Positions 1 through 64,000 of a stretch of 64,000 bases of DNA are shown here, in pieces. Each line of letters begins with the position of its first letter. Positions within the stretch are counted from its first letter, which is position 1. This DNA comes from an uncultured Sphingomonadaceae bacterium (GTDB taxonomy: Bacteria > Pseudomonadota > Alphaproteobacteria > Sphingomonadales > Sphingomonadaceae): NCBI GenBank assembly GCA_947493955.1, contig CANLSQ010000001.1, positions 930,001 to 994,000 of the forward strand. Direction: 5' to 3'. A program made the position numbers and the translations under genes. Under the pieces are notes generated by a model, which saw nothing but the letters and a program-made list of their open reading frames with translations, searched no databases and was not told the DNA's origin.

Positions 1-75
1 GGTGATCGACGGAATGAATTTGATACGAAACTGCGATGGTTGCCGATTGATGCGGGAGCGATAGGGTCTTGCCAC
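1..75 (-). CDS. mreD: MreD rod-shape membrane protein, N-terminal 25 codons only
   Basis: The reading frame starts with GTG at 75, sharing its first base with the TAG stop of mreC, and runs off the left edge of the window after about 25 codons. The visible residues begin VARPYRSRINRQPSQF and are basic, as expected for the cytoplasmic tail before the first membrane helix of MreD. The identity rests mainly on position: mreB-mreC-mreD is the standard order, and the one-base overlap suggests translational coupling. MreD is an inner-membrane component of the elongasome that guides lateral wall synthesis. No membrane segment is visible in this fragment, so the family call is an inference from context. 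Confidence 0.7.
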   Translation of the reverse strand, partial: MARPYRSRINRQPSQFRIKFIPSIT

Positions 76-983
76 TATTCGCCGCCTTCCGCTTCGGCAT
101 CATCCCTGTCGATTTCTTCCTGTTTGATCGCGGCAACGGTTTCTGCCTGAAACATGGGTTGGACGATGACATGGCTGACCTTTGCGGCGTTTGCCAATAT
201 CCGTGCAATCGCGCCGGTATCGGTTTTGCGGATTACCACAGCGACAGGAATGCCTGGCGCATACAGGCCGCCGCTGCCCGATGTAATCAGCAAATCGCCG
301 CCCTTGAACGGATTGGTACCCAGGTTAATCGGACGCACGTCAACTGTGCCATCTGCGCGGCCCGTCGCAAAGGCGGGCAGTTCGTCACTGGCGCGTTTGA
401 CGGGCGTCACGTTCTGGCTGTCGGAGACCAGCAATATCCGAGCGGTTGTCGGGCCAGCTTCCAAAACCCGTCCGACGAGGCCCTCAGGTGCGCGGACTGG
501 TTGTCCGATCAAAATACCATCGGTGGTGCCCAATCCAAGTGTCGCCATGCGCCGGGAGCTTGATGATGTCGAACTGATCAGCCGCGCCATACCGATTGCA
601 TCGGGCACTTCCTTGTCGAGATCGAGCAGCCGCTTCAACCGTTCATTCTCTTGTTTCAGCGCGCGCGCTTCCAGTATCTCGATGCGGTTGCTTCTCAACT
701 CACGTTCCATGGCGGCATTTTTGGAAGCCGCGTTGAAATAGGCGGAAATATTGTCACCGGCGTTGCCAGTCGCCCCGCCAACTTCAGCCAGGGTTTTGCT
801 GACCGGGGCCGTTGCTTCCGCGCCAATAGTGCGAAGGACAGCAAATCCTTGAGGATCGAAAATGGAGATAAGCAGCAGCAGGAGACCGACGACAGCTCCC
901 AATATGCCCAGTAAGTAGCTGGCGAATATGCTATATTGCGCCCGCTTGGAAAATCCTGGGCGCCGGTTTCGTGGCGGCGCCAT
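75..983 (-). CDS. mreC: Rod shape-determining protein MreC
   Basis: This 302-residue bitopic periplasmic protein links the MreB cytoskeleton to PBP2/RodA in the elongasome. There is a short basic N-terminus (MAPPRNRRPGFSKRAQ), one membrane helix at about residues 20-45 (rich in L/V/I/G), a coiled-coil stretch at about 85-120 (ERELRSNRIEILEARALKQ followed by ENERLKRLLDL), and the two beta-barrel domains of the family (LVGRVLEAGPTTARILLVSD and later LITSGSGGLYAPGIPV). The C-terminus is acidic (about the last 20 residues, DRDDAEAEGGE). It lies 44 nt downstream of mreB and overlaps mreD by one base, so it belongs to an mreBCD operon. Length is usual for alphaproteobacteria. Confidence 0.95.
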   Translation of the reverse strand: MAPPRNRRPGFSKRAQYSIFASYLLGILGAVVGLLLLLISIFDPQGFAVLRTIGAEATAPVSKTLAEVGGATGNAGDNISAYFNAASKNAAMERELRSNRIEILEARALKQENERLKRLLDLDKEVPDAIGMARLISSTSSSSRRMATLGLGTTDGILIGQPVRAPEGLVGRVLEAGPTTARILLVSDSQNVTPVKRASDELPAFATGRADGTVDVRPINLGTNPFKGGDLLITSGSGGLYAPGIPVAVVIRKTDTGAIARILANAAKVSHVIVQPMFQAETVAAIKQEEIDRDDAEAEGGE

Positions 984-1027
984 GCTTGCTTATCCTCCCG
1001 CTTTCTTCATTCTGGTCAAATCATTTA

Positions 1028-2086
<1,059 letters not shown>

Positions 2087-2243
2087 TTATATTTACAGCG
2101 AACGCTGTTTTCTAAAACCATAGCGACATTTTGGCTGAACGGGGGATGAAGCTAAGCATTCGGATCGTCCAGCAAATCTCCCCGAAAAACTAAGTCGCAA
2201 TCAAGGGTCGCTTGGCATGTTCGCTTGGGCTAGGAAAGGCGAT

Positions 2244-4067
2244 ATGTCAATAAGAAGACTCCCAAATAGCCTGATCAACCGGATCGCAGCCGGTGAAGTT
2301 GTCGAGCGTCCAGCCAGTGCGCTGAAAGAGCTGGTCGAAAATGCCATTGACGCCGGATCCAGCCAGATCAACATCCGCCTCGAACAGGGCGGTCTCGATC
2401 TGATCGAGGTGGCCGATAATGGTTGCGGCATGACCCGCGATGACATCGCCCTCGCCCTAGAGCGTCATGCGACGTCCAAGCTGCCGGATGAAGCGATTGA
2501 GATGGTCGCTACATTGGGCTTTCGAGGTGAAGCGCTGCCCTCCATTGCGAGTGTTGCACGACTGACCATCGAAAGCCGGGTGGAAGGCCAAGATGGCTGG
2601 ACTCGAATTGTGAATCACGGAGAGGTTGAGAGCGACGGACCAGCAGCAATCCCGCCCGGCACCAAAGTGCGGGTCGAGCAACTCTTTGCCAAAGTCCCCG
2701 CCAGGCGGAAATTCCTGCGCACGCCGCGCAGCGAATATGCCGCTTGCGTGGATGTGGTGCGCCGGCTCGCCATGGCGCGGCCCGATATCGGCTTCACGCT
2801 GACCCATGAAAATCGCAAGGCGATTGCAGTGCAGGGCGGTGAAAGCGGGCCTGACCGGGTGGCGGCGCTGACCAACAAGGAATTGCGCGCCAATAGTGTT
2901 GCTGTTGATCTCGTGCGCGAAGAGGTTCGCTTGTCCGGTGTAGCAGGGCTGCCAACCTATAATCGCGGCGTGGCTGATCATCAGTTTTTGTTCGTCAACG
3001 GCAGGCCCGTGAAAGACCGGTTATTGGTTGGCGCTGTACGCGGAGCCTATGCGGAAATGCTGGCGCGAGATCGTCATCCTGTCGTGGCGCTGTTTATTGA
3101 TATGCCGCCGGAGCTTGTCGACGTGAATGTGCATCCGGCCAAAACCGAGGTTCGTTTCCGCGAGCCGGCAATGATCCGCGGTATGATTGTCAGCGGCTTG
3201 CGCCGCGCCCTGGATGAAGGCGGTTTTCGCGCGGTCCAACGTCCGGCGGAGTCCGCTCTGGCCAACTGGCAGACCGAACCACAAGCGCCGGATCCGCAAA
3301 CAAGCATTTTTACGGCGCAGGGACCCGTCGGGGGCAGGGCGACCATTCAGTCGCAGCCTTATCCATCGGCGCTCGCTGGCGGTGTGCAAGACAATGTCAG
3401 CGCCTTCAGTGGGTTAAGCAGCGACGAACTGGCACCCCTTATGGGACGCGCTGAAGAAGCGGCAGAGCCTGTACCTGAGGCGGTCAGTCATCCGCTTGGC
3501 ATTGCCCGCGGTCAGGTCGCAAAGACCTATATTGTTGCTGAAGCAGAGGACGGACTGGTCATTGTCGATCAACATGCCGCCCATGAACGTCTGGTGCTCG
3601 AACGCATGCGCAAGGCGGTCGAGGGCGGCACCGTTGCTTCTCAGGCCTTGCTGATGGCCGAGGTTGTGGAGCTGGATGAAAACGCCTGCGACCGACTGGA
3701 GGCGCGTATGGCGGAGCTTTCTGAATTCGGCTTGGAGCTCGAACGTTTTGGTCTGTCCGCCATGCTGGTTCGCGCTACGCCAGCGATGCTGGGTTCCGGA
3801 GATGTCAAAGGCCTGATCACCGATCTGGCCGACGAACTGGGGGCTTATGACGAGGCTCTGTCGCTCAAGGAACGGATCGATCACGTCGCCTCGACCATGG
3901 CCTGCCATGGATCGGTACGGGCAGGGCGGGTGCTCAACGTTGCCGAAATGAACGCCCTTTTGCGTGAAATGGAAGTGACTCCACATTCCGGCCAGTGCAA
4001 TCATGGCCGCCCCACCTGGGTCAAGCTGGCCCATGGCGATATTGAAAAACTTTTCGGAAGAAAGTGA
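2244..4067 (+). CDS. mutL: DNA mismatch repair protein MutL, endonuclease type
   Basis: MutL couples mismatch recognition by MutS to strand removal. The N-terminal GHKL ATPase is complete: ENAIDAG, DNGCGM, ATSKL and GFRGEALPSI motifs in the first 100 residues. A Pro/Gln/Ala-rich linker (about residues 330-420) joins it to the dimerisation domain. That domain has the metal-binding endonuclease motif DQHAAHERLVLE starting at about residue 442, plus ACHGSVRAG and CNHGRPTW near the end, so this MutL probably nicks DNA itself, as in bacteria without MutH. I chose ATG 2244 (607 aa) over ATG 2217 because AGGAAAGG at 2232-2239 is correctly spaced and the family begins at about MSIRRLP. Confidence 0.97.
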   Translation: MSIRRLPNSLINRIAAGEVVERPASALKELVENAIDAGSSQINIRLEQGGLDLIEVADNGCGMTRDDIALALERHATSKLPDEAIEMVATLGFRGEALPSIASVARLTIESRVEGQDGWTRIVNHGEVESDGPAAIPPGTKVRVEQLFAKVPARRKFLRTPRSEYAACVDVVRRLAMARPDIGFTLTHENRKAIAVQGGESGPDRVAALTNKELRANSVAVDLVREEVRLSGVAGLPTYNRGVADHQFLFVNGRPVKDRLLVGAVRGAYAEMLARDRHPVVALFIDMPPELVDVNVHPAKTEVRFREPAMIRGMIVSGLRRALDEGGFRAVQRPAESALANWQTEPQAPDPQTSIFTAQGPVGGRATIQSQPYPSALAGGVQDNVSAFSGLSSDELAPLMGRAEEAAEPVPEAVSHPLGIARGQVAKTYIVAEAEDGLVIVDQHAAHERLVLERMRKAVEGGTVASQALLMAEVVELDENACDRLEARMAELSEFGLELERFGLSAMLVRATPAMLGSGDVKGLITDLADELGAYDEALSLKERIDHVASTMACHGSVRAGRVLNVAEMNALLREMEVTPHSGQCNHGRPTWVKLAHGDIEKLFGRK

Positions 4068-4204
4068 CCCGCGGACCGGTTTTATTCCGAAAGCGGACTC
4101 TCGCAAGCAGTTTCTGGACCGGCGAAAATTGGGTGGAGTAGAATTCCTTAAGATGCCTTTAACTATATTGGCCTAACCCGCTGAAACGGGGGTGATACGG
4201 TTAA

Positions 4205-5422
4205 ATGCAAACACAAATTCTTGGGATGGTGACGCCGCTTATGGCGCTGTTCTTTGCGGCGACATTCATGGTGCTTTGGCGAGTCGGGCGCATGAAGCGT
4301 CACGTGCTCGGCTTTGGCATTGCCTATGCCCTGTCTGCAGTGGGGTTTCTCATCACCCACTTCTTGCCGGCTGACGCTTTCTATCTTTTCCATGCGACGC
4401 AGCTTTTCTACACCCTTGGCTCTACCGTGCTTGTTGCATCAGTCTGTGAGCGCGCCGGGCAACGGTTTCATCTCGGAAGCTTTGTGGTCGTTTACCTTAT
4501 CAGCGCGTTGGTGCTGGCAGTGGCGGTTAGTTTCTCCAACGACGTTGCCTCGCGCCTGATTATCGTCAACATAGGTTATGGTGTTATGTTCACCATGGGC
4601 GTGACAACACTTCTTACCGCACGGCGGCGCAATGTGATCGATCTGGCGATCATCGCTATCATGGCATTTCAAGCCGCCGATTTCCTCGCCAGGCCAACAT
4701 TGACCCTGCTGTTCGAGCGGTCGATCCCGGCAGAGGCTTATCGGGATTCAATCTATTACTCCCTGATCGGGCTCGTGCTCGGGGTGAAAGGTGTTACAAC
4801 CGCGGTGGTTCTGATTGGCGCGACGATCGCCGAATGGACAAATGCCCTGCGCGAAAGCAGTGATCGTGACTCCTTGACAGGGCTGCTCAATCGGGGCGCG
4901 TTTGAGCAATCGATGCAAAGCCTTCTTTCCCGCGCTCAAACGGAGGGTCGCCCCCTGAGTCTGGTTGTGGCCGATATCGATCACTTCAAACAGGTCAATG
5001 ATATTTGGGGGCACCAGGCCGGCGACCAAGCCATTTCCAGCTTCGGCGAACTCATTAATCAAATGGTGCGCGAATCCGACACGGCAGGCCGGATCGGTGG
5101 AGAGGAATTCTGTATCGCGGTCTGGAATTGTCCGAATGACCCGGCTGAACATTTAGCCGAGCGGATCAGGCAAGCTTTCGTGCGTCTTGAACATGCGGGT
5201 CTAAACGATGATATCCGACTGACTGCAAGTTTTGGCGTGGCTACAGCGCGTGAGGGGGAGGCCTATGAGCACTTATTTGCACGGGCCGATGCCGCTCTTT
5301 ATCGCGCCAAGTCGAGCGGCCGCGACCGTGTCGAAAATGCAGAGGAAAGGCGACTAGAAGAGACAGCGCCCAAACTAAAGCCATCGCTAATCGATTTGAA
5401 GCGGGCCGCGACTGGGCGATAA
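4205..5422 (+). CDS. Membrane diguanylate cyclase (GGDEF) with intact I-site
   Basis: This 405-residue predicted inner-membrane enzyme makes cyclic di-GMP from two GTP. The first ~210 residues hold about seven hydrophobic segments forming an unnamed MASE-like sensory module. The GGDEF domain follows, with DSLTGLLNRGAFEQ, the metal-binding ADIDHFKQVND, and the active-site GGEEF at residues 298-302. RESD sits five residues before GGEEF, matching the RxxD inhibitory site, so feedback by c-di-GMP is expected. A short basic tail follows. No EAL domain is present. GGGGGTGAT lies just upstream of ATG 4205. It is followed by a convergent MaoC-like gene, so it is probably monocistronic. The signal sensed cannot be deduced. 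Confidence 0.9.
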   Translation: MQTQILGMVTPLMALFFAATFMVLWRVGRMKRHVLGFGIAYALSAVGFLITHFLPADAFYLFHATQLFYTLGSTVLVASVCERAGQRFHLGSFVVVYLISALVLAVAVSFSNDVASRLIIVNIGYGVMFTMGVTTLLTARRRNVIDLAIIAIMAFQAADFLARPTLTLLFERSIPAEAYRDSIYYSLIGLVLGVKGVTTAVVLIGATIAEWTNALRESSDRDSLTGLLNRGAFEQSMQSLLSRAQTEGRPLSLVVADIDHFKQVNDIWGHQAGDQAISSFGELINQMVRESDTAGRIGGEEFCIAVWNCPNDPAEHLAERIRQAFVRLEHAGLNDDIRLTASFGVATAREGEAYEHLFARADAALYRAKSSGRDRVENAEERRLEETAPKLKPSLIDLKRAATGR

Positions 5423-5493
5423 TCCGTTGGACGTCGCTCGACACGCTGCTTAACGGACCGCGATTGGGTAATGAAATGGTAGCGAGATCGTGG

Positions 5494-5534
5494 ATGCAAA
5501 TGTCCGCTTTTGCACCCAAGGCGGATGTTAGCAT
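5494..5534. repeat. Short palindromic element encoding 'SAFAPKAD/SALGAKAD' on both strands
   Basis: Between two convergent genes lies an imperfect palindrome: ATGC...AATGTCCGC, a 13-base spacer, then GCGGATGTT...GCAT. Read on the plus strand it gives MSAFAPKADV, on the minus strand TSALGAKADI. Tiny ORFs with the pattern SA(F/L)xxKAD(I/V/M) are scattered through many alphaproteobacterial genomes as fragments of a dispersed intergenic palindrome; I recall this from general knowledge and could not search. Only one copy is seen in this window. It may also act as a 3' hairpin for either flanking gene. Confidence 0.5.
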
Positions 5535-5544
5535 ACCAAAGCAA

Positions 5545-5991
5545 CTAGTCTCCGCGGACCTGGATCAAACCTGTACTTTCCATTGTCATGACTTTCTCAT
5601 CATGTTGATTCAGCACGGTGATCTTGCCCTTCATAATCCCCATTTCCGGTCGGCTTTCGGACCTTCGTTTTTCCAATGTCACATGTTCGCAACGCAGCGT
5701 GTCGCCAGGATAGACAGGCTTTAGCCATCGTAGATTATCAACACCCGGGGAACCCAGTCCCGCTTGTTTATTGGCGTTCATCTGGTCAACCATCATCCGC
5801 ATCATCATCGCCGCACTGTGCCATCCGCTGGCAGACAGGCGTCCAAAATGGGTCTTCGCAGCGGCCTCTTCATCGAGGTGAAAAGGCTGCGGATCATATT
5901 TGGAGGCGAATTCGACTACCTCGTCCTTGGTAACCTTGTACGACCCGTATTTCTGGACGACGTCGATCTGGATATCTTCATAATAGAGCAT
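5545..5991 (-). CDS. MaoC-like (R)-enoyl-CoA hydratase
   Basis: This is a 148-residue single hot-dog-fold protein of the MaoC/PaaZ hydratase-dehydratase family, which hydrates trans-2-enoyl-CoA thioesters. The catalytic Asp/His signature is seen as ASKYDPQPFHLDEEAA at about residues 29-44, followed by the conserved GRLSASGWHSAAMMM. The later NLRWLKPVYPGDTLRCE is the usual second conserved block. Length and layout match sphingomonad MaoC-like proteins. The physiological substrate is not evident: its neighbours are a diguanylate cyclase (convergent) and a phosphodiesterase (same strand, 40 bp upstream), neither of which suggests a pathway. Confidence 0.85.
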   Translation of the reverse strand: MLYYEDIQIDVVQKYGSYKVTKDEVVEFASKYDPQPFHLDEEAAAKTHFGRLSASGWHSAAMMMRMMVDQMNANKQAGLGSPGVDNLRWLKPVYPGDTLRCEHVTLEKRRSESRPEMGIMKGKITVLNQHDEKVMTMESTGLIQVRGD

Positions 5992-6031
5992 GGTTATTCT
6001 TTCTTATGGACCATGTTTCTATGGCAAATTT

Positions 6032-7279
6032 TCAGGGTTTCAGCGCCTGTTCAAATGGAGAAAGATCGCCATCGCTCTGGTTCGGTTTAACGCCGGTCAG
6101 ATGTGCGAGCAGCGAATAGATATCGACATTGTCGAACGTCTCGATCTTTGTGTCGCCGACAAAATCAGGGCCGCTGGCGAGGAAAAACGCGATCATGTCT
6201 GGATGCAGATGATCATAGCCATGACCGCCGCCTGTTCCGGTCATCCATTCCGGCTTGTCCTGATAAACCACCCAGCCGGATTCAGGCAGGCAGATGATCG
6301 ATGGTACCCGGGGGTTTTTACCATATTGGAAACGCGCCGGAATATCAGCCTTTTTCCAGCATTCCATATTATCATGCGGTTTCAGGAAAGCGGCGTTTAT
6401 TGTTGCCATGTCATCCGCCAAAGGTTCGATGCCTGCATAATTGCCATCGACAACCAACCGATATTGGTCACGCGGCAAGATGTTATCGAGATATATGACG
6501 CGGTCAGGATGCGTTTCTGCCATGCCGTGGTCCGACGTGATGACGAGATTCACCGGTTGGCCCAGAGCAGCCAATTGCGAGACCAGGTTGCCGACATTCT
6601 GGTCGACCGCCCTGATCACGGTGTGCAGTTTTTCACCGGGTGCCGGTCCAAAAAAATGTCCGGCTGTGTCCACGGTATCGAAATAGAGCGTCACCAGCTC
6701 TGGGCGGATGGCCGCCGGTCTCCGCATCCAATCGACCACGGCATTGACACGCCGGTCGTTGGACAGAGCTTGCGAAAACGGCCACCAGTCGCTGGGGCGC
6801 GTACCATCCAGCTCAACCTCTGATCCCGGCCAGAACATGGTGGCTGTCCGTACACCCTGCTTTTCAGCCGTTATCCAGATCGGCTCCGCCTGATCCCACC
6901 AGAATGGATCCTTGTTGGCCATCGTGAATCTCTGACCGGGGCGTGCGACATCTTCCATACTGTTGCCGACAATGCCGTGATTATCCGGCCTTTTGCCGGT
7001 CACCAAGGTCCAGTGGTTGGGAAAGGTCTTGGTCGGAAAACTGGAGCGCATGTCGGCAACGACTCCAGATGCAGCCAAGGCGCTGAGATTGGGCGTGATG
7101 CCGCGATCGAGATAGTCCGGGCGGAATCCGTCGATCGAAATTAATATCGTAACGGCCTCGCGGGCTTGCTCCGCGGGCAGAGATGCGCTCACCGTTGTTG
7201 GCGATATGTCTGTTTGAGATGCCGCGCATCCGGTCAGCAAAGCGCAAACGGCAAATGCCTGTACTATATGTCGAATCAT
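6032..7279 (-). CDS. Nucleotide pyrophosphatase/phosphodiesterase-type lipoprotein
   Basis: This 415-residue exported member of the alkaline-phosphatase superfamily resembles ectonucleotide pyrophosphatase/phosphodiesterases (NPP). The N-terminus is a lipoprotein signal (MIRHIVQAFAVCALLTGC, lipobox LTGC), so the enzyme is probably anchored in the periplasm. Metal and catalytic residues are visible: LISIDGFRPDYLDRG near residue 48, nucleophile Thr in SFPTKTFPNHWTL near 83, LYFDTVDTAGHFFGP, VITSDHGMAE and GGGHGYDHLHPDM near the end. This is a full two-zinc set. It should hydrolyse phosphodiester or pyrophosphate bonds of nucleotides or phospholipid head groups. No operon partner indicates which. 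Confidence 0.88.
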   Translation of the reverse strand: MIRHIVQAFAVCALLTGCAASQTDISPTTVSASLPAEQAREAVTILISIDGFRPDYLDRGITPNLSALAASGVVADMRSSFPTKTFPNHWTLVTGKRPDNHGIVGNSMEDVARPGQRFTMANKDPFWWDQAEPIWITAEKQGVRTATMFWPGSEVELDGTRPSDWWPFSQALSNDRRVNAVVDWMRRPAAIRPELVTLYFDTVDTAGHFFGPAPGEKLHTVIRAVDQNVGNLVSQLAALGQPVNLVITSDHGMAETHPDRVIYLDNILPRDQYRLVVDGNYAGIEPLADDMATINAAFLKPHDNMECWKKADIPARFQYGKNPRVPSIICLPESGWVVYQDKPEWMTGTGGGHGYDHLHPDMIAFFLASGPDFVGDTKIETFDNVDIYSLLAHLTGVKPNQSDGDLSPFEQALKP

Positions 7280-7326
7280 AGAAACCCCTTTAGACTGGCT
7301 TCAGTCTAACCGGCTTTTATGACAAA

Positions 7327-8427
7327 TCAGACATTGAATTTGAAATTCATGATGTCGCCGTCCTGAGCGACATAGTCTTTGCCTTCCTGGCGCAGTTTAC
7401 CGGCATCGCGTGCCGCGCTTTCGCCGCCCAGCGAGACATAATCATCAAAGGCGATCGTCTCCGCGCGAATGAAGCCGCGTTCGAAGTCGGTGTGGATCTC
7501 GCCAGCCGCTTCCGGAGCCTTGGCACCCTTGTGCACTGTCCATGCGCGGGCTTCCTTGGGGCCAGCGGTGAAGAAAGTTTGCAGGTTGAGCAATTGATAA
7601 CCGGCACGAATAACGCGGGCGAGACCGGATTCTTCCAGACCCAGTTCCGCGAGATATTCGGCGCGCTCTTCGGCCTCCATGCCGACCAGTTCGGATTCGA
7701 TCGCGGCCGATACGATAACCGCTTCGGCATTTTCGGCCTTGGCCTTTTCAAACACAGCGGCGCTCAAGTCATTGCCATTGGCGGCATCGCCCTCATCGAC
7801 ATTACAGACATAGAGCACCGGCTTGGCGGTCAGCAATTGTGACTGGTCAAAAATCCGTTGCTCTTCATCATCATTGGGCTGGGTGAGCCGTGCAGGTTTG
7901 CCGTGGCGCAATAACTCGAGCGTCTGGCCCAGCACGCTGGCAGCAATCTTGGCTTCCTTGTCGCCGCTGGTCGCTTTCTTTTCAAAGGCCGGAACGCGTT
8001 TTTCAAGGCTTTCCAGATCGGCGAGCAGCAATTCGGTTTCGACAACCTCGGCGTCGGAAATCGGATCAACCTTGTTCGACACATGCTGGATATCGTCATC
8101 TTCAAAACAGCGCAAAACATGAACAATTGCATCGACTTCGCGGATATTGCCAAGGAACTGGTTGCCGAGGCCTTCGCCCTGTGATGCGCCTTTGACAAGG
8201 CCAGCGATGTCGACAAAGGCGAGCTGGGTTTCAATGATTTTCGCGCTACCGGCGATCTTGGCGATCTGTTGCAAACGCGGATCGGGGACAGCAACCTGAC
8301 CGACATTGGGTTCAATCGTGCAGAATGGATAATTGGCCGCCTGCGCCGCCTGTGTCTCGGTAAGCGCATTGAAAAGCGTTGATTTTCCGACGTTGGGAAG
8401 ACCAACGATACCGCATTTAAAACCCAT
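7327..8427 (-). CDS. ychF: Redox-regulated ribosome-associated ATPase YchF
   Basis: YchF (OLA1/Obg family) is a P-loop NTPase that prefers ATP and associates with ribosomes and the oxidative-stress response. G1 is GLPNVGKSTLFNAL at residue 9, G3 is DIAGLVKGASQGEG, and the G4 position reads NVDE rather than NKxD, as is usual for this ATP-preferring family. A coiled-coil insertion occurs in the middle and a TGS domain ends the protein (LQTFFTAGPKEARAWTVHKG to YVAQDGDIMNFKFNV). The 366-residue length is normal. It follows pth by 2 nt, and pth-ychF is a widely conserved translation-related pair. Confidence 0.97.
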   Translation of the reverse strand: MGFKCGIVGLPNVGKSTLFNALTETQAAQAANYPFCTIEPNVGQVAVPDPRLQQIAKIAGSAKIIETQLAFVDIAGLVKGASQGEGLGNQFLGNIREVDAIVHVLRCFEDDDIQHVSNKVDPISDAEVVETELLLADLESLEKRVPAFEKKATSGDKEAKIAASVLGQTLELLRHGKPARLTQPNDDEEQRIFDQSQLLTAKPVLYVCNVDEGDAANGNDLSAAVFEKAKAENAEAVIVSAAIESELVGMEAEERAEYLAELGLEESGLARVIRAGYQLLNLQTFFTAGPKEARAWTVHKGAKAPEAAGEIHTDFERGFIRAETIAFDDYVSLGGESAARDAGKLRQEGKDYVAQDGDIMNFKFNV

Positions 8428-8429
8428 GT

Positions 8430-9002
8430 TTAATCCTTTTGCATCCTCAGCGCCAACTCGCTCATAAACCGCGCATTGTCGCCATTGGCCAGCCAGTCTG
8501 CTTCTGCGGCAATGCCGCCCAGCATTTCCGCCAGGTCATCAATCTCCGCCTTGGCATAATTGCCCAGTACATGTCCGTGCACCCGTGACTTGTGGCCGGG
8601 ATGTCCGATGCCGATACGTACCCGGCGAAAATCCGGGCCGATATGCGCATCTACGGATCGCAGGCCATTGTGACCAGCATGACCGCCACCGACTTTGACC
8701 TTAACCTTGAACGGTTCCAGATCCAGTTCATCATGAAACACGGTTACGTCAGATGGCGCCAGCTTGTAAAAGTCCATCGCCGCTCGTACCGCCCGACCAC
8801 TTTCATTCATGAATGTGGCGGGTTTGAGAAGGAGCAGCTTCTCTGAACTCAACCTTCCTTCAACCGCCCAACCTTGAAATTTCTTCTTCGGTTCAGGGAA
8901 ACCATGCACTTCTTCAAGCGCATCCAGCACCATGAAGCCGACATTATGGCGGTGGAGCGCATATTGTGCGCCCGGATTGCCAAGGCCGACCCATAGTTGC
9001 AT
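8430..9002 (-). CDS. pth: Peptidyl-tRNA hydrolase
   Basis: Pth cleaves the ester bond of peptidyl-tRNAs that drop off ribosomes, recycling tRNA. The 190-residue protein shows the full Pth pattern: VGLGNPGAQYALHRHNVGFMVLD at the start (Asn10 and His20-type catalytic residues), KPATFMNESGRAV near 60, HDELDLEPFKVKVKVGGGHAGHNGLRS near 90-115, and FRRVRIGIGHPGHKSRVHGHVLG. It sits in an apparent rplY-pth-ychF minus cluster; a hairpin between rplY and pth may partly uncouple them. The start at 9002 gives the family N-terminus. Confidence 0.97.
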   Translation of the reverse strand: MQLWVGLGNPGAQYALHRHNVGFMVLDALEEVHGFPEPKKKFQGWAVEGRLSSEKLLLLKPATFMNESGRAVRAAMDFYKLAPSDVTVFHDELDLEPFKVKVKVGGGHAGHNGLRSVDAHIGPDFRRVRIGIGHPGHKSRVHGHVLGNYAKAEIDDLAEMLGGIAAEADWLANGDNARFMSELALRMQKD

Positions 9003-9029
9003 TTTTCGGTTTCCTTAAAATCCAGATAC

Positions 9030-9085
9030 AAAAAACCGCTCATACATTGGCAAGCCAGTTGGCATGCTCGGTATGAACGGTTTTT
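9030..9085 (-). terminator. Hairpin terminator after rplY
   Basis: AAAAAACCG-CT-CATAC on the left pairs with GTATG-AA-CGGTTTTT on the right across a ~25-base loop. Read on the minus strand the 3' arm ends in a run of T, as in a factor-independent terminator just after the rplY stop. It lies between rplY and pth, so it probably lowers read-through into pth. The symmetry would also work on the other strand. Confidence 0.6.
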
Positions 9086-9111
9086 CGTTACATTGTTTTC
9101 GGTGAAAAGGT

Positions 9112-9798
9112 CTAGTCTTCCGAACCGCCTTCTGCGTCGCCGCCTTCAGCTGCTTCGCCTTCAGCACCTTCTTCACCTTCTTCGCCCTCTTCACCTTCGC
9201 CTTCTTCAGCTTCATCTTCAGAAGATTTCAGTGCGGACGGTGCGGTTACACCAGCGATGGTGAAGTCACGATCAGTAATCGAGCTTTCCGAACCTTCAGG
9301 CAGGGTAACGTGAGAAATATGGATGGAATCACCAATTTCCAGACCGGTCACATCAATCTCGATCTGATCGGGGATCTTGTCTGCGTCACACATAAGGTCG
9401 AGTTCAAAGCGAACAACGTTCAGCACGCCGCCACGTTTCAGACCAGGTGATTCTTCTTCGTTGATAAATACAACCGGAATGTTGACCTGTACTTTCGCGC
9501 CTTTGGCAAGACGGAAAAAGTCAACATGCAGAGCACGGTCAGAGACCGGATCAAAAGCAACATCTTTTGGCAGGGTACGGGTTACGTCGCCGTTCACGTC
9601 CACCATGACCAGTGAGTTCATGAATACGCCGGTGCCAAGCAGCTTGTTCAGCGCGCGTTCTTCTACATGAATTGTCACAGGGTCTTTTTTATCGCCATAT
9701 ATAACGGCGGGGATGCGGCCTTCGCGACGTAGTGCACGGGAGGCTCCCTTGCCAGCCCGTTCGCGAGGCTCGGCTGAAATCGTCAGCTGATCACTCAT
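9112..9798 (-). CDS. rplY: 50S ribosomal protein L25/general stress protein Ctc
   Basis: L25 binds 5S rRNA on the large subunit. The N-terminal L25 domain ([27 protein letters not shown] and [10 protein letters not shown], about 1-95) is followed by the beta-rich TL5/Ctc C-terminal domain (about 100-190, [20 protein letters not shown]). The last 35-40 residues are nearly pure Glu/Gly/Ala/Asp ([14 protein letters not shown]...), an acidic disordered tail common in alphaproteobacterial L25. Total 228 aa, usual for the long Ctc form. Pth follows downstream, separated by a hairpin. The repetitive coding region at 9120-9230 is not a separate element. Confidence 0.95.
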
Positions 9799-9934
9799 AA
9801 TGTTGCTCCAAAAATTAGGTTTTTACGATATTCCGCCACGCCTCCAGGGTGCTCATGGTCGGAAAGAGGGCGCTATAGGCAGGGGATCGCCGAAAAGCAA
9901 GGCAAATTGCAGCGTGAGGCCGGATGGCTTTCTA

Positions 9935-10732
9935 CTAGCGGAAAAAGCCGATTTGGTTGCTGGTCGCGAGCAAGGTTCCATTGCCAGACCAAAGTTCAAC
10001 GCGGGAATCACTCTTGCTGTTTCTGACCACGGCGCCGGAGACACGCATCACCAGATAATCCGATCCGGCCGCGGCAATATCGTCTTCGCTGGCATATATG
10101 TAAGTTGACATGGCAACCGTAGATCCCGGATGAAACTCGTTGCTAAGAAAAAAGGTTCGCGGCATGGGTACGTCGCAAATGGAGATAATGCTGATACGGT
10201 CCAGCGGCCTGCCATCCTCTTCCTTGATCCAGACAATCGTCTCCGGCGTTTCGTTAACCTGAAAAGGAACACCCTTTGCGATGCGCTGATCGTAGGTTCG
10301 AATCCACTGGGGTGCCTGACCCTCCATTGGTTTCAACTGGGGATTGTTCTCCGGGGCAGGTATTTCAGGCATATCGATTTGATAGTTTAGTTCGACAGGG
10401 CGCCTGTTGCTCGTGACAATATCGCCGACGATGACGAGATTTCCGGCCTGAAAGAGCTCGATCCGCCAAAACTGTGTAGAAGCCCCTGATTTGAGCAGCT
10501 TTGATTCAACATTGACTTCACCCGGTCCGACACCGGCTATATAAGTGGTTTGCAGGGAAACAATGGGGCTGGTCCGATCAGGATGGTCTTCAACGGCTCT
10601 TGCCATGATTGCCGCAACCCAGCCACCAAATGCCGCGCCCGTAGGATTGCGATAAACATCACTGGCTTCGATAGTATATTGTCCGTCGCCGCACGGTATG
10701 AGTGCGGTCTCGCGGTCAAACAGAAATGTCAT
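9935..10732 (-). CDS. Thioesterase-like (TesB-type double hot-dog) protein
   Basis: This 265-residue protein fits the acyl-CoA thioesterase II-like superfamily of two hot-dog domains in one chain. The first domain has YRNPTGAAFGGWVAAIMARAVEDHP at about 27-50 and IVSLQTTYIAGVGPGEVNVESKLLKSG; the second has RTFFLSNEFHPGSTVAMSTYIYAS and ends GNGTLLATSNQIGFFR, close to the TesB ending. It probably hydrolyses acyl-CoA, with unknown chain specificity. It lies 21 nt downstream of a TraB-family gene on the same strand, which may be coincidental co-transcription. No signal peptide. Confidence 0.75.
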   Translation of the reverse strand: MTFLFDRETALIPCGDGQYTIEASDVYRNPTGAAFGGWVAAIMARAVEDHPDRTSPIVSLQTTYIAGVGPGEVNVESKLLKSGASTQFWRIELFQAGNLVIVGDIVTSNRRPVELNYQIDMPEIPAPENNPQLKPMEGQAPQWIRTYDQRIAKGVPFQVNETPETIVWIKEEDGRPLDRISIISICDVPMPRTFFLSNEFHPGSTVAMSTYIYASEDDIAAAGSDYLVMRVSGAVVRNSKSDSRVELWSGNGTLLATSNQIGFFR

Positions 10733-10753
10733 GAAGTTGCCCTGAAATCTATA

Positions 10754-11668
10754 TTATTGAATTTTCTCGATCTTATATCCGCGCTTTTCAAGCATGGCCT
10801 GAACGGCATCTGGCCCGACAAGATGAGCCGCGCCCACTGCTACAAATGATATGCCCGGACTCTGCAGCCTTTTGTCCAACTGTTCGGTCCAGTCCTGATT
10901 ACGGGCGACCAGCAGTTTCTCTCGCGTTTTGGGATCTTCCAGTATCCCGCCACTGGAGAGTTCGACAATCTTGTCCGTATCTCCTGAAATCCAGGCATTG
11001 AACAGCTTTTCAAATGCTCCCTTGGTATCGGCCGCTTCTTCGACGACGCTGGTGAGCATGTCGCGCTGCTGCGATTCAGGCAGGGTGTCGAAATAACCAA
11101 GCTGCTGCTCTATAGTCTCCAAGCCTTCAACGGGTTTTTTAAAATCAGCAAATTGCGCGATCAGCTTTTTCTCCACGCCTTCGCTGGATTCAAGGCCAAG
11201 CGCATTGGTCTGCGCGGAAGCCAAAGACAGCGCGGCTGCCCAGCTTTCCATACGGTTCAAGGCAAATTCGGGGATGTTGCTCTTGTCAATTACCGCATCA
11301 AGATCATCACGGAGCGAGGGTTCTACCCGAGTTTCAATCTCCGGCTGATCAGGAGAGATGGCGAGCTTGGAAAATATTCTGGCCGCATTCTGGGTGTCCT
11401 CAAGACCGAGCACTTCGATAATCAACCGATCTGAGTCCTTCAGGGCGGTTTCCAGCAACGGCGTTCGCCAGTTCACGTCTTTGGGCAATATGTGGATTGT
11501 TCCGAACATATAGGCCGAGCCTTTTTGCTCCGGCTTTGTACCGGTCACCTTCCAAAGAGCCGGTTTGCCTTCCTTTACAGTGTTCAATTGCACTGGCGGT
11601 GCGGCGTTGGAACAGGCCGCAAGGCAAAATGTGGCGATTAAAGCGAGTAGAGCGCGAAGATGAACCAT
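10754..11668 (-). CDS. TraB/GumN-family lipoprotein (copy 1)
   Basis: TraB/GumN proteins are distant relatives of the animal Tiki metalloproteases, and their bacterial role is mostly unknown. This 304-residue copy has a lipoprotein-like signal (LLALIATFCLAACSNA). It keeps the two defining GxxH motifs: MFGTIHILPKDVNW near residue 55 and FVAVGAAHLVGPDAVQAMLEKRGY near the C-terminus, plus the acidic IIEVLGLED after the first. The LGLESSEGVEKKLIAQF and ETIEQQLGYFDTLP blocks are family-typical. It is followed upstream by a second, clearly paralogous gene, so the pair is a tandem duplication. Function is inferred only at family level. Confidence 0.85.
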   Translation of the reverse strand: MVHLRALLALIATFCLAACSNAAPPVQLNTVKEGKPALWKVTGTKPEQKGSAYMFGTIHILPKDVNWRTPLLETALKDSDRLIIEVLGLEDTQNAARIFSKLAISPDQPEIETRVEPSLRDDLDAVIDKSNIPEFALNRMESWAAALSLASAQTNALGLESSEGVEKKLIAQFADFKKPVEGLETIEQQLGYFDTLPESQQRDMLTSVVEEAADTKGAFEKLFNAWISGDTDKIVELSSGGILEDPKTREKLLVARNQDWTEQLDKRLQSPGISFVAVGAAHLVGPDAVQAMLEKRGYKIEKIQ

Positions 11669-11723
11669 GACTGCTATTTGGGCATGATAAACGCGAAAAG
11701 AAAGGTGCAGCGTTTGAAATTAC

Positions 11724-12680
11724 CTAATATTTCACCCGCTTTGCCTTCAAACCACGCTTTTTCAGCTGCGCCTGCAAGCTTGTTTCACCCGCAAGATGAC
11801 CTGCACCCACTGCCATGAAGACAGTCCCGGGTTGGTCCATGCGCTCGTCTACCCAGACTGCCCAGTTGGCATTCCGGTTTGAAAGCAACGTCTCGTAAAG
11901 GATCTTTTCCTCCAGACCAGCGTTCATTAGTTCCGCTAGCGCAGTGATGTTGGCATTGGCCCAATGCGCGACCATGTTTTCCATGCCATCGGCCATTTCA
12001 TCAATGGTATCCACATTGAAGTTCAGGAAGCGGATTTGAACATCTTCGGGCAGATTGTCGAAAAAACCCAATTGTTGTTCCGGCGTTTCCAGCCCGATAA
12101 TCTTCATATTGCGTGCCTTGGCTTGGGAAGTCAGTGCATCTTCGACGCCGCTATTCGTGTCATATCCACTTTTCATCAATGGAACGAGAGACAGGCTAAC
12201 GCTGGCAAACCACGGTTTCAGAGGATCAAAGGCACCGACTGGCAGGTTCAGTGAAGTGAGGGCTGCTTCATAGTCCGCGCGATCTTCTTCGCTGAGCTTG
12301 TCGCGCAAGGAAACACCCGTTTTATCGATCGCCATATCATTGACGATCTTCATCATGGCAGCCGGATCTGGTTCAATCATTTCAACCACCAATTCATCAG
12401 ATGCATCGAAAGCTTCTTTCACCGCCTCATCAAACCACGTCAGGCCTGGTTTCAGAATATGCACTGTACCGAACAGGTAAATGGTTGTGTCTTCGTCTTT
12501 TACTACCCAAAGCGCTGGATCCGGATCGTCCGGAATGGTGGCAATTTCGGTTTTCTGGGGAGCTGCGTCTCCGGCAGATTGTGGAGGTGTTGCTTCGCAA
12601 GCGGCCAATCCCAAAAATATTGGAACGATAAACAGGTAAGAAAGCCAGCGTGGCATCATGGGTAACATTTCCATTTTCAT
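11724..12680 (-). CDS. TraB/GumN-family lipoprotein (copy 2)
   Basis: This is the second tandem TraB/GumN paralogue (318 aa). It has a signal with a lipobox-like FLGLAAC and the same motif order as its neighbour: YLFGTVHILKPGLTWFDEAV near 70, VVEMIEPD, GLETPEQQLGFFDNLPEDVQ and FMAVGAGHLAGETSLQAQLKKRG near the end. Both GxxH motifs are intact, so it may retain the metal site proposed for the family. The start is uncertain: ATG 12680 is used here, but in-frame ATG codons at 12674 and near 12659 (MMPRWL) are equally possible. The 55-bp gap to copy 1 suggests one transcript. Confidence 0.85.
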   Translation of the reverse strand: MKMEMLPMMPRWLSYLFIVPIFLGLAACEATPPQSAGDAAPQKTEIATIPDDPDPALWVVKDEDTTIYLFGTVHILKPGLTWFDEAVKEAFDASDELVVEMIEPDPAAMMKIVNDMAIDKTGVSLRDKLSEEDRADYEAALTSLNLPVGAFDPLKPWFASVSLSLVPLMKSGYDTNSGVEDALTSQAKARNMKIIGLETPEQQLGFFDNLPEDVQIRFLNFNVDTIDEMADGMENMVAHWANANITALAELMNAGLEEKILYETLLSNRNANWAVWVDERMDQPGTVFMAVGAGHLAGETSLQAQLKKRGLKAKRVKY

Positions 12681-12832
12681 TGAAAGCAGGAAGATTTGAT
12701 CGAATGCTCCGGTTAATCGAACATTTTCGGCCCAAATCCTAGCGATATTTAAGTTTTGAACAAAAAAAGATGCAGATGCTAGTCACTGCTTTACCACTCT
12801 GCTAATTGCTCAGTTAAATTAGGAGACTCCCG

Positions 12833-14932
12833 ATGAACCAAATTCACGCCCGTACCTGTCATATCTGTGAAGCCAATTGCGGCGTTTTGGTTGAAGTCGA
12901 AGGGCGGGAGATTCTCTCTATCAAGGGCAATCCCGATCATGTTTTAAGCCGCGGCCATATCTGCCCCAAGGCAACGGCCATTGCCGATTTGCAGGATGAT
13001 CCGGATCGCCTGCACAAGCCGGTCAAGAAAGTGAACGGCGAATGGCAGGAAATTGGCTGGGAAACCGCGTTTCAGGAGATTGCCGGGAAGTTGAAGGACC
13101 TGAAAGAAGCGGGCGCTAAACCCGCCATGTATATGGGTAATCCCAGTGCACATGATTATGGCATTTCGACGCAAATCAGCACCTTGCGCCGCGCGATAGG
13201 GTTGAAAAACATCTATTCCGCCTCGACGCTGGACCAGATCCCGCATCATGTGGTGCAATATCATATGTACGGCCATGTCAGCTTGGCCGCGGTGCCGGAT
13301 ATTGATCGAAGCCAGTATCTGGTCATTGTCGGTGGAAACCCAGCGGCCTCTAACGGCAGTATCTGGACGGTGCCGGACTTCAAGAAGCGCGTGAAGGAAA
13401 TGCAGGCGCGCGATGGCAAGCTGGTTGTGATCGATCCGCGCCGCACGGAAACTGCGAAACTGGCTGATGCGCATCATTTCGTGAAGCCGGGTACGGATAC
13501 AGCCCTGTTTATCGGGATATTGAAAGCGGTCTTCGATGATGGTCACGCGGATATTTCCCGCCTTGAAGCGATTATGGACGATAGCTGGGGGAGTATTGAG
13601 CCTGCTATTGCCGGTTTTGATATGGCTGAACTGTCGACTCATTGCGGGATAGCGGTTGAAGACATGCGCGAAATAGCGGCGCAACTGGGAGCTGACCAAC
13701 CGGCCGCGATTTATGGTCGAATGGGCGTTTCTGTCTGCGAATTTGGCACACTCAACCAGTGGCTGATCCAGATCATTAATATTGCAACCGGCAATCTCGA
13801 CCGGGAAGGTGGTACGATGGTGCCGGAACCGGCGCTTGATACGATCAATTTGGTGGGTAGGGGCTCTGTGCGAAAAACTCAGACGGCCCGCGGTGAAATG
13901 CCCGTGGTGATGGGCGAGTTACCGACCATCACTTTTGCCGAGGAAATGCTGCGCGAAGATGACGAGCGAATCCGCACCCTATTTGTTGTTACTGGCAATC
14001 CCGTCCTTTCAGCCCCTGATGGTGCGAGACTGGATCGGGCGCTGGAGAAGCTCGACCTGATGGTATCGTTTGACATGTATGTCACCGAAACCAGCCGCCA
14101 CGCCGACTATATCCTTCCGCCTTGCGGCCCGCTGGAAAAGGACCATTATCCTTTCTTTTTCGGACCTCTCGCGGTGCGCAACTATGCCAGCTATTCGCCT
14201 GCGATCTTTGACATTCAGGACGGTGAGAAAGCCGACTGGGAAATCATCGCCGAACTGGCGCGCGAAATACTGGCGACGGACGGGAAGGATGTACCGAATA
14301 TCCGGGAACCGCGGGACGTGCTCGACAATATGCTGCAAAGCTCGCCCGCAGGCCTGACTCTGGCAGAGGTTGAGGCAGCGCCGAACGGGATTGATCTCGG
14401 GCCGTTGCGTCCATGCATGGCGGACCGCCTGATGACCGAAGACAAGCAAATCCAGTGCGCCCATCCCGATTTTCTGGCCGAGCTACAGCGCTTTGCCGAT
14501 TCTCTGAGCGATGCCCGCCCGGACATGTTGCGGCTGATCGGCCGCCGCCATGTGCGGAGCAACAATAGCTGGCTGCACAACAGCAAGCGCCTGCTGAAAG
14601 GACCGGACCGTTGCACATTGATGGTTCATCCCGATGATGCGGCCGAGCGCGGCTTGACGGACGGTGATATGGCGACGGTGGAAAGCCGTGTGAACAGCGT
14701 CGAGATTGTCGTCGAGGTCACCGATGACGTCATGCCCGGCGTGGTGTCGATCCCGCATGGCTTCGGCCATGGCCGGGAAGGGGTGGGGCTGTCTGTTGCC
14801 GCGTCAAAACCGGGCGTGTCGATCAATGATCTCACCGATCCCGAGAGCTTTGACCCGCTGTCCGGCAACGCGGTCCTCAACGCGACACCGGTAACGGTTG
14901 CGCCGGTACGAGAATTGGAAGCGGCGGAGTAG
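12833..14932 (+). CDS. Molybdopterin-dependent oxidoreductase, single 4Fe-4S type
   Basis: This is a 699-residue catalytic subunit of the DMSO-reductase superfamily, resembling assimilatory nitrate reductase or formate dehydrogenase-like proteins. The N-terminus has the 4Fe-4S pattern C-x2-C-x3-C (TCHICEANCG) with a fourth Cys in RGHICPKATA. The molybdopterin domains (VIVGGNPAASNGS, VIDPRRTETAKLAD, VTGNPVLSAPDGARLD) are followed by the C-terminal molydopterin-dinucleotide binding domain (LMVHPDDAAERGLTDGDMATVES, SIPHGFGHGREGV). There is no Tat signal, so it is probably cytoplasmic. AGGAG precedes the ATG. No electron-transfer subunit or cofactor gene is adjacent, and the substrate cannot be assigned. 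Confidence 0.85.
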   Translation: MNQIHARTCHICEANCGVLVEVEGREILSIKGNPDHVLSRGHICPKATAIADLQDDPDRLHKPVKKVNGEWQEIGWETAFQEIAGKLKDLKEAGAKPAMYMGNPSAHDYGISTQISTLRRAIGLKNIYSASTLDQIPHHVVQYHMYGHVSLAAVPDIDRSQYLVIVGGNPAASNGSIWTVPDFKKRVKEMQARDGKLVVIDPRRTETAKLADAHHFVKPGTDTALFIGILKAVFDDGHADISRLEAIMDDSWGSIEPAIAGFDMAELSTHCGIAVEDMREIAAQLGADQPAAIYGRMGVSVCEFGTLNQWLIQIINIATGNLDREGGTMVPEPALDTINLVGRGSVRKTQTARGEMPVVMGELPTITFAEEMLREDDERIRTLFVVTGNPVLSAPDGARLDRALEKLDLMVSFDMYVTETSRHADYILPPCGPLEKDHYPFFFGPLAVRNYASYSPAIFDIQDGEKADWEIIAELAREILATDGKDVPNIREPRDVLDNMLQSSPAGLTLAEVEAAPNGIDLGPLRPCMADRLMTEDKQIQCAHPDFLAELQRFADSLSDARPDMLRLIGRRHVRSNNSWLHNSKRLLKGPDRCTLMVHPDDAAERGLTDGDMATVESRVNSVEIVVEVTDDVMPGVVSIPHGFGHGREGVGLSVAASKPGVSINDLTDPESFDPLSGNAVLNATPVTVAPVRELEAAE

Positions 14933-15022
14933 GGCAAAAACGCCAATCACGGCTTGACCCTTTCGGGCGCTTTCGCCAAAGCAAGCGCGACACATATTGC
15001 ACTCGCGAAGAAAGCCATCATC

Positions 15023-15895
15023 TTGACCGACCAGAAGCCGCTCAGCTTCCAGCAGATCATCCTGAAACTCCACGATTACTGGAGCGAGCAGGGCTGTGCG
15101 ATCCTGCAGCCCTATGACATGGAAATGGGGGCAGGGACGTTCCACACGGCGACGACCCTACGTGCGCTTGGTCCGGACCCGTGGAATGCCGCTTTTGTGC
15201 AGCCTTGCCGCCGGCCCACAGATGGCCGTTATGGCGAGAACCCCAACCGGTTGCAGCATTATTACCAATATCAGGTGATTCTAAAGCCTTCCCCGCCGGA
15301 TATTCAGCAGCTTTACCTCGATAGCTTGACCGCCATCGGCATTAATCCGATGCTGCATGACATTCGTTTTGTCGAAGATGACTGGGAAAGCCCGACACTC
15401 GGCGCCTGGGGTCTGGGCTGGGAAGTCTGGTGCGATGGCATGGAGGTGACGCAGTTCACTTATTTCCAGCAGATGGGCGGTTTTGATTGTAAGCCAGTGT
15501 CTGGCGAACTGACCTACGGCCTGGAGCGGCTCGCCATGTATATCCAGGGCGTCGATAGCATCTATGACCTGGATTATAACGGGAATGGAGTCAGTTACGG
15601 CGATATCTTCTTAGACAATGAGAAACAGATGTCGGAGTGGAATTTCGAGGTTGCGAACACCGAAACGCTGTTTGACCTGTTCAGGAAAGCGACGGCGGAG
15701 TGCGAGAACTGCCTTGAGGCAAAGCTCCCCATTCCGGCCTATGAACAGGCGATCAAGGCGAGCCATGTGTTCAATCTGCTGCAGGCGCGCGGCGTGATCA
15801 GCGTGCAGGAGCGGGCCAGCTATATGGGGCAGGTCCGCGATCTCGCGAAGGGCAGCTGTGAAGCCTATATGGCGAAAAACGGGTGGGACGCATAA
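15023..15895 (+). CDS. glyQ: Glycyl-tRNA synthetase alpha subunit
   Basis: GlyQ is the catalytic class II aaRS subunit of the alpha2beta2 bacterial GlyRS. It is fully recognisable: [39 protein letters not shown] near the start, [68 protein letters not shown], and C-terminal MAKNGWDA. The frame is open from TTG 14954, but family length and N-terminus favour TTG 15023 (290 aa; weak GAAGAAAG upstream). A non-ATG start is likely in either case because there is no in-frame ATG before the conserved block. Its TAA overlaps the glyS ATG by one base. Confidence 0.95.
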
Positions 15896-18132
15896 TGGCC
15901 GATTTCCTGCTTGAACTGCTCTCCGAAGAAATTCCCGCGCGGATGCAGGCGAAAGCCCGTGCTGATCTGGAGCGGTTGTTTGCCGCGCAACTGAATGATG
16001 CCGGCCTGAAAGCCGCGGATATCACCGTTTACTCGACGCCAAGGCGGCTCGCGCTGATCGCAAAAGACCTGCCAGCGCAGACCGAGGCAGTGAGCGACGA
16101 AGCCAAGGGGCCACCGGAAGGCGCCCCCGACCAAGCCGTTGACGGCTTCTGCCGCAAAAATGGTGTGACCCGTGAGCAACTGGAAGTGCGCGAGGTCAAA
16201 GGGCGCGCGACCTATTTTGCCGTGATCAACAAGCCGGGCCGCGCAACAAGCGATGTGTTGGCCGAAGCAATCCCCGCGATCATCAAGGCCTTCCCATGGC
16301 CCAAATCGATGCGCTGGGGCGAAGCCAGCCTGTCCACTGAAAGTCTGCGCTGGGTGCGGCCTCTGTCCGGCATTGTCGCGATATTGGGCGATGATCTGGT
16401 GGAATGCGAAATTGACGGCGTGACGTCAGGTTATGAAACGGTCGGCCATCGCTTCCACCATGACGGAGTGGTAACGATCGGCAATGCCGGTGATTATGCC
16501 GAGAAACTGCGCGCCTGCCATGTGCTGGTCGATCAGGCCGAACGCGAAGCGATCGTCCGCGAAGGTGCGGCCAAGGCGGCATCGGATGGCGGTCTGGAGC
16601 TGGTTGCGGACGAAGGCCTGGTGGTCGAAAATGCCGGCCTGACCGAATGGCCCGTGCCGCTGCTGGGCGGGTTTGATCCTGCGTTTTTGGATGTACCGGA
16701 AGAGGTCATCCAGCTCACCGCCCGGGTGAACCAGAAATATTTCATTTGCCGCGACAAAAGCGGCAAACTGGCACCGAATTTTATCTGCACCGCCAATATT
16801 GAAGCCACAGACGGCGGCAAGGCGATTGTTGCGGGTAATGAAAAAGTGCTGGCGGCAAGGCTGTCCGACGCCAAATTCTTCTGGGAACTTGACCAGAAGA
16901 CGCCGTTGGAGGATCATGCCAAGAAATTGAGCAACATCGTGTTCCATGAAAAACTGGGCACGGTTGCCGACAAGGTAGAGCGTGTGGCCAAGTTGGCCGA
17001 GTGGCTGGTTTCTTTAGAAGGGAATGGTTTTGACCAGTCCAGCCCCGGCGATACATTTCATAGGGAAGTGTCCGAGGCCGCACGTCTCTGCAAAGCCGAT
17101 CTCGTCACCGAAATGGTCGGCGAGTTCCCCGACCTGCAAGGTCTGATGGGCGGCTATTATGCAGAGAAACAGGGCAAGTCCAAGGCGGTCGCCAACGCGA
17201 TCCGCGATCATTACAAGCCGGTCGGGCAGGGTGATGAAGTGCCCACGGATCCGGTGACGGTGGCGGTGAGTCTGGCGGATAAGCTGGATACGCTGGTTTC
17301 TTTCTTTGCCTACAACATGCGTCCAACCGGTTCAAAGGACCCATTTGCACTCCGAAGAGCAGCTATAGCTGTTATCGCTCTGTTGTTAGAGAACGGTATT
17401 CGCGTAAACTTGGGCAATCCTTTGTTTAAGATGACTGGCGAATTATTGCTCAGAACTGAAACTTCTGCTGCAAAAGAATCATTAAAAGCATACGCAGCGC
17501 TAGAACCTTTCGTAGGTAGGAAAGCCGCCTCAGATGCAATTATAGTAGCGTTAAAGGGGTCGGAGAAGTCGCCGGAAGATGAAGGTCAGGAAATCGTTGA
17601 AAAAGCGGGTAAGGCAACAACTGCACTTCTAGACTTTTTTGCCGAACGTCTGAAAGTCCAGCAACGTGAAGCAGGGGTCCGACACGACCTGATCGATGCT
17701 GTGTTCGCGCTGGGCGGAGAAGATGATCTCGTTCGTTTGCTAGCTCGGGTGAACGCCTTGCAGGCTTTCGTGGAAACTCCAGACGGTGGAAACCTACTCG
17801 CAGGTTACAAGCGTGCGTCGAACATCCTGAAGAAAGAAACTGCGGAGCAGGTCGAAGCAAAATCCCTTTCCTACACACCCGAAAAAGCCGAAAAGGCACT
17901 GATCGACGCGCTGGATGCAGCGCAACCGGATGTGACCGCAGCCATTGCAGCGGAAGAGTTTGAAAAGGCGATGACCGCGCTGGCCAATTTGCGCGCGCCG
18001 ATTGACCAGTTTTTCGAGGATGTGACGGTGAATGACAGCGATGCGGACAAACGGGAGGCGCGGCTTGCCTTGCTCGCCCGTTTCCGCGCGGCCGTACATC
18101 AGGTCGCTGATTTTTCCAAGATTGAGGGATGA
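15895..18132 (+). CDS. glyS: Glycyl-tRNA synthetase beta subunit
   Basis: GlyS is the tRNA-binding beta subunit of the tetrameric GlyRS. The 745-residue frame begins ADFLLELLSEEIPARMQAKA, carries IKAFPWPKSMRWGE, TARVNQKYFICRDK, the HD-like block (PDLQGLMGGYYAEKQGKS, VAVSLADKLDTLVSFFAYNMRPTGSKDPFALRRAA) and the anticodon-binding C-terminus (FEDVTVNDSDADKREARLALL). It is coupled to glyQ by a TAATG overlap. Oddity: from about 17350 to 17620 the codons shift to AT-rich and locally rare types (AGA, ATA, TTA, CTA, GTA) unlike either flank, in the variable part of the protein. The frame stays intact. Confidence 0.95.
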   Translation: MADFLLELLSEEIPARMQAKARADLERLFAAQLNDAGLKAADITVYSTPRRLALIAKDLPAQTEAVSDEAKGPPEGAPDQAVDGFCRKNGVTREQLEVREVKGRATYFAVINKPGRATSDVLAEAIPAIIKAFPWPKSMRWGEASLSTESLRWVRPLSGIVAILGDDLVECEIDGVTSGYETVGHRFHHDGVVTIGNAGDYAEKLRACHVLVDQAEREAIVREGAAKAASDGGLELVADEGLVVENAGLTEWPVPLLGGFDPAFLDVPEEVIQLTARVNQKYFICRDKSGKLAPNFICTANIEATDGGKAIVAGNEKVLAARLSDAKFFWELDQKTPLEDHAKKLSNIVFHEKLGTVADKVERVAKLAEWLVSLEGNGFDQSSPGDTFHREVSEAARLCKADLVTEMVGEFPDLQGLMGGYYAEKQGKSKAVANAIRDHYKPVGQGDEVPTDPVTVAVSLADKLDTLVSFFAYNMRPTGSKDPFALRRAAIAVIALLLENGIRVNLGNPLFKMTGELLLRTETSAAKESLKAYAALEPFVGRKAASDAIIVALKGSEKSPEDEGQEIVEKAGKATTALLDFFAERLKVQQREAGVRHDLIDAVFALGGEDDLVRLLARVNALQAFVETPDGGNLLAGYKRASNILKKETAEQVEAKSLSYTPEKAEKALIDALDAAQPDVTAAIAAEEFEKAMTALANLRAPIDQFFEDVTVNDSDADKREARLALLARFRAAVHQVADFSKIEG

Positions 18133-18148
18133 TGTGATTGCTGCTCAA

Positions 18149-18254
18149 CACCCTGTGAATTGTGTGAACTTTGAAACTGCGCAAGCAGATCGCATGATGA
18201 CTCATCAGGATGTCATGGTTGGCGAAACACACCCTGTGATGTGTGTGAACTTTG
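18149..18254. repeat. Imperfect 25-bp direct repeat pair upstream of ppdK
   Basis: Two near-identical copies, 18149-18173 and 18230-18254, share CACCCTGTGA, two variable bases, then TGTGTGAACTTTG (23 of 25 identical). They are 81 bp apart start to start. Between them lies a perfect small palindrome TGATGA-C-TCATCA (18195-18207). The pair occupies the glyS-ppdK intergenic region and ends about 30 bp before the ppdK ATG. It could bind a regulator as two direct-repeat sites or be a dispersed repeat. I see no further copy in this window. Confidence 0.6.
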
Positions 18255-18284
18255 GGCCGATAAATTTCGGAGATAGAACATAAT

Positions 18285-20963
18285 ATGACTCAATATGTAT
18301 ATCGTTTCGGTGGTGGCATGGACGCCGATGGCGCGCCAACAGATGCTACCGCAGCACGTAATTTATTGGGCGGAAAAGGCGCCAATCTCGCGGAAATGGC
18401 GAACATTGGCCTGCCAGTGCCTCCAGGCTTCACCATCTCCACCGAAATGTGCACGCGCTTCATGAACGAAGGCGGCGTCTATCCCGACAGCCTGACCGGC
18501 GAAGTGACGCAAGGCGTCGCGCATATTGAAAAGATTACCGGCAAGATATTTGGTGATGCCGCCGATCCTCTGCTGGTTTCCGTTCGTTCCGGCGCGCGGG
18601 CGTCGATGCCCGGCATGATGGACACGGTGCTGAATCTCGGCCTCAACGACGAAACCGTTGAAGGGCTTGCGAAAACCTCTGGCGACGAGCGTTTCGCCTG
18701 GGACAGCTATCGTCGCTTTATCCAGATGTACTCCGATGTGGTGCTGCAACTGGATCATGATAGCTTTGAGGAAGCGCTGGAAATAGCCAAGGAAGATAAT
18801 GGCTTCTTTACGGATACTGAGATGGAGTCTCAGCATTGGAAGGCGCTGGTGGCCGAATATAAGGGGCTCGTCGAGGAACAATGGGGCAAGCCTTTTCCGC
18901 AGGATGTAAACGACCAGCTCTGGGGGGCGGTCAGCGCTGTTTTCGGCAGTTGGCAGGCAGAGCGGGCCAAGGTCTACCGCCGGCTCAACGATATTCCCGC
19001 CGAATGGGGCACCGCTGTCAACGTACAGGCGATGGTTTTCGGCAATATGGGTGAGACATCGGCTACTGGTGTGGCCTTTACCCGCAACCCCTCCACCGGT
19101 GACAGCGCCTATTATGGCGAATGGTTGATCAACGCGCAGGGCGAGGACGTCGTCGCGGGAATCCGTACGCCGCAATATCTCTCCAAAGCCGCGCGTGAAG
19201 AAGCCAACGCCAAGCCGCTTTCCATGGAAGAGGCTATGGCGGAAACTTATGGCGAGTTGACCAACGTTTTTGACCTGCTCGAGCGCCATTACCGCGATAT
19301 GCAGGATATCGAATTTACCGTGGAACGCGGTAAATTATGGATGCTGCAAACCCGTTCCGGCAAGCGGACCGCCAAGGCAGCGCTGAAAATCGCCGTGGAT
19401 ATGGCGAATGACGGCCTGATTACCGAAGAAGAAGCGGTGGCGCGGGTCGATCCCATGGCTTTGGACCAATTGCTCCATCCGACACTTGATCCCGACGCGA
19501 AGCGCGACGTGCTGACCACCGGTCTGCCGGCCTCTCCCGGCGCGGCTTGCGGGATCATCGTGTTCGATTCCGATACGGCCGAGCACCGCACAGAAATGGG
19601 CGATGACGTGATCCTGGTGCGGGTCGAGACCTCTCCGGAAGATATTCATGGCATGCACGCCGCCAAAGGTATTTTGACCGCCCGTGGTGGCATGACGTCA
19701 CATGCTGCCGTGGTGGCGCGCGGCATGGGTCGGCCTTGTGTTTCTGGCGCTGGCAGTCTGAGTATCAATAATGAGACGAAACTGCTGAAAATCGGGGATC
19801 GTGAGCTGAAAGAAGGCGATGTTCTGACGATCGATGGCAGCAATGGTCAGGTGATGGCTGGACGCGTGAAGACGATTCAACCGGAACTGGTTGGCGATTT
19901 CGGCGTGCTGATGGAATGGGCCGATAAAGTCCGCCGTCTGGGCGTGCGCACCAATGCCGAAACGCCGCAGGATTGTAAGGTTGCTCGCGATTTCGGCGCC
20001 GAAGGTATCGGTCTTTGCCGGACCGAGCATATGTTCTTCGAAACCTCACGGATTACCGCAGTTCGCCAGATGATCCTCGCTGCCAATGAAGCGGGCAGGC
20101 GGGAAGCGCTGGCCAAGCTGCTCCCCGAGCAACGCGAGGATTTCCGCCAGATATTTGAAGTCATGGTCGGTTTGCCTGTGACGATCCGCTTGCTCGATCC
20201 GCCCTTGCACGAATTTTTGCCGCACCATCAGTCGGAATTTGAAGAAGTGGCGGCGGCAGCAGATGTTGGCGTGGAAACGCTGAAACAGCGTGCCAATGAA
20301 CTGCACGAATTCAACCCGATGCTGGGCCATCGCGGTTGCCGGCTTGGTGTGACCTATCCAGAAATCTACGAGATGCAGGCGCGGGCGATATTTGAAGCGG
20401 CCTGTGAAATTGCCGAAGCTAGCGGTGAAGCCCCAATTCCAGAGGTTATGATCCCGCTTGTGGCCACCGCCCGAGAGCTGGAATTGATGAAAGACGCTGT
20501 CGACCGCATGGCAGAAGAGGTTTTCGCTGAAAAAGGCCGCCGGATCGAATATCTGGTTGGCACCATGATCGAACTACCCCGGGCCGCCTTGATGGCCGGG
20601 AAAATTGCCGAGCATGGCGAGTTTTTTAGCTTTGGAACCAATGACTTAACGCAGACTACTTTGGGCGTGTCGCGTGACGATGCCGGACGCTTTCTGACCC
20701 AATATGTCGACAAGGGTATTTTTCCACGCGATCCATTTGTCAGCCTCGACGTCGAAGGTGTCGGGCAATTGATCGAACTGGCCGCAGAGCGGGGCAGGGC
20801 AACGCGCGGCGATATCAAACTCGGCATTTGCGGCGAACATGGCGGTGATCCCGCATCAATCGCGTTCTGTGAGGAAAGCGGCCTGGATTATGTCAGTGCA
20901 TCACCTTATCGGGTACCGATTGCGAGGCTCGCTGCGGCTCAGGCAGCACTCAAAAAGCTCTAG
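18285..20963 (+). CDS. ppdK: Pyruvate, phosphate dikinase
   Basis: PPDK interconverts pyruvate + ATP + Pi and PEP + AMP + PPi, supplying PEP for gluconeogenesis or anaplerosis. The 892-residue enzyme has all three parts: the ATP-grasp domain (LLGGKGANLAEMANIGLPVPPGF, VSVRSGARASMPGMMDTVLNLG, GNMGETSATGVAFTRNPSTG), the swivelling phospho-His domain (ILTARGGMTSHAAVVARGMGRPCVSG, with the catalytic His), and the PEP/pyruvate barrel (IGLCRTEHMFF, FGTNDLTQTTLGVSRDDAG, LGICGEHGGDP). Length is standard. It follows glyS with a repeat-bearing leader that may contain its own promoter. The stop overlaps a convergent DUF4259 gene by four bases. Confidence 0.97.
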   Translation: MTQYVYRFGGGMDADGAPTDATAARNLLGGKGANLAEMANIGLPVPPGFTISTEMCTRFMNEGGVYPDSLTGEVTQGVAHIEKITGKIFGDAADPLLVSVRSGARASMPGMMDTVLNLGLNDETVEGLAKTSGDERFAWDSYRRFIQMYSDVVLQLDHDSFEEALEIAKEDNGFFTDTEMESQHWKALVAEYKGLVEEQWGKPFPQDVNDQLWGAVSAVFGSWQAERAKVYRRLNDIPAEWGTAVNVQAMVFGNMGETSATGVAFTRNPSTGDSAYYGEWLINAQGEDVVAGIRTPQYLSKAAREEANAKPLSMEEAMAETYGELTNVFDLLERHYRDMQDIEFTVERGKLWMLQTRSGKRTAKAALKIAVDMANDGLITEEEAVARVDPMALDQLLHPTLDPDAKRDVLTTGLPASPGAACGIIVFDSDTAEHRTEMGDDVILVRVETSPEDIHGMHAAKGILTARGGMTSHAAVVARGMGRPCVSGAGSLSINNETKLLKIGDRELKEGDVLTIDGSNGQVMAGRVKTIQPELVGDFGVLMEWADKVRRLGVRTNAETPQDCKVARDFGAEGIGLCRTEHMFFETSRITAVRQMILAANEAGRREALAKLLPEQREDFRQIFEVMVGLPVTIRLLDPPLHEFLPHHQSEFEEVAAAADVGVETLKQRANELHEFNPMLGHRGCRLGVTYPEIYEMQARAIFEAACEIAEASGEAPIPEVMIPLVATARELELMKDAVDRMAEEVFAEKGRRIEYLVGTMIELPRAALMAGKIAEHGEFFSFGTNDLTQTTLGVSRDDAGRFLTQYVDKGIFPRDPFVSLDVEGVGQLIELAAERGRATRGDIKLGICGEHGGDPASIAFCEESGLDYVSASPYRVPIARLAAAQAALKKL

Positions 20964-21628
20964 TCAGCTGGGCCTTTGAGGATCTGATCCACCAGCGTGT
21001 CATCGACATTGAATCTCCAGTTCTGGATTAGGCGGCGAGGGTGGAGTTTACTGTTCAGGCAGGACAGATGACAATAGACACCATGTGAGATAGCGAGGTT
21101 GTCCTTGCTGCTCATGTCGCGAAAAGAGAGGCTGGTGAGGTTCTCGGGTTCAATATCCTTGTCGCAGAAGACGCAGGGACTCAAGCCGCCGGAAATTTCC
21201 TCGATTTCCTCGGATGAAGGTGGATTGACGTTTACATCGGCATTAAGCCGAGTGATCAAGCCGGTAATCGCCACATTCCATCCAGCGCTGTCCTCAAGAT
21301 TCTCGGACCACAGATCAAGCAGCTCGGACTCTCCCAAAACTTCGGAAACGGCCATTTTCGCCTGCTCGACAAGCGCAGCAACGGGTTTTGCGAAATTATC
21401 GACCTTTTTTAGCACGTCCTCAGGTGCGTCTGGAGCGATTTGGCCCATCAACATCGCAACAATCTCAGCCGCAGCGATGATTTCAGATGCCAGATCGACG
21501 TCAATGTCTGCTTCTTCCAGATCAGCCAGCGCATCAAATTTGGCGGCGACATCCTCCAGGCTTGAAATCCCGGATACCCAGTCGAGTGCGCTGTCATTTT
21601 CAAAGCTGCCCGGACCCCAAGCGCCCAT
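20960..21628 (-). CDS. DUF4259 protein with a C-terminal CxxC...HxxC zinc-finger-like module
   Basis: This protein of 222 residues has an N-terminal 120-130 residues that match DUF4259, recognisable from MGAWGPGSFENDSALDWVSG and the later IIAAAEIVAMLMGQI. Beyond that there is a separate cysteine module, CVFCDKDI at about residue 152 and YCHLSC about 30 residues later, which could hold one zinc. The function of DUF4259 is unknown. GAGGAGCAGGGAAT precedes the ATG. The gene is convergent with ppdK, overlapping its stop by 4 nt. The C-terminal module is not part of standard short DUF4259 proteins as I know them, so this may be a fusion. Confidence 0.75.
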   Translation of the reverse strand: MGAWGPGSFENDSALDWVSGISSLEDVAAKFDALADLEEADIDVDLASEIIAAAEIVAMLMGQIAPDAPEDVLKKVDNFAKPVAALVEQAKMAVSEVLGESELLDLWSENLEDSAGWNVAITGLITRLNADVNVNPPSSEEIEEISGGLSPCVFCDKDIEPENLTSLSFRDMSSKDNLAISHGVYCHLSCLNSKLHPRRLIQNWRFNVDDTLVDQILKGPAD

Positions 21629-21738
21629 ATTCCCTGCTCCTCAAATCAATGGGCAGATAAATAACAGCGTTTCGCAAAAAACAGGTTAAAATGGCTTGCC
21701 AGCAGAAGAATCTCCCCCTATCTGACTGCCTTCAATGC

Positions 21739-21815
21739 GCGCCCGTAGCTCAGCTGGATAGAGTACTTGACTACGAATCAAGGGGTCGGGAGTTCGAATC
21801 TTCCCGGGCGCGCCA
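21739..21815 (+). tRNA. tRNA-Arg (anticodon ACG)
   Basis: The 77-nt sequence folds as a cloverleaf: acceptor stem GCGCCCG/CGGGCGC with discriminator G and encoded CCA at 21813-21815; D-arm AGCTCAGCTGGATAGAG; anticodon stem CTTGA/TCAAG around the seven-base loop CTACGAA, giving anticodon ACG; T-arm GGGAGTTCGAATCTTCCC. ACG is normally edited to ICG by TadA to read CGN codons. It lies between the DUF4259 gene and folE, reading toward folE. Confidence 0.97.
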
Positions 21816-21924
21816 TTTTCTCCCATATTGTGCAAGATACGGCCATAGGTGCACTTGCGCTGTCGCCCGGCGAAGCGTAACTTGTTGGCATTGTGTATTT
21901 CTCCTACGCGTAAAGGATTGCCTT

Positions 21925-22545
21925 TTGGCCGACTATTCTGACACTATCGAAGATGCCCTTGCTGCCCGTGAAGCGGCTAAACTTCCTGTTCCTGACGAGG
22001 TGCAGGAAGCGGTCAAGACGCTTTTGCGCTGGTCTGGTGAAGATCCGGAGCGGGAAGGCCTGCTGGACACACCAAAACGGGTGGCGCGCGCCTGGAAGGA
22101 ATATTGCGAAGGCTATCAGGAAAACCCTGCCATACATCTGGCGCGGACGTTTGAAGAAGTCGGCGGATATGATGAACTGGTGCTGTTGAAGGACATTCCT
22201 TTCCACTCGCATTGCGAACATCATATGGCGCCGATCATTGGCAAGGCGAGCATCGCCTATATGCCAACCGACCGGGTCGTAGGTATCTCCAAACTGGCGC
22301 GCGTGCTGCATGGTTTTTCTCGTCGTTTACAGGTGCAGGAGCGCCTGACGGCCGAGGTTGCCCAGTGTATCTGGGACAATTTGAAACCACATGGTGTGGC
22401 GGTTGTTATAGAGGCAAGTCATAGCTGCATGACAGCGCGCGGTGTCCGGACACCTGGCGTTGGCATGACGACCAGCCGTTTATTGGGTTGTTTCCTTGAT
22501 GATGCACGCAGTCGCAAGGAAGTGATGAGCCTGATGGGCTATTAG
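21925..22545 (+). CDS. folE: GTP cyclohydrolase I
   Basis: FolE converts GTP to 7,8-dihydroneopterin triphosphate, the first step of tetrahydrofolate (and queuosine precursor) synthesis. Conserved blocks are EDPEREGLLDTPKRVARAW, DIPFHSHCEHHMAPIIGKASIAYMP (zinc and catalytic Cys/His), VVGISKLARVLHGFSRRLQVQERLT, and EASHSCMTARGVRTPGVGMTTS (second zinc Cys). The frame is open back through the tRNA gene, so the long version is excluded; TTG 21925 has AAAGGA at 21912-21917 and gives a 206-residue enzyme, normal for the homodecameric type I family. Confidence 0.95.
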   Translation: MADYSDTIEDALAAREAAKLPVPDEVQEAVKTLLRWSGEDPEREGLLDTPKRVARAWKEYCEGYQENPAIHLARTFEEVGGYDELVLLKDIPFHSHCEHHMAPIIGKASIAYMPTDRVVGISKLARVLHGFSRRLQVQERLTAEVAQCIWDNLKPHGVAVVIEASHSCMTARGVRTPGVGMTTSRLLGCFLDDARSRKEVMSLMGY

Positions 22546-22553
22546 GCAGGCGC

Positions 22554-23210
22554 CTATTCCATCCACATGCGCATGAGATTATATTGCAGTGCCTGCATGC
22601 GGGTATAGTTTTCATCCCTCATGTTGAGGCCTTCCAAGGCAGCGACTTCGTTCAGCTCGTACATGAGATTGCGTTTCATAACGTCCCGGATTCGACTTTG
22701 GATGAAAGTGATCGCGACCATTCTTTCGCCTTCGGAAATCGGCTCGACTTCATGAAGGGTATGGGATGGATAGACAATTGCCGTCCCGGGGAGACCCTTG
22801 AAGCGCATTCCGGCTTCGCCCTGTGTCACATGTAGCGCACCGCCCTTGGAATCATTCGGTCCGTTCAAAAAGATAGTGCAACTGATATCGGACCGAATGG
22901 GACCATCTGGCAGAGGAATGATGGCACTGTCCGCGTGCAACCCATAGTGCATGCCTGGTTGGTAGCGAGTGATGAGCGGCGGAGCGATCTTTTCTGGAAA
23001 TGCGAAGTCCGTAAATTCCGGGTTTGTCATCAATGCGTCATGCAGGATTTTGGATGTCTTGTTATAAGCCTCAAGATCATGAAGCTGCAGGTTGTTCTTC
23101 ACTTTCGAATGGGGATTGCTGATTTTCCCGTCCACAAACTGCGCGCTATTGGCGATGGCTTTAATTTCGTTAACTTGACCTTGGTCCAGTATCTTGAGTT
23201 GTTTGAACAT
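22554..23210 (-). CDS. PKHD-type Fe(II)/2-oxoglutarate hydroxylase (PiuC/YbiX-like)
   Basis: This 218-residue member of the prolyl-4-hydroxylase-like dioxygenases resembles PiuC/YbiX. The iron ligands are visible as HYGLHADSA (H-x-D, about residue 93-96) and SHTLHEVEPIS (distal His, about 148), with the 2OG-binding Arg after it (GERMVAITFIQSR). PiuC-like enzymes often sit beside TonB siderophore receptors; here the partner is instead a sulfotransferase-like gene whose TAA overlaps this ATG by one base, so the two are co-translated. The substrate is unknown: it could be a side chain of a protein or a small molecule also handled by the partner. Confidence 0.85.
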   Translation of the reverse strand: MFKQLKILDQGQVNEIKAIANSAQFVDGKISNPHSKVKNNLQLHDLEAYNKTSKILHDALMTNPEFTDFAFPEKIAPPLITRYQPGMHYGLHADSAIIPLPDGPIRSDISCTIFLNGPNDSKGGALHVTQGEAGMRFKGLPGTAIVYPSHTLHEVEPISEGERMVAITFIQSRIRDVMKRNLMYELNEVAALEGLNMRDENYTRMQALQYNLMRMWME

Positions 23211-24259
23211 TATTTTCTCGTTTCAATCCAGTTTATGGCCTCGGCCACCAGAGGGAATTTGCCAGCTGTTTCCTCTACCCACGCTATCGCTCCAAGAATA
23301 GCCTGTGCGTGATCCCGGTTTGCCTCGGCAAGCAACTCCTGCCGCAAGTTCGGACTATAATCATGTTCCGGTGCTTTGGAATAGGAAGACATGATGGGGC
23401 CTGATACCAACTCGCTCGCCTTTTGCTCCGACAGGTCAAGGCCGAAATGGGATGCTGCTGATACCAACTGTCCGGCAGGATCATCAAGGAACGATTCAAA
23501 ATCCATCCACAATATGTTGGCAGCCTGACTTGCCTTCTCAGCCACGAACAAGGTCACGAGTTCGCACATCCAACTCATCGCCACACGCTGGGCCAGCGAT
23601 AATTTCCATAAATGTGCCGGTGCCTCGCCCAGATGCCGGGACAATCGCTTCAATCGTGCGCCGGCCATCATGTGTGTTTCCTGCACAGAGGCTTCGCCCG
23701 CTAATATTGTCGGGATATAGCGGTCCAGTGGAGCATAGAGAAATAGCGCGTCGGTAGGCGTCGCCAAAAGCTGTGGCGCCAATTCGCTGACAAAGCTGCT
23801 TGCCTTGATCATTACCCGCTGGTCAGGACGGAATGAACGCGATAACCATTGTACAGTCTCTGAAAAGCGCTGCTCATACATTTCGGGCGACCAGGGACTT
23901 TCCGGTTCGTCCCGGATCTGAGATATTTCGCAGAGCGTCCGCAGCAGCTGCGGTTCTCTTAACGCCAGTATCTCGTCAATCTCGCCAAGCAGTCGTGATA
24001 ACAGGGTAGACCCGACATGCCCGATATGGAAAATATATTGTGGTTTGGCGGTTTGCGGCAGGTTGACCGCAGATAATTCCGACCAGGGTACCAGCTGTCG
24101 CTGCAATTGCGGGGTTATAATGCGCTGGTCGAGGAAACTGGCTTTGCGGTAATCGCCTTCGGTCAAATGCGACAGCAGCACCTGATCGGATGGCAGGTCA
24201 ACCAGATGGGGCAGAAGCCGGGCATCCTGAAAAAACTGATTTTGCCAGCTATTGGTCAA
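23210..24259 (-). CDS. Sulfotransferase-like P-loop protein
   Basis: This 349-residue protein has no signal peptide. The only strong motif is FHIGHVGSTLLSRLLG at about residue 76-91, which resembles the 5'-phosphosulfate-binding loop (PSB) of sulfotransferases that begins after the first beta strand. A following REPQLLRTLCE and the DALFLYAPLDRYIPTILAGEASV segment fit the middle of that fold. The family is therefore sulfotransferase-like, but I cannot see which acceptor it uses and some members have lost sulfate transfer. It is the first gene of a two-gene unit with a PKHD hydroxylase (1-nt overlap). Confidence 0.6.
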   Translation of the reverse strand: MTNSWQNQFFQDARLLPHLVDLPSDQVLLSHLTEGDYRKASFLDQRIITPQLQRQLVPWSELSAVNLPQTAKPQYIFHIGHVGSTLLSRLLGEIDEILALREPQLLRTLCEISQIRDEPESPWSPEMYEQRFSETVQWLSRSFRPDQRVMIKASSFVSELAPQLLATPTDALFLYAPLDRYIPTILAGEASVQETHMMAGARLKRLSRHLGEAPAHLWKLSLAQRVAMSWMCELVTLFVAEKASQAANILWMDFESFLDDPAGQLVSAASHFGLDLSEQKASELVSGPIMSSYSKAPEHDYSPNLRQELLAEANRDHAQAILGAIAWVEETAGKFPLVAEAINWIETRK

Positions 24260-24277
24260 TATGCCCTCAATCCTAAG

Positions 24278-24329
24278 AAAAAGCCCGGAGGCGGATTGTT
24301 ACTCTGTAACGCACCAGCTCCGGGCTTTT
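24278..24329 (-). terminator. Bidirectional terminator after rplI
   Basis: AAAAAGCCCGGAG (24278-24290) pairs with CTCCGGGCTTTT (24318-24329), and a second small hairpin GTTAC-TCT-GTAAC is nested in the loop. A GC-rich stem with A/T tracts on both outer sides is a typical two-way intrinsic terminator. It ends the rpsF-rpsR-rplI operon on the minus strand, just before the sulfotransferase-like gene starts. Confidence 0.85.
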
Positions 24330-24349
24330 CAATCACTTGCTGAGAAAAA

Positions 24350-25003
24350 CTATGCTTTGTCTTCAGTGCTTTCTTCTGTTTCTTCAGCAGCTTCCTCGGA
24401 AGTTGCTTCCTCTGAAGCTTCGGCGGAGTCTGTTGCTTCGGTTTCTTCACCGTCGTCTTCGCTTTCAGGTGCCAAAGCCGCAGCAGCCAATTCAGCCTGC
24501 TCTTCTTCAAACATCTGGGCGATCACGTCGATGCCGTCTTTCTGCAGTTCAGCTTCGTCGTCAGAGCGAGCCACATTGACTTCAACAGTGACAGAAACTT
24601 CAGGGTGCAGACGGATGCGCACGTCGAATACACCAAGCGTCTTGATTGGTTTTTCGAGGATGACCATGCTTTTTTCAACATTGGCGCCATCAGCATTGAG
24701 TGTTTCAACAATATCGCGAACTGAAACCGAACCGTAAAGCTGGCCGCTGGCGGAAGAGGCACGGATCAATACGATCTGTTTGCCATCCACATTGCCGGAT
24801 GCTTTTTCAGCATCTTTGCGTTTCGCTTCATTGTCCGCTTCAATCTGCGCACGATTGGCTTCGAAAACTTTCTTGTTCGCTTCATTGGCGCGCAAGGCTT
24901 TCTTGTTAGGCAGCAAATAGTTGCGCGCATAACCGTTTTTCACGGTTACGACATCGCCAATGCCACCCAGTTTTTCGACTCGTTCGAGCAAAATAATATC
25001 CAT
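24350..25003 (-). CDS. rplI: 50S ribosomal protein L9 with long acidic tail
   Basis: L9 binds 23S rRNA near the L1 stalk and affects frame maintenance. The N-domain (MDIILLERVEKLGGIGDVVTVKNGYARNYLLP), the long connecting helix (about 42-75) and the C-domain (KTLGVFDVRIRLHPEVSVTVEVNVARSDDEAELQKDG) are all present. The remaining ~45 residues are a Glu/Ala/Ser/Thr-rich acidic tail (SEDDGEETEATDSAEAS...), making 217 aa against about 150 in E. coli; such tails are common in sphingomonads. It is the last gene of the rpsF-rpsR-rplI operon. Confidence 0.97.
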   Translation of the reverse strand: MDIILLERVEKLGGIGDVVTVKNGYARNYLLPNKKALRANEANKKVFEANRAQIEADNEAKRKDAEKASGNVDGKQIVLIRASSASGQLYGSVSVRDIVETLNADGANVEKSMVILEKPIKTLGVFDVRIRLHPEVSVTVEVNVARSDDEAELQKDGIDVIAQMFEEEQAELAAAALAPESEDDGEETEATDSAEASEEATSEEAAEETEESTEDKA

Positions 25004-25014
25004 GTCTCTTGCTC

Positions 25015-25239
25015 CTATTTCACGAGATAAGGCAGCAGGCCGAGATGACGGGCGCGTTTAATTGCCTTGGACAATTCGCGCTGCTTCTTGGCAGAAACTG
25101 CGGTGATACGACTAGGTACGATCTTGCCACGCTCGGAAATATATCCCTGGAGCATTTTTACATCTTTATAGTCGATGGGTTGTGCGTTCTTACCGGAAAA
25201 GGGGCAGCTTTTGCGGCGACGGAAAAATGGGCGTCCCAT
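25015..25239 (-). CDS. rpsR: 30S ribosomal protein S18
   Basis: S18 is a small basic protein of the 30S platform that pairs with S6. The 74-residue sequence is typical: [17 protein letters not shown], then [50 protein letters not shown]. It retains one Cys (Cys12) near the N-terminus rather than a zinc set. It lies 21 nt after rpsF and 11 nt before rplI. Confidence 0.98.
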
Positions 25240-25260
25240 ATTGATTACTCCTTTTCTAGC

Positions 25261-25653
25261 TTAACTATCGTCGCGGTCACGGCGAGGGCGGTCACCACCA
25301 CGATCTCCGCCACCACGGCGTGAGTCACGGTCTGGCTTGCGCATCATGACTGATGGGCCTTCTTCATGCTCGTCGACGCGGATGGTCAGAAAGCGGATCA
25401 CGTCTTCGTTGATCCGAGTCTGGCGTTCCAACTCGGCAATTACGTTGGTTGGCGCGTCGAGACGCAGCATAACATAATGGGCTTTGCGGTTTTTCTGAAC
25501 CTTGTAAGCCAGCGTACGCAGGCCCCAGGTTTCAGTCAAAACGACTTTGCCATCATTGGCTTCAACAATTTTAGTAGCTTCCTGGGCGAGACTATCGACC
25601 TGAGACTGGCTCAGATCCTGACGCGCGAGGAAGACATGCTCATAATGCGGCAT
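25261..25653 (-). CDS. rpsF: 30S ribosomal protein S6
   Basis: S6 binds S18 on the 30S platform. The N-terminal ferredoxin-like fold shows [56 protein letters not shown] and [17 protein letters not shown]. The last 25 residues form an Arg/Gly/Asp-rich disordered tail ([18 protein letters not shown]). First gene of the minus rpsF-rpsR-rplI operon; the 178-bp upstream gap must hold its promoter, where TTGCAT and CATAGG 17 bp apart are a weak candidate. Confidence 0.98.
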
Positions 25654-25831
25654 GCTTCATTTCCTTCATGTTACCGATCGCTGACGCCGCACCATGCAGA
25701 CACGCCCCTCCGGCTTTCTTCTATTTCCCGTGATTCTTTTACAGGAATCGCCGGGAAGCGCGGCCTATGGCGAAGTTTTGTCCATAATGCAAGGGCTGGC
25801 TGACTTTCATGTGATCGAAATTTCCTGACCG

Positions 25832-26080
25832 TCAGATACACCACTCAAGTTCATGCTCGGTAGCGCTGCGATTTTCCGCCTTTACCCGGTTGGTGACCAT
25901 CCGGTCATAGAGCTTTTTAACGAGGTTACTGCCGGTTTTTTCAAACAGGAACGGGAAAATTCCGTGTAAAAGGCAGGCAAAGCCAGCCGCCATCATCGGG
26001 ATGCCAAAGCTGGATGCCATCATGAAATGTTCGGCATAGGTTTCCCCTACTGATGCTGGATGTTCGGTAAAAAACTTCAT
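25832..26080 (-). CDS. DUF6356 family small membrane protein
   Basis: The 82-residue protein begins MKFFTEHPASVGETYAEHFMMASSFGI and has a hydrophobic segment at about residues 25-50 (GIPMMAAGFACLLHGIFPFLF), followed by a basic helix with TGSNLVKKLYDRMVTNR. The opening motif and size match DUF6356, found mostly in Sphingomonadales and relatives and sometimes mis-named as a capsule protein. It is probably an inner-membrane protein. Function unknown. It stands alone between the ribosomal operon and the YeiH gene. Confidence 0.8.
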   Translation of the reverse strand: MKFFTEHPASVGETYAEHFMMASSFGIPMMAAGFACLLHGIFPFLFEKTGSNLVKKLYDRMVTNRVKAENRSATEHELEWCI

Positions 26081-26233
26081 ATCTGCTCCTGATTTGATCT
26101 CAGGTATCGTAATAATCGATCAGAGAACAAAATCTTTGCCAAATCTCAGCGACGATGAATTCAATTTAGAAAATATTTTTGCCTAAGACTGGCAAGATAG
26201 AAAATATTTTCAAATTATCATTGATTGCAGGCT

Positions 26234-27307
26234 TCAAAGCAATTGAATGGCGAGCATCGAGAGCAGAAACGCCATCGCCGTTGTCATGATGACCGGTGCG
26301 AAGCAATGCCAGCCATGGGACATTAATCCAGCCAGATTGGACTTTATCGCGGCTGCCACCACGGCGAACAGCAACAATGTACTGGCCAACTGATTGCCTG
26401 CACCAACCAAAGACGAGGGCAGGACTACCAAGCTGTTTAGCCCCACCAGCAGGATGAACCCGACGATGAACCAGGGCATGCCCTGTCGAAGACCAATTTT
26501 CCGCGATGTCGGGTCGGTATCTTTCACCGCCATTTTCTGAAGCACCATTGAGACAATGATCAAAACCGGCGCAAGCAGCGTCACTCGGGAGAGTTTCACC
26601 ACAGTCGCAACCTCTCCGGCTTCGGGAGAATAGGAAAAGCCGCCGCCGATGGCTTGAGCTACATCATGGATAGACGCACCGATCAAAAAGCCTGCCTGCT
26701 TGTCGTTCAGGTTTAGGAAACCTGCTATGGCCGGATAGAAGGTCATAGCAAAAGCACTGGCTATGGTTGTCCCCAGCAGAACGATAGTGAAGCGCGATTG
26801 ATCTATTCTTTTGGTGCCAATGATGCTCCAAAGCGCCAGCGCGGCGGAAGCGCCGCATATCGCCGTCGCTCCGCCGGCAAGCAGGCCAAAAAGCGGATCG
26901 AGCTTGAACAGTCTGGCCGCGATGATGCCAGTAAATATCACAATCGTCATAATGGCTATCAGGGCAATAAAAGGGATGATGCCCAGGCTGCCTATTTCGG
27001 CAAAACTAATCCGCATTCCGATCAGAACGATGCCGATGCGCAGAAGTGTTTGGGATGAGAAATCCAGCCCCGTAGACAGGCGCTTGTCTGCATTCACGAA
27101 ACTGAGCGCAAGTCCCAAAAGCAGTCCCATCAATATGGCGGGCGGTCCATAATGTTCGCTCAGCCAGAGCGCCGCCAGCGAAACCACACCGACCAGCATA
27201 AGGCCAGGTAAGTGCGACAAAAGTGTCTTTTTTTGAGTGGGTTCGGCAAGTTGCAACTCACCATATAAGTCAGCCACCAAAGGAAGTTGACGATCATGTT
27301 GTGACAA
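26234..27307 (-). CDS. YeiH/UPF0324-family membrane protein, putative sulfate exporter
   Basis: This 357-residue protein has about ten hydrophobic helices and belongs to the YeiH family, annotated as putative sulfate exporters. Family hallmarks are LMGLLLGLALSFVNADKRLSTGLDFSSQTLLRIGIVLIGMRIS, GGATAICGASAALALWSIIG, and GFLIGASIHDVAQAIGGGFSYSPEAGEVATVVKLSRVTLLAPV. The SIHDVAQ motif lies in the pore region. The transport role is annotation by homology and is weakly proven. Monocistronic by position. Confidence 0.85.
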   Translation of the reverse strand: MSQHDRQLPLVADLYGELQLAEPTQKKTLLSHLPGLMLVGVVSLAALWLSEHYGPPAILMGLLLGLALSFVNADKRLSTGLDFSSQTLLRIGIVLIGMRISFAEIGSLGIIPFIALIAIMTIVIFTGIIAARLFKLDPLFGLLAGGATAICGASAALALWSIIGTKRIDQSRFTIVLLGTTIASAFAMTFYPAIAGFLNLNDKQAGFLIGASIHDVAQAIGGGFSYSPEAGEVATVVKLSRVTLLAPVLIIVSMVLQKMAVKDTDPTSRKIGLRQGMPWFIVGFILLVGLNSLVVLPSSLVGAGNQLASTLLLFAVVAAAIKSNLAGLMSHGWHCFAPVIMTTAMAFLLSMLAIQLL

Positions 27308-27530
27308 TCTGGTCTCCGGTCCAATGGTGATGATATGCGTGTCGCCGGCACATTAGGCGAGCGGAAGGGGAATGCAATCCACTTAATGTCCAGACAAAGC
27401 AATCCCGCTCTTTTCAAGGCTCAGACATTTCATACCTCTTCAGCATTGCTATTTGCTTGCTTATAAAACGGCTGCGCTCGGCGCGCTCTCAGTCGAGATT
27501 CCTACTCGACCAGATACAGCGCCAGCGAAC

Positions 27531-27559
27531 AAAAAGGAGCCCTGCCGAAACAGGGCTCC
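27531..27559 (-). terminator. Terminator of the TonB-receptor gene
   Basis: GGAGCCCTG (27536-27544) and CAGGGCTCC (27551-27559) form a perfect 9-bp stem with a six-base loop; on the minus strand the stem is followed by TTTTTGTT. It lies 45 bp past the TonB receptor stop. A second small inverted repeat, GTCGAG/CTCGAC, lies at 27492-27510. The remaining 27308-27530 stretch between the receptor and YeiH shows nothing else recognisable. Confidence 0.9.
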
Positions 27560-27603
27560 AAGTATTGTGCCTTTGGGAGGCGAATTAACAACAGGAACGT
27601 TTC

Positions 27604-29844
27604 TTAGAATTCAAACCCGACAGTCACGCCATATTGCCGCGGTGCAATTCCGGTTCCGAAAGTGAACAGACCGGCCACTGGTAGCGCAGAGCTCAGTCCG
27701 CGGCTGTCCGTCAGATTACGTCCGAAGGCCCGGACATATATTTCAGTGTCATCGCCCAGGATATGAGTATATGTGATCGATGCTGAAAGATCGTCCTGCG
27801 CTTGATGCAGCCCGCGCGAGTCGTTCTGTCCGAAATTGCCCGGAGCGGCGACAATGGTGGTCTGGTAGGAACTGGTCGTACTATATTTCGCGTTGAGATT
27901 AATCGTACCGTCACTGCCAAGAGGGACTTCATAGTTGCCCGCGATTGAAAATGAGACATCCGGCGTTCTGCGCAAGTCACGGGAAGACGCATCTTCGCCG
28001 GCATCCTGAATACCGTCCAGGTTTACATCGATGAAGAAATCATCGTAGCTAGCATCAAGAAGACCAAGAGAACTGGTGATGGTAAAACCTTCAAAAAGCT
28101 CTGCTCGCATATCAATCTCGGCCCCGAAAATAGTTGCATTGGCGGCATTTAGTGTGACGGTTTCCTGCGGGTTAGGCGAGCCTGGAGGCGTTGCTTGCAC
28201 CACATCCTCCTGCTTGTCGTTATACCTGCTGTAAAAGCCCGCTATATTCAAAGTGACACGACCGTCTGCGAACTGGGTTTTCGCTCCAAGTTCAAAGGAG
28301 TCAACGGTCTCGGGATCAAAGGACACAGCCACTGACGACGGGCTGTTGGCGCGGCCGTTAAATCCACCTGATCGATAGCCTCGCGCATATGAACCGTAAA
28401 CGAGGATATCGTCGCTGAACCGATAGTCCACACTGACACGGGGTGTAAACTGGCTCCAGTCATCTTCGTTGGACAACGCGAGTAGCGGACCAGGTCCGGC
28501 AAAAATCGAACGCGTATATTCTTTTTCGTCCTTCGAATAGCGCGCGCCGAGACTGACGCGGAGTTGGTCGGTCAACTCAATATCAAAATCTGCGAATACA
28601 GCATATGACTTCGTCTCATGATCGGTTTCAGCCGGCAGCGTAAACCCGGTTGGCAGCGTCGTGCCCTGTTGCAGTTGATATTCATTGTTGAAATAGAACA
28701 ATCCGACAACGCCGCTGAAGCCCTGTGCAAACTCGCCTGCCAAACGCAATTCCTGGCTGAACTGTCGATATTGCTGCGCCCGGTTAGTGGTGAAGAACGA
28801 GATGGATGCACCATCAAAATCCTGAATCACCAGCTCGTCAGACTCTTTCAGCGCAGTTATCGAAGATAGGGTGAGGTCGCCTATGTCATAATTTATCCGT
28901 GCGGAATAGGAGTCCTCTGTAAACTGGACATCGCCGAGCACGTTGCCGAAAACCGTGTACAGGTCTTCGCGCGTATTGCGATTACACTGCTCAGCCAGCG
29001 CGGGAACAGGAACTCCACATATGGCTTCACCGGTTTGAGATAGCGAAGCAACCGCGGGGTCACCGCCGATTTTTGTGACCTCGGCGGTTAGCAGTATTTC
29101 AAGAGCATCGCTTGGTTCTATCAATATCGTACCGCCGGCACCGCGTACACTGTTCGAGCCGGTCCGTTGCCCCAGCGTCACGTTGTTGTAAAAGCCATCG
29201 AAAGTACGGTCAGAGAAAAACAACTTTGCGCCGAATACATCCCCATCCCCGAAATTGAAGACAGCGTTATAGTCCTCGCGGCCATAATTGCCGAAACTGG
29301 CCTCGGCCCGCAAACCGAACTCTTTTGTTGGTCGTGTCCGTTCAACATTAATCACGCCGCCGATTGTGTTACGGCCGAAGAGCGTCCCCTGCGGGCCCCG
29401 CAAGACTTCAATTTGTGCAAAATCAAAAGCGTTGGTGAGCTGAGCGGTATTGGTTCCGATAAAAACGCCGTCAATCACGACGCCCACAGTGGGCTCAAAA
29501 CTCTTCTCGACATCTTCAAAACTGACCCCGCGAAGTGAAATAGCGCCAGCACCGGGTCCAGCGCCCACAGGATCAATCACCAGACTGGGCGACAATGTTT
29601 CAAGATCTTCGATATTCAACGCGCCTTGCGCACCCAGCTGTTCGGGACTGACCACCGTCACTGCCAGCGGCACGTCCTGCACAGACTCGGAATCACCGCG
29701 CAAACGACCGGTCACAACGATGATGTTATCTTCTTCAGCGCTTTCACTTTGCTGGGCAAAGGCCGGTGTGCTGACGCCCGCCATCAAACTCAATATTGTC
29801 CCAGCCGCTAAGCTTCGCTTTAAGACCTGATTATTGTTGCTCAC
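27604..29844 (-). CDS. TonB-dependent outer-membrane receptor
   Basis: This is a 746-residue outer-membrane beta-barrel importer energised by TonB. There is a signal peptide (about 1-31, ending STPAFAQ), a TonB-box-like region EEDNIIVVTGR, a plug domain (VQDVPLAVTVVSPEQLGAQGALNIEDL, ISLRGVSFEDVE, IEVLRGPQGTLFGRNTIGGVINV) and a barrel ending YGVTVGFEF with a terminal Phe. GTG 29844 was chosen because AGGGAGGAGAG lies just upstream and it directly precedes the signal peptide; ATG 29892 would add 16 residues across this site. The plug resembles the large sphingomonad receptors for unknown organic substrates rather than known siderophore receptors. It is divergent from the DUF3604 gene. Confidence 0.93.
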   Translation of the reverse strand: MSNNNQVLKRSLAAGTILSLMAGVSTPAFAQQSESAEEDNIIVVTGRLRGDSESVQDVPLAVTVVSPEQLGAQGALNIEDLETLSPSLVIDPVGAGPGAGAISLRGVSFEDVEKSFEPTVGVVIDGVFIGTNTAQLTNAFDFAQIEVLRGPQGTLFGRNTIGGVINVERTRPTKEFGLRAEASFGNYGREDYNAVFNFGDGDVFGAKLFFSDRTFDGFYNNVTLGQRTGSNSVRGAGGTILIEPSDALEILLTAEVTKIGGDPAVASLSQTGEAICGVPVPALAEQCNRNTREDLYTVFGNVLGDVQFTEDSYSARINYDIGDLTLSSITALKESDELVIQDFDGASISFFTTNRAQQYRQFSQELRLAGEFAQGFSGVVGLFYFNNEYQLQQGTTLPTGFTLPAETDHETKSYAVFADFDIELTDQLRVSLGARYSKDEKEYTRSIFAGPGPLLALSNEDDWSQFTPRVSVDYRFSDDILVYGSYARGYRSGGFNGRANSPSSVAVSFDPETVDSFELGAKTQFADGRVTLNIAGFYSRYNDKQEDVVQATPPGSPNPQETVTLNAANATIFGAEIDMRAELFEGFTITSSLGLLDASYDDFFIDVNLDGIQDAGEDASSRDLRRTPDVSFSIAGNYEVPLGSDGTINLNAKYSTTSSYQTTIVAAPGNFGQNDSRGLHQAQDDLSASITYTHILGDDTEIYVRAFGRNLTDSRGLSSALPVAGLFTFGTGIAPRQYGVTVGFEF

Positions 29845-29895
29845 GACAACTCTCCTCCCTTTGAACAGCCTATTTATTTTGGCCATTTCCATTAA

Positions 29896-29911
29896 TTAAT
29901 TGATCATTCAT
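29896..29911. promoter_or_regulatory. Candidate operator in the TonB receptor/DUF3604 divergent region
   Basis: TTAATTGATCATTCAT resembles the perfect palindrome TTAATTGGTCAATTAA at 35314-35329 upstream of the APH/acyl-CoA dehydrogenase genes (12 of 16 positions match). It also begins a looser inverted repeat extending to 29930 (TGATC...TCAT / ATGA...GATCA). A TetR-family gene lies between the two sites. The link is an inference from sequence similarity. Confidence 0.35.
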
Positions 29912-29976
29912 ATAAAAAATGAGTGGATCATTCTCCACAATCAAAACTGACAGTAGTGGATCGGCAGGGGAGCATC

Positions 29977-31815
29977 TTGAAAAACAGAAATAGAATATTG
30001 CCATTGGGCCAACGCGCCACACGATATTTATACGCCGCGATGTTCAGTATACCGTTGTTCGCTTGCCAAAATGCGTCTCCAGTGAACGATAGTCCTGAAG
30101 CGGAGAGTGAACTTCTCCCGGCCTCGGAATATCCCGACCAAGTTTTCTGGGGAGATCTGCATGTTCATTCCAATCTGTCTTTCGATAGCAACAGCTTTGG
30201 AAACCAGAATCTTGGCCCGGAAGCAGCATATCGTTTTGCGATGGGTGAAGAGGTCGAGACATCGACCGGCCAAAAGGCAAAGCTAACACGGCCTCTCGAT
30301 TTTTTGATGGTTGCGGACCACGCCGAATATCTCGGTTTCCTGAGTGCGTTACAGCAAGACGACAGAACCGTTCTGGGATCGGATCTGGGCAAGCGCTGGA
30401 AAGGATATCTCGACGGCGATGAGGGGATGGGGCCGATCATGACCGAATATGTTGCCATGGTGACCGGTGCAGCGCCTAAGGAAGTTCCCGACAGGAAATT
30501 CAATCAATCAATATGGAGCAATGTTGTCGATATTGCGGAGCGCTACAATCAACCGGGCAAGTTCACTGCTTTTGCCGGGTATGAATGGACGTCAATGCCA
30601 GGAGGTCGCAACTTGCATCGCGTAGTCGTGTTCAAAGATGGTCCGGACAAAACCAAAACCATAATTCCATTTTCTGCCTTGGACAGCGATGACCCGGAGG
30701 ATCTATGGAAGTTTCTGGAGCAATATGAAACAAAGACCGGTGGATCGGTTCTGGCGATAGCGCATAATGGGAACTTGTCAGGCGGAATTATGTTCGATGA
30801 TGAAAGGCTTGATGGCACGCCTCTTACCCAAGAATATGCAAAAACCCGCTCGCGTTGGGAACCAGTCTATGAAGTAACGCAGGTTAAGGGTGACGGCGAG
30901 GCGCATCCGCTTTTGTCTCCTGACGATGAGTATGCAGATTTCGAAACCTGGGATGAAGGTGATATATCGCAAACCCCCAAGCCTCAGGACCTCGCTCTAA
31001 AAAAACAGATGTTGAAAGGCGAATATGCTCGTAGCGGTTTAAAGAAAGGTCTTAAATATGCCGCAGATTTAGGGGTAAATCCGTATGAATTTGGACTGAT
31101 GGGATCAACAGATAGTCACACTGGCCTGGCCACTGCTGATGATAATAATTTTTGGGGCAAATTCAAGGATTCTGAGCAATCTGAGTCGCGGATCACCAGC
31201 AAGATGGGAGGCGCGCTCTGGTCGAATTCCAAACTCACTGCATCAGGTTACACTGGTGTTTGGGCGCAGACAAATACCCGTGAAGATTTGTTCGCTGCTA
31301 TTCAACGCCGGGAGGTATATGCGACAACTGGTCCGCGCATTAAGTTGCGTATTTTTGCCGGTTGGGAATTTTCCAAAAATGACCTGGAAATCGGCGATTT
31401 CGTTAAAAAGGGTTACGACAAAGGTGTGCCAATGGGAGGCGTACTGTCACCCGTCTCCGGTAACGAAACGCCTCGCTTCATTGTAAGTGCGATGAAAGAT
31501 CCCGATGGTGCAAGCCTTGAGCGCGTACAAATCATCAAGGCATGGCGGGACAGTGAAGGTCGACTTAACGAAAATATCTACGATATCGCTATGACCGAAA
31601 ACGTATCTGGTGAGGCCGAGATGTTGGCTTATTGGCGTGATCCTGATTTCCGAAAAGAACATCACGCATTATATTATGTGCGTGTTATTGAAGTTCCGAC
31701 AAAGCGCTGGACCACTTATGATGCTGAGAAATATGATGTTGCGTTACCATCAAATATCCCAAAAATGACCCAAGAAAGGGCATATAGCTCCCCTATATGG
31801 TATCGTCCGCTATAG
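29977..31815 (+). CDS. DUF3604 PHP-like metal-dependent hydrolase, exported
   Basis: DUF3604 proteins look like large secreted members of the PHP metal-dependent phosphoesterase superfamily; no reaction is established. Putative metal ligands are seen in order: WGDLHVHSNLSFDS (H-x-H), MVADHAEYLG, AGYEWTSMPGGRNLHRVVVF, AIAHNGN, and GSTDSHTG. The N-terminus is a signal peptide, perhaps lipoprotein-like (SIPLFACQ). TTG 29977 with AGGGGAG four bases upstream gives 612 aa and starts right at the basic signal n-region; ATG 29923 would add 18 residues. It faces the TonB receptor and is followed by a TetR gene, suggesting that the receptor imports what this enzyme processes. Confidence 0.85.
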   Translation: MKNRNRILPLGQRATRYLYAAMFSIPLFACQNASPVNDSPEAESELLPASEYPDQVFWGDLHVHSNLSFDSNSFGNQNLGPEAAYRFAMGEEVETSTGQKAKLTRPLDFLMVADHAEYLGFLSALQQDDRTVLGSDLGKRWKGYLDGDEGMGPIMTEYVAMVTGAAPKEVPDRKFNQSIWSNVVDIAERYNQPGKFTAFAGYEWTSMPGGRNLHRVVVFKDGPDKTKTIIPFSALDSDDPEDLWKFLEQYETKTGGSVLAIAHNGNLSGGIMFDDERLDGTPLTQEYAKTRSRWEPVYEVTQVKGDGEAHPLLSPDDEYADFETWDEGDISQTPKPQDLALKKQMLKGEYARSGLKKGLKYAADLGVNPYEFGLMGSTDSHTGLATADDNNFWGKFKDSEQSESRITSKMGGALWSNSKLTASGYTGVWAQTNTREDLFAAIQRREVYATTGPRIKLRIFAGWEFSKNDLEIGDFVKKGYDKGVPMGGVLSPVSGNETPRFIVSAMKDPDGASLERVQIIKAWRDSEGRLNENIYDIAMTENVSGEAEMLAYWRDPDFRKEHHALYYVRVIEVPTKRWTTYDAEKYDVALPSNIPKMTQERAYSSPIWYRPL

Positions 31816-32519
31816 AAGGCCGGAAAAACCCGCCAATCCAAAAGGATCGATCGACTTTGAACATTGAGATTCAAACCAAGAAGAAACCCGGCCGCCCACA
31901 CGGTAGCTTCGCGCAAAATACCAAGAAACGATTGTTGCAAGCTGCAACGAAGCAATTTGGCGAGCGGGATTTTGCAGAAGTCAGCATGACAATGATTGCT
32001 GAAGAAGCTGGTTTAACAGGAGCCGCGATCTACAATTATTACGATTCCAAAGACGCGTTGTTCCTCGATGCCGTGTCACTTTACATCGAACAGAATACGA
32101 AAATTCTAACGGAAGCATCTCTTGTTTATGGTAGCTGGAAGGACCGCCTGAATAATGTACTTGAGGCAATTAAGATTATCTACAAGCGTGGGATCCGGAA
32201 TCAGCTTCTAACCAGTACTACGCAGCTGAAAATCGCGAGGGAGCCGGAGAAATTTGCTCCAATTCTGCAACTCAGGCAAAATTATAGCAGCATTTTCCAA
32301 TCGATTATTGCGGATGCCTTACAATGCGGGGACCTACCTGATGAAACTGACGTTACCATCATGGGTGACCTGCTAATGGCGTTGACAACAAACGGCATAG
32401 GAGCGGTATTGGTTCATCGAACATCATCACAGGACATTGATGCCGTCATAGATAGTTTTCGCATGTTGATTGGTATAAAATATCCAGACTCCAACACGGG
32501 CACGGATAAACCGCTTTAG
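31797..32519 (+). CDS. TetR/AcrR-family transcriptional regulator
   Basis: The N-terminal helix-turn-helix is complete: KRLLQAATKQFGERDFAEVSMTMIAEEAGLTGAAIYNYYDSKDALFLDAV, preceded by a basic, proline-rich KKKPGRPHGSF arm. The C-terminal ~170-residue ligand domain is variable, as usual. From ATG 31797 it is 240 aa and overlaps the DUF3604 stop by 19 nt; TTG 31857 with AAAGGA ten bases upstream is an alternative start that removes 20 residues without HTH content. Probably a repressor responding to a substrate of this cluster; similar palindromes stand before the receptor/DUF3604 pair and before the acyl-CoA dehydrogenase operon. Confidence 0.88.
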   Translation: MVSSAIEGRKNPPIQKDRSTLNIEIQTKKKPGRPHGSFAQNTKKRLLQAATKQFGERDFAEVSMTMIAEEAGLTGAAIYNYYDSKDALFLDAVSLYIEQNTKILTEASLVYGSWKDRLNNVLEAIKIIYKRGIRNQLLTSTTQLKIAREPEKFAPILQLRQNYSSIFQSIIADALQCGDLPDETDVTIMGDLLMALTTNGIGAVLVHRTSSQDIDAVIDSFRMLIGIKYPDSNTGTDKPL

Positions 32520-32627
32520 AGTAATCGATCTATCGAACAGCAACATCGGTTGCCCAAAAATCTTCTTTGGTCAGTAGATTAGTTGAATTTCAATGCCTGC
32601 TTTTGCACGTAAAGCTTCGATTCAACC

Positions 32628-33893
32628 TCACCTAATGAATTTGAACATATGCCCGCCGATTTTTCGCATCTGGATTTCTTCCGAACCCTCGGTAATCCGG
32701 TAGCGGCGGTGGTGGCGGTAGATATGTTCGAACGGCTTGTGGCGGGAATAGCCCATGCCGCCATGGACCTGCATCGCGCGGTCGGCGGCGTCGCAGCACA
32801 GGCGGTTGGCGCGGTAGTTACACATGGACACCTGCGCGGAGAGATATTTGGCGACATCGACCTTGGCCATGCCGTCCATCTGGGCGGCGGTTTTGTAGAT
32901 TAACTGCCGCAGCATGGCGGCTTCGGTGTGGAGCTCGACGAGCGGAAACTGGATCGCCTGATTGACCGAAAGCGGTTTGCCGAATGGTTTGCGCTCTCCG
33001 GCATATTTAACCGCTTGATCGATACAATATTGCGCCGCACCCAGTGATGAGGCGGCCTGGCGGATGCGGTTTTCATGGACGAAATGCTGGGCGGCGGCGA
33101 GACCCATGTCGAGGTCGCCCAATATCTGGTCCGCCGGTATCCATACGTTGGTAAAGCTGCATTTGGGATGATCGGTGGGCATGTTGAATGTCCACATATA
33201 TTCACCAATCTCGAATCCCTCCGCGTCGGTGGGGACAAGGAAACAGCCAATGCCGTGCGCATCGCCATCCTTGCCGCGGTGGCGGGCAAAGGTCATCACA
33301 TGGGTGGCGACATGCAGGCCGGTGGTCCACATCTTGTTGCCGTTGATCAGCCAGCCGTCGACGCCATCACGCTCTTCGGGAACTGCGGTTGTGTCCATCC
33401 ATGTCGCGTCAGAACCATGGTCTTCTTCGGTCAGGCCAAAGCACCATTTCATCTCGCCTTTCAGCATCGCGGGAATGCATTCCTGCTTCTGCTTTTCGGT
33501 GCCAAAATCCCGAACCATCAGCGGCTGCACAAGATTTCCGACGATGGAATTTTCATTTTGAAGATCATTGTGCAGGCCCAGACCTTTATGCGCCAGATGT
33601 TCACGGATCCGCGCCATGCCCAGATTGGAACCGTCCTGTCCTCCAAATTCCTTGGGCAGGGCATAGCGAAAATGCCCCGCGGCATCGGCGGTGCGGCGCA
33701 TTTCATCGAGAAGGTCTTCCCATTCCTTGCTCGGCAGGCCGTGATTGTCCCAGTCGGTCCGGCTGTCCTCCCGGCGATGGTCAAAAAAGCGGATATTGTC
33801 ATCGCGCTGCTCAATCGGCTTGATTTCAGCTTCGATAAAATCGTCGAGAACGGTGAGATAATCTTCGATGTCCTGGGGAATTTCAAAACTCAT
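32628..33893 (-). CDS. Acyl-CoA dehydrogenase (long N-terminal type)
   Basis: This 421-residue FAD-dependent dehydrogenase of the ACAD10/11-like branch introduces an alpha-beta double bond in acyl-CoA. Blocks seen include YALPKEFGGQDGSNLGMARIREHL, KGEMKWCFGLTEEDHGSDATWMDT, GWLINGNKMWTTGLHVATHVM, RKPFGKPLSVNQAIQFPLVELHTEAAML, and MQVHGGMGYSRHKPFEHIYRHHRRYRITEGSEEIQMRKIGG. The catalytic Glu may be the one in ITEGSEEIQ (not certain in this branch). ATG 33893 begins one base after the stop of the APH-like gene upstream; ATG 33935 would add 14 residues inside that gene. The pair matches ACAD fused to or paired with an APH domain in other organisms. Confidence 0.93.
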   Translation of the reverse strand: MSFEIPQDIEDYLTVLDDFIEAEIKPIEQRDDNIRFFDHRREDSRTDWDNHGLPSKEWEDLLDEMRRTADAAGHFRYALPKEFGGQDGSNLGMARIREHLAHKGLGLHNDLQNENSIVGNLVQPLMVRDFGTEKQKQECIPAMLKGEMKWCFGLTEEDHGSDATWMDTTAVPEERDGVDGWLINGNKMWTTGLHVATHVMTFARHRGKDGDAHGIGCFLVPTDAEGFEIGEYMWTFNMPTDHPKCSFTNVWIPADQILGDLDMGLAAAQHFVHENRIRQAASSLGAAQYCIDQAVKYAGERKPFGKPLSVNQAIQFPLVELHTEAAMLRQLIYKTAAQMDGMAKVDVAKYLSAQVSMCNYRANRLCCDAADRAMQVHGGMGYSRHKPFEHIYRHHRRYRITEGSEEIQMRKIGGHMFKFIR

Positions 33894-33894
33894 A

Positions 33895-35304
33895 TCATGG
33901 CTTCCATTTGTTGATGGCGACGGCAAGACCGGCATATTTGGGTTGATCGATCGACAGGCGTTCCAGTGCGGATAGCCTGAGATGATCCCACAGACCCGGA
34001 TGACCGGCGTCTATGCTTCCTTCTGATAGGCCGGCACAAAGCTGTCCATGGTCAAATCCAATAGCTTTCAACCGTTCATCTGAGGCAGCCCGGAAAGCGG
34101 GACCAAAGCTCGCCTGCCGCTGCGCAATGCCCAGCGCATTGCCGGCCACTCTGGATTGAAACCGGTCATGGCCCTTCAAGTCGGGTTGAACCGTTTCCAT
34201 GTTCCATTCGCCCAGAGCCGTGAGCAGTTCACCATAGCTGGTTTCGCCCTTGGTATCCTGCGCTTCGGGGATCTTCCAATCGAACGGAGTACAGATGTTT
34301 TCAGGCAGGACCTCTTCGAACAGCAAGGCCAGATCAATCTCGACTTCTGAAACACGGCGGCCAATTACAGTGCGCTCTAATGAGCGATCCCCGTGACTGC
34401 GCCAGATTTCTCCCATCACCAGACAGGCAACGCCCCACCAGACAGTGGAATAGATCAACCAGAAACGGAACCGGGCCGGATCAACCGTTTCGCCGCTGTG
34501 ACGGGCATATGCGGCGAGAAATGCTTCTGCGCTGTCAAAGCCGCCTGCGACTTTCTCATAATGGCCGAAGCGCCAACTGGGTGTGCAGAGATAGGCCAAA
34601 TCCTGAACCGGATCACCCAATCGCGCCAATTCCCAGTCCAGCACTGCTGACAGACCAGATGGCGCGATCATCAGATTGCCCATACGAAAGTCGCCATGTA
34701 CCAGCTTTTTGGTCCGGCTATCCATACTATCCGGCGCGTTTTGTTTCAGCCAGTGGAAAGCAAATTCATAGATAGGGATCGCCCCGCCAATCTCGTCATA
34801 TTTGCCTTTCTGCAAAGCGATGAGTTCCAGCGGTGAATAATATTCCAGACGGTCGGCCAGTATTCCGGGATCCATATTGTGGATATTCCAGAGCTCTGCC
34901 GCGCACTGATCGGTCAATTTGCTTTCGGCCTCTGTAAATTCCGGATTGCCGAGAATCTTGTGGGGCAGGGTCTCACCATCTGCCTTGTCCATCACAAAGC
35001 CTTCGCCGAGATCGTCTTCCGGCGACAGGCGTGCCCGAACGGTTGGTGCGGTGACGCCCGATTGCACCGCAAGATCAATCACATCGGCCTGGGTTGCCAG
35101 CGATATACCCCGCAAGCCTTCGTCGTCCGGTGAAATGCCGGCAGGCAAACGGCGCAAGACAAATTCCTCCCCTGCATAAGCAAAGGCCCAGCTTTCCATA
35201 CTGGCGCCACCTGAAAGTCGTTTGAGCGCGGAAACTGAACCGTTGGAACCCAATGCCCTAGCACAAAAAACAGTCAGTTTTTCTTCGGAAAGCTTATTTT
35301 CCAT
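33895..35304 (-). CDS. APH/choline kinase-like phosphotransferase, acyl-CoA dehydrogenase partner
   Basis: This 469-residue protein has an aminoglycoside-phosphotransferase-like kinase domain: LSGGASMESWAFAYAGEEFVLRRLPAG (N-lobe), VHGDFRMGNLMIAPSGLSAVLDWELARLGDPVQDLAYLC (catalytic HGDFRxxN and DWE). The last ~110 residues (EAQDTKGETSYGELLTALGEWNMET...) form an extra helical domain seen in this subfamily. In ACAD10/11 such a domain precedes the dehydrogenase and phosphorylates hydroxyacyl-CoAs; the bicistronic arrangement here suggests the same role for 4-hydroxyacyl-CoA breakdown. This pathway assignment is an inference from family knowledge. Confidence 0.85.
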   Translation of the reverse strand: MENKLSEEKLTVFCARALGSNGSVSALKRLSGGASMESWAFAYAGEEFVLRRLPAGISPDDEGLRGISLATQADVIDLAVQSGVTAPTVRARLSPEDDLGEGFVMDKADGETLPHKILGNPEFTEAESKLTDQCAAELWNIHNMDPGILADRLEYYSPLELIALQKGKYDEIGGAIPIYEFAFHWLKQNAPDSMDSRTKKLVHGDFRMGNLMIAPSGLSAVLDWELARLGDPVQDLAYLCTPSWRFGHYEKVAGGFDSAEAFLAAYARHSGETVDPARFRFWLIYSTVWWGVACLVMGEIWRSHGDRSLERTVIGRRVSEVEIDLALLFEEVLPENICTPFDWKIPEAQDTKGETSYGELLTALGEWNMETVQPDLKGHDRFQSRVAGNALGIAQRQASFGPAFRAASDERLKAIGFDHGQLCAGLSEGSIDAGHPGLWDHLRLSALERLSIDQPKYAGLAVAINKWKP

Positions 35305-35313
35305 ATTGAAAGC

Positions 35314-35329
35314 TTAATTGGTCAATTAA
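35314..35329. promoter_or_regulatory. Perfect palindromic operator candidate
   Basis: TTAATTG-GT-CAATTAA is a perfect 7-2-7 inverted repeat only ten bases upstream of the APH-like start codon, where a bound repressor would block the minus-strand transcript. A related sequence is at 29896-29911. Binding protein unknown; the TetR gene at 31797 is the nearest candidate. Confidence 0.45.
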
Positions 35330-35446
35330 AAATTGGCAATCGCTATAATGGTAGAATAGTTCCGGCGATTTACGTCGTGATACTTGCATGCGAGGTCATT
35401 CCCTCTTACCTGCGGCTACAGCAAAACAAATCCATAAGGGGTCAGT

Positions 35447-36382
35447 ATGAGGGCGTTTATTTTTCCAGGACAGGGCAGCCAGGCGGTTGGCATGGGCAAG
35501 GCGCTTGCCGAAGCTAGCAACACGGCGCGTGAAGTTTTTCAGGAAGTCGATCATGCGCTGGAGCAGAATCTGTTCCAGTTGATGTGCGAAGGGCCGGAAG
35601 ATGAATTGACCCTGACGGAAAATGCACAGCCGGCGATTATGGCCAATGCGATCGCGACCATGCGCGTGATGGAAAAAGAGGGTGGCAAGTCGCTTGCTGA
35701 CCTATGCTCCTATGTTGCTGGTCATAGTCTGGGCGAATATACCGCGCTTTGCGCCGCGGGCGCGCTGAACCTTACAACAACCGCCGAATTGCTTAAACTG
35801 CGCGGCCAGTCCATGCAAAAGGCGGTGCCGGTAGGTGAGGGCGGGATGGCCGCTCTGCTGGGCGCAGATATCAAAAAAGCCGCTGGTCTGGCGAAGGCCG
35901 CAGCGCAAGGTGATGTGTGTACCGTGGCAAACGACAATGATCCAACACAGGTCGTCATTTCCGGGCACATGGGGGCTATTGAACGCGCCATCGCGTTAGT
36001 AAAAGAGCATGAAATTAAACGCGGTGTATTGCTGCCGGTATCGGCACCGTTTCACTGTTCACTGATGCAACCCGCGGCGGAAGCCATGGAAGGGGCACTG
36101 GCCGAGGCCAGCATATTGCCACCCGCTGTACCGGTTTTTGCCAATGTCACTGCCGATGCAGTGAGCGATACGGATGAAATCCGCCAGTTGCTAGTTCAGC
36201 AGGTCACCGGAACGGTCCGCTGGCGCGAATCCGTTTTGAACCTGTCCGAGGCAGGCGTAGAACAGTTTGTTGAATTTGGCGGCAAGGTGCTTGGCGGTAT
36301 GGTGAAACGGATCAACAAGGAAGTCCAGACAACCAGCCTGATTTCAATGGATGATATTGAAGCTTTTCTGGCTTCGGTCTAA
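35447..36382 (+). CDS. fabD: Malonyl-CoA:ACP transacylase
   Basis: FabD loads malonate from malonyl-CoA onto ACP for type II fatty-acid synthesis. Motifs: FIFPGQGSQAVGMGKALAE at the start, YVAGHSLGEYTALCAAGALN with the catalytic Ser (GHSLG), a conserved Arg in LLKLRGQSMQKAV, and VSAPFHCSLMQPAAEAM with the catalytic His. 311 aa is standard. AAGGGG is placed before ATG 35447. First gene of fabD-fabG-(hyp)-acpP-fabF-mltG. Confidence 0.97.
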   Translation: MRAFIFPGQGSQAVGMGKALAEASNTAREVFQEVDHALEQNLFQLMCEGPEDELTLTENAQPAIMANAIATMRVMEKEGGKSLADLCSYVAGHSLGEYTALCAAGALNLTTTAELLKLRGQSMQKAVPVGEGGMAALLGADIKKAAGLAKAAAQGDVCTVANDNDPTQVVISGHMGAIERAIALVKEHEIKRGVLLPVSAPFHCSLMQPAAEAMEGALAEASILPPAVPVFANVTADAVSDTDEIRQLLVQQVTGTVRWRESVLNLSEAGVEQFVEFGGKVLGGMVKRINKEVQTTSLISMDDIEAFLASV

Positions 36383-36414
36383 ACGCGCTGCCTATATTAA
36401 AGACAGGAACAAAA

Positions 36415-37158
36415 ATGTTTGATCTCACAGGAATGACTGCGCTGGTAACTGGGGCTTCGGGCGGAATTGGGTCCGCGATTGCCAAATCTCTGGCAGCCCG
36501 TGGCGCGACGATTGCCTTGTCCGGCACGCGCAAATTGACATTGATGGATCTGATTCCGGAATTGGAAGGGGAGGGACATGTTGTGATCCCGTGCAACCTG
36601 TCCGATGCCGAGGAAGTGAATGAGCTTGTCCCCCAGGTGATTGAAAAGCTTGGTAAACTCGACATATTGGTCAACAATGCCGGGATCACCCGTGACGGGC
36701 TGGTCATGCGCATGTCGGATGATGATTGGTCAGACGTACTGAATGTCAATCTGGAATCGGCTTTCCGTCTGGCCCGTGCTGCGGCGCGGCCGATGATGAA
36801 GGCGCGCCATGGACGGATAATCTCGATTACATCGGTTGTTGGTGCCACTGGCAATCCAGGGCAGGTCAACTATGTCGCGTCCAAGGCCGGACTGGTTGGC
36901 ATGTCCAAGGCACTGGCCCAGGAATTGGCGTCGCGCGGGATAACTGTAAACTGTGTCGCTCCCGGTTTCATTGCCACGCCGATGACGGAAGCTCTGACAG
37001 ACACCCAGAAAGAAGAGATAAACCGCAAAATTCCGGCGGGAAAAATGGGTGCGGGCGAAGATATCGGTGCGGCGGTGACCTATCTGGCCAGCAACGAGGC
37101 TTCTTATGTCACTGGTCAGACGCTGCATGTCAACGGCGGCATGGCGATGATCAGCTAA
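36415..37158 (+). CDS. fabG: 3-oxoacyl-ACP reductase
   Basis: FabG reduces beta-ketoacyl-ACP using NADPH. This short-chain dehydrogenase has VTGASGGIGSAIAKSLAARGA (cofactor loop), LVNNAGITRDGLVMRM, the catalytic Ser in IISITSVVGATGN and the YVASKAGLVGMSKAL (Y-x3-K) pair. 247 aa, usual. It follows fabD by 32 bp. Confidence 0.97.
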   Translation: MFDLTGMTALVTGASGGIGSAIAKSLAARGATIALSGTRKLTLMDLIPELEGEGHVVIPCNLSDAEEVNELVPQVIEKLGKLDILVNNAGITRDGLVMRMSDDDWSDVLNVNLESAFRLARAAARPMMKARHGRIISITSVVGATGNPGQVNYVASKAGLVGMSKALAQELASRGITVNCVAPGFIATPMTEALTDTQKEEINRKIPAGKMGAGEDIGAAVTYLASNEASYVTGQTLHVNGGMAMIS

Positions 37159-37170
37159 CGGGCGTTTCAG

Positions 37171-37707
37171 ATGCTCTCCACTTTATTGCTGCTGGCAATG
37201 GCCACAAACCCCGGGCCATCCCTGCCGACGGATGGATTGCTGACCATTGAAAATCTCGATTGTGTGAGCAAGAAAGTCTCGGCCGATCAGGCGCAGGCTT
37301 ATTTTGCGATGGCGCGCAAAGGGGAGGAAGTCGACGCCTTTCAATCAGCAAACAAACTAACCGACAACTGTCAGGCTGAGCATGGCTGGACCGATATCCA
37401 GACGCGCAGCGCGTTTCGGATTTCCTTGATGGACGGATGGTTGTTGCAAGAAGGTCTGATCGAAAAAATTCAGAATTTGGGCGATTTCAAGCCATTTCTC
37501 GACCAATATTATCGCGATAATGTGAAACCAACCGGGCGCTATATGCTGGAAGATGTTTTTCTATCCGGCAAAATGGATAAAGATTTGACCGCAGCAGGCT
37601 ACCCGGAAGACAAGGAATTGCGTGAATTGGCCTATAATTATTGGGAATGGCGCGGCGCTCTATTTGGTATCGAGGAAGATTTTCGGAACGGTGAACTGCG
37701 ACAATAG
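37171..37707 (+). CDS. Hypothetical exported protein between fabG and acpP
   Basis: The 178-residue protein begins with a hydrophobic stretch (MLSTLLLLAMATNPG) that may be a signal peptide. The rest has no motif I recognise; it contains two Cys (DCVSKK and DNCQAEHGW) and a Trp/Tyr-rich end (LAYNYWEWRGALFGIEEDFRN). It starts 12 nt after fabG and is surrounded by fatty-acid synthesis genes, so it is probably transcribed with them; analogous hypothetical genes at this site are conserved in related genomes to my knowledge. No function assigned. Confidence 0.7.
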   Translation: MLSTLLLLAMATNPGPSLPTDGLLTIENLDCVSKKVSADQAQAYFAMARKGEEVDAFQSANKLTDNCQAEHGWTDIQTRSAFRISLMDGWLLQEGLIEKIQNLGDFKPFLDQYYRDNVKPTGRYMLEDVFLSGKMDKDLTAAGYPEDKELRELAYNYWEWRGALFGIEEDFRNGELRQ

Positions 37708-37815
37708 CGTGTAATGTTATGCATACATTCACAAAGCCGCGCTTGCCCTCTTGCAAGCGGCGCGCCATGCCACTAGGACAAAATGGAAATTAATACCAAA
37801 GAAGAAGGAACTCTC

Positions 37816-38052
37816 ATGAGTGAGACTGCAGACCGCGTAAAAAAGATTGTTGTTGAGCATCTCGGCGTTGAAGCCGACAAGGTGACCGAAGAAGCGGCAT
37901 TCATCGATGATCTGGGCGCTGACAGCCTCGACATTGTTGAGCTTGTGATGGCTTTTGAAGAAGAATTCAGCGTTGAAATTCCTGACGATGCAGCTGAAAA
38001 AATCGCAACGGTCAAAGATGCGATTGATTTCATCGATAACAATAAGGGCTAA
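37816..38052 (+). CDS. acpP: Acyl carrier protein
   Basis: ACP carries growing acyl chains on a 4'-phosphopantetheine arm attached to the Ser of DSL: here [22 protein letters not shown]. The 78-residue sequence [29 protein letters not shown] is canonical. Start ATG 37816 follows AGAAGGA with good spacing; the upstream in-frame ATG 37783 is not needed. Confidence 0.98.
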
Positions 38053-38060
38053 TTGATTTT

Positions 38061-38168
38061 GGAATGCAGCCTGATATCCGGGCTGCTATTCCGGGGCCAA
38101 TGATCGCTAAATAATTACAAAGCGGCTCACCGGCCTGGGATGCATTTCCTGAACCGGTGGCCGCTTTT
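38061..38168 (+). terminator. Two hairpins between acpP and fabF, the second a terminator
   Basis: First hairpin 38061-38092: GGAAT-GCAGCC / GGCTGC-T-ATTCC, without a T tract. Second 38119-38168: AAAGCGGC-t-CACCGG pairs with CCGGTG-GCCGCTTT, ending in TTTTG, a strong intrinsic-terminator shape. This would limit expression of fabF relative to acpP, as very high ACP level is needed. Confidence 0.8.
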
Positions 38169-38207
38169 GAATTGGGGCTTAAGCAAGCCTGAAATAAGGA
38201 GCATAAA

Positions 38208-39464
38208 ATGCGTCGTGTTGTAGTGACCGGACTGGGTTTGGTAACGCCTCTTGGAGGAGATGTCGAAACAAGCTGGGGCAATATTCTTGCTTCAAAATCC
38301 GGCGCCGGAAAAATCACACGCTTTGATGCTTCTGACCAGAAATGTCATATCGCCTGTGAAGTCAAACCGGCTGATCATGAATATGGCTTTGATCCCAATT
38401 TGCGTGTCGACCACAAGGTCCAGCGTCAGGTTGATCCTTTCATTGTTTATGGCATTGATGCAGCGGGACAGGCATTGGAAGATGCGGGTCTTACCGAGCT
38501 GAGCGATGAAGAGAAGCTGCGTACCGGTTGTTCCATCGGCTCCGGCATTGGCGGTCTTCCTGGTATCGAGAAAGAATCACTGGTTCTCAACGAGCGTGGA
38601 CCTGGACGGGTTAGCCCTCACTTTGTTCACGGACGGCTGATTAACCTGATTTCCGGTCAGGTTTCGATTAAATATGGCCTTATGGGTCCCAATCACGCGG
38701 TTGTGACGGCGTGTTCCACTGGCGCACACAGCATTGGTGATGCAGCGCGGATGATTGCTCTGGATGATGCGGACATCATGCTGGCTGGCGGTGCCGAAGC
38801 AACAATTTGTCCGATTGGTATTGCCGGTTTTGCGCAAGCGAAAGCATTGTCCACCAAGCGTAATGATGACCCGACCGCTGCGTCGCGGCCCTATGATAAA
38901 GACCGCGACGGCTTTGTCATGGGTGAGGGCGCGGGCGTTGTTGTTCTGGAGGAATATGAACGGGCCAAGGCACGCGGCGCGAATATCTATGCCGAAGTGG
39001 TAGGCTATGGCCTCTCTGGTGATGCTCATCACGTAACCGCGCCGCATCCCGATGGTGTCGGTGCCTATCGCTCAATGGAAATGGCGCTCAAGCGCTCTGG
39101 CCTGACCACGGCGGATATTGATTATGTCAATGCGCATGGCACCTCGACCATGGCGGATGTCCTGGAACTGGCCGCCGTACGCCGCCTGTTCGGCGATGAC
39201 ATTGCGACCATGTCGATGAGCTCGACCAAGTCGGCCATCGGCCATTTGCTGGGCGGTGCTGGTGCGGTGGAGGCGATATTCTCTATACTGGCGCTGCGTG
39301 ACCAAACTGTACCACCGACGTTGAATTTGGATGATCCGGAAGACAGCTGCGAAGGCGTGGATCTGGTACCGCATGTGGCCAGAAAACGGGAGGTGAAAGC
39401 GGTTCTCAGCAACAGCTTCGGTTTTGGCGGAACCAATGCCAGCGTCATTATGAAGGCGGTATAG
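38208..39464 (+). CDS. fabF: 3-oxoacyl-ACP synthase II
   Basis: FabF condenses malonyl-ACP with acyl-ACP. The Cys-His-His triad is seen in VVTACSTGAHSIGDA (Cys), NAHGTSTMADVLE (His) and TKSAIGHLLGGAGAVEAIF (His), with a C-terminal NSFGFGGTNASVI. MRRVVVTGLGLVTPLG is the standard start. 418 aa. Its stop is 7 nt before mltG. Confidence 0.97.
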   Translation: MRRVVVTGLGLVTPLGGDVETSWGNILASKSGAGKITRFDASDQKCHIACEVKPADHEYGFDPNLRVDHKVQRQVDPFIVYGIDAAGQALEDAGLTELSDEEKLRTGCSIGSGIGGLPGIEKESLVLNERGPGRVSPHFVHGRLINLISGQVSIKYGLMGPNHAVVTACSTGAHSIGDAARMIALDDADIMLAGGAEATICPIGIAGFAQAKALSTKRNDDPTAASRPYDKDRDGFVMGEGAGVVVLEEYERAKARGANIYAEVVGYGLSGDAHHVTAPHPDGVGAYRSMEMALKRSGLTTADIDYVNAHGTSTMADVLELAAVRRLFGDDIATMSMSSTKSAIGHLLGGAGAVEAIFSILALRDQTVPPTLNLDDPEDSCEGVDLVPHVARKREVKAVLSNSFGFGGTNASVIMKAV

Positions 39465-39471
39465 CGCCACC

Positions 39472-40443
39472 ATGCGGCGCTTCGGTTGCCTCATCCTTGC
39501 TATCGCTACGGTCATTGTCGGCTTGGTAGCTGGTAACTTCATCTATGGCTGGACCGCCTCCGGACCATTGGAGCAGGAACGGACATTTATTGTTCAGTCA
39601 GGTTCCAGCCTCGGCATGGCGGCCAGGGCACTTGAGGAAGATGGCGTCATCAAGTCCGCCGATGCTTTTCTGAATCGCGCCAAGATTTTCGGTGGATCGG
39701 AACCGATCAAGGCGGGTGAGTTTGTTATTCCTGCAGGCGCAAGTAATGCGACGATATTGGGCATTCTGCAAGGCGGGAAAACAGTGCAACGGCTGATCAC
39801 GATACCGGAAGGCACACCCTCGATCATCGTTCATGAAAAATTGATGGCGGAAAAACTGCTGACCGGAGATATCCCGGTACCGGAAGAAGGCTCGTTGCTG
39901 CCGGACAGCTATAGTTTTGAGCGTGGGGAAAGCCGTGCGGCGGTTGTCGCTCGGATGCAAAAGGCGATGACGGATACGATTGCCGAATTGTGGCCCAAGA
40001 AAACCGCGGCCAGCGTTGTCAAAACACCTGAAGAAGCCGTCATCCTTGCGGCAATTGTCGAGAAGGAAACGGCTCTGGCCCGCGAACGGCGGACCGTTGC
40101 GGCTGTCTATAGCAACCGGATCAATCGCAACATGATGCTTCAGGCCGACCCAACAATCATCTATCCGATCACCAAGGGCAAGCCGCTGGGACGGCGCATA
40201 AGACAGTCCGAAATCGCGGCAGTGAATGACTATAATACCTATTCGATGGTTGGCCTGCCCAAGGGGCCTATTGCCAATCCCGGACGCGCTTCCATCGAGG
40301 CGGTGCTTGACCCGGCAGACAGCGATTATCTCTTCTTTGTCGCGGACGGCAAAGGCGGGCATGTTTTTGCCAAAACACTGGCCGAGCATAATGCCAATGT
40401 CGAAAAATGGTTCGCCATCCGCCGCGAACGGGGCGAGATGTGA
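39472..40443 (+). CDS. mltG: Endolytic transglycosylase MltG
   Basis: MltG is a membrane-anchored lytic transglycosylase that cuts nascent glycan strands and sets their length. One N-terminal membrane helix (about 4-28), a LysM-like region (FIVQSGSSLGMAARALEEDGVI) and the YceG domain: EGSLLPDSYSFERGE, AAIVEKETALARER with the catalytic Glu, LQADPTIIYPITKGK, NDYNTYSMVGLPKGPIANPGRASIEAVL. 323 aa. It often follows fabF in bacteria, as here. Confidence 0.95.
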   Translation: MRRFGCLILAIATVIVGLVAGNFIYGWTASGPLEQERTFIVQSGSSLGMAARALEEDGVIKSADAFLNRAKIFGGSEPIKAGEFVIPAGASNATILGILQGGKTVQRLITIPEGTPSIIVHEKLMAEKLLTGDIPVPEEGSLLPDSYSFERGESRAAVVARMQKAMTDTIAELWPKKTAASVVKTPEEAVILAAIVEKETALARERRTVAAVYSNRINRNMMLQADPTIIYPITKGKPLGRRIRQSEIAAVNDYNTYSMVGLPKGPIANPGRASIEAVLDPADSDYLFFVADGKGGHVFAKTLAEHNANVEKWFAIRRERGEM

Positions 40444-40451
40444 GAAGATTT

Positions 40452-40889
40452 ATGGCTAGTCTCCTGATCAACGGCCTGCTGGCACCGGTTTTGGCTATCT
40501 CAGCACCGCAATCACCGGAAGCCGCCGGGGAAAGCGGAGCAGAACCGGCGCAAACTTCGCCTGCCGATCCTGATATCCAGCCATTACAAAAAATGACGGG
40601 ACGCTATTATCTGCGCGGCGTAATGGAAACCGCTTCCGGTCTTGAACTGGCGGAGGACGGCAGTTTTAAATGGTATTTGATTGTCGGTGCGCTCGACATT
40701 TTTTCTGGTGGCAGCTGGAGCCTCCAGGACGAGCAGGTCACGCTGATATTTGATCCGCCCCCGGAAGGCGCGCGTTACGACCCTGTCGGGACGGTAATCA
40801 TGAGCATCGACGGCGAGAATCTTGTGCCGAGCAGTGATTTTGGCCGCGGTATCTTTGTGAAGGCCAAGCCGCCATCGGATGGGAAATAA
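40452..40889 (+). CDS. Small exported hypothetical protein downstream of mltG
   Basis: The 145-residue protein has a signal peptide (about MASLLINGLLAPVLAISA). The mature part has an RYYLRGVMETASGLELAEDGSFKWYLIVGALDIFSGGSW segment suggestive of a small beta-sandwich, and ends with a DFGRGIFVKAKPPSDG tail. No family recognised. Start ATG 40452 lies 8 nt after the mltG stop, so it may be co-transcribed; upstream in-frame starts lie inside mltG. Confidence 0.65.
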   Translation: MASLLINGLLAPVLAISAPQSPEAAGESGAEPAQTSPADPDIQPLQKMTGRYYLRGVMETASGLELAEDGSFKWYLIVGALDIFSGGSWSLQDEQVTLIFDPPPEGARYDPVGTVIMSIDGENLVPSSDFGRGIFVKAKPPSDGK

Positions 40890-41003
40890 GTACCAAATTG
40901 CCTTCAGGACATTCCTGGCTTTACGATTAGCCACAAAAGTGCAGATTTTTGGGCTATGGTCAGGGCCAGTTTCGACGGACAAGCCGCATAATAGAGGCCG
41001 ATC

Positions 41004-42215
41004 ATGAAAATAAAGCCTTATCTGGCGATCATCATACTGGCTGTTCTTTCGTTCACCGGGCTGCGCATGTGGCAGGAAAGCAGTTTTGGGACAGGACCGT
41101 TGGACTCATCCGCAAAACAGCAGGGGGAAAGCCGGGAAATCGCTTTTGTGGCCAATGCAGTTGGCGGCACGATCAGCCTGATCGATGTTGACGAAAAACA
41201 GGTTATAGACACGATAGATATTACTCCCGATGGCAAAAATGCGGGATTTTTTCGTGATCCGTTGCAGTCATTCGCGCAATCCATCGCGGAACAGCAGGGC
41301 GGCCTGAACTATGCGCAGGACAGCGATCTGTCGCAAGATGGACGTGTGCTGTTTGTTTCTCGCGGCTTTCTGGCAGATGTCGCCGCGTTCGATTTGAAGA
41401 CCCATGATATTCTCTGGCGCACCCCGATAGCCGGAATACGCGCAGATCATATGGATATCTCGCCCGACGGCAAACGCCTGTTTGTATCAGCGGTCATTCG
41501 CGGGGGTGATATTGTTGAAATACTCGACACGCGCACGGGTGATAAACTGGGGCATTTCGAAACCGGTGACTGGCCGCATGATGTCCATGTCAGCGAAGAC
41601 GGAAGCAGGGCATATGCCGCCAGCCTTGGGGACATGGAGGCAGAGTTGTCTGATCGCAACGCCAATGGCGATGCCTATCGCATCACCGTCGTTGATGCGC
41701 AGTCGCTGGAGGTGCTGAAGGAGCATAGTTTCGATGCAGGGATTCGTCCGTTCCAGATATCCGAGAGCCGCCGCATGCTGTATGCACAGCTATCCAATAC
41801 ACATGCCATTGTTGCACGCGATCTGGATGGCGACACCCAGAAAGGCCGTATAGACCTGCCGATCAAGCCCGGAGTCACAGAAGATGACTGGGATTTTGAA
41901 GCGCCGCATCACGGACTGTCGCTGTCGCCTGATGAGACCATATTATGTGTTGCCGGGCGCGCGTCTGACTATGCCGCATTTGTGGATGCTGCAAAACTCA
42001 CGCTAAGCGCGACAATCGATGTCGGCGATGCACCAAGCTGGTCTGCCTTCTCAGAAGACGGTGAATTTTGTCTGCTTGCCAACACAAGAAGCGATGACGT
42101 TTCCTTTGTCTCGTTATCCGCAAAGGAAGAGATTGCGCGCATCGAGGTTGGCCGAGGGCCCAAGCATATTACACTGGGCCGCGTTCCGGTCGATCTCTTG
42201 CAAAACCGCAATTGA
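41004..42215 (+). CDS. YncE-like beta-propeller protein, membrane-anchored or exported
   Basis: This 403-residue protein has an N-terminal hydrophobic anchor (about 5-22) and repeated YVTN/cytochrome D1-like propeller blades: AVGGTISLIDVDEKQVIDTIDI, DISPDGKRLFVSAVIRGGDIVEILDTRTGDKLGHFETGDWPHDVHVSEDG, GLSLSPDETILCVAGRA and FSEDGEFCLLANTRSDDVSFVSL. Such periplasmic propellers often bind cofactors or act as scaffolds. No haem-binding CxxCH is visible. Neighbours give no clue; function unknown. Confidence 0.75.
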   Translation: MKIKPYLAIIILAVLSFTGLRMWQESSFGTGPLDSSAKQQGESREIAFVANAVGGTISLIDVDEKQVIDTIDITPDGKNAGFFRDPLQSFAQSIAEQQGGLNYAQDSDLSQDGRVLFVSRGFLADVAAFDLKTHDILWRTPIAGIRADHMDISPDGKRLFVSAVIRGGDIVEILDTRTGDKLGHFETGDWPHDVHVSEDGSRAYAASLGDMEAELSDRNANGDAYRITVVDAQSLEVLKEHSFDAGIRPFQISESRRMLYAQLSNTHAIVARDLDGDTQKGRIDLPIKPGVTEDDWDFEAPHHGLSLSPDETILCVAGRASDYAAFVDAAKLTLSATIDVGDAPSWSAFSEDGEFCLLANTRSDDVSFVSLSAKEEIARIEVGRGPKHITLGRVPVDLLQNRN

Positions 42216-42268
42216 GGGGGCTAAAGCCTGTTAGCTAGCTTACCAGAATATAGCCTGATCACATCGGT

Positions 42269-43240
42269 TTAATAATTAAACCGGGTTTTCAAACTATCCC
42301 GCGCTTCCTGATATTCGGATATCAGAATATCGACCATATCCTGAACCGAACGGACTTCATCAATCGCGCCAATACCCTGACCGCTGCCCCAGATATCTTT
42401 CCACGCCTTTTTCTCGGTATTGCCGCCGGAACCAAAATTCATGGTCTTGTAGTCACCCTGTGGAAGGTCGTCAGGATCAAGACCGGCATTCTCGATCGAG
42501 CCGCGCAGATAGTTGCCGCTAACGCCGGTAAACAGGTCGGAATAGACGATATCCTTGGCACGGCCTTCAACAATGCCGTCTTTATAGCCTTGATCGGCAT
42601 TGGCTTCCTTGGTCGCGATAAAAGCGGAGCCCATATAACCAAGGTCCGCGCCCATAGCCTGCGCACCCAATATGGATGCGCCGCAACCGATAGAACCAGA
42701 CAAAGCGACCGGGCCATCAAACCACTGACGAATTTCCTGCATAAGCGCGAAGGGAGAGATAACACCGGCATGACCGCCAGCGCCGGCCGCCACCGGGATC
42801 AGGCCGTCGGCGCCTTTTTCGATGGCTTTATGGGCAAAGCGGTCATTGATAATATCGTGCATGGTGATACCGCCCCAATTGTGGACAGCAGTATTGAGGT
42901 CCTCAATCGCGCCCAGTGAAGTAATGATCAGCGGCACTTTCCATTTTTCGCATGTCGCCATGTCCTGATCAAGCCGGTCATTGGACTTGTGGACAATCTG
43001 GTTCACCGCAAAGGGCGCCGCCGGCTTGTCGGGATTATCCCGGTTCCATGCGGCGAGCTCTTCGGTAATCTGATGCATCCACTCGTCGAGCAGACTTTGC
43101 GGCCGTGCGTTGAGGGCAGGGAAGGACCCGACGATTCCGGCTTTACACTGCGCAATGACCAGTTCCGGTCCCGATACGATAAACAAAGGTGAACCGATAA
43201 GCGGCAGGCGAAGATTGTCGAAAATGGCAGGTAAAGTCAT
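42269..43240 (-). CDS. NAD(P)H-dependent flavin oxidoreductase, nitronate monooxygenase-like
   Basis: This 323-residue FMN TIM-barrel enzyme of the 2-nitropropane dioxygenase/nitronate monooxygenase family shows LPLIGSPLFIVSGPELVIAQCKAGIVGSFPALNARP at the start, AVNQIVHKSND, GADGLIPVAAGAGGHAGVISPF and ALSGSIGCGASILGAQAMGADLGYMGSAFI for the phosphate site of FMN. The GAGGHAG and MGSAFI blocks are diagnostic. It oxidises alkyl nitronates or reduces quinones; substrate not determined. The 104-bp gap to leuA holds no recognised element. Confidence 0.88.
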   Translation of the reverse strand: MTLPAIFDNLRLPLIGSPLFIVSGPELVIAQCKAGIVGSFPALNARPQSLLDEWMHQITEELAAWNRDNPDKPAAPFAVNQIVHKSNDRLDQDMATCEKWKVPLIITSLGAIEDLNTAVHNWGGITMHDIINDRFAHKAIEKGADGLIPVAAGAGGHAGVISPFALMQEIRQWFDGPVALSGSIGCGASILGAQAMGADLGYMGSAFIATKEANADQGYKDGIVEGRAKDIVYSDLFTGVSGNYLRGSIENAGLDPDDLPQGDYKTMNFGSGGNTEKKAWKDIWGSGQGIGAIDEVRSVQDMVDILISEYQEARDSLKTRFNY

Positions 43241-43344
43241 AAGGTCCCCAATTAAAAAGGCTAAACAGAAAAGCTTAGAAACCCGCCATACCGCAAGCGG
43301 CAGCGGATTCCACTGTTATTTTAACCGATTGCTTAATTCGGGCG

Positions 43345-45003
43345 TTAAATCCGGTTTACCGCGCTGAGCAGGGCTTCAACAGAGGCCCTGGCCACGTCGC
43401 TGTTGATGCCGACACCATAGAATTCGCGGCCATCGCCGGTCTTGCATTCGACATAGGCGGCCGCCTGCGCATCTTTGCCTGAACCCAGCGCATGTTCTTG
43501 ATAATCCATGATCTCCAGCGTGATGCCCAGCGACGAGGCGAGGGCGTCAACAACGCTCGATATCAGGCCATTGCCACGCCCGCTGACCGAAGTCTCGCCC
43601 TCTGGCCCTTTGACCTTGCCGACGAAGATTCGTTCGCCGCCGGTTTGGCTTTCCTGATAGTCGATCAGGCTATATTTACCGCCGCCATCGAGGTGATAGC
43701 GTTTCTGGAACGCGCCCCAGATATCTTCAGCAGACAGTTCCCGGCTTGTCTCGTCGGCCAGCTCCTGCACCGTACGGCTGAAATTGGCCTGCAGACGTTT
43801 GGGCAGCTTGAGCCCGTAATCCTGCTCCAATATCCAGGCGATACCACCCTTGCCGGACTGGCTGTTGACGCGGATCACCGCTTCATAGTCACGGCCAATA
43901 TCGCGGGGATCGATGGGAAGATAAGGTACGTTCCAAAGCTCATCATTGCGCTGTTCCTGCGCTGCAAAGCCCTTTTTGATTGCATCCTGATGGGACCCGG
44001 AAAAAGCGGTGAAGACCAGCTCTCCGGCATAGGGATGGCGCTCCGGGACGGGGAGCTGATTGCAATATTCCACCGTATTGACGATTTCATCCATGTTGGA
44101 AAAATCAAGTTCCGGATCGACGCCTTGCGTGTACATATTGAGGCCGAGCGTCACCAGATCGACATTGCCGGTCCGCTCCCCATTGCCGAACAGGCAACCT
44201 TCCACGCGGTCAGCACCGGCCATCAGGCCGAGCTCAGATGCCGCAATGCCCGAGCCTCGGTCGTTATGTGTGTGCAGACTGATGACTACATGATCACGCT
44301 TGCTGATATGCTTGCACATCCATTCCACCTGATCTGCGTAGATATTCGGCGTTGAAGCCTCGACTGTCGCTGGCAGGTTAAGGATGAGCGGTTTTTCTGC
44401 TGTTGGCTCGATAATTTCCATCACCGTTTCACAGACTTCCAGGCTGAATTCAATTTCGGCGGTCGAGAAGGTTTCCGGCGAATATTCGAAATGCCAGTCG
44501 GTATCAGGATATTTTTCGGCCTGTTCACGCAGGATGGTTGCGCCTTCCTTGGCAATATCCTTCACTCCGTCTTTGCCTAGCTTGAATACAACATCACGCC
44601 ATGCTGGTGAGACCGCATTATAAAGATGGACAATGGCCTGCTTGGCTCCTTCCAGGCTGGCAAAACTGGTTTCGATCAGGTCGCGACGGGACTGGGTCAG
44701 TACCTGCACCATCACGTCGTCGGGAATGCTGCCTGACTTTACCAGGCCGCTGATGAAATCAAAGTCAGTGGCGCCAGCGGATGGAAAGCCGACCTCAATT
44801 TCCTTGATTCCGATTTTGACGAGCAGATCAAAGAAACGCTGTTTCTTTTGCGCATCCATCGGATCAATAAGTGCCTGATTGCCGTCTCGCAGATCGGTGG
44901 AGAGCCAGCGCGGGGCCTTATCAATGATGCGGGAAGGCCATTGCCGGTCCGGCAAATCAATCTGGCGAAAGGGGCGGTATTTTTGAGATGGAACAGGATG
45001 CAT
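43345..45003 (-). CDS. leuA: 2-isopropylmalate synthase
   Basis: LeuA condenses acetyl-CoA with 2-ketoisovalerate, committing to leucine synthesis. Features of the long LeuA2 form: N-term PVPSQKYRPFRQIDLPDRQWPS, catalytic WLSTDLRDGNQALIDPM, the metal site VVISLHTHNDRGSGIAASE, GNGERTGNVDLVTLGLNMYTQG, and a C-terminal LeuA regulatory domain (VDALASSLGITLEIMDYQEHALGSG, AYVECKTGDGREFYGVGI) that binds leucine for feedback. Start ATG 45003 gives 552 aa; TTG/ATG farther up adds non-conserved residues. A leader with an attenuator-like structure precedes it. It stands apart from the ilv genes. Confidence 0.97.
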   Translation of the reverse strand: MHPVPSQKYRPFRQIDLPDRQWPSRIIDKAPRWLSTDLRDGNQALIDPMDAQKKQRFFDLLVKIGIKEIEVGFPSAGATDFDFISGLVKSGSIPDDVMVQVLTQSRRDLIETSFASLEGAKQAIVHLYNAVSPAWRDVVFKLGKDGVKDIAKEGATILREQAEKYPDTDWHFEYSPETFSTAEIEFSLEVCETVMEIIEPTAEKPLILNLPATVEASTPNIYADQVEWMCKHISKRDHVVISLHTHNDRGSGIAASELGLMAGADRVEGCLFGNGERTGNVDLVTLGLNMYTQGVDPELDFSNMDEIVNTVEYCNQLPVPERHPYAGELVFTAFSGSHQDAIKKGFAAQEQRNDELWNVPYLPIDPRDIGRDYEAVIRVNSQSGKGGIAWILEQDYGLKLPKRLQANFSRTVQELADETSRELSAEDIWGAFQKRYHLDGGGKYSLIDYQESQTGGERIFVGKVKGPEGETSVSGRGNGLISSVVDALASSLGITLEIMDYQEHALGSGKDAQAAAYVECKTGDGREFYGVGINSDVARASVEALLSAVNRI

Positions 45004-45050
45004 GGTCGATACTCTTATGCTGCAAGCGATTTCGCGCAAGGCGGAAATTG

Positions 45051-45167
45051 CTAGTTAATTTCAATTTTCTGGAAAAATAATCCCTTAGACGGGGCCGCTG
45101 CATCGAGCAGCAGCACAGCTACGCCTAAGGGCGCATAAGTCGGTGTAGCTCTAGGTTTGAGGTGCAT
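45051..45167 (-). CDS. Putative leuA leader peptide (38 aa, Leu-Leu-Leu)
   Basis: ATG at 45167 opens a 38-codon frame ending TAG at 45051, 47 nt before leuA. The peptide contains GVAVLLLDAAAPSKG with three adjacent Leu codons (CTG CTG CTC) falling inside the attenuator hairpin. An overlapping alternative frame starts at ATG 45172 (15 codons with CTA, CTA, CTT, MRCTSNLELHRLMRP) and stops exactly at the base of the hairpin. Neither has a clear Shine-Dalgarno; with the promoter candidate at 45180-45207 the mRNA would begin at or very near the first ATG, i.e. leaderless. Translation is not shown. Confidence 0.5.
   Translation of the reverse strand: MHLKPRATPTYAPLGVAVLLLDAAAPSKGLFFQKIEIN
45073..45131 (-). 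terminator. Attenuator-like terminator in the leuA leader
   Basis: On the minus strand CCCTTAGGCG (45131-45122) pairs with CGTCTAAGGG (45091-45082) as a ten-pair stem (one G-T), with a second hairpin CTGCTGC-TCGAT-GCAGCGG inside (45113-45095), followed by ATTATTTTT. Upstream, AGCTACACC and GGCGTAGCT (overlapping the 5' arm) can form a competing stem. These are the parts of a transcription attenuator ahead of leuA. The 300-bp gap between leuA and YHS1 is otherwise empty apart from promoters. Confidence 0.6.
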
Positions 45168-45179
45168 CTCATGACGATA

Positions 45180-45207
45180 TTCATATCTGTTGCGGTGCAA
45201 AAATCAA
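45180..45207 (-). promoter_or_regulatory. Candidate leuA promoter
   Basis: TTGATT (45207-45202) and TATGAA (45185-45180), 16 bp apart, resemble a housekeeping promoter; expected start of RNA is about 45173, at the first leader ATG. It would give a transcript carrying the leader peptide and attenuator. No experimental support. Confidence 0.4.
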
Positions 45208-45343
45208 CCATGGCGGTGAAATTATTTTGTAGGAAGTGAAACCTTTTTGCTCAGCCTCGCGAAAACATCAACGAGCATGACGGCTCAACGAAATTAATTT
45301 TACCCCTAATCACAAGAACTTAAACCTTATCAAGGAACTGAAA

Positions 45344-45829
45344 ATGAAAACACTGATTATGCCAATCGCACTCGCGCTCGCCGCGACGACCGCAACTTTT
45401 GCATTGCCGATAGATGCAGCAATTGCCGGCCCGACCTACACAGGTGTTAAAGGTGGCAACACCGCCGTAGGCGGTTATGACGTCACATCTTACTTCACCG
45501 GCAACGGCGTTCCGGTAAAAGGAAGCAAGGCGCATAAAGTGACCTATAAAGGCGCTGACTATTTCTTCAGCAACGCCGCCAACGCCAAAAAGTTCAAGGA
45601 AAAGCCAGCACAATTTGCCCCGCAATATGGCGGTCACTGTGCTTGGGCCATGTCACGCGGTTCGCTCGCTCCCGGTGATCCCTTGGTCTACAAAGTGGTC
45701 AACGGCAAGCTCTACCTCAACGTCAACAAACAGGTTCAGAAAACCTGGCTGACCGATGTTGCCGGTTTCATCAAAAAGGCCAACATTAACTGGCCAAAAT
45801 TCCCGGACGACGCCAAATTCGGCGGTTAA
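45344..45829 (+). CDS. Exported YHS-domain protein (YHS1)
   Basis: This 161-residue protein has a signal peptide (MKTLIMPIALALAATTATFA, cleavage near DAAIAG). A YHS domain follows: GGYDVTSYFTGNGVPVKGSKAHKVTYKGADYFFSNAANAKKFKEKPAQFAPQYGGHCAWAMSRG; the remaining DPLVYKVVNGKLYLNVNKQVQKTW is a beta-rich extension. YHS domains are small and linked to metals in copper ATPases, but their exact role in stand-alone periplasmic proteins is unknown. One conserved Cys is present (GGHCAWA). It is followed 60 bp later by the Ala/Cys-rich gene and then a second YHS protein. Confidence 0.88.
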   Translation: MKTLIMPIALALAATTATFALPIDAAIAGPTYTGVKGGNTAVGGYDVTSYFTGNGVPVKGSKAHKVTYKGADYFFSNAANAKKFKEKPAQFAPQYGGHCAWAMSRGSLAPGDPLVYKVVNGKLYLNVNKQVQKTWLTDVAGFIKKANINWPKFPDDAKFGG

Positions 45830-45889
45830 TCCGATCCCCTATTCGTCACGTAGCTTTCTAACTTAAACACTTACACCAAAGGAAATACC

Positions 45890-46192
45890 ATGAATAATCA
45901 ACGTAAACTCTCTGCAATGCTCGCTGTCATGGGCGGCCTGTCTCTTGCGACTCCTTCTGCAGCGCTTGCCACCTGTACGGCAGCTGCTCCAGTAGCCCAA
46001 CCAGCCTGTGGCGCATGTGCAGCAGCATGTGCGGCAGCCGGTGGAGCTTGTGCCGCCGCCGCATGCGGTGCCTGCGCTGCCGCGGACTGCGCGGCTGCCG
46101 CTTGTGCCGCCGGATGTGCTGCCGATGCCGGAGCTTGTGCTGCTCAACCCGCTGCTTGCGGTGCCTGCGCAGCGGCCTGTGCACCTCAATAA
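45890..46192 (+). CDS. Exported Ala/Cys-only low-complexity protein
   Basis: This is a 100-residue open frame with AAAGGA before its ATG and a convincing signal peptide ending ATPSAALA. The predicted mature part (about 73 residues) has 14 Cys and about 40 Ala and no Lys, Arg, His or aromatic residue; the Cys occur as repeated CGAC and CGACAAAC units, spaced 3-7 residues. Such a sequence suggests a thiol- or metal-binding chain or a scaffold, resembling in style only the low-complexity precursors of bufferin-type peptides. No MNIO-like modifying enzyme is near. Codon use matches real coding (GC-rich third positions). Function unknown. Confidence 0.75.
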   Translation: MNNQRKLSAMLAVMGGLSLATPSAALATCTAAAPVAQPACGACAAACAAAGGACAAAACGACAAADCAAAACAAGCAADAGACAAQPAACGACAAACAPQ

Positions 46193-46202
46193 AGAATAGT
46201 GG

Positions 46203-46246
46203 TTTGAGGGGGTTAGCTTGTGTTAAGACGCCAGCTCCCCCTCAAA
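46203..46246 (+). other. Intercistronic hairpin between Ala/Cys protein and YHS2
   Basis: TTTGAGGGGG (46203-46212) and CCCCCTCAAA (46237-46246) pair over ten bases, with AGCT/AGCT extending the inner stem. There is no T tract, so it is more likely a processing or mRNA-stabilising hairpin than a terminator. It would fit differential expression of two parts of one message. Confidence 0.6.
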
Positions 46247-46270
46247 CAGATTACCCAAAGGAATTCACAA

Positions 46271-46819
46271 ATGAACAAGACATTTTTAGCAGCGATCATG
46301 ATGGCCACGTTGCCAATCGCTTGCTCCGCTCCTTCGTCTGAAACTGCAGAAACAACGGAAACAGCAGAAACAGCTGAAGCCGCAATTATCGAAGTTTCCG
46401 ATGATATGGAATTGCCTGTTTTCACCGGTCCTGCCGGATCCGAAAATGTGGCTGTAAGCGGCTATGACGCGGTCAGCTATTTTGAAGGCGACGGTGTGCC
46501 CGTTGAAGGCAGCAAGGAGCATCGCGTCAGATATAATGGCGTTGAATATCACTTCGCTTCAGCCGAAAATGCGGCTAAATTTCAGGCTGAACCTGCAAAG
46601 TTTGCCCCGCAATATGGGGGACACTGTGCCTGGGCGGCCTCCCGCGGCAAGCTCGCATCCGGTGATCCGAAACTCTATGCGGTTGTCGACGGTAAGCTCT
46701 ATCTGAACTTCAATCAAAAGGTTCAGGATACCTGGAACGAGGATATTCCCGGTTTTATCGAGAAAGCCGACAAGGAATTCCCGAAGATTCCAGCGGATGC
46801 CCGTTACGACGACGCTTAA
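46271..46819 (+). CDS. YHS-domain lipoprotein (YHS2)
   Basis: This is a 182-residue paralogue of YHS1. The signal (MNKTFLAAIMMATLPIAC) has a lipobox-like PIAC, so it may be lipidated. A Glu/Thr/Ala linker (ETAETTETAETAEAA) follows, then a YHS domain: SGYDAVSYFEGDGVPVEGSKEHRVRYNGVEYHFASAENAAKFQAEPAKFAPQYGGHCAWAASRGKL and the same DPKLYAVVDGKLYLNFNQKVQDTW extension. ATG 46271 is preceded by AAAGGAATTC; the open frame reaches 46220 but lacks an SD there. Conserved Cys in GGHCAWA. Confidence 0.88.
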   Translation: MNKTFLAAIMMATLPIACSAPSSETAETTETAETAEAAIIEVSDDMELPVFTGPAGSENVAVSGYDAVSYFEGDGVPVEGSKEHRVRYNGVEYHFASAENAAKFQAEPAKFAPQYGGHCAWAASRGKLASGDPKLYAVVDGKLYLNFNQKVQDTWNEDIPGFIEKADKEFPKIPADARYDDA

Positions 46820-46840
46820 GTCCGGCTCAGGTATCGATCA

Positions 46841-46873
46841 GGGCGGTGGAACACGGTTCTGCCGCCCTTTTTT
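46841..46873 (+). terminator. Strong terminator after YHS2
   Basis: GGGCGGTGGAAC pairs with GTTCTGCCGCCC as a 12-bp stem with a three-base loop ACG, followed by TTTTTT. It closes the YHS1-Ala/Cys-YHS2 transcription unit 22 bp after the YHS2 stop. Confidence 0.95.
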
Positions 46874-46941
46874 GATACATAGGCAAAAATTAACCGGGAT
46901 CGGATAAGACTGCGTCTTTCAAGCGTTTGCAAGGTGCAAGA

Positions 46942-47340
46942 ATGTACAGACTTGTCTATATCAGCACACCAAAGCCGGATATCACTCCGGTAGAAATGAC
47001 AGATATTGTGCGGGTCGGGCGGCGGAACAACATCAAGAACGGCATAACCGGCCTTCTAATTCAGGATAGACGGCGCTTTCTCCAGTATCTGGAGGGGGAG
47101 GCAGAGCAGGTTGAGGAGACTTTTGCCCGGATATCCGCCGACAGACGCCATTCCGCGATAATCCAGCTGAAAAACGGTTATATCGGCCGGCGCCAGTTTC
47201 CCAAATGGGAAATGGCTTCGAAATATGTGGATGGCGACTCCAGCCTGCTATCCGCCGTCAAGGAACTGGCAAAAGACTGCGACCGTGACGTGGCAAATGA
47301 ACTGATGAGCTTTGCCACGGCACGGGACCGCGCCGCGTAG
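46942..47340 (+). CDS. BLUF-domain blue-light photoreceptor
   Basis: This is a single-domain 132-residue FAD-binding BLUF protein. The flavin/hydrogen-bond residues are visible: MYRLVYIS (Tyr), NNIKNGITGLLIQD (Asn), RFLQYLEGE (Gln) and FPKWEMA (Trp and Met of the C-terminal strand). No effector domain is attached, so it must act through an unknown partner. ATG 46942 was chosen for the canonical MYRLVYIS start. Located after the YHS2 terminator, so probably transcribed on its own. Confidence 0.92.
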   Translation: MYRLVYISTPKPDITPVEMTDIVRVGRRNNIKNGITGLLIQDRRRFLQYLEGEAEQVEETFARISADRRHSAIIQLKNGYIGRRQFPKWEMASKYVDGDSSLLSAVKELAKDCDRDVANELMSFATARDRAA

Positions 47341-47384
47341 CTTTCTGGAAGCTCACGCCGACGCGGCCTTGAGAGATTTCTGGC

Positions 47385-48413
<1,029 letters not shown>

Positions 48414-48448
48414 TTATATTCAGATATTTAGAGCTAGTAATGGGTTAT

Positions 48449-48964
48449 TCATGCTGCATCCGGTCCGCGGCCGATGGCAACTACACCAGTGCGTCCGACT
48501 TCGACCAAACCGACTTCCCGCATCAGGCCGACAAATGTCTGGATCTTGTCGGGTGCACCGGTAATTTCGAATACAAAACTCTCGGTCGTCGCATCTACAA
48601 CCCGGGCGCGATATACATCGGCAAGCCGCATGGCTTCGATGCGGTTCTCGCCTTTTCCAGAGACCTTTACCAGAGCCAGTTCGCGCTGCACATGCGGTCC
48701 GGCTTCGGTCAGGTCGCGCACGCTGTGGACAGGGACTAACCGGTCAAGCTGGGCGATGATCTGCTCAATCACATGCGGCGGGCCGTTGGTAGCAATGGTG
48801 ATACGGCTGATCGCGTGATCGGCGCTGATATCGGCGACGGTCAGGCTTTCGATATTATAGCCGCGGGCGGTAAACATCCCGGCGATGCGCGCCAAAATAC
48901 CCGCTTCATTGTCAACCAGCACAGCCAGGACATGTCGTTCGACTTTTTCTTCCTTGATATGCAT
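48449..48964 (-). CDS. ilvN: Acetolactate synthase small subunit
   Basis: IlvN is the regulatory subunit of acetohydroxyacid synthase; it binds valine through its ACT domain. Visible: HVLAVLVDNEAGILARIAGMFTARGYNIESLTVADISADHAISRITIA and a C-terminal ALS_ss_C domain (ELALVKVSGKGENRIEAMRLADVYRARVVDATTESFVFEITG). 171 aa. Its ATG overlaps the ilvB TAA by one base (TAATG); 44 nt later follows ilvC. Confidence 0.98.
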   Translation of the reverse strand: MHIKEEKVERHVLAVLVDNEAGILARIAGMFTARGYNIESLTVADISADHAISRITIATNGPPHVIEQIIAQLDRLVPVHSVRDLTEAGPHVQRELALVKVSGKGENRIEAMRLADVYRARVVDATTESFVFEITGAPDKIQTFVGLMREVGLVEVGRTGVVAIGRGPDAA

Positions 48965-50727
48965 TAAACAAGCGCCTTTGCGTTATCATCCATCGTGCCT
49001 TTGACATCCTCTGGCGTCAGCAACATCTCAGTATGGGCGGCTCCAGATGGTATCATCGGGAAGCAATTGGCCAGTTTTGCGACGCGGCAATCGACCAGTA
49101 CGGGGCCATCGGTTTCAATCATCTTGTTGATTCCGGCCTCCAGATCGGAAGGGTCCTCGATCAATATACCGGTCCAGCCATAGCTTTCAGCCAACTTGAT
49201 AAAGTCTGGCAGACTATCGCTATAACTATTTGAATAACGGCTTTCATAGGTCAGTTCCTGCCATTGGCGAACCATGCCCATATATTCGTTGTTCAATATG
49301 AAAATCTTGACCGGCAGGCGGTATTGGCTGGCCGTGCCCAGCTCCTGAATATTCATCTGGATGGACGCTTCGCCGGCAATGTCGATGACCAGCGCATCGG
49401 GGTCACCCAGCTGCGCACCAATAGCAGCAGGCAGGCCATAGCCCATGGTACCCAGACCACCACTGGTCAGCCATTTATTGGGTTTCTCAAAATCAAAATG
49501 CTGCGCAGCCCACATTTGGTGCTGGCCGACTTCGGTTGTGATGATCGGGTCGCGCTCATGCGTGGCTTCCCACAGCTTGCGGATAGCCTCTTGCGGCATG
49601 ATTTCGGTCTTGCTTTCAGGATAAGCAAGACAGTTGGTTGCACGCCATCCTTTGATCCGCGCCCACCATTCCTCATAGTCGGGAGCGTTAAATTTGCGCC
49701 CTTTCAGGACAGCAAGCAGTTGCTCCATAACCCGTCCGACATCTCCGATAACCGGCAAATCGACGCGGATTGTCTTGTTGACCGAAGACCGGTCAATATC
49801 GACATGGATTTTCTTGCTATTGGGTGAGAAGGCATCAATCCGGCCTGTAATACGGTCGTCAAAGCGCGCGCCGAGACAAACCACCAAGTCAGCGCGGTTC
49901 ATCGCCATATTGGCTTCAAACGTACCATGCATGCCCAGCATCCCGAGCCATTGTTCAGAAGAAGCTGGAAAAGCGCCAAGCCCCATCAGAGTTGACGTGA
50001 CGGGTGCACCCAGCAATTCCGCCAACTGGCAAAGAGTTTCGCTCGCTTTCGGGCCGCTGTTGATAATGCCACCGCCGGTATACAGTATCGGCGCCTTGGC
50101 TTGCATGATCATCTCAGCAGCCTCGTTTATGGCTTTGAAATCACCATCAATTTGTGGCTGATAACGGGGGTTTATCTTTCCGTTATGTGAGCGGAATTCG
50201 GCCTCCGCGACCTGAACATTTTTGGGAATATCGACCACAACCGGGCCCGGACGGCCTTGGGTGGCGATATGAAAAGCTTCTGTCAGAACGCCAGCAAGGT
50301 CAGATGGCTGCTTTACCAGATAATTGTGCTTCGTGCAGTGCCGGGTAATGCCAACCGTATCGGCTTCCTGAAAAGCATCGGAACCGATGAGATTTGTCGC
50401 AACCTGACCGGTGATGACAACCATTGGGATGGAATCCATCAACGCATCGGTAATCCCCGTGACCGCATTGGTTGCGCCGGGACCGGATGTGACCAGAACA
50501 ACACCGGGTTTGCCGGTCGAGCGGGCATAGCCTTCCGCCGCATGGGTCGCCGCCTGTTCATGGCGGACCAATATGTGCTTGATTTTGGGATGATCATAGA
50601 GCGCATCGTAAATTGGCAGCACAGCGCCGCCGGGATAGCCAAATACGGTGTCGACACCCAGATCGAGCAGGGTTTGAACCAATATTTCTGCACCGCTTTT
50701 TTCGGCCACTTTAAGCTCCATAATCAT
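48964..50727 (-). CDS. ilvB: Acetolactate synthase large subunit
   Basis: IlvB is the ThDP/FAD catalytic subunit that makes acetolactate. The PYR domain starts SGAEILVQTLLDLGVDTVFGYPGGAVLPIYDALYD (catalytic Glu nearby), the FAD domain has MLGMHGTFEANMAMNRADLVVCLGARFDDRITG, and the PP domain GLGTMGYGLPAAIGAQLGDPDALVIDIAGEASIQMN... ILNNEYMGMVRQWQELTY. The ThDP-metal motif, usually GDG(S/A)-x-x-x-N, reads GEAS here with Glu in place of Asp. Start: ATG 50727 (587 aa) or 50721; both lack a clear SD and follow a hairpin. Confidence 0.97.
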   Translation of the reverse strand: MIMELKVAEKSGAEILVQTLLDLGVDTVFGYPGGAVLPIYDALYDHPKIKHILVRHEQAATHAAEGYARSTGKPGVVLVTSGPGATNAVTGITDALMDSIPMVVITGQVATNLIGSDAFQEADTVGITRHCTKHNYLVKQPSDLAGVLTEAFHIATQGRPGPVVVDIPKNVQVAEAEFRSHNGKINPRYQPQIDGDFKAINEAAEMIMQAKAPILYTGGGIINSGPKASETLCQLAELLGAPVTSTLMGLGAFPASSEQWLGMLGMHGTFEANMAMNRADLVVCLGARFDDRITGRIDAFSPNSKKIHVDIDRSSVNKTIRVDLPVIGDVGRVMEQLLAVLKGRKFNAPDYEEWWARIKGWRATNCLAYPESKTEIMPQEAIRKLWEATHERDPIITTEVGQHQMWAAQHFDFEKPNKWLTSGGLGTMGYGLPAAIGAQLGDPDALVIDIAGEASIQMNIQELGTASQYRLPVKIFILNNEYMGMVRQWQELTYESRYSNSYSDSLPDFIKLAESYGWTGILIEDPSDLEAGINKMIETDGPVLVDCRVAKLANCFPMIPSGAAHTEMLLTPEDVKGTMDDNAKALV

Positions 50728-50733
50728 TGTTAA

Positions 50734-50848
50734 GCCCGCAACAGGCGGGCGTTTGATAGGCGATGCTGCACTGCAAGGCAATCTACAAGATTGGGCACAG
50801 CATCCGTTCGAACTGGGCGGCGCTACATATTTATATATATTATGTCAA
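50734..50848 (-). promoter_or_regulatory. ilvB leader: promoter element, mini-ORF and two hairpins
   Basis: A consensus -35 TTGACA lies at 50848-50843 in an AT-rich run (-10 not clear). Next, ATG CTG TGC CCA ATC TTG TAG (50803-50783) encodes the six-residue MLCPIL with three branched-chain codons, inside the inverted repeat GATGCTG/CAGCATC (50804-50762). A second hairpin GCCCGC-CTGTT-GCGGGC at 50750-50734 ends just before the ilvB start. This could be a branched-chain amino acid-dependent leader, but the terminator lacks a good T tract. Confidence 0.4.
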
Positions 50849-50905
50849 GGCCAAATATTATAATAAAATAACAATATCATCGATATTATCATTATTTATG
50901 ATCTC

Positions 50906-51787
50906 TTAAAAGCGAGGCCAATCGTCGGGGCATTGATTACGGAACCAGGTATACTGACGCTTGGCATATTGCCGTGTGGCGGCCATGGCCCGGGTCTTCG
51001 CCTCTTCAAGATTTATTTCGCCATCGAGCCAGGCGCTGATCTCCGGCACACCAATGGCGCGCATGATCGGGCAATCGTCCGATAAATCTCTCTTTAGAAG
51101 CGCTGTAACTTCTTCTTTGGCGCCATTATCGAGCATGTTCTGAAACCGCCGATCACAGCGTTCGTAAAGCCATATGCGGGGCGGCAGCAGAACCAGAGGA
51201 TGCAGATTAATCTCGTCGGCTATTCCGCCGGCCATATGGGCGTGCCAGTGTCCCATTGTCTTGCCGGACGACCGCACGACCTCCAGCGCGCGCATAACCC
51301 GGCTCGAATCTCTGGCGTTCAAACGCTGTGCAGATGCCGGATCTTCCTCCTCCAGCGCGGTATAGGCGTCAGCGATGTCCATTTGACGCACTTGCGTCCG
51401 GACAGTGGCATCGATCTCGGGTATCGGTGCAATCCCGTTCAGCAATGTACGGACATAGAGACCTGTCCCGCCAACCAGTATCGGCAATCTTTCCTGTTCA
51501 TGGGCCGCGGCTATCTCGGTCTTCGCATCATTGGCCCAGCGCGCCGCAGAACAAGTCTCGGCACCATCTATGTAACCATAAAGCCGGTGATCAACCCCGC
51601 CCATTTCCTGCTCATCAGGCCTCGCGCTCAGAACCTGTAGATCGGCATAAACCTGAGCGCTGTCAGCATTGATGATCACAGAGGGTTGCTTTTTGGCCAG
51701 CTCCAGTGCCAATGCGGACTTCCCGCTGGCCGTAGGACCCACGATCAGTGCCACATCCTTTTTGTCTTTCGGAGAATATATGCTCAT
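50906..51787 (-). CDS. miaA: tRNA dimethylallyltransferase
   Basis: MiaA adds the isopentenyl group to A37 of tRNAs reading UNN codons. P-loop VGPTASGKSALALELA, then INADSAQVYADLQVLSARPDEQEMGGVDHRLYGYID, VGGTGLYVRTLLNGIAPIPEID, and the Arg/Gln-rich end ATRQYAKRQYTWFRNQC. ATG 51787 (293 aa) or GTG 51793. Its 5' end overlaps the oppositely oriented serB by 8-14 nt, so the two genes share a promoter region inside each other's coding start. Confidence 0.95.
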   Translation of the reverse strand: MSIYSPKDKKDVALIVGPTASGKSALALELAKKQPSVIINADSAQVYADLQVLSARPDEQEMGGVDHRLYGYIDGAETCSAARWANDAKTEIAAAHEQERLPILVGGTGLYVRTLLNGIAPIPEIDATVRTQVRQMDIADAYTALEEEDPASAQRLNARDSSRVMRALEVVRSSGKTMGHWHAHMAGGIADEINLHPLVLLPPRIWLYERCDRRFQNMLDNGAKEEVTALLKRDLSDDCPIMRAIGVPEISAWLDGEINLEEAKTRAMAATRQYAKRQYTWFRNQCPDDWPRF

Positions 51788-52661
51788 CGCCACGCTAATA
51801 GCAGCAGATCAGCTGAAAAAGGGAGAGCTAAGTTCTGCCGCAGACCGGTTGGCGGAAGCGGGCGGGAAGATTTCCCGGATTGGCGATATTATTGACAGTA
51901 AAGCGGCTGATATTTTCCTCGCAGGCGAACTGGCAGATTTGCGCGATGCCCTGCCGACCGATGGCACTGAAACAGACTTCGTCGTTCAACCCTCCGAAAA
52001 TCGCGAGAAAAAGCTGCTGATATCGGACATGGACAGCACGATGATTACCGTGGAATGTATCGATGAGCTTGCAGGCTATGCCGGTATCAAGGACCAGATC
52101 GCCGAGATAACCGAACGCGCCATGTTGGGCGAGCTGGATTTTGAAGAGGCATTGCGGGGCAGGGTGGCTCTTTTGGATGGCCTCGACATTTCGGCTATCG
52201 ACCGGTGTCTTGCTGAAAAAGTCGAAATCATGCCGGGGGCCGAGACGCTCGTAAAGACCATGGCCGCGCGGGGAGCTAAGACCATATTGGTTTCCGGCGG
52301 CTTCACCCGATTTGCCGATCCGGTGGCCCGCAAAATCGGATTTTCTGCTGCTGAAGCCAATATATTGGCCGAAGCGGACGGGGTTTTGACCGGAAAACTG
52401 GCCGGAACCATTGTTGATGCGCAAAGAAAAGCCGAATTGCTTGAGAAGAGCGCGCAATCTGCAGGTCTTTCTCTTGATCAGTGTATGGCTGTGGGGGACG
52501 GAGCCAATGATATTCCGATGATCGCATTGGCCGGAATGGGTGTGGCTTATCATGCCAAACCAAAAGCTGCGCAAGCCGCTGATGCAGCGATCAAACATAA
52601 TGATCTTAGAGCCCTGCTATACATGCAGGGCATCGGCTCTCAACATTGGGTGTACGACTAG
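51780..52661 (+). CDS. serB: Phosphoserine phosphatase
   Basis: SerB (HAD family) dephosphorylates phosphoserine in serine synthesis. Motif I ISDMDSTMITVECIDELAG (D-x-D), motif II LVSGGFTRFADPVARKIGF, motif III/IV MAVGDGANDIPMIALAGMGVAYHAKPKAAQAADAAI. The N-terminal ~75 residues are an ACT-like regulatory extension. ATG 51780 with CGGAG before it gives 293 aa; the longer frame to 51669 lies wholly inside miaA and is excluded. Confidence 0.95.
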   Translation: MLIATLIAADQLKKGELSSAADRLAEAGGKISRIGDIIDSKAADIFLAGELADLRDALPTDGTETDFVVQPSENREKKLLISDMDSTMITVECIDELAGYAGIKDQIAEITERAMLGELDFEEALRGRVALLDGLDISAIDRCLAEKVEIMPGAETLVKTMAARGAKTILVSGGFTRFADPVARKIGFSAAEANILAEADGVLTGKLAGTIVDAQRKAELLEKSAQSAGLSLDQCMAVGDGANDIPMIALAGMGVAYHAKPKAAQAADAAIKHNDLRALLYMQGIGSQHWVYD

Positions 52662-52680
52662 GCCGCTCTACCGAGCCCCG

Positions 52681-53718
52681 TTATCGTGACTTTACGATGC
52701 AATCGTTGCCGGATGCCTTGACACTTCCGCAAACCTTGCTCGCTTGTGCCTTGGTGGCAAAGGGACCCGCTTGCAATCGCGTGATCGAGCCGGCTGCAAC
52801 CAGATAGGGCTGCAAATTGTTCAGGGCAGAAACCCGTTTCTCCAGATTGTTCCATAGTGCCTTGGCCTTGTTCTGGTCACCAAAAGCACCCAGTTGAACG
52901 CGCCAATTGCCGGTTGCTGCCGTGCGAACGGGTGCAGGGGCCGGTGCCGGAGCAGGCTTAGCCACTGGCGGTGCCTTAACGGGTGCTGGAGCCGGAGGCG
53001 TTGCAACTGGAGGCGGAGCGACAGGTTTCGGCGCGGGAGTCGGAACCGGAGCAACAGCTTTCGATGCGGGTAATTGTGCGGTCTGTATCGCGCCACTGGA
53101 TGGCGTTGCTCTCAAACCACCGACCTGTGCAGTCCGAACACGTTTTTCATTCTCTTCCATCTGGCTGGCCAGTTCGATGGCCCGGCGGCGCTTGTCGAGG
53201 GGGATATATTTGTCCATCTGCGCCATGTTGGACGTCGCTTGTGGCAATCCTGCGGCCGAAGCGCGGGTCATTAACGCATAGGCCCTGATCCAGTCTTTCT
53301 CGACAAAATCGCCATTAAAATGCCCTGTGCCCAATACATATTGCGCGCGCGGTTCGCCGCGATTGGCGGAAGCCTGCAGATAGGGCAGGGCCTCTTTCCG
53401 CCGCTGGTTCTGGAAAAGGATCAGGCCATAATTGTCACTGGCCTGCAAATGGCCCTGGTCAGCCGCGCGTTTATAAAATTGTTCGGCTTTGGCCAGATCC
53501 ATGGGTACGCCGCGCCCAAGCTTGTAGGCCTGACCCATATTAAACTGCGCATCGGCATCGCCTGCGTTGGCAGGTCCACGCCACTCGGCAACAGCGGCTT
53601 TATAGTCGCCGCGTCCCCAGGCATCGACACCGTCTTTTACATCGGCCAATGCGGGCGTGCCGAATCCGAAAACCGCAGATGCCATTAAGATATGGCGCGC
53701 TATCTTGGAATTTTTCAT
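52681..53718 (-). CDS. Exported Sel1/TPR and SPOR-domain protein
   Basis: This 345-residue protein has a signal peptide (MKNSKIARHILMASAVFGFGTPALA). Sel1/TPR-like repeats occupy about residues 30-165 (AQFNMGQAYKLGRGVPMDLAKAEQFYKRAADQG and similar), then a Pro/Ala/Val-rich disordered stretch (VAPVPTPAPKPVAPPPVAT...), and a SPOR domain at the C-terminus (NWRVQLGAFGDQNKAKALWNNLEKR to NDCIVKSR). SPOR domains bind denuded septal glycan. It is divergent from parA and shares architecture with the TPR-SPOR lipoprotein downstream of it, so the two may bracket one function. Confidence 0.85.
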   Translation of the reverse strand: MKNSKIARHILMASAVFGFGTPALADVKDGVDAWGRGDYKAAVAEWRGPANAGDADAQFNMGQAYKLGRGVPMDLAKAEQFYKRAADQGHLQASDNYGLILFQNQRRKEALPYLQASANRGEPRAQYVLGTGHFNGDFVEKDWIRAYALMTRASAAGLPQATSNMAQMDKYIPLDKRRRAIELASQMEENEKRVRTAQVGGLRATPSSGAIQTAQLPASKAVAPVPTPAPKPVAPPPVATPPAPAPVKAPPVAKPAPAPAPAPVRTAATGNWRVQLGAFGDQNKAKALWNNLEKRVSALNNLQPYLVAAGSITRLQAGPFATKAQASKVCGSVKASGNDCIVKSR

Positions 53719-53981
53719 GTGATCAGGCCCTCGGTATTCAAATTGCTAACAGTCATCTTATGCGTAATTTGTCCTTAACGCCAATTTGCAAATTATTCGT
53801 AACCTTAAACCAAAAATCTGACCGGTGACTGAATCGAAATCTAAAGCCGTGTAAAATAATTTTCCCGCACAAAAAAACATCACGCGTTTGTTAACCCTAT
53901 TTTAGCCCTGTTCTGTCAGAGAAGTCGATGAATGAATTTCAGACGTCCTGATCAACACGTGATGATACTAAGGGGAATAGA
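53719..53981. promoter_or_regulatory. Divergent SPOR/parA intergenic region with TTAAC-like boxes
   Basis: The 263-bp gap between two divergent genes is AT-rich. It holds TTAA-CCCTATT-TTAG at 53891-53905, one mismatch from the CtrA half-site pair TTAA-N7-TTAA, plus further TTAAC/GTAAC sequences near 53776 and 53800. The parA start GTG 53982 has AAGGGGAATAGA before it. CtrA control would be plausible for cell-cycle genes in an alphaproteobacterium, but the match is weak evidence. Confidence 0.3.
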
Positions 53982-54704
53982 GTGCGAGTTCTAGCAATGG
54001 CATCCCAAAAAGGTGGTTCCGGCAAAACAACTTTGTCGGGTCATCTGGCCGTACAAGCCCAACTGGCCGGAGCCGGCCCGGTTGTCCTGATCGATATCGA
54101 TCCACAAGGTTCTTTGGCCGATTGGTGGAACGAACGCGAAGCGGAACTGCCTGCTTTTGCGCAGACCACTGTATCTCGCCTCGCTGCCGATCTGGCGATC
54201 TTGCGGCAACAGGGCTTCAAACTGGCAGTGATTGACACCCCGCCAGCCATTACCATGGCAATTCAGTCCGTCATCTCCGTGGCTGAACTTATTGTTATAC
54301 CAACGCGTCCCAGTCCGCATGATCTGCGCGCTGTGGGTGCAACCGTCGATCTGTGTGAACGTGCCGGCAAACCACTATTGTTTGTCGTGAACGGCGCAAC
54401 GCCTAAAGCAAAAATCACTTCGGAAGCCGCTGTCGCGCTGTCTCAGCACGGGACGGTTGCCCCGATTACCGTGCATCACCGGACAGACTTTGCCGGATCG
54501 ATGATCGACGGCCGTACCGTTATGGAAGTTGATCCCGATGGACGCTCTTCTCAAGAAATCCAGCAGCTGTGGGGTTATATTTCCGACCGTCTCGAGAAGA
54601 ATTTCCGCCGCACCGTATTTTCATCACCTGCCATGGCGCCGACAACCAATGTCGGAGTTCCTCGGCCCGGAAGCAATTTCGGTCGCCGGGTCATCGGGTC
54701 CTAA
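53982..54704 (+). CDS. Orphan ParA-family ATPase
   Basis: This 240-residue deviant-Walker ATPase has MASQKGGSGKTTLSGHLAVQA (KGGSGKTT with signature Lys), DIDPQGSLADWW, VIDTPPAITMAIQSV and IVIPTRPSPHDLRAV, all in place. There is no helix-turn-helix N-terminal domain, so it is the small (McdA/MipZ/orphan-ParA) type rather than a plasmid ParA. No parB or parS-like repeat follows; the next gene, coupled by GGGAGGAG, encodes a disordered protein with an RHH-like C-terminus. Such ParA proteins position protein cargoes along the nucleoid or cell axis. Confidence 0.9.
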   Translation: MRVLAMASQKGGSGKTTLSGHLAVQAQLAGAGPVVLIDIDPQGSLADWWNEREAELPAFAQTTVSRLAADLAILRQQGFKLAVIDTPPAITMAIQSVISVAELIVIPTRPSPHDLRAVGATVDLCERAGKPLLFVVNGATPKAKITSEAAVALSQHGTVAPITVHHRTDFAGSMIDGRTVMEVDPDGRSSQEIQQLWGYISDRLEKNFRRTVFSSPAMAPTTNVGVPRPGSNFGRRVIGS

Positions 54705-54721
54705 TGGGAGGAGCAGAGAAT

Positions 54722-55426
54722 ATGAGCGAACCTAAGCCATTAGCATCCCTGTCATCTTCCTTGCTGGCACGCAAAGGCGGCGCCAAGCCTGCCATGCGGC
54801 GTCAAGGAATGGCATTTCCAACTCAGTCTGATCATGAAAATGAAGACCTGGGGTGGAATGACATGGGTTATGACACCAATCCTGATCATGAAGCAGGCCA
54901 ATCGGACACGAACGGACCTGTCGATGCGGATCAGTATCATTACAATCCTTTGGCAGGAGCGATTCCCGAGGTTGTTCCGGCGGTTAAGAAACAGCAAGAA
55001 GAAATTGCTGCGAAGTTGAGCCAGCAGCCGCAACGCGAAGAGCAAGTTGCAGCAGAACCCGAACAGAAGATCGAGCCTGTTAAAAAGGAACAGGCGGTTC
55101 CTGTTCCCCTCTCTATTTCCCGCGAAGTGGCACCGGTTGCTGAAAATTCCAGCATCGGAGTTGCTCCACCTGCGCGTAAGAAGGCAAATCCTGCCAAGTC
55201 CGCAGTCAAAACACGTCGTCCGGCACAAAAGTCGCGAACACGGAAAGCCAAGGCTGCGTTTACCTTAAGGTTGGACGCTGACAGGCACCTGAAACTGCGG
55301 TTGGCGACGGCTGTGAAGAATGTTTCGGCACAGCAGTTGGTAACCAAAGCCGTGGACGAATATTTGAGGTCTATCCCCGAACTTGACGACTTGGCAGAGC
55401 GCATTCCGTCACGCGGCGCTGCTTAA
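54722..55426 (+). CDS. Disordered protein with C-terminal RHH-like domain, ParA partner
   Basis: In this 234-residue protein the first ~160 residues are low-complexity and charged (SEPKPLASLSSSLLARKGG, Glu/Gln runs), then Lys/Arg-rich (KKANPAKSAVKTRRPAQKSRTRK), and the last ~60 residues look like a ribbon-helix-helix or short helical DNA-binding fold (AAFTLRLDADRHLKLRLATAVKNVSAQQLVTKAVDEYLRSIPEL). ATG 54722 with GGGAGGAG upstream is clearly the start; the open frame back to 54569 lies in the parA C-terminus. The arrangement (ParA then a disordered basic partner) parallels McdA/McdB-type positioning pairs, but homology is not asserted. Confidence 0.7.
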   Translation: MSEPKPLASLSSSLLARKGGAKPAMRRQGMAFPTQSDHENEDLGWNDMGYDTNPDHEAGQSDTNGPVDADQYHYNPLAGAIPEVVPAVKKQQEEIAAKLSQQPQREEQVAAEPEQKIEPVKKEQAVPVPLSISREVAPVAENSSIGVAPPARKKANPAKSAVKTRRPAQKSRTRKAKAAFTLRLDADRHLKLRLATAVKNVSAQQLVTKAVDEYLRSIPELDDLAERIPSRGAA

Positions 55427-55462
55427 AATAACGATACAGAATTTAATTGCGAGGGCATTGAT

Positions 55463-56893
55463 ATGAAACGCGATACGATATTGAAACTGGCCGCTTCGAC
55501 TATGGTCATTTCGACAACTCTGACCGGTTGCGGTCCTTTCGGAGGTGGTTCTGTCGCATCTTCATCGAGCAAACCTGCTACGGTAAAAGATGGCGCAAAA
55601 TACGCCAAAAAAGCTGAAAAGGCTCTCCGTAAAGGCCAGGTCGAAAAAGCGATTGCCTATGCAGAGCGGTCCGTTGCCGGTGTGGGCAGTGACCCGGAGA
55701 CACGAGCGTTGCTTGGTCAGTCTTACCTGGCCGCCGGTCGTTTCCATTCTGCGGAGCGCAGTTTTCTTGATGCCATGGAACTGGGTAAGAGAGATGCACG
55801 CACGATCTTGAGCCTGAGCCTGTCACAACTGGGCCAGGGAAAAGCCAATAAGGCGAAACAATTGATCGAGAATAACCGGCAATTCATTCCAACGGCAGAC
55901 TATGGTCTGGCTTTGGCTCTGGCCGGTGATTCCAAAGGCGCAATTGCCGAGCTCGAGCAAGCCATTCGTAGCTCTAACGTTACCGGTCGTACCCGCCAGA
56001 ATCTGGGATTGGCCTATGCTCTGGACGGTCGCTGGAAAGAAGCAAAATTGATGGCAATGCAGGATATGACACCTGCCACTGTCGATAACCGCATCATGCA
56101 ATGGGCACAAATGGCTCGTCCGGGTGCTTATGAAGTGCGCGTAGCGTCCTTGCTCAATGTTCAGCCAGTTGCCAATGATCCGGGTCAACCTGTTCGTCTC
56201 GCACTGAATGCTGCTCCTGTTGTTCCCGTTGTTGCTGCGGCGACGCCTGCCGAAGATTATAGCCGGGAAGTTGCCAGTTTCGATTCTGAAACGCCTCTTC
56301 CAGCTGTCGGTCCAGCACCTGTGGCAGACTCCGACGTCGACTTCATGGCCAAGGAAAATAACGTTAAAGTGACAAAAGTTGCAGTTCCTGCAAGCAAACC
56401 TGCGGAGGAAAAGAAAGCTGCTAAACCGTCCGCACCAGCTCCGGAAAAAACCTTCATTGTTGAAGGCTCGGACGCACCGGTACCGGTCAAAAAAGCAACG
56501 CCTGTTTCGACGGCAGCGGAGCAAGTTATTGCCGCGGTACAGCCAGTGTTGCAAAAAGTGGCTTTCACACCGCGTACCCGAGCCATCTCCAATGGCAAGC
56601 ATTTGGTGCAGCTCGGCGTATTCTCTTCACCTGAAAATGTGAAGCGCGCCTGGGGTATTTTGTCGTCGAAAAATAAAGACCTGGCGTCGTTCCAATATGC
56701 GAGCTCGCCGATCCAGCGGAATGGCAAGACGCTATATCGCTTGGCTGCGATGGGCTTCGGCAATGAACAGGCAGCCAAGGACATGTGTGTCGGCATTAAA
56801 GCGAAGGGCGGCGCATGTATTGTTCGCAACGTTGAAAAAGTGCGTCCGACACAAATGGCTAGCAAGGCACCGCAAAAGCTCGCTGCACGCTAA
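55463..56893 (+). CDS. TPR/SPOR-domain lipoprotein
   Basis: This 476-residue protein has a lipoprotein signal (TLTGCGPFGG, about residues 18-24). TPR repeats run from about residues 45 to 220 (KAEKALRKGQVEKAIAYAERSVAGV, ALLGQSYLAAGRFHSAERSFLDA and more). A Pro/Ala/Val-rich linker with KKAAKPSAPAPEKT follows, and a SPOR domain ends it (KHLVQLGVFSSPENVKRAWGIL to CVGIKAKGGACIVRNVEKVRP). Outer-membrane anchoring plus SPOR suggests a septal or polar envelope role. It follows the RHH-like gene in the parA operon. Confidence 0.85.
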   Translation: MKRDTILKLAASTMVISTTLTGCGPFGGGSVASSSSKPATVKDGAKYAKKAEKALRKGQVEKAIAYAERSVAGVGSDPETRALLGQSYLAAGRFHSAERSFLDAMELGKRDARTILSLSLSQLGQGKANKAKQLIENNRQFIPTADYGLALALAGDSKGAIAELEQAIRSSNVTGRTRQNLGLAYALDGRWKEAKLMAMQDMTPATVDNRIMQWAQMARPGAYEVRVASLLNVQPVANDPGQPVRLALNAAPVVPVVAAATPAEDYSREVASFDSETPLPAVGPAPVADSDVDFMAKENNVKVTKVAVPASKPAEEKKAAKPSAPAPEKTFIVEGSDAPVPVKKATPVSTAAEQVIAAVQPVLQKVAFTPRTRAISNGKHLVQLGVFSSPENVKRAWGILSSKNKDLASFQYASSPIQRNGKTLYRLAAMGFGNEQAAKDMCVGIKAKGGACIVRNVEKVRPTQMASKAPQKLAAR

Positions 56894-56913
56894 AAATAAC
56901 CAAACCAACATCT

Positions 56914-56957
56914 TAAGGGCGGGAAAGCTAAAGCGCTTTTCCGCCCTTATATATTGC
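56914..56957 (+). terminator. Terminator at the end of the parA-SPOR operon
   Basis: A perfect stem of about 15 bp from TAAGGGCGGGAAAGC (one G-T) to GCTTTTCCGCCCTTA around the loop TAAAGC, then TATATATT. The 3' arm overlaps the last codons of the convergent pyrC-like gene. Typical factor-independent terminator for the plus-strand operon. Confidence 0.9.
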
Positions 56958-58148
56958 GCGAACGCGGCCTTGTACCGGCAGTTTGTCAAATGGCGTATTG
57001 CCTGCCGCTGCGGCCATTTTTCGGGTATCGACCTGCCACGGCGCTTCCGGATCGATCAATATCAGGTCGGCTTCATAACCTTGTGTAATTTTTCCGGCTT
57101 CGACACCCAATATTTGTGCGGGTGTAGCCGATAGCAGCTCAAACAGACGAGGCATGTCCACCAGTCCGTCACGAACAAGATTGAGCGACAGTGCGAGCAG
57201 TGTCTCAGCACCCGCCATACCGAATTCGGCTTCGGCAAAGGGCAGACGTTTGTCCTCTGGTCCGCGCGGATCATGGCCGGATGAAATCACATCGATAGTG
57301 CCGTTCTTTATCGCTTCCAAACAAGTCTGGCGGTCTTCCTCGCTGCGCAAGGGCGGTGACAGTTTAGCAAAGGTTCTGAATTCGCTGATAGCGATATCGG
57401 ACAGGAACAGATGAGCAGGAGTAATGCCGCATGTCACCGGCAGGCCTTCCGATTTGGCCGCGCGAATCAACTCCAGACCTTGCATGGTCGTGACTTGCCG
57501 GAAATGAATATGTGCGCCGCTTTCCCGGACCAGACCAATATCCCGGGCGATGGAGAGCGCTTCTGCCGATGCAGGCGCGCTGGACAGGCCCAGGCGTGTA
57601 CCGGTTTCACCTGCGGTTGCCACCGCACCTCCGGTCAATCCGCTATCTTCGCTATGGACGATGACCGGCATGTCCAGCGACCGGCAATAATGGAGCAGCT
57701 TCAGCATTATGCCGCTGTCTGCAATCCAGCTTCTGCCAGTGGCCACGGCACGGGCCCCAGCCTGTTTCATCAATCCGATTTCCGCCAGTTCGACACCCTT
57801 CAGCCCTTTAGTCGCGGCTGCAAGAGGGTGAGACCACAGATCAGGTTTTCCTTCGGAAGCGTTATGCTTGATCATTGCCGGTAAATCGAGCACCGGTGCC
57901 TGGTCCGGCATCAAGGCAGCACGGGTAATCCCTCCATAGTGAAAAGCGGGCTTGTCGATCGCAAAAACGCCCAGATCGATGATACCGGGAGCCAACAGCG
58001 ATCCAGCACAGTCGACAGTTTCGTGATCTGCAGATGGTTTGTCTTCACTGACTTCGACAATGCGATCATGATCTACGGACACGTTTACGGATTGCGGGGC
58101 CTTCGCCTCGGGGACCAGAACCTGTGCGTTGATGAAAGTCTTTTTCAT
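56928..58148 (-). CDS. Pseudo-dihydroorotase (PyrC-like, catalytic residues lost)
   Basis: This 406-residue amidohydrolase of the dihydroorotase family still shows [60 protein letters not shown] and [15 protein letters not shown]. But the metal motif that should read D-x-H-V-H is DLGVF (residues 58-62; His60 and His62 lost) and TDHAPH is SGHDPR (catalytic Asp lost at 291). So it is very probably inactive, like the PyrC' subunit that stabilises aspartate transcarbamoylase in pseudomonads. ATG 58148 overlaps the pyrB stop (ATGA), giving strong translational coupling; a true pyrC must lie elsewhere. Confidence 0.85.
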
Positions 58149-59149
58149 GACCATCCCTCCACACCGCGCGATCGTCGGGTCAGAACATCAAGACAAGCCA
58201 TGCGAACGGCCACACCCATTTCTACCTGTTCTGTAATGGCGGACCGATCAAGATCATCTGCAATATCACTGCTGATTTCGACACCGCGGTTCATCGGACC
58301 GGGATGCATGACCAGAGCGTCTGGTTTTGCCAGTGCTAGACGTTCTCTAGTTAATCCATAGAGATGATGAAATTCTCTGGGACTGGGGATAAAATCGCCA
58401 TTCATTCGTTCATTCTGCAGCCGCAGCATCATCACGACATCCGCGCCATCCAATGCCTGTTCAAAATTCGAAAAAGCCTCCACATTCATCCGGTCGAGAG
58501 CCGCCGGTAAAAGCGATGTCGGAGCGCAAACCCGTACTTTTGCACCCAATGTCGTCAGGCAGTAGATGTTGGAACGAGCCACGCGGCTGTGCATGACGTC
58601 GCCGCAGATTGTAATTGTCAGCCCACTAATGTCGCCCTTGCGTCTCTGAATGGTCAGTGCATCAAGCAAGCCCTGGGTGGGGTGCTCGTGGCTGCCATCA
58701 CCGGCATTGAGCACGGGGCAATCCACTTTATCGGCAATGAGTTGCACGGCGCCGGAACTGGCATGGCGAATGACGATGGCATCGGCGCGCATCGCATTGA
58801 GTGTGACCGCCGTATCGATAAGGGTTTCGCCCTTTTTGACGCTGGATTGCGCGGCATGCATATTGACAACATCCGCGCCCATCCGTTTGCCGGCAATCTC
58901 GAAAGAAAGTAGCGTGCGCGTACTGTTTTCGAAGAAGGCGTTGATGACGGTCAGGCCGTCGAGCCGGTCGACATGTTTGCTCGATTGGCGGTTCAGATCG
59001 ACCCATTGTTCGGCTTCCTTGAGGAGAAATAATATCTCCCAGGGCTGCAGTCCGGCGATACCCAATAGATGGCGATGTGGAAAAGCGTCCGATCCTGCGG
59101 GAAACTGATGCCCGGCAGTCGGCGGTGAACCTGTTTGATCAATTGTCAT
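58145..59149 (-). CDS. pyrB: Aspartate transcarbamoylase catalytic subunit
   Basis: PyrB makes carbamoyl aspartate, the first committed step of pyrimidine synthesis. Carbamoyl-phosphate loop [62 protein letters not shown], and the end motif [15 protein letters not shown]. 334 aa from ATG 59149, the conserved family start; an upstream extension to 59275 lies in ruvX. The stop overlaps the pseudo-dihydroorotase ATG by four bases. No pyrI present, as usual outside enterics. Confidence 0.96.
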
Positions 59150-59171
59150 TAAAGTCAGCCCTATAGAGGCA

Positions 59172-59633
59172 TCATTCCACGGCGGCAAGCCCGTCAATTG
59201 CACCTTGTAAGATATAAGCGGCCGCCATCTGATCAACCACTTTACTGCGCCGTTTCCGGCTGACATCGGCCGCAATAAGATCGCGGGTCACGGCCTGTGT
59301 GCTCCAGCGCTCATCCCATAACAATATGGGTAGGCCAACCGGGCGTAAATTCTGAGCAAAGGATTTTGCTGCCTGAGTCTGTTTGCTCTGACTGCCATCA
59401 AGATTGAGCGGAAGGCCAACGACAAAGCCTGTAACATGTTGCTGCTCGATGACTGTTTTGATTCGTTCCAGATCTTTGGAAAATTTACGCCGCTCTATGG
59501 TTTCCGCCGCGGTAGCGATCATCCACTGCGCATCGCATAGCGCCATGCCCACAGTCTTGGTGCCAACATCAAGCCCCAGTAAGCGTCCACCATCGGGCAG
59601 GGCTGTCCTGAAAGCGCTTCGGTCCTCTGTCAT
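59172..59633 (-). CDS. ruvX: Putative pre-16S rRNA nuclease RuvX/YqgF
   Basis: YqgF/RuvX is an RNase H-fold nuclease involved in 16S rRNA maturation; a Holliday-junction role is doubtful. 153 residues with [20 protein letters not shown] (DVGTK), [40 protein letters not shown] and [14 protein letters not shown]. It lies 22 nt upstream of pyrB. The ATG at 59633 sits on the stop of the DUF3089 gene. Confidence 0.95.
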
Positions 59634-60757
59634 TAGCGCGAGAGAAATGCGGTCATCCTTTTTATCACATCTTCGCGAACGTTACGCCAGAACAGGCTGT
59701 AATCATAGACATGATAATTGTTGCCGGGCAGGGTGTAGGGCCCCAGATCCGGCGGGTCGCCGATCAGCAGGAACCCGCGATCATCGCAGCGCGCAGGTAC
59801 CGCGCCCTCGATCAGAGTTGCGTCGCTTAACTCGTCATTGGGCACAAGCGTTCCGAGATTCAGCTCCGCAGGCGATTCGGAATTAGTGTCGCCGTTAATC
59901 GGGTTGGTGCACAGCAGATTTGTGTCTTTGCGTGGCTTACCGTTAAATCCGATGGTCGTGTCATAAACTTCGACAATCCGGCCATAATCCGCAGGTTCGG
60001 CAAAGCTTTCCCAGCTGAGCAGGCAATTAGTTTGTTCTGCCGTTTCACAGACATCCAGACCCAGAGCCGGGACATCCGCCTCTATCGACACCGGCCAGCC
60101 AACGACATAGGCTGCAACAATGCGGTTGGCGAGCGGTGTGCCCGCAACCCGGTCTTTCAGCAAATTGGTGAGATGCAGGCTGCCCTGGCTGTGGCCTGCG
60201 AGTATGATCGGGCGGTCATCCGGAACTTCTTTGATAAAAAAGTCAAAAGCGATCAAAACGTCCTGATAGGCCGCATCCAGAGCTTGTTGCCCCTCTTTCT
60301 TCTCCGTCAGAAAAGCGCCAAGCGTGGCTTGGCGGTATCGCGGAGCCCAGACATCGCCAGCTTTGTTAAAGGCGCTGGCCTGACCGCGCAGGAAGATTTT
60401 TGTGCGATCCTCTGTCTCTTTATGTCCAAGAGGTGCGTTCCATTTAGACTTGTCGATAAATGATGTGGGATGCACAAAAAATATCGCCGCACGCTGGTCT
60501 TCTTTCGGTGCGTCGCCATTGGGTTCATAACCCTGCGGTAGCCACAGGGCAGGGTTGCCTTTCTTGATCTCGGGCCGGGCATACCACATGGCAACATCGG
60601 CATAGATATTGTTTTCCAGCACTTCCTGTGCCTGAAATTCGGTGTCGGGTACAAACACAACTTCAGCCAGTTCTTCTCCATAAACACGCAGCACAAATGC
60701 GCCCGCGAGAACCAGTACGACCATGATCGCAACAAAGTAGAGAAACTTACGCGCCAA
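59633..60757 (-). CDS. DUF3089 alpha/beta-hydrolase
   Basis: This 374-residue alpha/beta-hydrolase of the DUF3089 family has an N-terminal membrane anchor ([29 protein letters not shown]), [21 protein letters not shown], the nucleophile elbow [17 protein letters not shown] (GHSQG) and C-terminal [21 protein letters not shown] with the likely catalytic His. It probably hydrolyses ester or amide bonds in the periplasm; substrate unknown. It overlaps ruvX by one base. Confidence 0.85.
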
Positions 60758-60886
60758 TTATTTTACTCCAATTTGGGCTATAGCCGCTCATTCAACTTGA
60801 AGCAGCCTCGCGCCAATGCTAGCGGCGCGAAGTACACTATTTTAGTGATATTACCCGAAAAAAGATGAACCGATAAAGAATGAATC

Positions 60887-61174
60887 ATGTCAGTCGATAA
60901 AGAAACCGTCAAAAAGATCGCAAGCCTGTCTCGGATCGCCGTAACTGAGGCAGAAGCCGACGCATTGGTGCCAGAGCTCAACAACATCCTCGGATGGGTC
61001 GAACAGCTGGGCGAAGTGGATTGCTCCAAGGTCGAGCCGATGACCGCCGTCATCCCTAACAAGTTGCGTTTGCGCGATGATGAGGTGACCGACGGCAATG
61101 TCCGCGACAAGGTTCTCGCCAATGCGCCGGTGGCCGAACATGGCTTCTTTGGCGTGCCGAAGGTGATCGAATAA
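60887..61174 (+). CDS. gatC: Asp/Glu-tRNA amidotransferase subunit C
   Basis: GatC stabilises the GatA-GatB complex that converts Asp-tRNA(Asn)/Glu-tRNA(Gln) to the amides. 95 residues: [44 protein letters not shown] and [22 protein letters not shown] 60887; stop overlaps the gatA ATG by one base. Confidence 0.97.
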
Positions 61175-62658
61175 TGGCTGAGATTTTTGAACTGGGCATT
61201 GCGGGTATCCGCACGGGTGTTGCATCTGGCGATTTTACGGCCAAGGAAGTCGCCGAGACATTTATCGACCGGGTGAGCGCGGCAAAGTCGCTAAACGCTG
61301 TGCTGGTGGAAACACCGGACCATGCGCTGGCGGCCGCAGAGGCAACCGACAAAGCGAAAGCAGCCGGCGAAACTCTAGGTAAAATGGCTGGCGTGCCGAT
61401 TGGTATGAAAGACCTTTTCTGTACCGAAGGTGTCGCTACGACGGCTGCAAGCCTGATTCTAGACGGTTTCACACCGCAATATGAGTCCACCGTTTCCGCG
61501 AACCTGTTCAAGGCTGGTGCTGGCATGCTCGGCAAGCTGAATATGGACCAGTTCGCCATGGGTTCGTCCAATGAGACGAGCGCTTTCGGCAATGTGATTT
61601 CACCATGGCGGCGCAATGATGGCGGTAATACCGATCTGGCGCCCGGTGGTTCTTCAGGCGGCAGTGCTGCCGTTGTGTCCGGTCGTATCTGTCCAGCAGC
61701 AACCGGAACCGATACAGGCGGTTCAATCCGCCAACCCGCAGCTTTTGTGGGTATTACAGGTTTCAAGCCGACTTATGGCCGCTGTTCGCGCTGGGGCACG
61801 ATTGCCTTCGCCAGCTCGCTCGATCAGGCGGGGCCGATGGCCCATGATGTGCGCGATTGCGCGATCATGCTCGAAGCGATGGCAGGCTTTGATCCCAAGG
61901 ATTCAACGTCACTCGATCTGCCTGTTCCCGAATGGGAAGCAGGCCTGAAAAGTGACCTTACCGGCAAGCGTATAGGTATTCCCAAAGAATATCGGGTCGA
62001 CAATATGCCTCCGGAAATTGATGCGCTGTGGCAGAAAGGCATAGAGTGGCTGCAAGACGCCGGCGCGAAGATTGTCGATGTGTCGCTACCGCACACAAAA
62101 TATGCACTGCCGGCCTACTATATCATCGCCCCAGCAGAGGCTTCATCCAACCTCGCGCGCTATGACGGTGTGCGATATGGAATGCGCGACCTGCCGGACG
62201 GGGCAGGGCTGCAGGATATGTATGCCGCTACCCGCGAATCAGGCTTTGGCCCAGAGGTGAAGCGCCGGATCATGATCGGCACCTATGTGTTGTCGGCGGG
62301 CTATTATGACGCTTATTACACGCAGGCCCAGAAGGTCCGGACGTTGATCTCTCAGGATTTCGACAAGGCTTGGGAAAGCTGTGACCTGCTGCTAACGCCA
62401 ACCGCACCGAGTGCAGCCTTCGGATTGGGTGAGAAAGCCGATGATCCGCTGGCCATGTATTTGAACGATGTGTTTACGGTCCCAAGCAGCTTGGCAGGAT
62501 TACCAGCTATATCCGTTCCGGCAGGACTGGATGGGCAGGGGCTTCCTTTGGGATTGCAGATTATTGGCAAGGCCTTGGATGAGCAAAGTGTGTTTAACGC
62601 CGGTCTGGCGATGGAAGAACGCGCTGGCTTTGTCGCGAAGCCGGAGCAGTGGTGGTGA
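61174..62658 (+). CDS. gatA: Asp/Glu-tRNA amidotransferase subunit A
   Basis: GatA is the amidase subunit that releases ammonia from Gln. The Ser-cisSer-Lys triad is visible: [14 protein letters not shown] (Lys), [16 protein letters not shown] (cis-Ser region) and [16 protein letters not shown] (Ser). 494 aa. It is linked to gatC by TAATG and to gatB by a 2-nt gap. Confidence 0.97.
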
Positions 62659-62660
62659 GT

Positions 62661-64000
62661 ATGACGGAATCAACATATCGTATCCAGGGCGCAACCGGTG
62701 AATGGGAGGTCGTGATTGGCCTTGAAGTCCATGCGCAGATCACCTCCAACGCGAAGCTCTTTTCCGGCGCATCCACTGAATTCGGGGCCGAGCCCAATAC
62801 CCAAGTCAGTCTGGTTGACGCTGCCATGCCGGGAATGCTTCCGGTGTTGAATAAGGAATGTGTCCGTCAGGCAGTGCGCACCGGCCTTGCGATCAACGCA
62901 CAGATCAACAAATATTCGCGTTTTGATCGGAAAAACTATTTCTACGCCGATTTGCCGCAGGGATATCAGATTTCTCAGCTATATCATCCGATAGTGGGCG
63001 AGGGGAAAATCGAAATTTCGCTCGATGAGAAAGATCCTGATGCCCATGGCAAGACCGTAGGCGTTGAGCGTATTCATATCGAACAGGATGCGGGCAAGCT
63101 GATGCATGACCAACATCCGACGATGAGCTATGTCGATCTTAACCGTTGTGGTGTGGCGCTAATGGAAATCGTTTCCATGCCTGACATGACATCGCCCAAA
63201 GAAGCAGCGGCTTATGTCCGTAAGCTCAGATCCATTCTGCGCTATGTCGGCAGCTGCGACGGCAATATGGAGCAAGGCTCCATGCGTGCGGATGTCAATG
63301 TTTCCGTCCGCAAGCCTGGCGACGAGCTAGGCATTCGGACAGAAACGAAAAACGTTAATTCCCTGCGCTTCATACAGCAGGTCATCGAATATGAAGCCCA
63401 GCGTCAGGTCGATGTGCTGGAGGAGGGAGGCGAGATCGTTCAGGAGACCCGTCTGTTTGATCCGGACCGGAACGAAACCCGCTCGATGCGCTCCAAGGAA
63501 GATGCGCATGATTATCGCTATTTCCCCGACCCAGACTTGCTGCCTCTGGAACTCGAAGATGACTTTATCTTCGATTGCAAAGCGAGCCTGCCCGAGCTTC
63601 CGGACGAAAAGCGGGCACGGTACAAAAATGTTCTGGGTCTAAGCGCCTATAACGCTGCCGTTCTTACCGCAGAGCATGAAACCGCTCTGTGGTTCGAAGA
63701 ATTGCTGGAAACCACCGACGAGCCTGAGAAAATCGCAAGTTCAGCTGCCAACTGGTTGACCTCCGAGCTATTCGGTGCGCTCAACAAAATGGGCCTGTCC
63801 ATTGAGCAAAGCCCGGTATCCCCGCAGCAGGCAGCGGAATTGCTTGGCTTGATTGCTGATGGCACCATTTCCGGCAAAATCGCTAAACAGGTGTTCGAGA
63901 TCATGCTCGAAACCGGTGATGGCGCCGCCAGAATCGTTGAAGAAAAGGGCCTGAAGCAAGAATCCGACACTGGCGCGATCGAAAAAGTCATCGCTGACGT
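62661..64000 (+). CDS. gatB: Asp/Glu-tRNA amidotransferase subunit B, C-terminus cut by window edge
   Basis: GatB is the kinase/tRNA-binding subunit. ATG 62661, two bases after gatA, opens a frame through to the window end (446 codons). Visible: [110 protein letters not shown], and the YqeY-like tail beginning. The last few dozen codons are missing at the right edge. Confidence 0.97.

Follow-up and report, generated by a model that had tools for sequence, protein, structure and literature searches.

A conserved Ala/Cys peptide encoded between two YHS_seleno proteins in Sphingomonadaceae: a probable periplasmic thiol sponge

What does an exported protein consisting of little but alanine and cysteine do between two proteins of the YHS family? 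This question is raised by a locus within a 64-kb window, i.e., the whole stretch of 64,000 nucleotides analysed, from an uncultured Sphingomonadaceae bacterium. An earlier note on this DNA had described two periplasmic YHS proteins flanking the Ala/Cys protein in one unit, and had proposed an undescribed metal-chelating or redox-thiol role in the periplasm. The open reading frames were placed correctly there in coordinates and frame, and RNA folding identified both the hairpin before YHS2 and the terminator after it. The unit comprises the following features:

45237..45263, plus strand: candidate ECF-sigma-type promoter, TGAAACC-N16-CGAA, sigma-F-like, 80 nt before YHS1
45344..45829, plus strand: YHS1, 161 aa, exported, YHS_seleno_dom, with the single Cys C99 (codon 45638-45640)
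45890..45970, plus strand: signal peptide of the Ala/Cys protein, MNNQRKLSAMLAVMGGLSLATPSAALA, from the sequence and alignments A2 and A3
45971..46192, plus strand: mature Ala/Cys chain, 73 aa with 14 Cys, and stop codon; no Pfam, NCBIfam or PDB match
46199..46247, plus strand: hairpin lacking a T-run, in the gap from the Ala/Cys gene to YHS2, from RNA folding in 9 species
46271..46819, plus strand: YHS2, 182 aa, YHS_seleno_dom, with lipobox LPIAC and a GGHC site as in YHS1 (Pfam, NCBIfam)
46841..46875, plus strand: intrinsic terminator closing the unit, from RNA folding

The unit is flanked by leuA on one side and by BLUF/ilvC on the other, the BLUF blue-light sensor gene (window 46942-47340) being located directly 3' of the terminator. 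On the minus strand, window positions 45040-45180 resemble a leuA attenuator with a possible leader peptide containing LLL and a candidate CCCTTAGGCG/CGTCTAAGGG stem followed by a T-run. The whole gap before YHS2 folds at -30.5 kcal/mol, and comparable hairpins of -20 to -29 kcal/mol were found in the 8 relatives from which this gap was extracted. The hairpin may serve in stabilisation or processing of a transcript on which YHS1, the Ala/Cys gene and YHS2 are presumably carried together. PADLOC gave no match to anti-phage defence, and the search for known RNA elements returned a sub-threshold chance match only.

The Ala/Cys open reading frame (45890-46192) encodes 100 aa, and cleavage after ALA (residue 27) leaves a mature chain of 73 aa in which 14 Cys are accompanied mostly by Ala, with no Lys, Arg, His or aromatic residue. 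The signal peptide and the composition reported in the earlier note were thus confirmed. Signal peptides were called by eye and by simple rules; the GGL core of this one is common to most poly-Cys peptides of other genera. Among 15 orthologous genes (14 genomes of the genus and the MAG contig L058), the median dN/dS was 0.053 for the gene and 0.056 for its mature part, and 5123 of the 7454 pairwise differences fell on third codon positions. A chance frame is excluded because dN/dS is low and the differences are concentrated at third positions, and a low-complexity artefact was likewise ruled out by dN/dS together with the conserved start, signal and gene order. The protein is therefore genuinely encoded and kept by purifying selection, which answers the question of coding constraint raised in the earlier note. 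As to the suggested conservation of Cys spacing, the number of Cys is near-constant (14-15 in most species, 10-11 in two), whereas the spacing varies through short indels. The protein was confined to the genus in a search of 60 relatives, matched nothing in Pfam or NCBIfam at E up to 1 and nothing in the PDB, and the identical filter detected no second exported Cys-rich open reading frame within the 64-kb window. No paper describing the YHS/Ala-Cys arrangement was found in the literature searched, in support of 'undescribed' in the earlier note.

The order YHS1-Ala/Cys-YHS2 recurs in 14 genomes of the genus, the source included (L002-L013, L015 and L019; most comparison loci span 1.5-2.5 kb to either side), in support of the claim that the three genes form one unit and in answer to the suggestion that the arrangement be sought in relatives. 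Neighbouring YHS and poly-Cys genes were also identified in three further genera of the family, g35, g61 and g28 (L061-L067). In g35, a poly-Cys segment is followed by the YHS domain in one polypeptide (L061:1428-2057, L062:1752-2360), which ties the peptide and YHS parts together, and the fusion gene adjoins a separate poly-Cys gene. The unit, or the YHS gene alone, is often located beside leuA and/or ilvC in several genera, suggesting vertical descent. No poly-Cys neighbour was found at the YHS_seleno genes sampled outside Sphingomonadaceae, and a plasmid search with YHS1 returned relatives that were all below 60% identity (Rhizobium, Vibrio and others). A Sphingomonadales-type unit between leuA and ilvC also occurs on contig L058, which is titled as a Sulfitobacter MAG and is probably misbinned.

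The genus also has another Ala/Cys family, one of lipoproteins (MSNETSFRKMLAVAGGLALAVPALSAC...), with a copy in the source genome at C1:1814366. In all 12 loci examined (L025:1501-2451, i.e., G000:C1:1814366, and L014, L016-L018, L020-L024, L026 and L027), its gene is followed by a DUF6969 gene, a pairing that also occurs at some loci of other genera, and locus L206 unites genes for a YHS protein, a poly-Cys protein and a DUF6969-like protein. A GH108-like lysin gene is often located upstream of the lipoprotein gene. DUF6969 displays invariant HAH, PEER and EHGHFH stretches; nothing on it was found in the literature searched, and the PDB gave no convincing match.

Both flanking proteins exceed the cut-offs of Pfam YHS (PF04945; YHS1 37.8 and YHS2 38.4 bits, cut-off 30.3) and of NCBIfam YHS_seleno_dom (NF041384; 138 and 147 bits, cut-off 70). 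Their earlier assignment to the YHS family therefore stands, but YHS2 as a free periplasmic protein does not, since its lipobox LPIAC indicates that it is probably a lipoprotein. Metal-binding YHS/TRASH domains have several Cys ligands, which the YHS_seleno subfamily lacks. In YHS1 and YHS2, the Cys of the GGxC (GxU) motif lies in GGHC, and the C99 column of YHS1 is at least 90% conserved (alignment A1). The GxU position is occupied by Sec in one known YHS_seleno protein (PMC13188914). A classical YHS metal domain was ruled out, as there is one near-invariant Cys only. Such a single, Sec-replaceable Cys is more suggestive of redox chemistry at a thiol than of metal binding in the classical sense, and the earlier argument leading from YHS domains to metals is weakened accordingly. 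The AF2 model of YHS1 reached a mean pLDDT of 89 and matched no solved fold at E up to 0.001; its top fold match, an axonemal entry over 50 columns, agrees with a weak Pfam match to FAP206. Sequence searches gave no convincing solved relatives, and no functional study of the YHS_seleno family was found in the literature searched.

Within the window peptide, Cys residues recur with a period of 3.6 residues (p = 0.004 by shuffling; five periods were tried). This period is stronger in the lipoprotein paralogue L025, a period of 3.5 with the heptad CGACAAA occurs in the L063 peptide, and in five lipoprotein paralogues the Cys are spaced only by 3, 4, 7, 10 or 11. The peptide is probably alpha-helical with Cys along one face, a model for which AF2 predicted helices at low confidence (pLDDT 52) and no confident fold. 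In the peptides of genus g28 the Cys are five residues apart, a spacing that does not place them on a single helical face; what is conserved therefore appears to be the density of thiols and not a particular fold.

Upstream of YHS1, an invariant ECF-type promoter, apparently of the stress type, is newly recognised here. Its blocks GTGAAACCTTT and CGAAA are invariant across the alignment of 14 species, with a variable spacer between them, and the site is present in all 14 species and on contig L058. The unit's site, GAAACC-N16-CGAA, is one base off in the -35 element from the Caulobacter sigma-F consensus, GTAACC-N16-CGAA (PMC3511200). A scan for GTAACC- or GAAACC-type sites with an N15-17 spacer identified such a site upstream of 14 of the 33 family YHS genes outside the genus (0.05 expected by shuffling), some with the exact GTAACC; the antisense strand of the same 33 upstream regions contained none, and neither did any of 24 YHS genes outside the family. 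Those poly-Cys-linked YHS genes of g28 without an exact site have GTCACC-N16-CGAA instead, and L062 has a one-mismatch N15 site. Absence of NrsF had been considered as a natural control for the promoter, since the NrsF-less genomes G238 and G268 do not have the exact motif, but was dropped, as their YHS genes keep a one-mismatch site; another ECF sigma factor may therefore be involved.

In the source genome, sigF-nrsF is present (NrsF 147 bits, the ECF sigma gene overlapping nrsF) immediately after the DoxX gene in a DUF2282/MNIO/DUF2063 bufferin operon (L075, L001; G000:C3, ~67.9-72.6 kb). GTAACC/GAAACC sites are not enriched there in number (26 versus 33 for the reversed pattern), but they are in placement, with 7/26 promoter-placed versus 1/30 reversed-pattern sites (p = 0.015). 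The genes behind sites include those for AhpC/TSA, DUF1223 and VTT-Pyr_redox proteins; less strictly placed sites precede SelR (MsrB), a second DUF2282 lipoprotein (G000:C1:1535785, L085) and a glutathione-reductase-like gene. In Caulobacter, the sigma-F regulon responds to Cr, Cd and Cu, CC3255/CC3252 stay at or below twofold induction with peroxides, paraquat or diamide, and the published regulon contains no YHS gene (PMC3511200). Cu induces Caulobacter SigF, and a sigF mutant is copper-sensitive (PMC8224329). The Brucella ECF16 sigma factor drives a Met-rich periplasmic sink together with its putative repair enzyme (PMC8315932).

The Caulobacter regulon, the Brucella Met sink and the single YHS_seleno Cys together lead us to propose, at about an even chance, that the unit is a periplasmic thiol-protection system, in which a thiol sink for thiophilic metals and/or oxidants is served by YHS proteins as thiol partners. 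The Ala/Cys protein itself is probably a periplasmic sponge, not described before, whose thiols would take up toxic soft metals or oxidants, and the thiol/metal or redox role suggested earlier remains plausible. On entry of thiophilic metals or strong oxidants into the periplasm, a sigma factor presumably of the SigF/NrsF kind (ECF16) would activate YHS1, the peptide and the YHS2 lipoprotein. The exported peptide would then present 14 thiols and little other chemistry along one face of its probable helix. It would thereby act as a sink, either sacrificial or buffering, with soft metals of the Cu(I) kind as the most likely targets and oxidants as further ones; its ligand may be copper, another metal or an oxidant. 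The YHS proteins, possibly in a catalytic role, would act on or dock to the poly-thiol via their near-invariant, Sec-replaceable Cys, e.g., by maintaining its reduced state or through exchange of metal or disulfide with it; in g35, the two partners are one polypeptide.

How the Cys residues are used could also be read differently. The peptide might be the precursor of a bufferin-like RiPP, with the single MNIO of contig C3 acting on it in trans and the modified Cys chelating copper. The earlier statement that no MNIO lies nearby holds locally but not for the genome, where MNIO and a DUF2282 bufferin are encoded on that contig; the MNIO operon and the unit have a common sigma-F-type promoter class, and precursor genes unlinked to MNIO genes, perhaps modified from another locus, are on record (PMC12452194). 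MNIO was encoded in 7/7 checked non-genus genomes with YHS/poly-Cys loci and in all genus members with the unit, hence in every checked genome with such genes. However, it was encoded in 28/32 genus members whether the unit was present or absent, so that co-occurrence says little. In addition, no MNIO was found beside any YHS/poly-Cys gene at the loci examined, the peptide carries no DUF2282 or other bufferin signature, and no MNIO or DUF2063 gene lies in the cluster. Modification in trans is thus possible, while the RiPP reading as a whole appears unlikely to us.

A purely redox system without any metal role, in which the YHS proteins recycle the poly-Cys peptide as a sink for disulfides or oxidants, would suit the Sec-replaceable Cys, the peroxiredoxin, SelR (MsrB) and disulfide reductase genes of the putative regulon, and the ECF16-driven Met-rich sink (PMC8315932). 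The response of the Caulobacter regulon to Cr, Cd and Cu, with CC3255/CC3252 at no more than twofold under peroxides, paraquat and diamide (PMC3511200), argues against it, as does the lack of a reductant source for periplasmic thiols in the unit, and we regard it as improbable. Least expected is stoichiometric storage of Cu(I) in a helical bundle of the Csp type lined with Cys, the YHS proteins being only structural or chaperones: the helical Cys periods of the window peptide (3.6) and L063 (3.5, heptad CGACAAA) and the restricted spacings of the five paralogues would fit, but the absent Pfam match, the low AF2 confidence, the period-5 versions in g28 and the repeated indels between orthologues make this a distant prospect. 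Beyond the proposed thiol-protection system, it is conceivable, though rather doubtful, that YHS_seleno represents a new class of periplasmic thiol/selenol oxidoreductase whose dedicated substrate is a low-complexity poly-Cys peptide, a recyclable Cys sink corresponding to MrpX/MsrP.

With the unit, the YHS_seleno family is given its first partner, along with a probable regulator and a link to stress, and a genetically tractable poly-thiol buffer is proposed in Sphingomonadales which may operate alongside bufferins as part of one stress response. YHS1 and YHS2 are members of YHS_seleno_dom (NF041384), whose members sampled elsewhere in the order have neither a poly-Cys neighbour nor such a promoter. 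The g28 versions resemble the CefA Cys-every-fifth RiPP (NF038108) in their period of 5, and L064 gave a weak sub-threshold match (18.4 bits, cut-off 30), whereas the window peptide has neither match nor this period. Csp1-type copper storage proteins are likewise exported, and thiols on one helical face are probable for the modelled peptide; unlike these Cys-lined four-helix bundles, however, it is short, has no sequence match and reached a pLDDT of only 52. Bufferins (Buf1 DUF2282, Buf2; MNIO-modified copper RiPPs), an operon for which is also present in the source genome, are exported Cys-rich peptides under a sigma-F-type promoter, but the unit has YHS partners in place of a bufferin signature and an MNIO/DUF2063 neighbour. 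MrpX/BcrX with MsrPQ likewise combine an exported low-complexity peptide rich in sulfur residues with an adjacent putative redox partner and an ECF16-type promoter, the unit differing by Cys for Met and by YHS, of putative repair activity, for MsrP/MsrQ. By analogy, the unit may be read as the Met-rich sink MrpX with Cys in the place of Met, or as a bufferin left unmodified.

Follow-up and report, generated by a model that had tools for sequence, protein, structure and literature searches.

The window, which is the whole 64,000-nucleotide stretch of DNA that was analyzed, comes from an uncultured member of the Sphingomonadaceae. Its open reading frame positions and Pfam matches confirmed that four genes reported in a preliminary description, made from the sequence alone, are present where that description had placed them. 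These genes and the shorter features within or beside them are as follows.

52681..53718, (-) strand: exported protein with Sel1 repeats and a SPOR domain (Sel1-SPOR), 345 aa, divergent from parA; Pfam Sel1 E 3e-12, SPOR E 3.6e-15
53890..53904, (+) strand: CtrA-like box GTTAACCCTATTTTA, upstream of parA
53982..54704, (+) strand: small ParA, 240 aa, GTG start, with a deviant Walker A (KGGSGKTT), an RPSPHDL segment and a C-terminal FGRR
54722..55426, (+) strand: adaptor (the ParA partner), 234 aa, with an N-terminal putative ParA-docking motif, a disordered middle and a C-terminal ribbon-helix-helix (RHH)
54743..54790, (+) strand: adaptor motif ASLSSSLLARKGGAKP, codons 8-23, conserved among 37 relatives
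55250..55372, (+) strand: RHH domain of the adaptor, codons 177-217, comprising the strand AFTLRLD and two helices
55463..56893, (+) strand: lipoprotein with TPR and SPOR domains (TPR-SPOR), 476 aa; Pfam SPOR E 3.2e-11, TPR_19 E 1.5e-5

The ParA-adaptor pair and the neighboring SPOR proteins

The SPOR domain scored above the Pfam curated cut-off in both SPOR proteins of the window, and a signal peptide in the Sel1-SPOR protein and a lipobox-like LTGC in the TPR-SPOR protein were read by eye. Comparison of the TPR-SPOR protein to named families gave only matches far below the cut-offs, among them that of its C-terminal part to the NCBIfam model of Caulobacter FtsN (E 1.8e-11, far below the cut-off). 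The source genome encodes five SPOR proteins in total. It has no further ParA close to the one in the window; the second-ranking ParA-like match had an E value of 2e-5.

The ATPase domain of the window ParA starts at residue 1 and was matched by Pfam AAA_31 (E 7e-13), and the protein scored 162.5 bits on NF041546, below the cut-off of 180. The closest solved structures were those of ParF of plasmid TP228 (4dzz and 5u1g; E about 1e-14), with residues 1-196 aligned to 4dzz at an E value of 1.4e-14. MipZ is also a ParA-fold ATPase of Alphaproteobacteria, but the Pfam match to MipZ (PF09140) covered only profile positions 2-53 of 262, at the Walker A end, and the assignment fails because the match does not span the MipZ profile. 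The earlier characterization of this protein as a ParA without a ParB was literally right, since the partner has no match to a ParB family, and the pair is for the same reason not a canonical ParABS system. The term orphan has to be dropped: the partner is the next gene, and the two form a ParF/ParG-like pair with plasmid relatives.

The RHH-like C terminus that had been proposed for the partner was borne out by a profile of its relatives and by predicted helices. The window adaptor alone matched RHH_10 with an E value of 0.084, which is below the Pfam cut-off, and the profile of 37 adaptor relatives matched ParG (1p94) at an E value of 0.002 in addition to other RHH structures. AlphaFold placed helices at residues 186-199 and 203-216 with pLDDT values above 90, as well as a low-confidence helix at residues 12-20, and a Foldseek search with the adaptor returned mostly RHH proteins, none of them below an E value of 1. 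The strand AFTLRLD presumably retains the Arc-like DNA-contact positions. Near the N terminus, positions L10, L14, K18, G19, A21, and P23 of the adaptor motif were invariant in 37 relatives, and in a set of 34 relatives R17 was near-invariant and K18 invariant. The motif in the tail of ParG is not known to resemble that in the tail of the adaptor. Many RHH adaptors, such as those of loci L087, L092, and L146, end in a CxC sequence (e.g., CPCL or CACL) that is absent from the window adaptor.

Like the type Ib system ParF-ParG of TP228, the window pair consists of a small ParA that has a deviant Walker A and no N-terminal helix-turn-helix (HTH) and, next to it, an RHH partner whose N-terminal tail is unstructured. 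It differs from ParF-ParG in being part of the chromosomal core of sphingomonads, in its longer adaptor, in its link to SPOR proteins, and in the upstream region, where no repeat array was found (0 direct repeat families in 53719-53990, a search that could miss degenerate boxes). Because no centromere repeats were found at the operon, we call the pair ParF/ParG-like and not a member of type Ib. In the excerpts of the ParF-ParG study consulted here, an arginine-finger-like motif lies in the unstructured ParG tail, of which residues 8-22 adopt a short helix next to alpha-5 of ParF, near D111 (PMC7308502). The RPSPHDL segment, which was invariant across 22 diverse ParA relatives, was matched by eye to this alpha-5. 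The C-terminal FGRR peptide of ParA (window positions 54660-54701) was conserved in many RHH-type systems and absent from the systems shown in which the partner carries a membrane helix and a SPOR domain (TM-SPOR); it is a possible second docking site.

Conservation and natural losses in Sphingomonadales

Whether the four genes are conserved together had been left as a question by the preliminary description, which would have abandoned its proposal had they been scattered, and joint conservation was what we observed. Among the 64 genomes of the family, ParA was present in 60, with an adjacent downstream partner in 59 of these, an adjacent TPR-SPOR gene in all 60, and a divergent Sel1-SPOR gene in 55; all four genes occurred together in 54 of the 64. 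Across the order, an orthologous ParA was present in 123 of 147 genomes (an initial tally of 125 also counted a distant paralogue in each of G085 and G121), and these orthologues were 60 to 88% identical over their full length, compared to at most 38% for the other ParAs of the same genomes. The remaining 24 of the 147 genomes lack it, and ParA is thus not essential everywhere. With the detection limit at an E value of 1e-3, the partner was recovered in 89 genomes of the order, and in all 89 it came immediately after ParA on the same strand. In the other families of the order, ParA was present in 63 genomes, the partner was detected in 30, all adjacent, and a Sel1-SPOR gene was found in 35, adjacent in 30; the downstream TPR-SPOR gene fell below the search threshold in these families and was visible on reading the loci. 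At the class level, a ParA at least 56% identical was found in 38 of 289 genomes (4 of them from the family), one more copy at 50% lay on a 10.7-kb contig, and the remainder were at most 42% identical. In other families of the order, an Hsp20-like gene follows the cluster downstream of the TPR-SPOR gene (L085-L093 and L098), and behind it, in several loci, lie genes that by eye are ptsN-, hpf-, rpoN-, and lptB-like.

Natural losses affected different parts of the cluster. Genome G132 has lost both ParA and its partner and retains the Sel1-SPOR and TPR-SPOR genes 0.2 to 0.3 kb apart, with the CtrA-like box between them. In genome G125 the partner alone is missing, and the ParA of this genome deviates at 12 columns with a conservation of 93% or more, a number that no other of the 119 rows reaches; the next highest number, 10, came from distant taxa. 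Three of the substitutions in G125, T86A, P88S, and G43A, fall at columns that are otherwise invariant in 118 rows. Judged by this alignment, the ParA of the partnerless genome is diverging. Genomes G105, G121, and G133 lack ParA, the partner, and the TPR-SPOR gene and retain the Sel1-SPOR gene.

Of 62 Sphingomonadaceae, 52 had the pattern TTAAC-N6-TTR within the 130 bp preceding parA, versus 0.22 expected from shuffles; near parA it was seen in 1 of 18 cases from the remaining families of the order and in 1 of 70 from beyond the order. The window box, GTTAA-N7-TTAG, has one mismatch to the CtrA consensus, TTAA-N7-TTAA (PMC9437464, in part). According to the sections available of the sources, the CckA-ChpT-CtrA relay is conserved in Sphingomonadales (PMC2877005) and the motility of Sphingomonas melonis is under CtrA control (cited in PMC9437464). 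The strict box pattern occurred once in the 3.4-Mb source genome, i.e., there was no genome-wide enrichment, and in 20 relatives it was not above the control. Genome G132, with ParA and adaptor both lost, has kept the box, as have five genomes with no detected Sel1-SPOR gene; in three genomes where only the Sel1-SPOR gene remains, the stretches that were fetched did not contain it. The box therefore goes with the operon and is not just an operator for the adaptor. A good guess is that CtrA controls the parA operon. In the genus relatives L223, L226, and L222, GTTAACC-N5-TTA stands before a gene for a P-domain/DUF11 exoprotein (twice) and before a sigma-54 activator gene.

The adaptor motif, its C-terminal modules, and plasmid relatives

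Throughout the class, the product of the gene after parA had the N-terminal motif ASL[TS]xxLL[AV][RK]KGxAxP (in short form, ASLxxxLLaRKGxAxP), as read from 106 rows that were chosen by a looser form of the same motif. The strict motif was present in 23 of 24 TM-SPOR loci and in 73 of 99 other loci, with most of the misses being a recognizable variant; 4259 open reading frames of at least 100 aa from those loci gave 67 matches, none of which lay more than 1.5 kb from ParA. The C-terminal module that accompanies this motif was RHH in most loci, HTH-like in L071 and L144, and a membrane helix plus a SPOR domain in 24 loci, whose carriers include Parvibaculum (Parvibaculaceae), Tepidicaulis marinus, and Kiloniellaceae metagenome-assembled genomes (MAGs), among others. 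The share of this last type is biased upward, as 20 of the 24 loci came from a named scan whose query started with a TM-SPOR-type ParA. All 24 partners matched a home-made SPOR HMM with an E value of 7e-18 or better, 6 of the 24 loci being seeds of that HMM; the same six were scanned with Pfam, and SPOR was above the cut-off in 6 of 6 (E 1.4e-10 to 7e-15). Hydropathy revealed a clear membrane helix in 21 of the partners and a weaker one in two, with one unscored.

FtsN, DedD, and DamX are bitopic SPOR division proteins. The TM-SPOR partners are like them in having a cytosolic N terminus, a single membrane helix, and a C-terminal SPOR domain, and are unlike them in having the adaptor motif in the cytosolic tail and in being encoded after parA. 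In a tree of 80 rows, from which near-copies, long-branch rows, and two phage/plasmid outgroups were left out, the ParAs of TM-SPOR loci formed two supported groups (99/91 and 100/98) nested inside the RHH-type ParAs, and a single origin of the SPOR partners was not rejected (AU p 0.086). RHH is likely to be the older adaptor module. Both kinds of partner were found in one genome in G155, G352, G268, and MAG OFTM296. The strongest indication that the ParA may work with septal-wall proteins comes from this exchange of RHH for SPOR. The third gene of the non-sphingomonad loci L064, L066, L065, L072, L075, L124, and L125 encodes a second ASL..RK-like N terminus and a PAS_5-like end, the PAS_5 matches being weak, below the cut-off, and made by Pfam in L075 only; the third gene of L076 encodes a C-terminal membrane helix.

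In four RHH-type loci of the Kiloniellaceae/Kiloniellales (L125, L135, L145, and L156), ParA and an RHH partner are followed by a third gene, the product of which is SL..RK-like in its N-terminal part, and then by a gene for a TPR protein that ends in a SPOR-like region; Pfam recognized SPOR in L135 and not in L125, for which the assignment comes from the home-made HMM. The preliminary description had proposed a ParA-based device tied to the cell envelope. The tie to the envelope gained support from the synteny of the four genes, from the fusion of the adaptor N terminus to a membrane helix and SPOR domain in related loci, and from these Kiloniellaceae gene runs, but both SPOR proteins of the window are exported, and in most RHH-type loci outside Sphingomonadales the flanks that were fetched contain no SPOR gene. 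In Sphingomonadales the SPOR association is strong; it extends to parts of other groups and does not hold everywhere. Because the two window SPOR proteins are exported or periplasmic, a direct link between ParA and SPOR is impossible there without another protein, and the link between the adaptor and the SPOR proteins in the window is functional at most.

ParA relatives at an E value of 1e-20 or better were found in 594 plasmid records, the best of them being 57 to 64% identical and lying on proteobacterial plasmids, namely those of Comamonas, Deefgea, Xanthomonas, Pseudomonas, Acidiphilium, and Thiothrix. In the plasmid loci that were read, parA is followed by a gene for a protein of 80 to 114 aa with the same kind of motif and an RHH-like end, and in two cases a replication gene is close by. 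The chromosomal pair and the plasmid cassettes have a common origin; we infer that the pair was domesticated from a plasmid, the tree leaving the direction unsettled. A relative of the ParA pair (L104) is carried by pMRCP1333, a small mobilizable Pseudomonas plasmid with blaIMP-1 and other resistance genes.

A possible role at the septum and its alternatives

PomZ-PomXY combines a ParA-type ATPase with a dedicated adaptor for non-plasmid cargo. The same holds for McdA-McdB, PpfA-TlpT, and ParC-ParP in the portions consulted of PMC9178275. The pair described here shares the ATPase-adaptor scheme with all of these, a likeness drawn from their description and not from adaptor sequence. On balance, we lean toward the reading that it is a chromosomal, domesticated ParF/ParG-like pair in which the C-terminal module of the adaptor sets the cargo or anchor and which is linked to a septal process. 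ParA-ATP dimers would coat the nucleoid, and the LLARKGxAxP peptide of the adaptor would dock beside the RPSPHDL segment of ParA and trigger ATP hydrolysis, leading to a ParA gradient. The C-terminal module would then decide what gets moved or anchored. Candidate cargoes are a site on the chromosome and the septum; the Flp pilus is a less likely one. In sphingomonads, a DNA-binding RHH dimer and two periplasmic SPOR wall proteins would serve the same process, most likely septum formation or daughter separation, and in Parvibaculaceae and Kiloniellaceae the membrane helix and SPOR domain would form a direct connection between the ParA gradient and septal peptidoglycan. Denuded septal glycans are the ligand of SPOR domains (PMC6895207, in part), so a SPOR-ended adaptor should meet ParA at the septum.

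A more specific form of this reading is put forward tentatively. It holds that one ParA-docking peptide would be carried on exchangeable anchors (RHH, HTH, or bitopic SPOR), that the SPOR form would tether nucleoid-bound ParA across the membrane to the septum, and that in sphingomonads the same device would operate together with two separate SPOR proteins and be controlled by the cell cycle. If true, the SPOR-form adaptor would be a direct nucleoid-septum coupling device. The adaptor family also offers an example of a plasmid-type partition adaptor re-tooled through a domain swap. The open question addressed is how chromosome position is coupled to septal wall growth outside Min, Noc, and MipZ, and the operon belongs to the core of an order that is large and culturable. 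It offers a putative docking peptide that is conserved, natural losses, and a natural adaptor-SPOR fusion that predicts a septal partner. In the open literature library, no paper combined "ParA family" with "SPOR domain-containing protein", and wider searches, judged by titles and the starts of abstracts, showed no work on this locus.

The domesticated, septum-linked pair was weighed against four other explanations. One, which we regard as rather unlikely, is a second chromosome-partition device, in which the RHH adaptor would bind a chromosomal site, ParA would move that locus, and the SPOR genes would be co-regulated division neighbors. RHH as the likely ancestral module, the partition-like plasmid cassettes (two of them beside rep genes), the presumed Arc-like contacts of the AFTLRLD strand, and the many RHH-type loci with no nearby SPOR gene all fit this explanation, but it does not account for the two clades in which TM-SPOR took the place of RHH, and the upstream repeat array was not found. 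The plasmid relatives, together with the loss of ParA in some genomes, are also compatible with a plasmid stability or incompatibility pair that survives as a relic, with no cell-biological role; the 60 to 88% identity and synteny of ParA across an order and the decay of ParA that accompanies partner loss argue against this, and we consider it highly improbable.

Slightly less improbable, although still quite doubtful, is service to a Tad/Flp pilus, with the TPR-SPOR lipoprotein, which we take to resemble TadD, acting as a TadD-like pilus protein. Flp pilin and ParA co-occurred (both, ParA only, Flp pilin only, and neither: 60, 0, 2, and 2 genomes in the family, p 0.003; 117, 6, 14, and 10 in the order, p 9e-6), in tests that ignore kinship and bin completeness and in which the family losses are few and partly from one genus. 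The three family genomes that lack the TPR-SPOR gene (G105, G121, and G133) have no Flp in two cases and a weak match in one. Against a pilus role, no tad gene was recognized beside the cluster in the 15 loci read, and among the 20 Flp regions fetched the sole match to the TPR profile was the cluster itself, with none in the other 19. A ParA that positions the flagellum or chemotaxis proteins, as in PpfA-TlpT, is the least credible of these explanations. It would be in keeping with the CtrA-like box and with the CtrA-controlled motility of Sphingomonas melonis (PMC9437464, in part), but the flagellum was rejected as cargo on the distribution of flagellin and ParA: among the flagellin-lacking genomes listed (20 of 33), ParA was kept in 20 of 20, and the four family genomes that lack ParA have flagellin.
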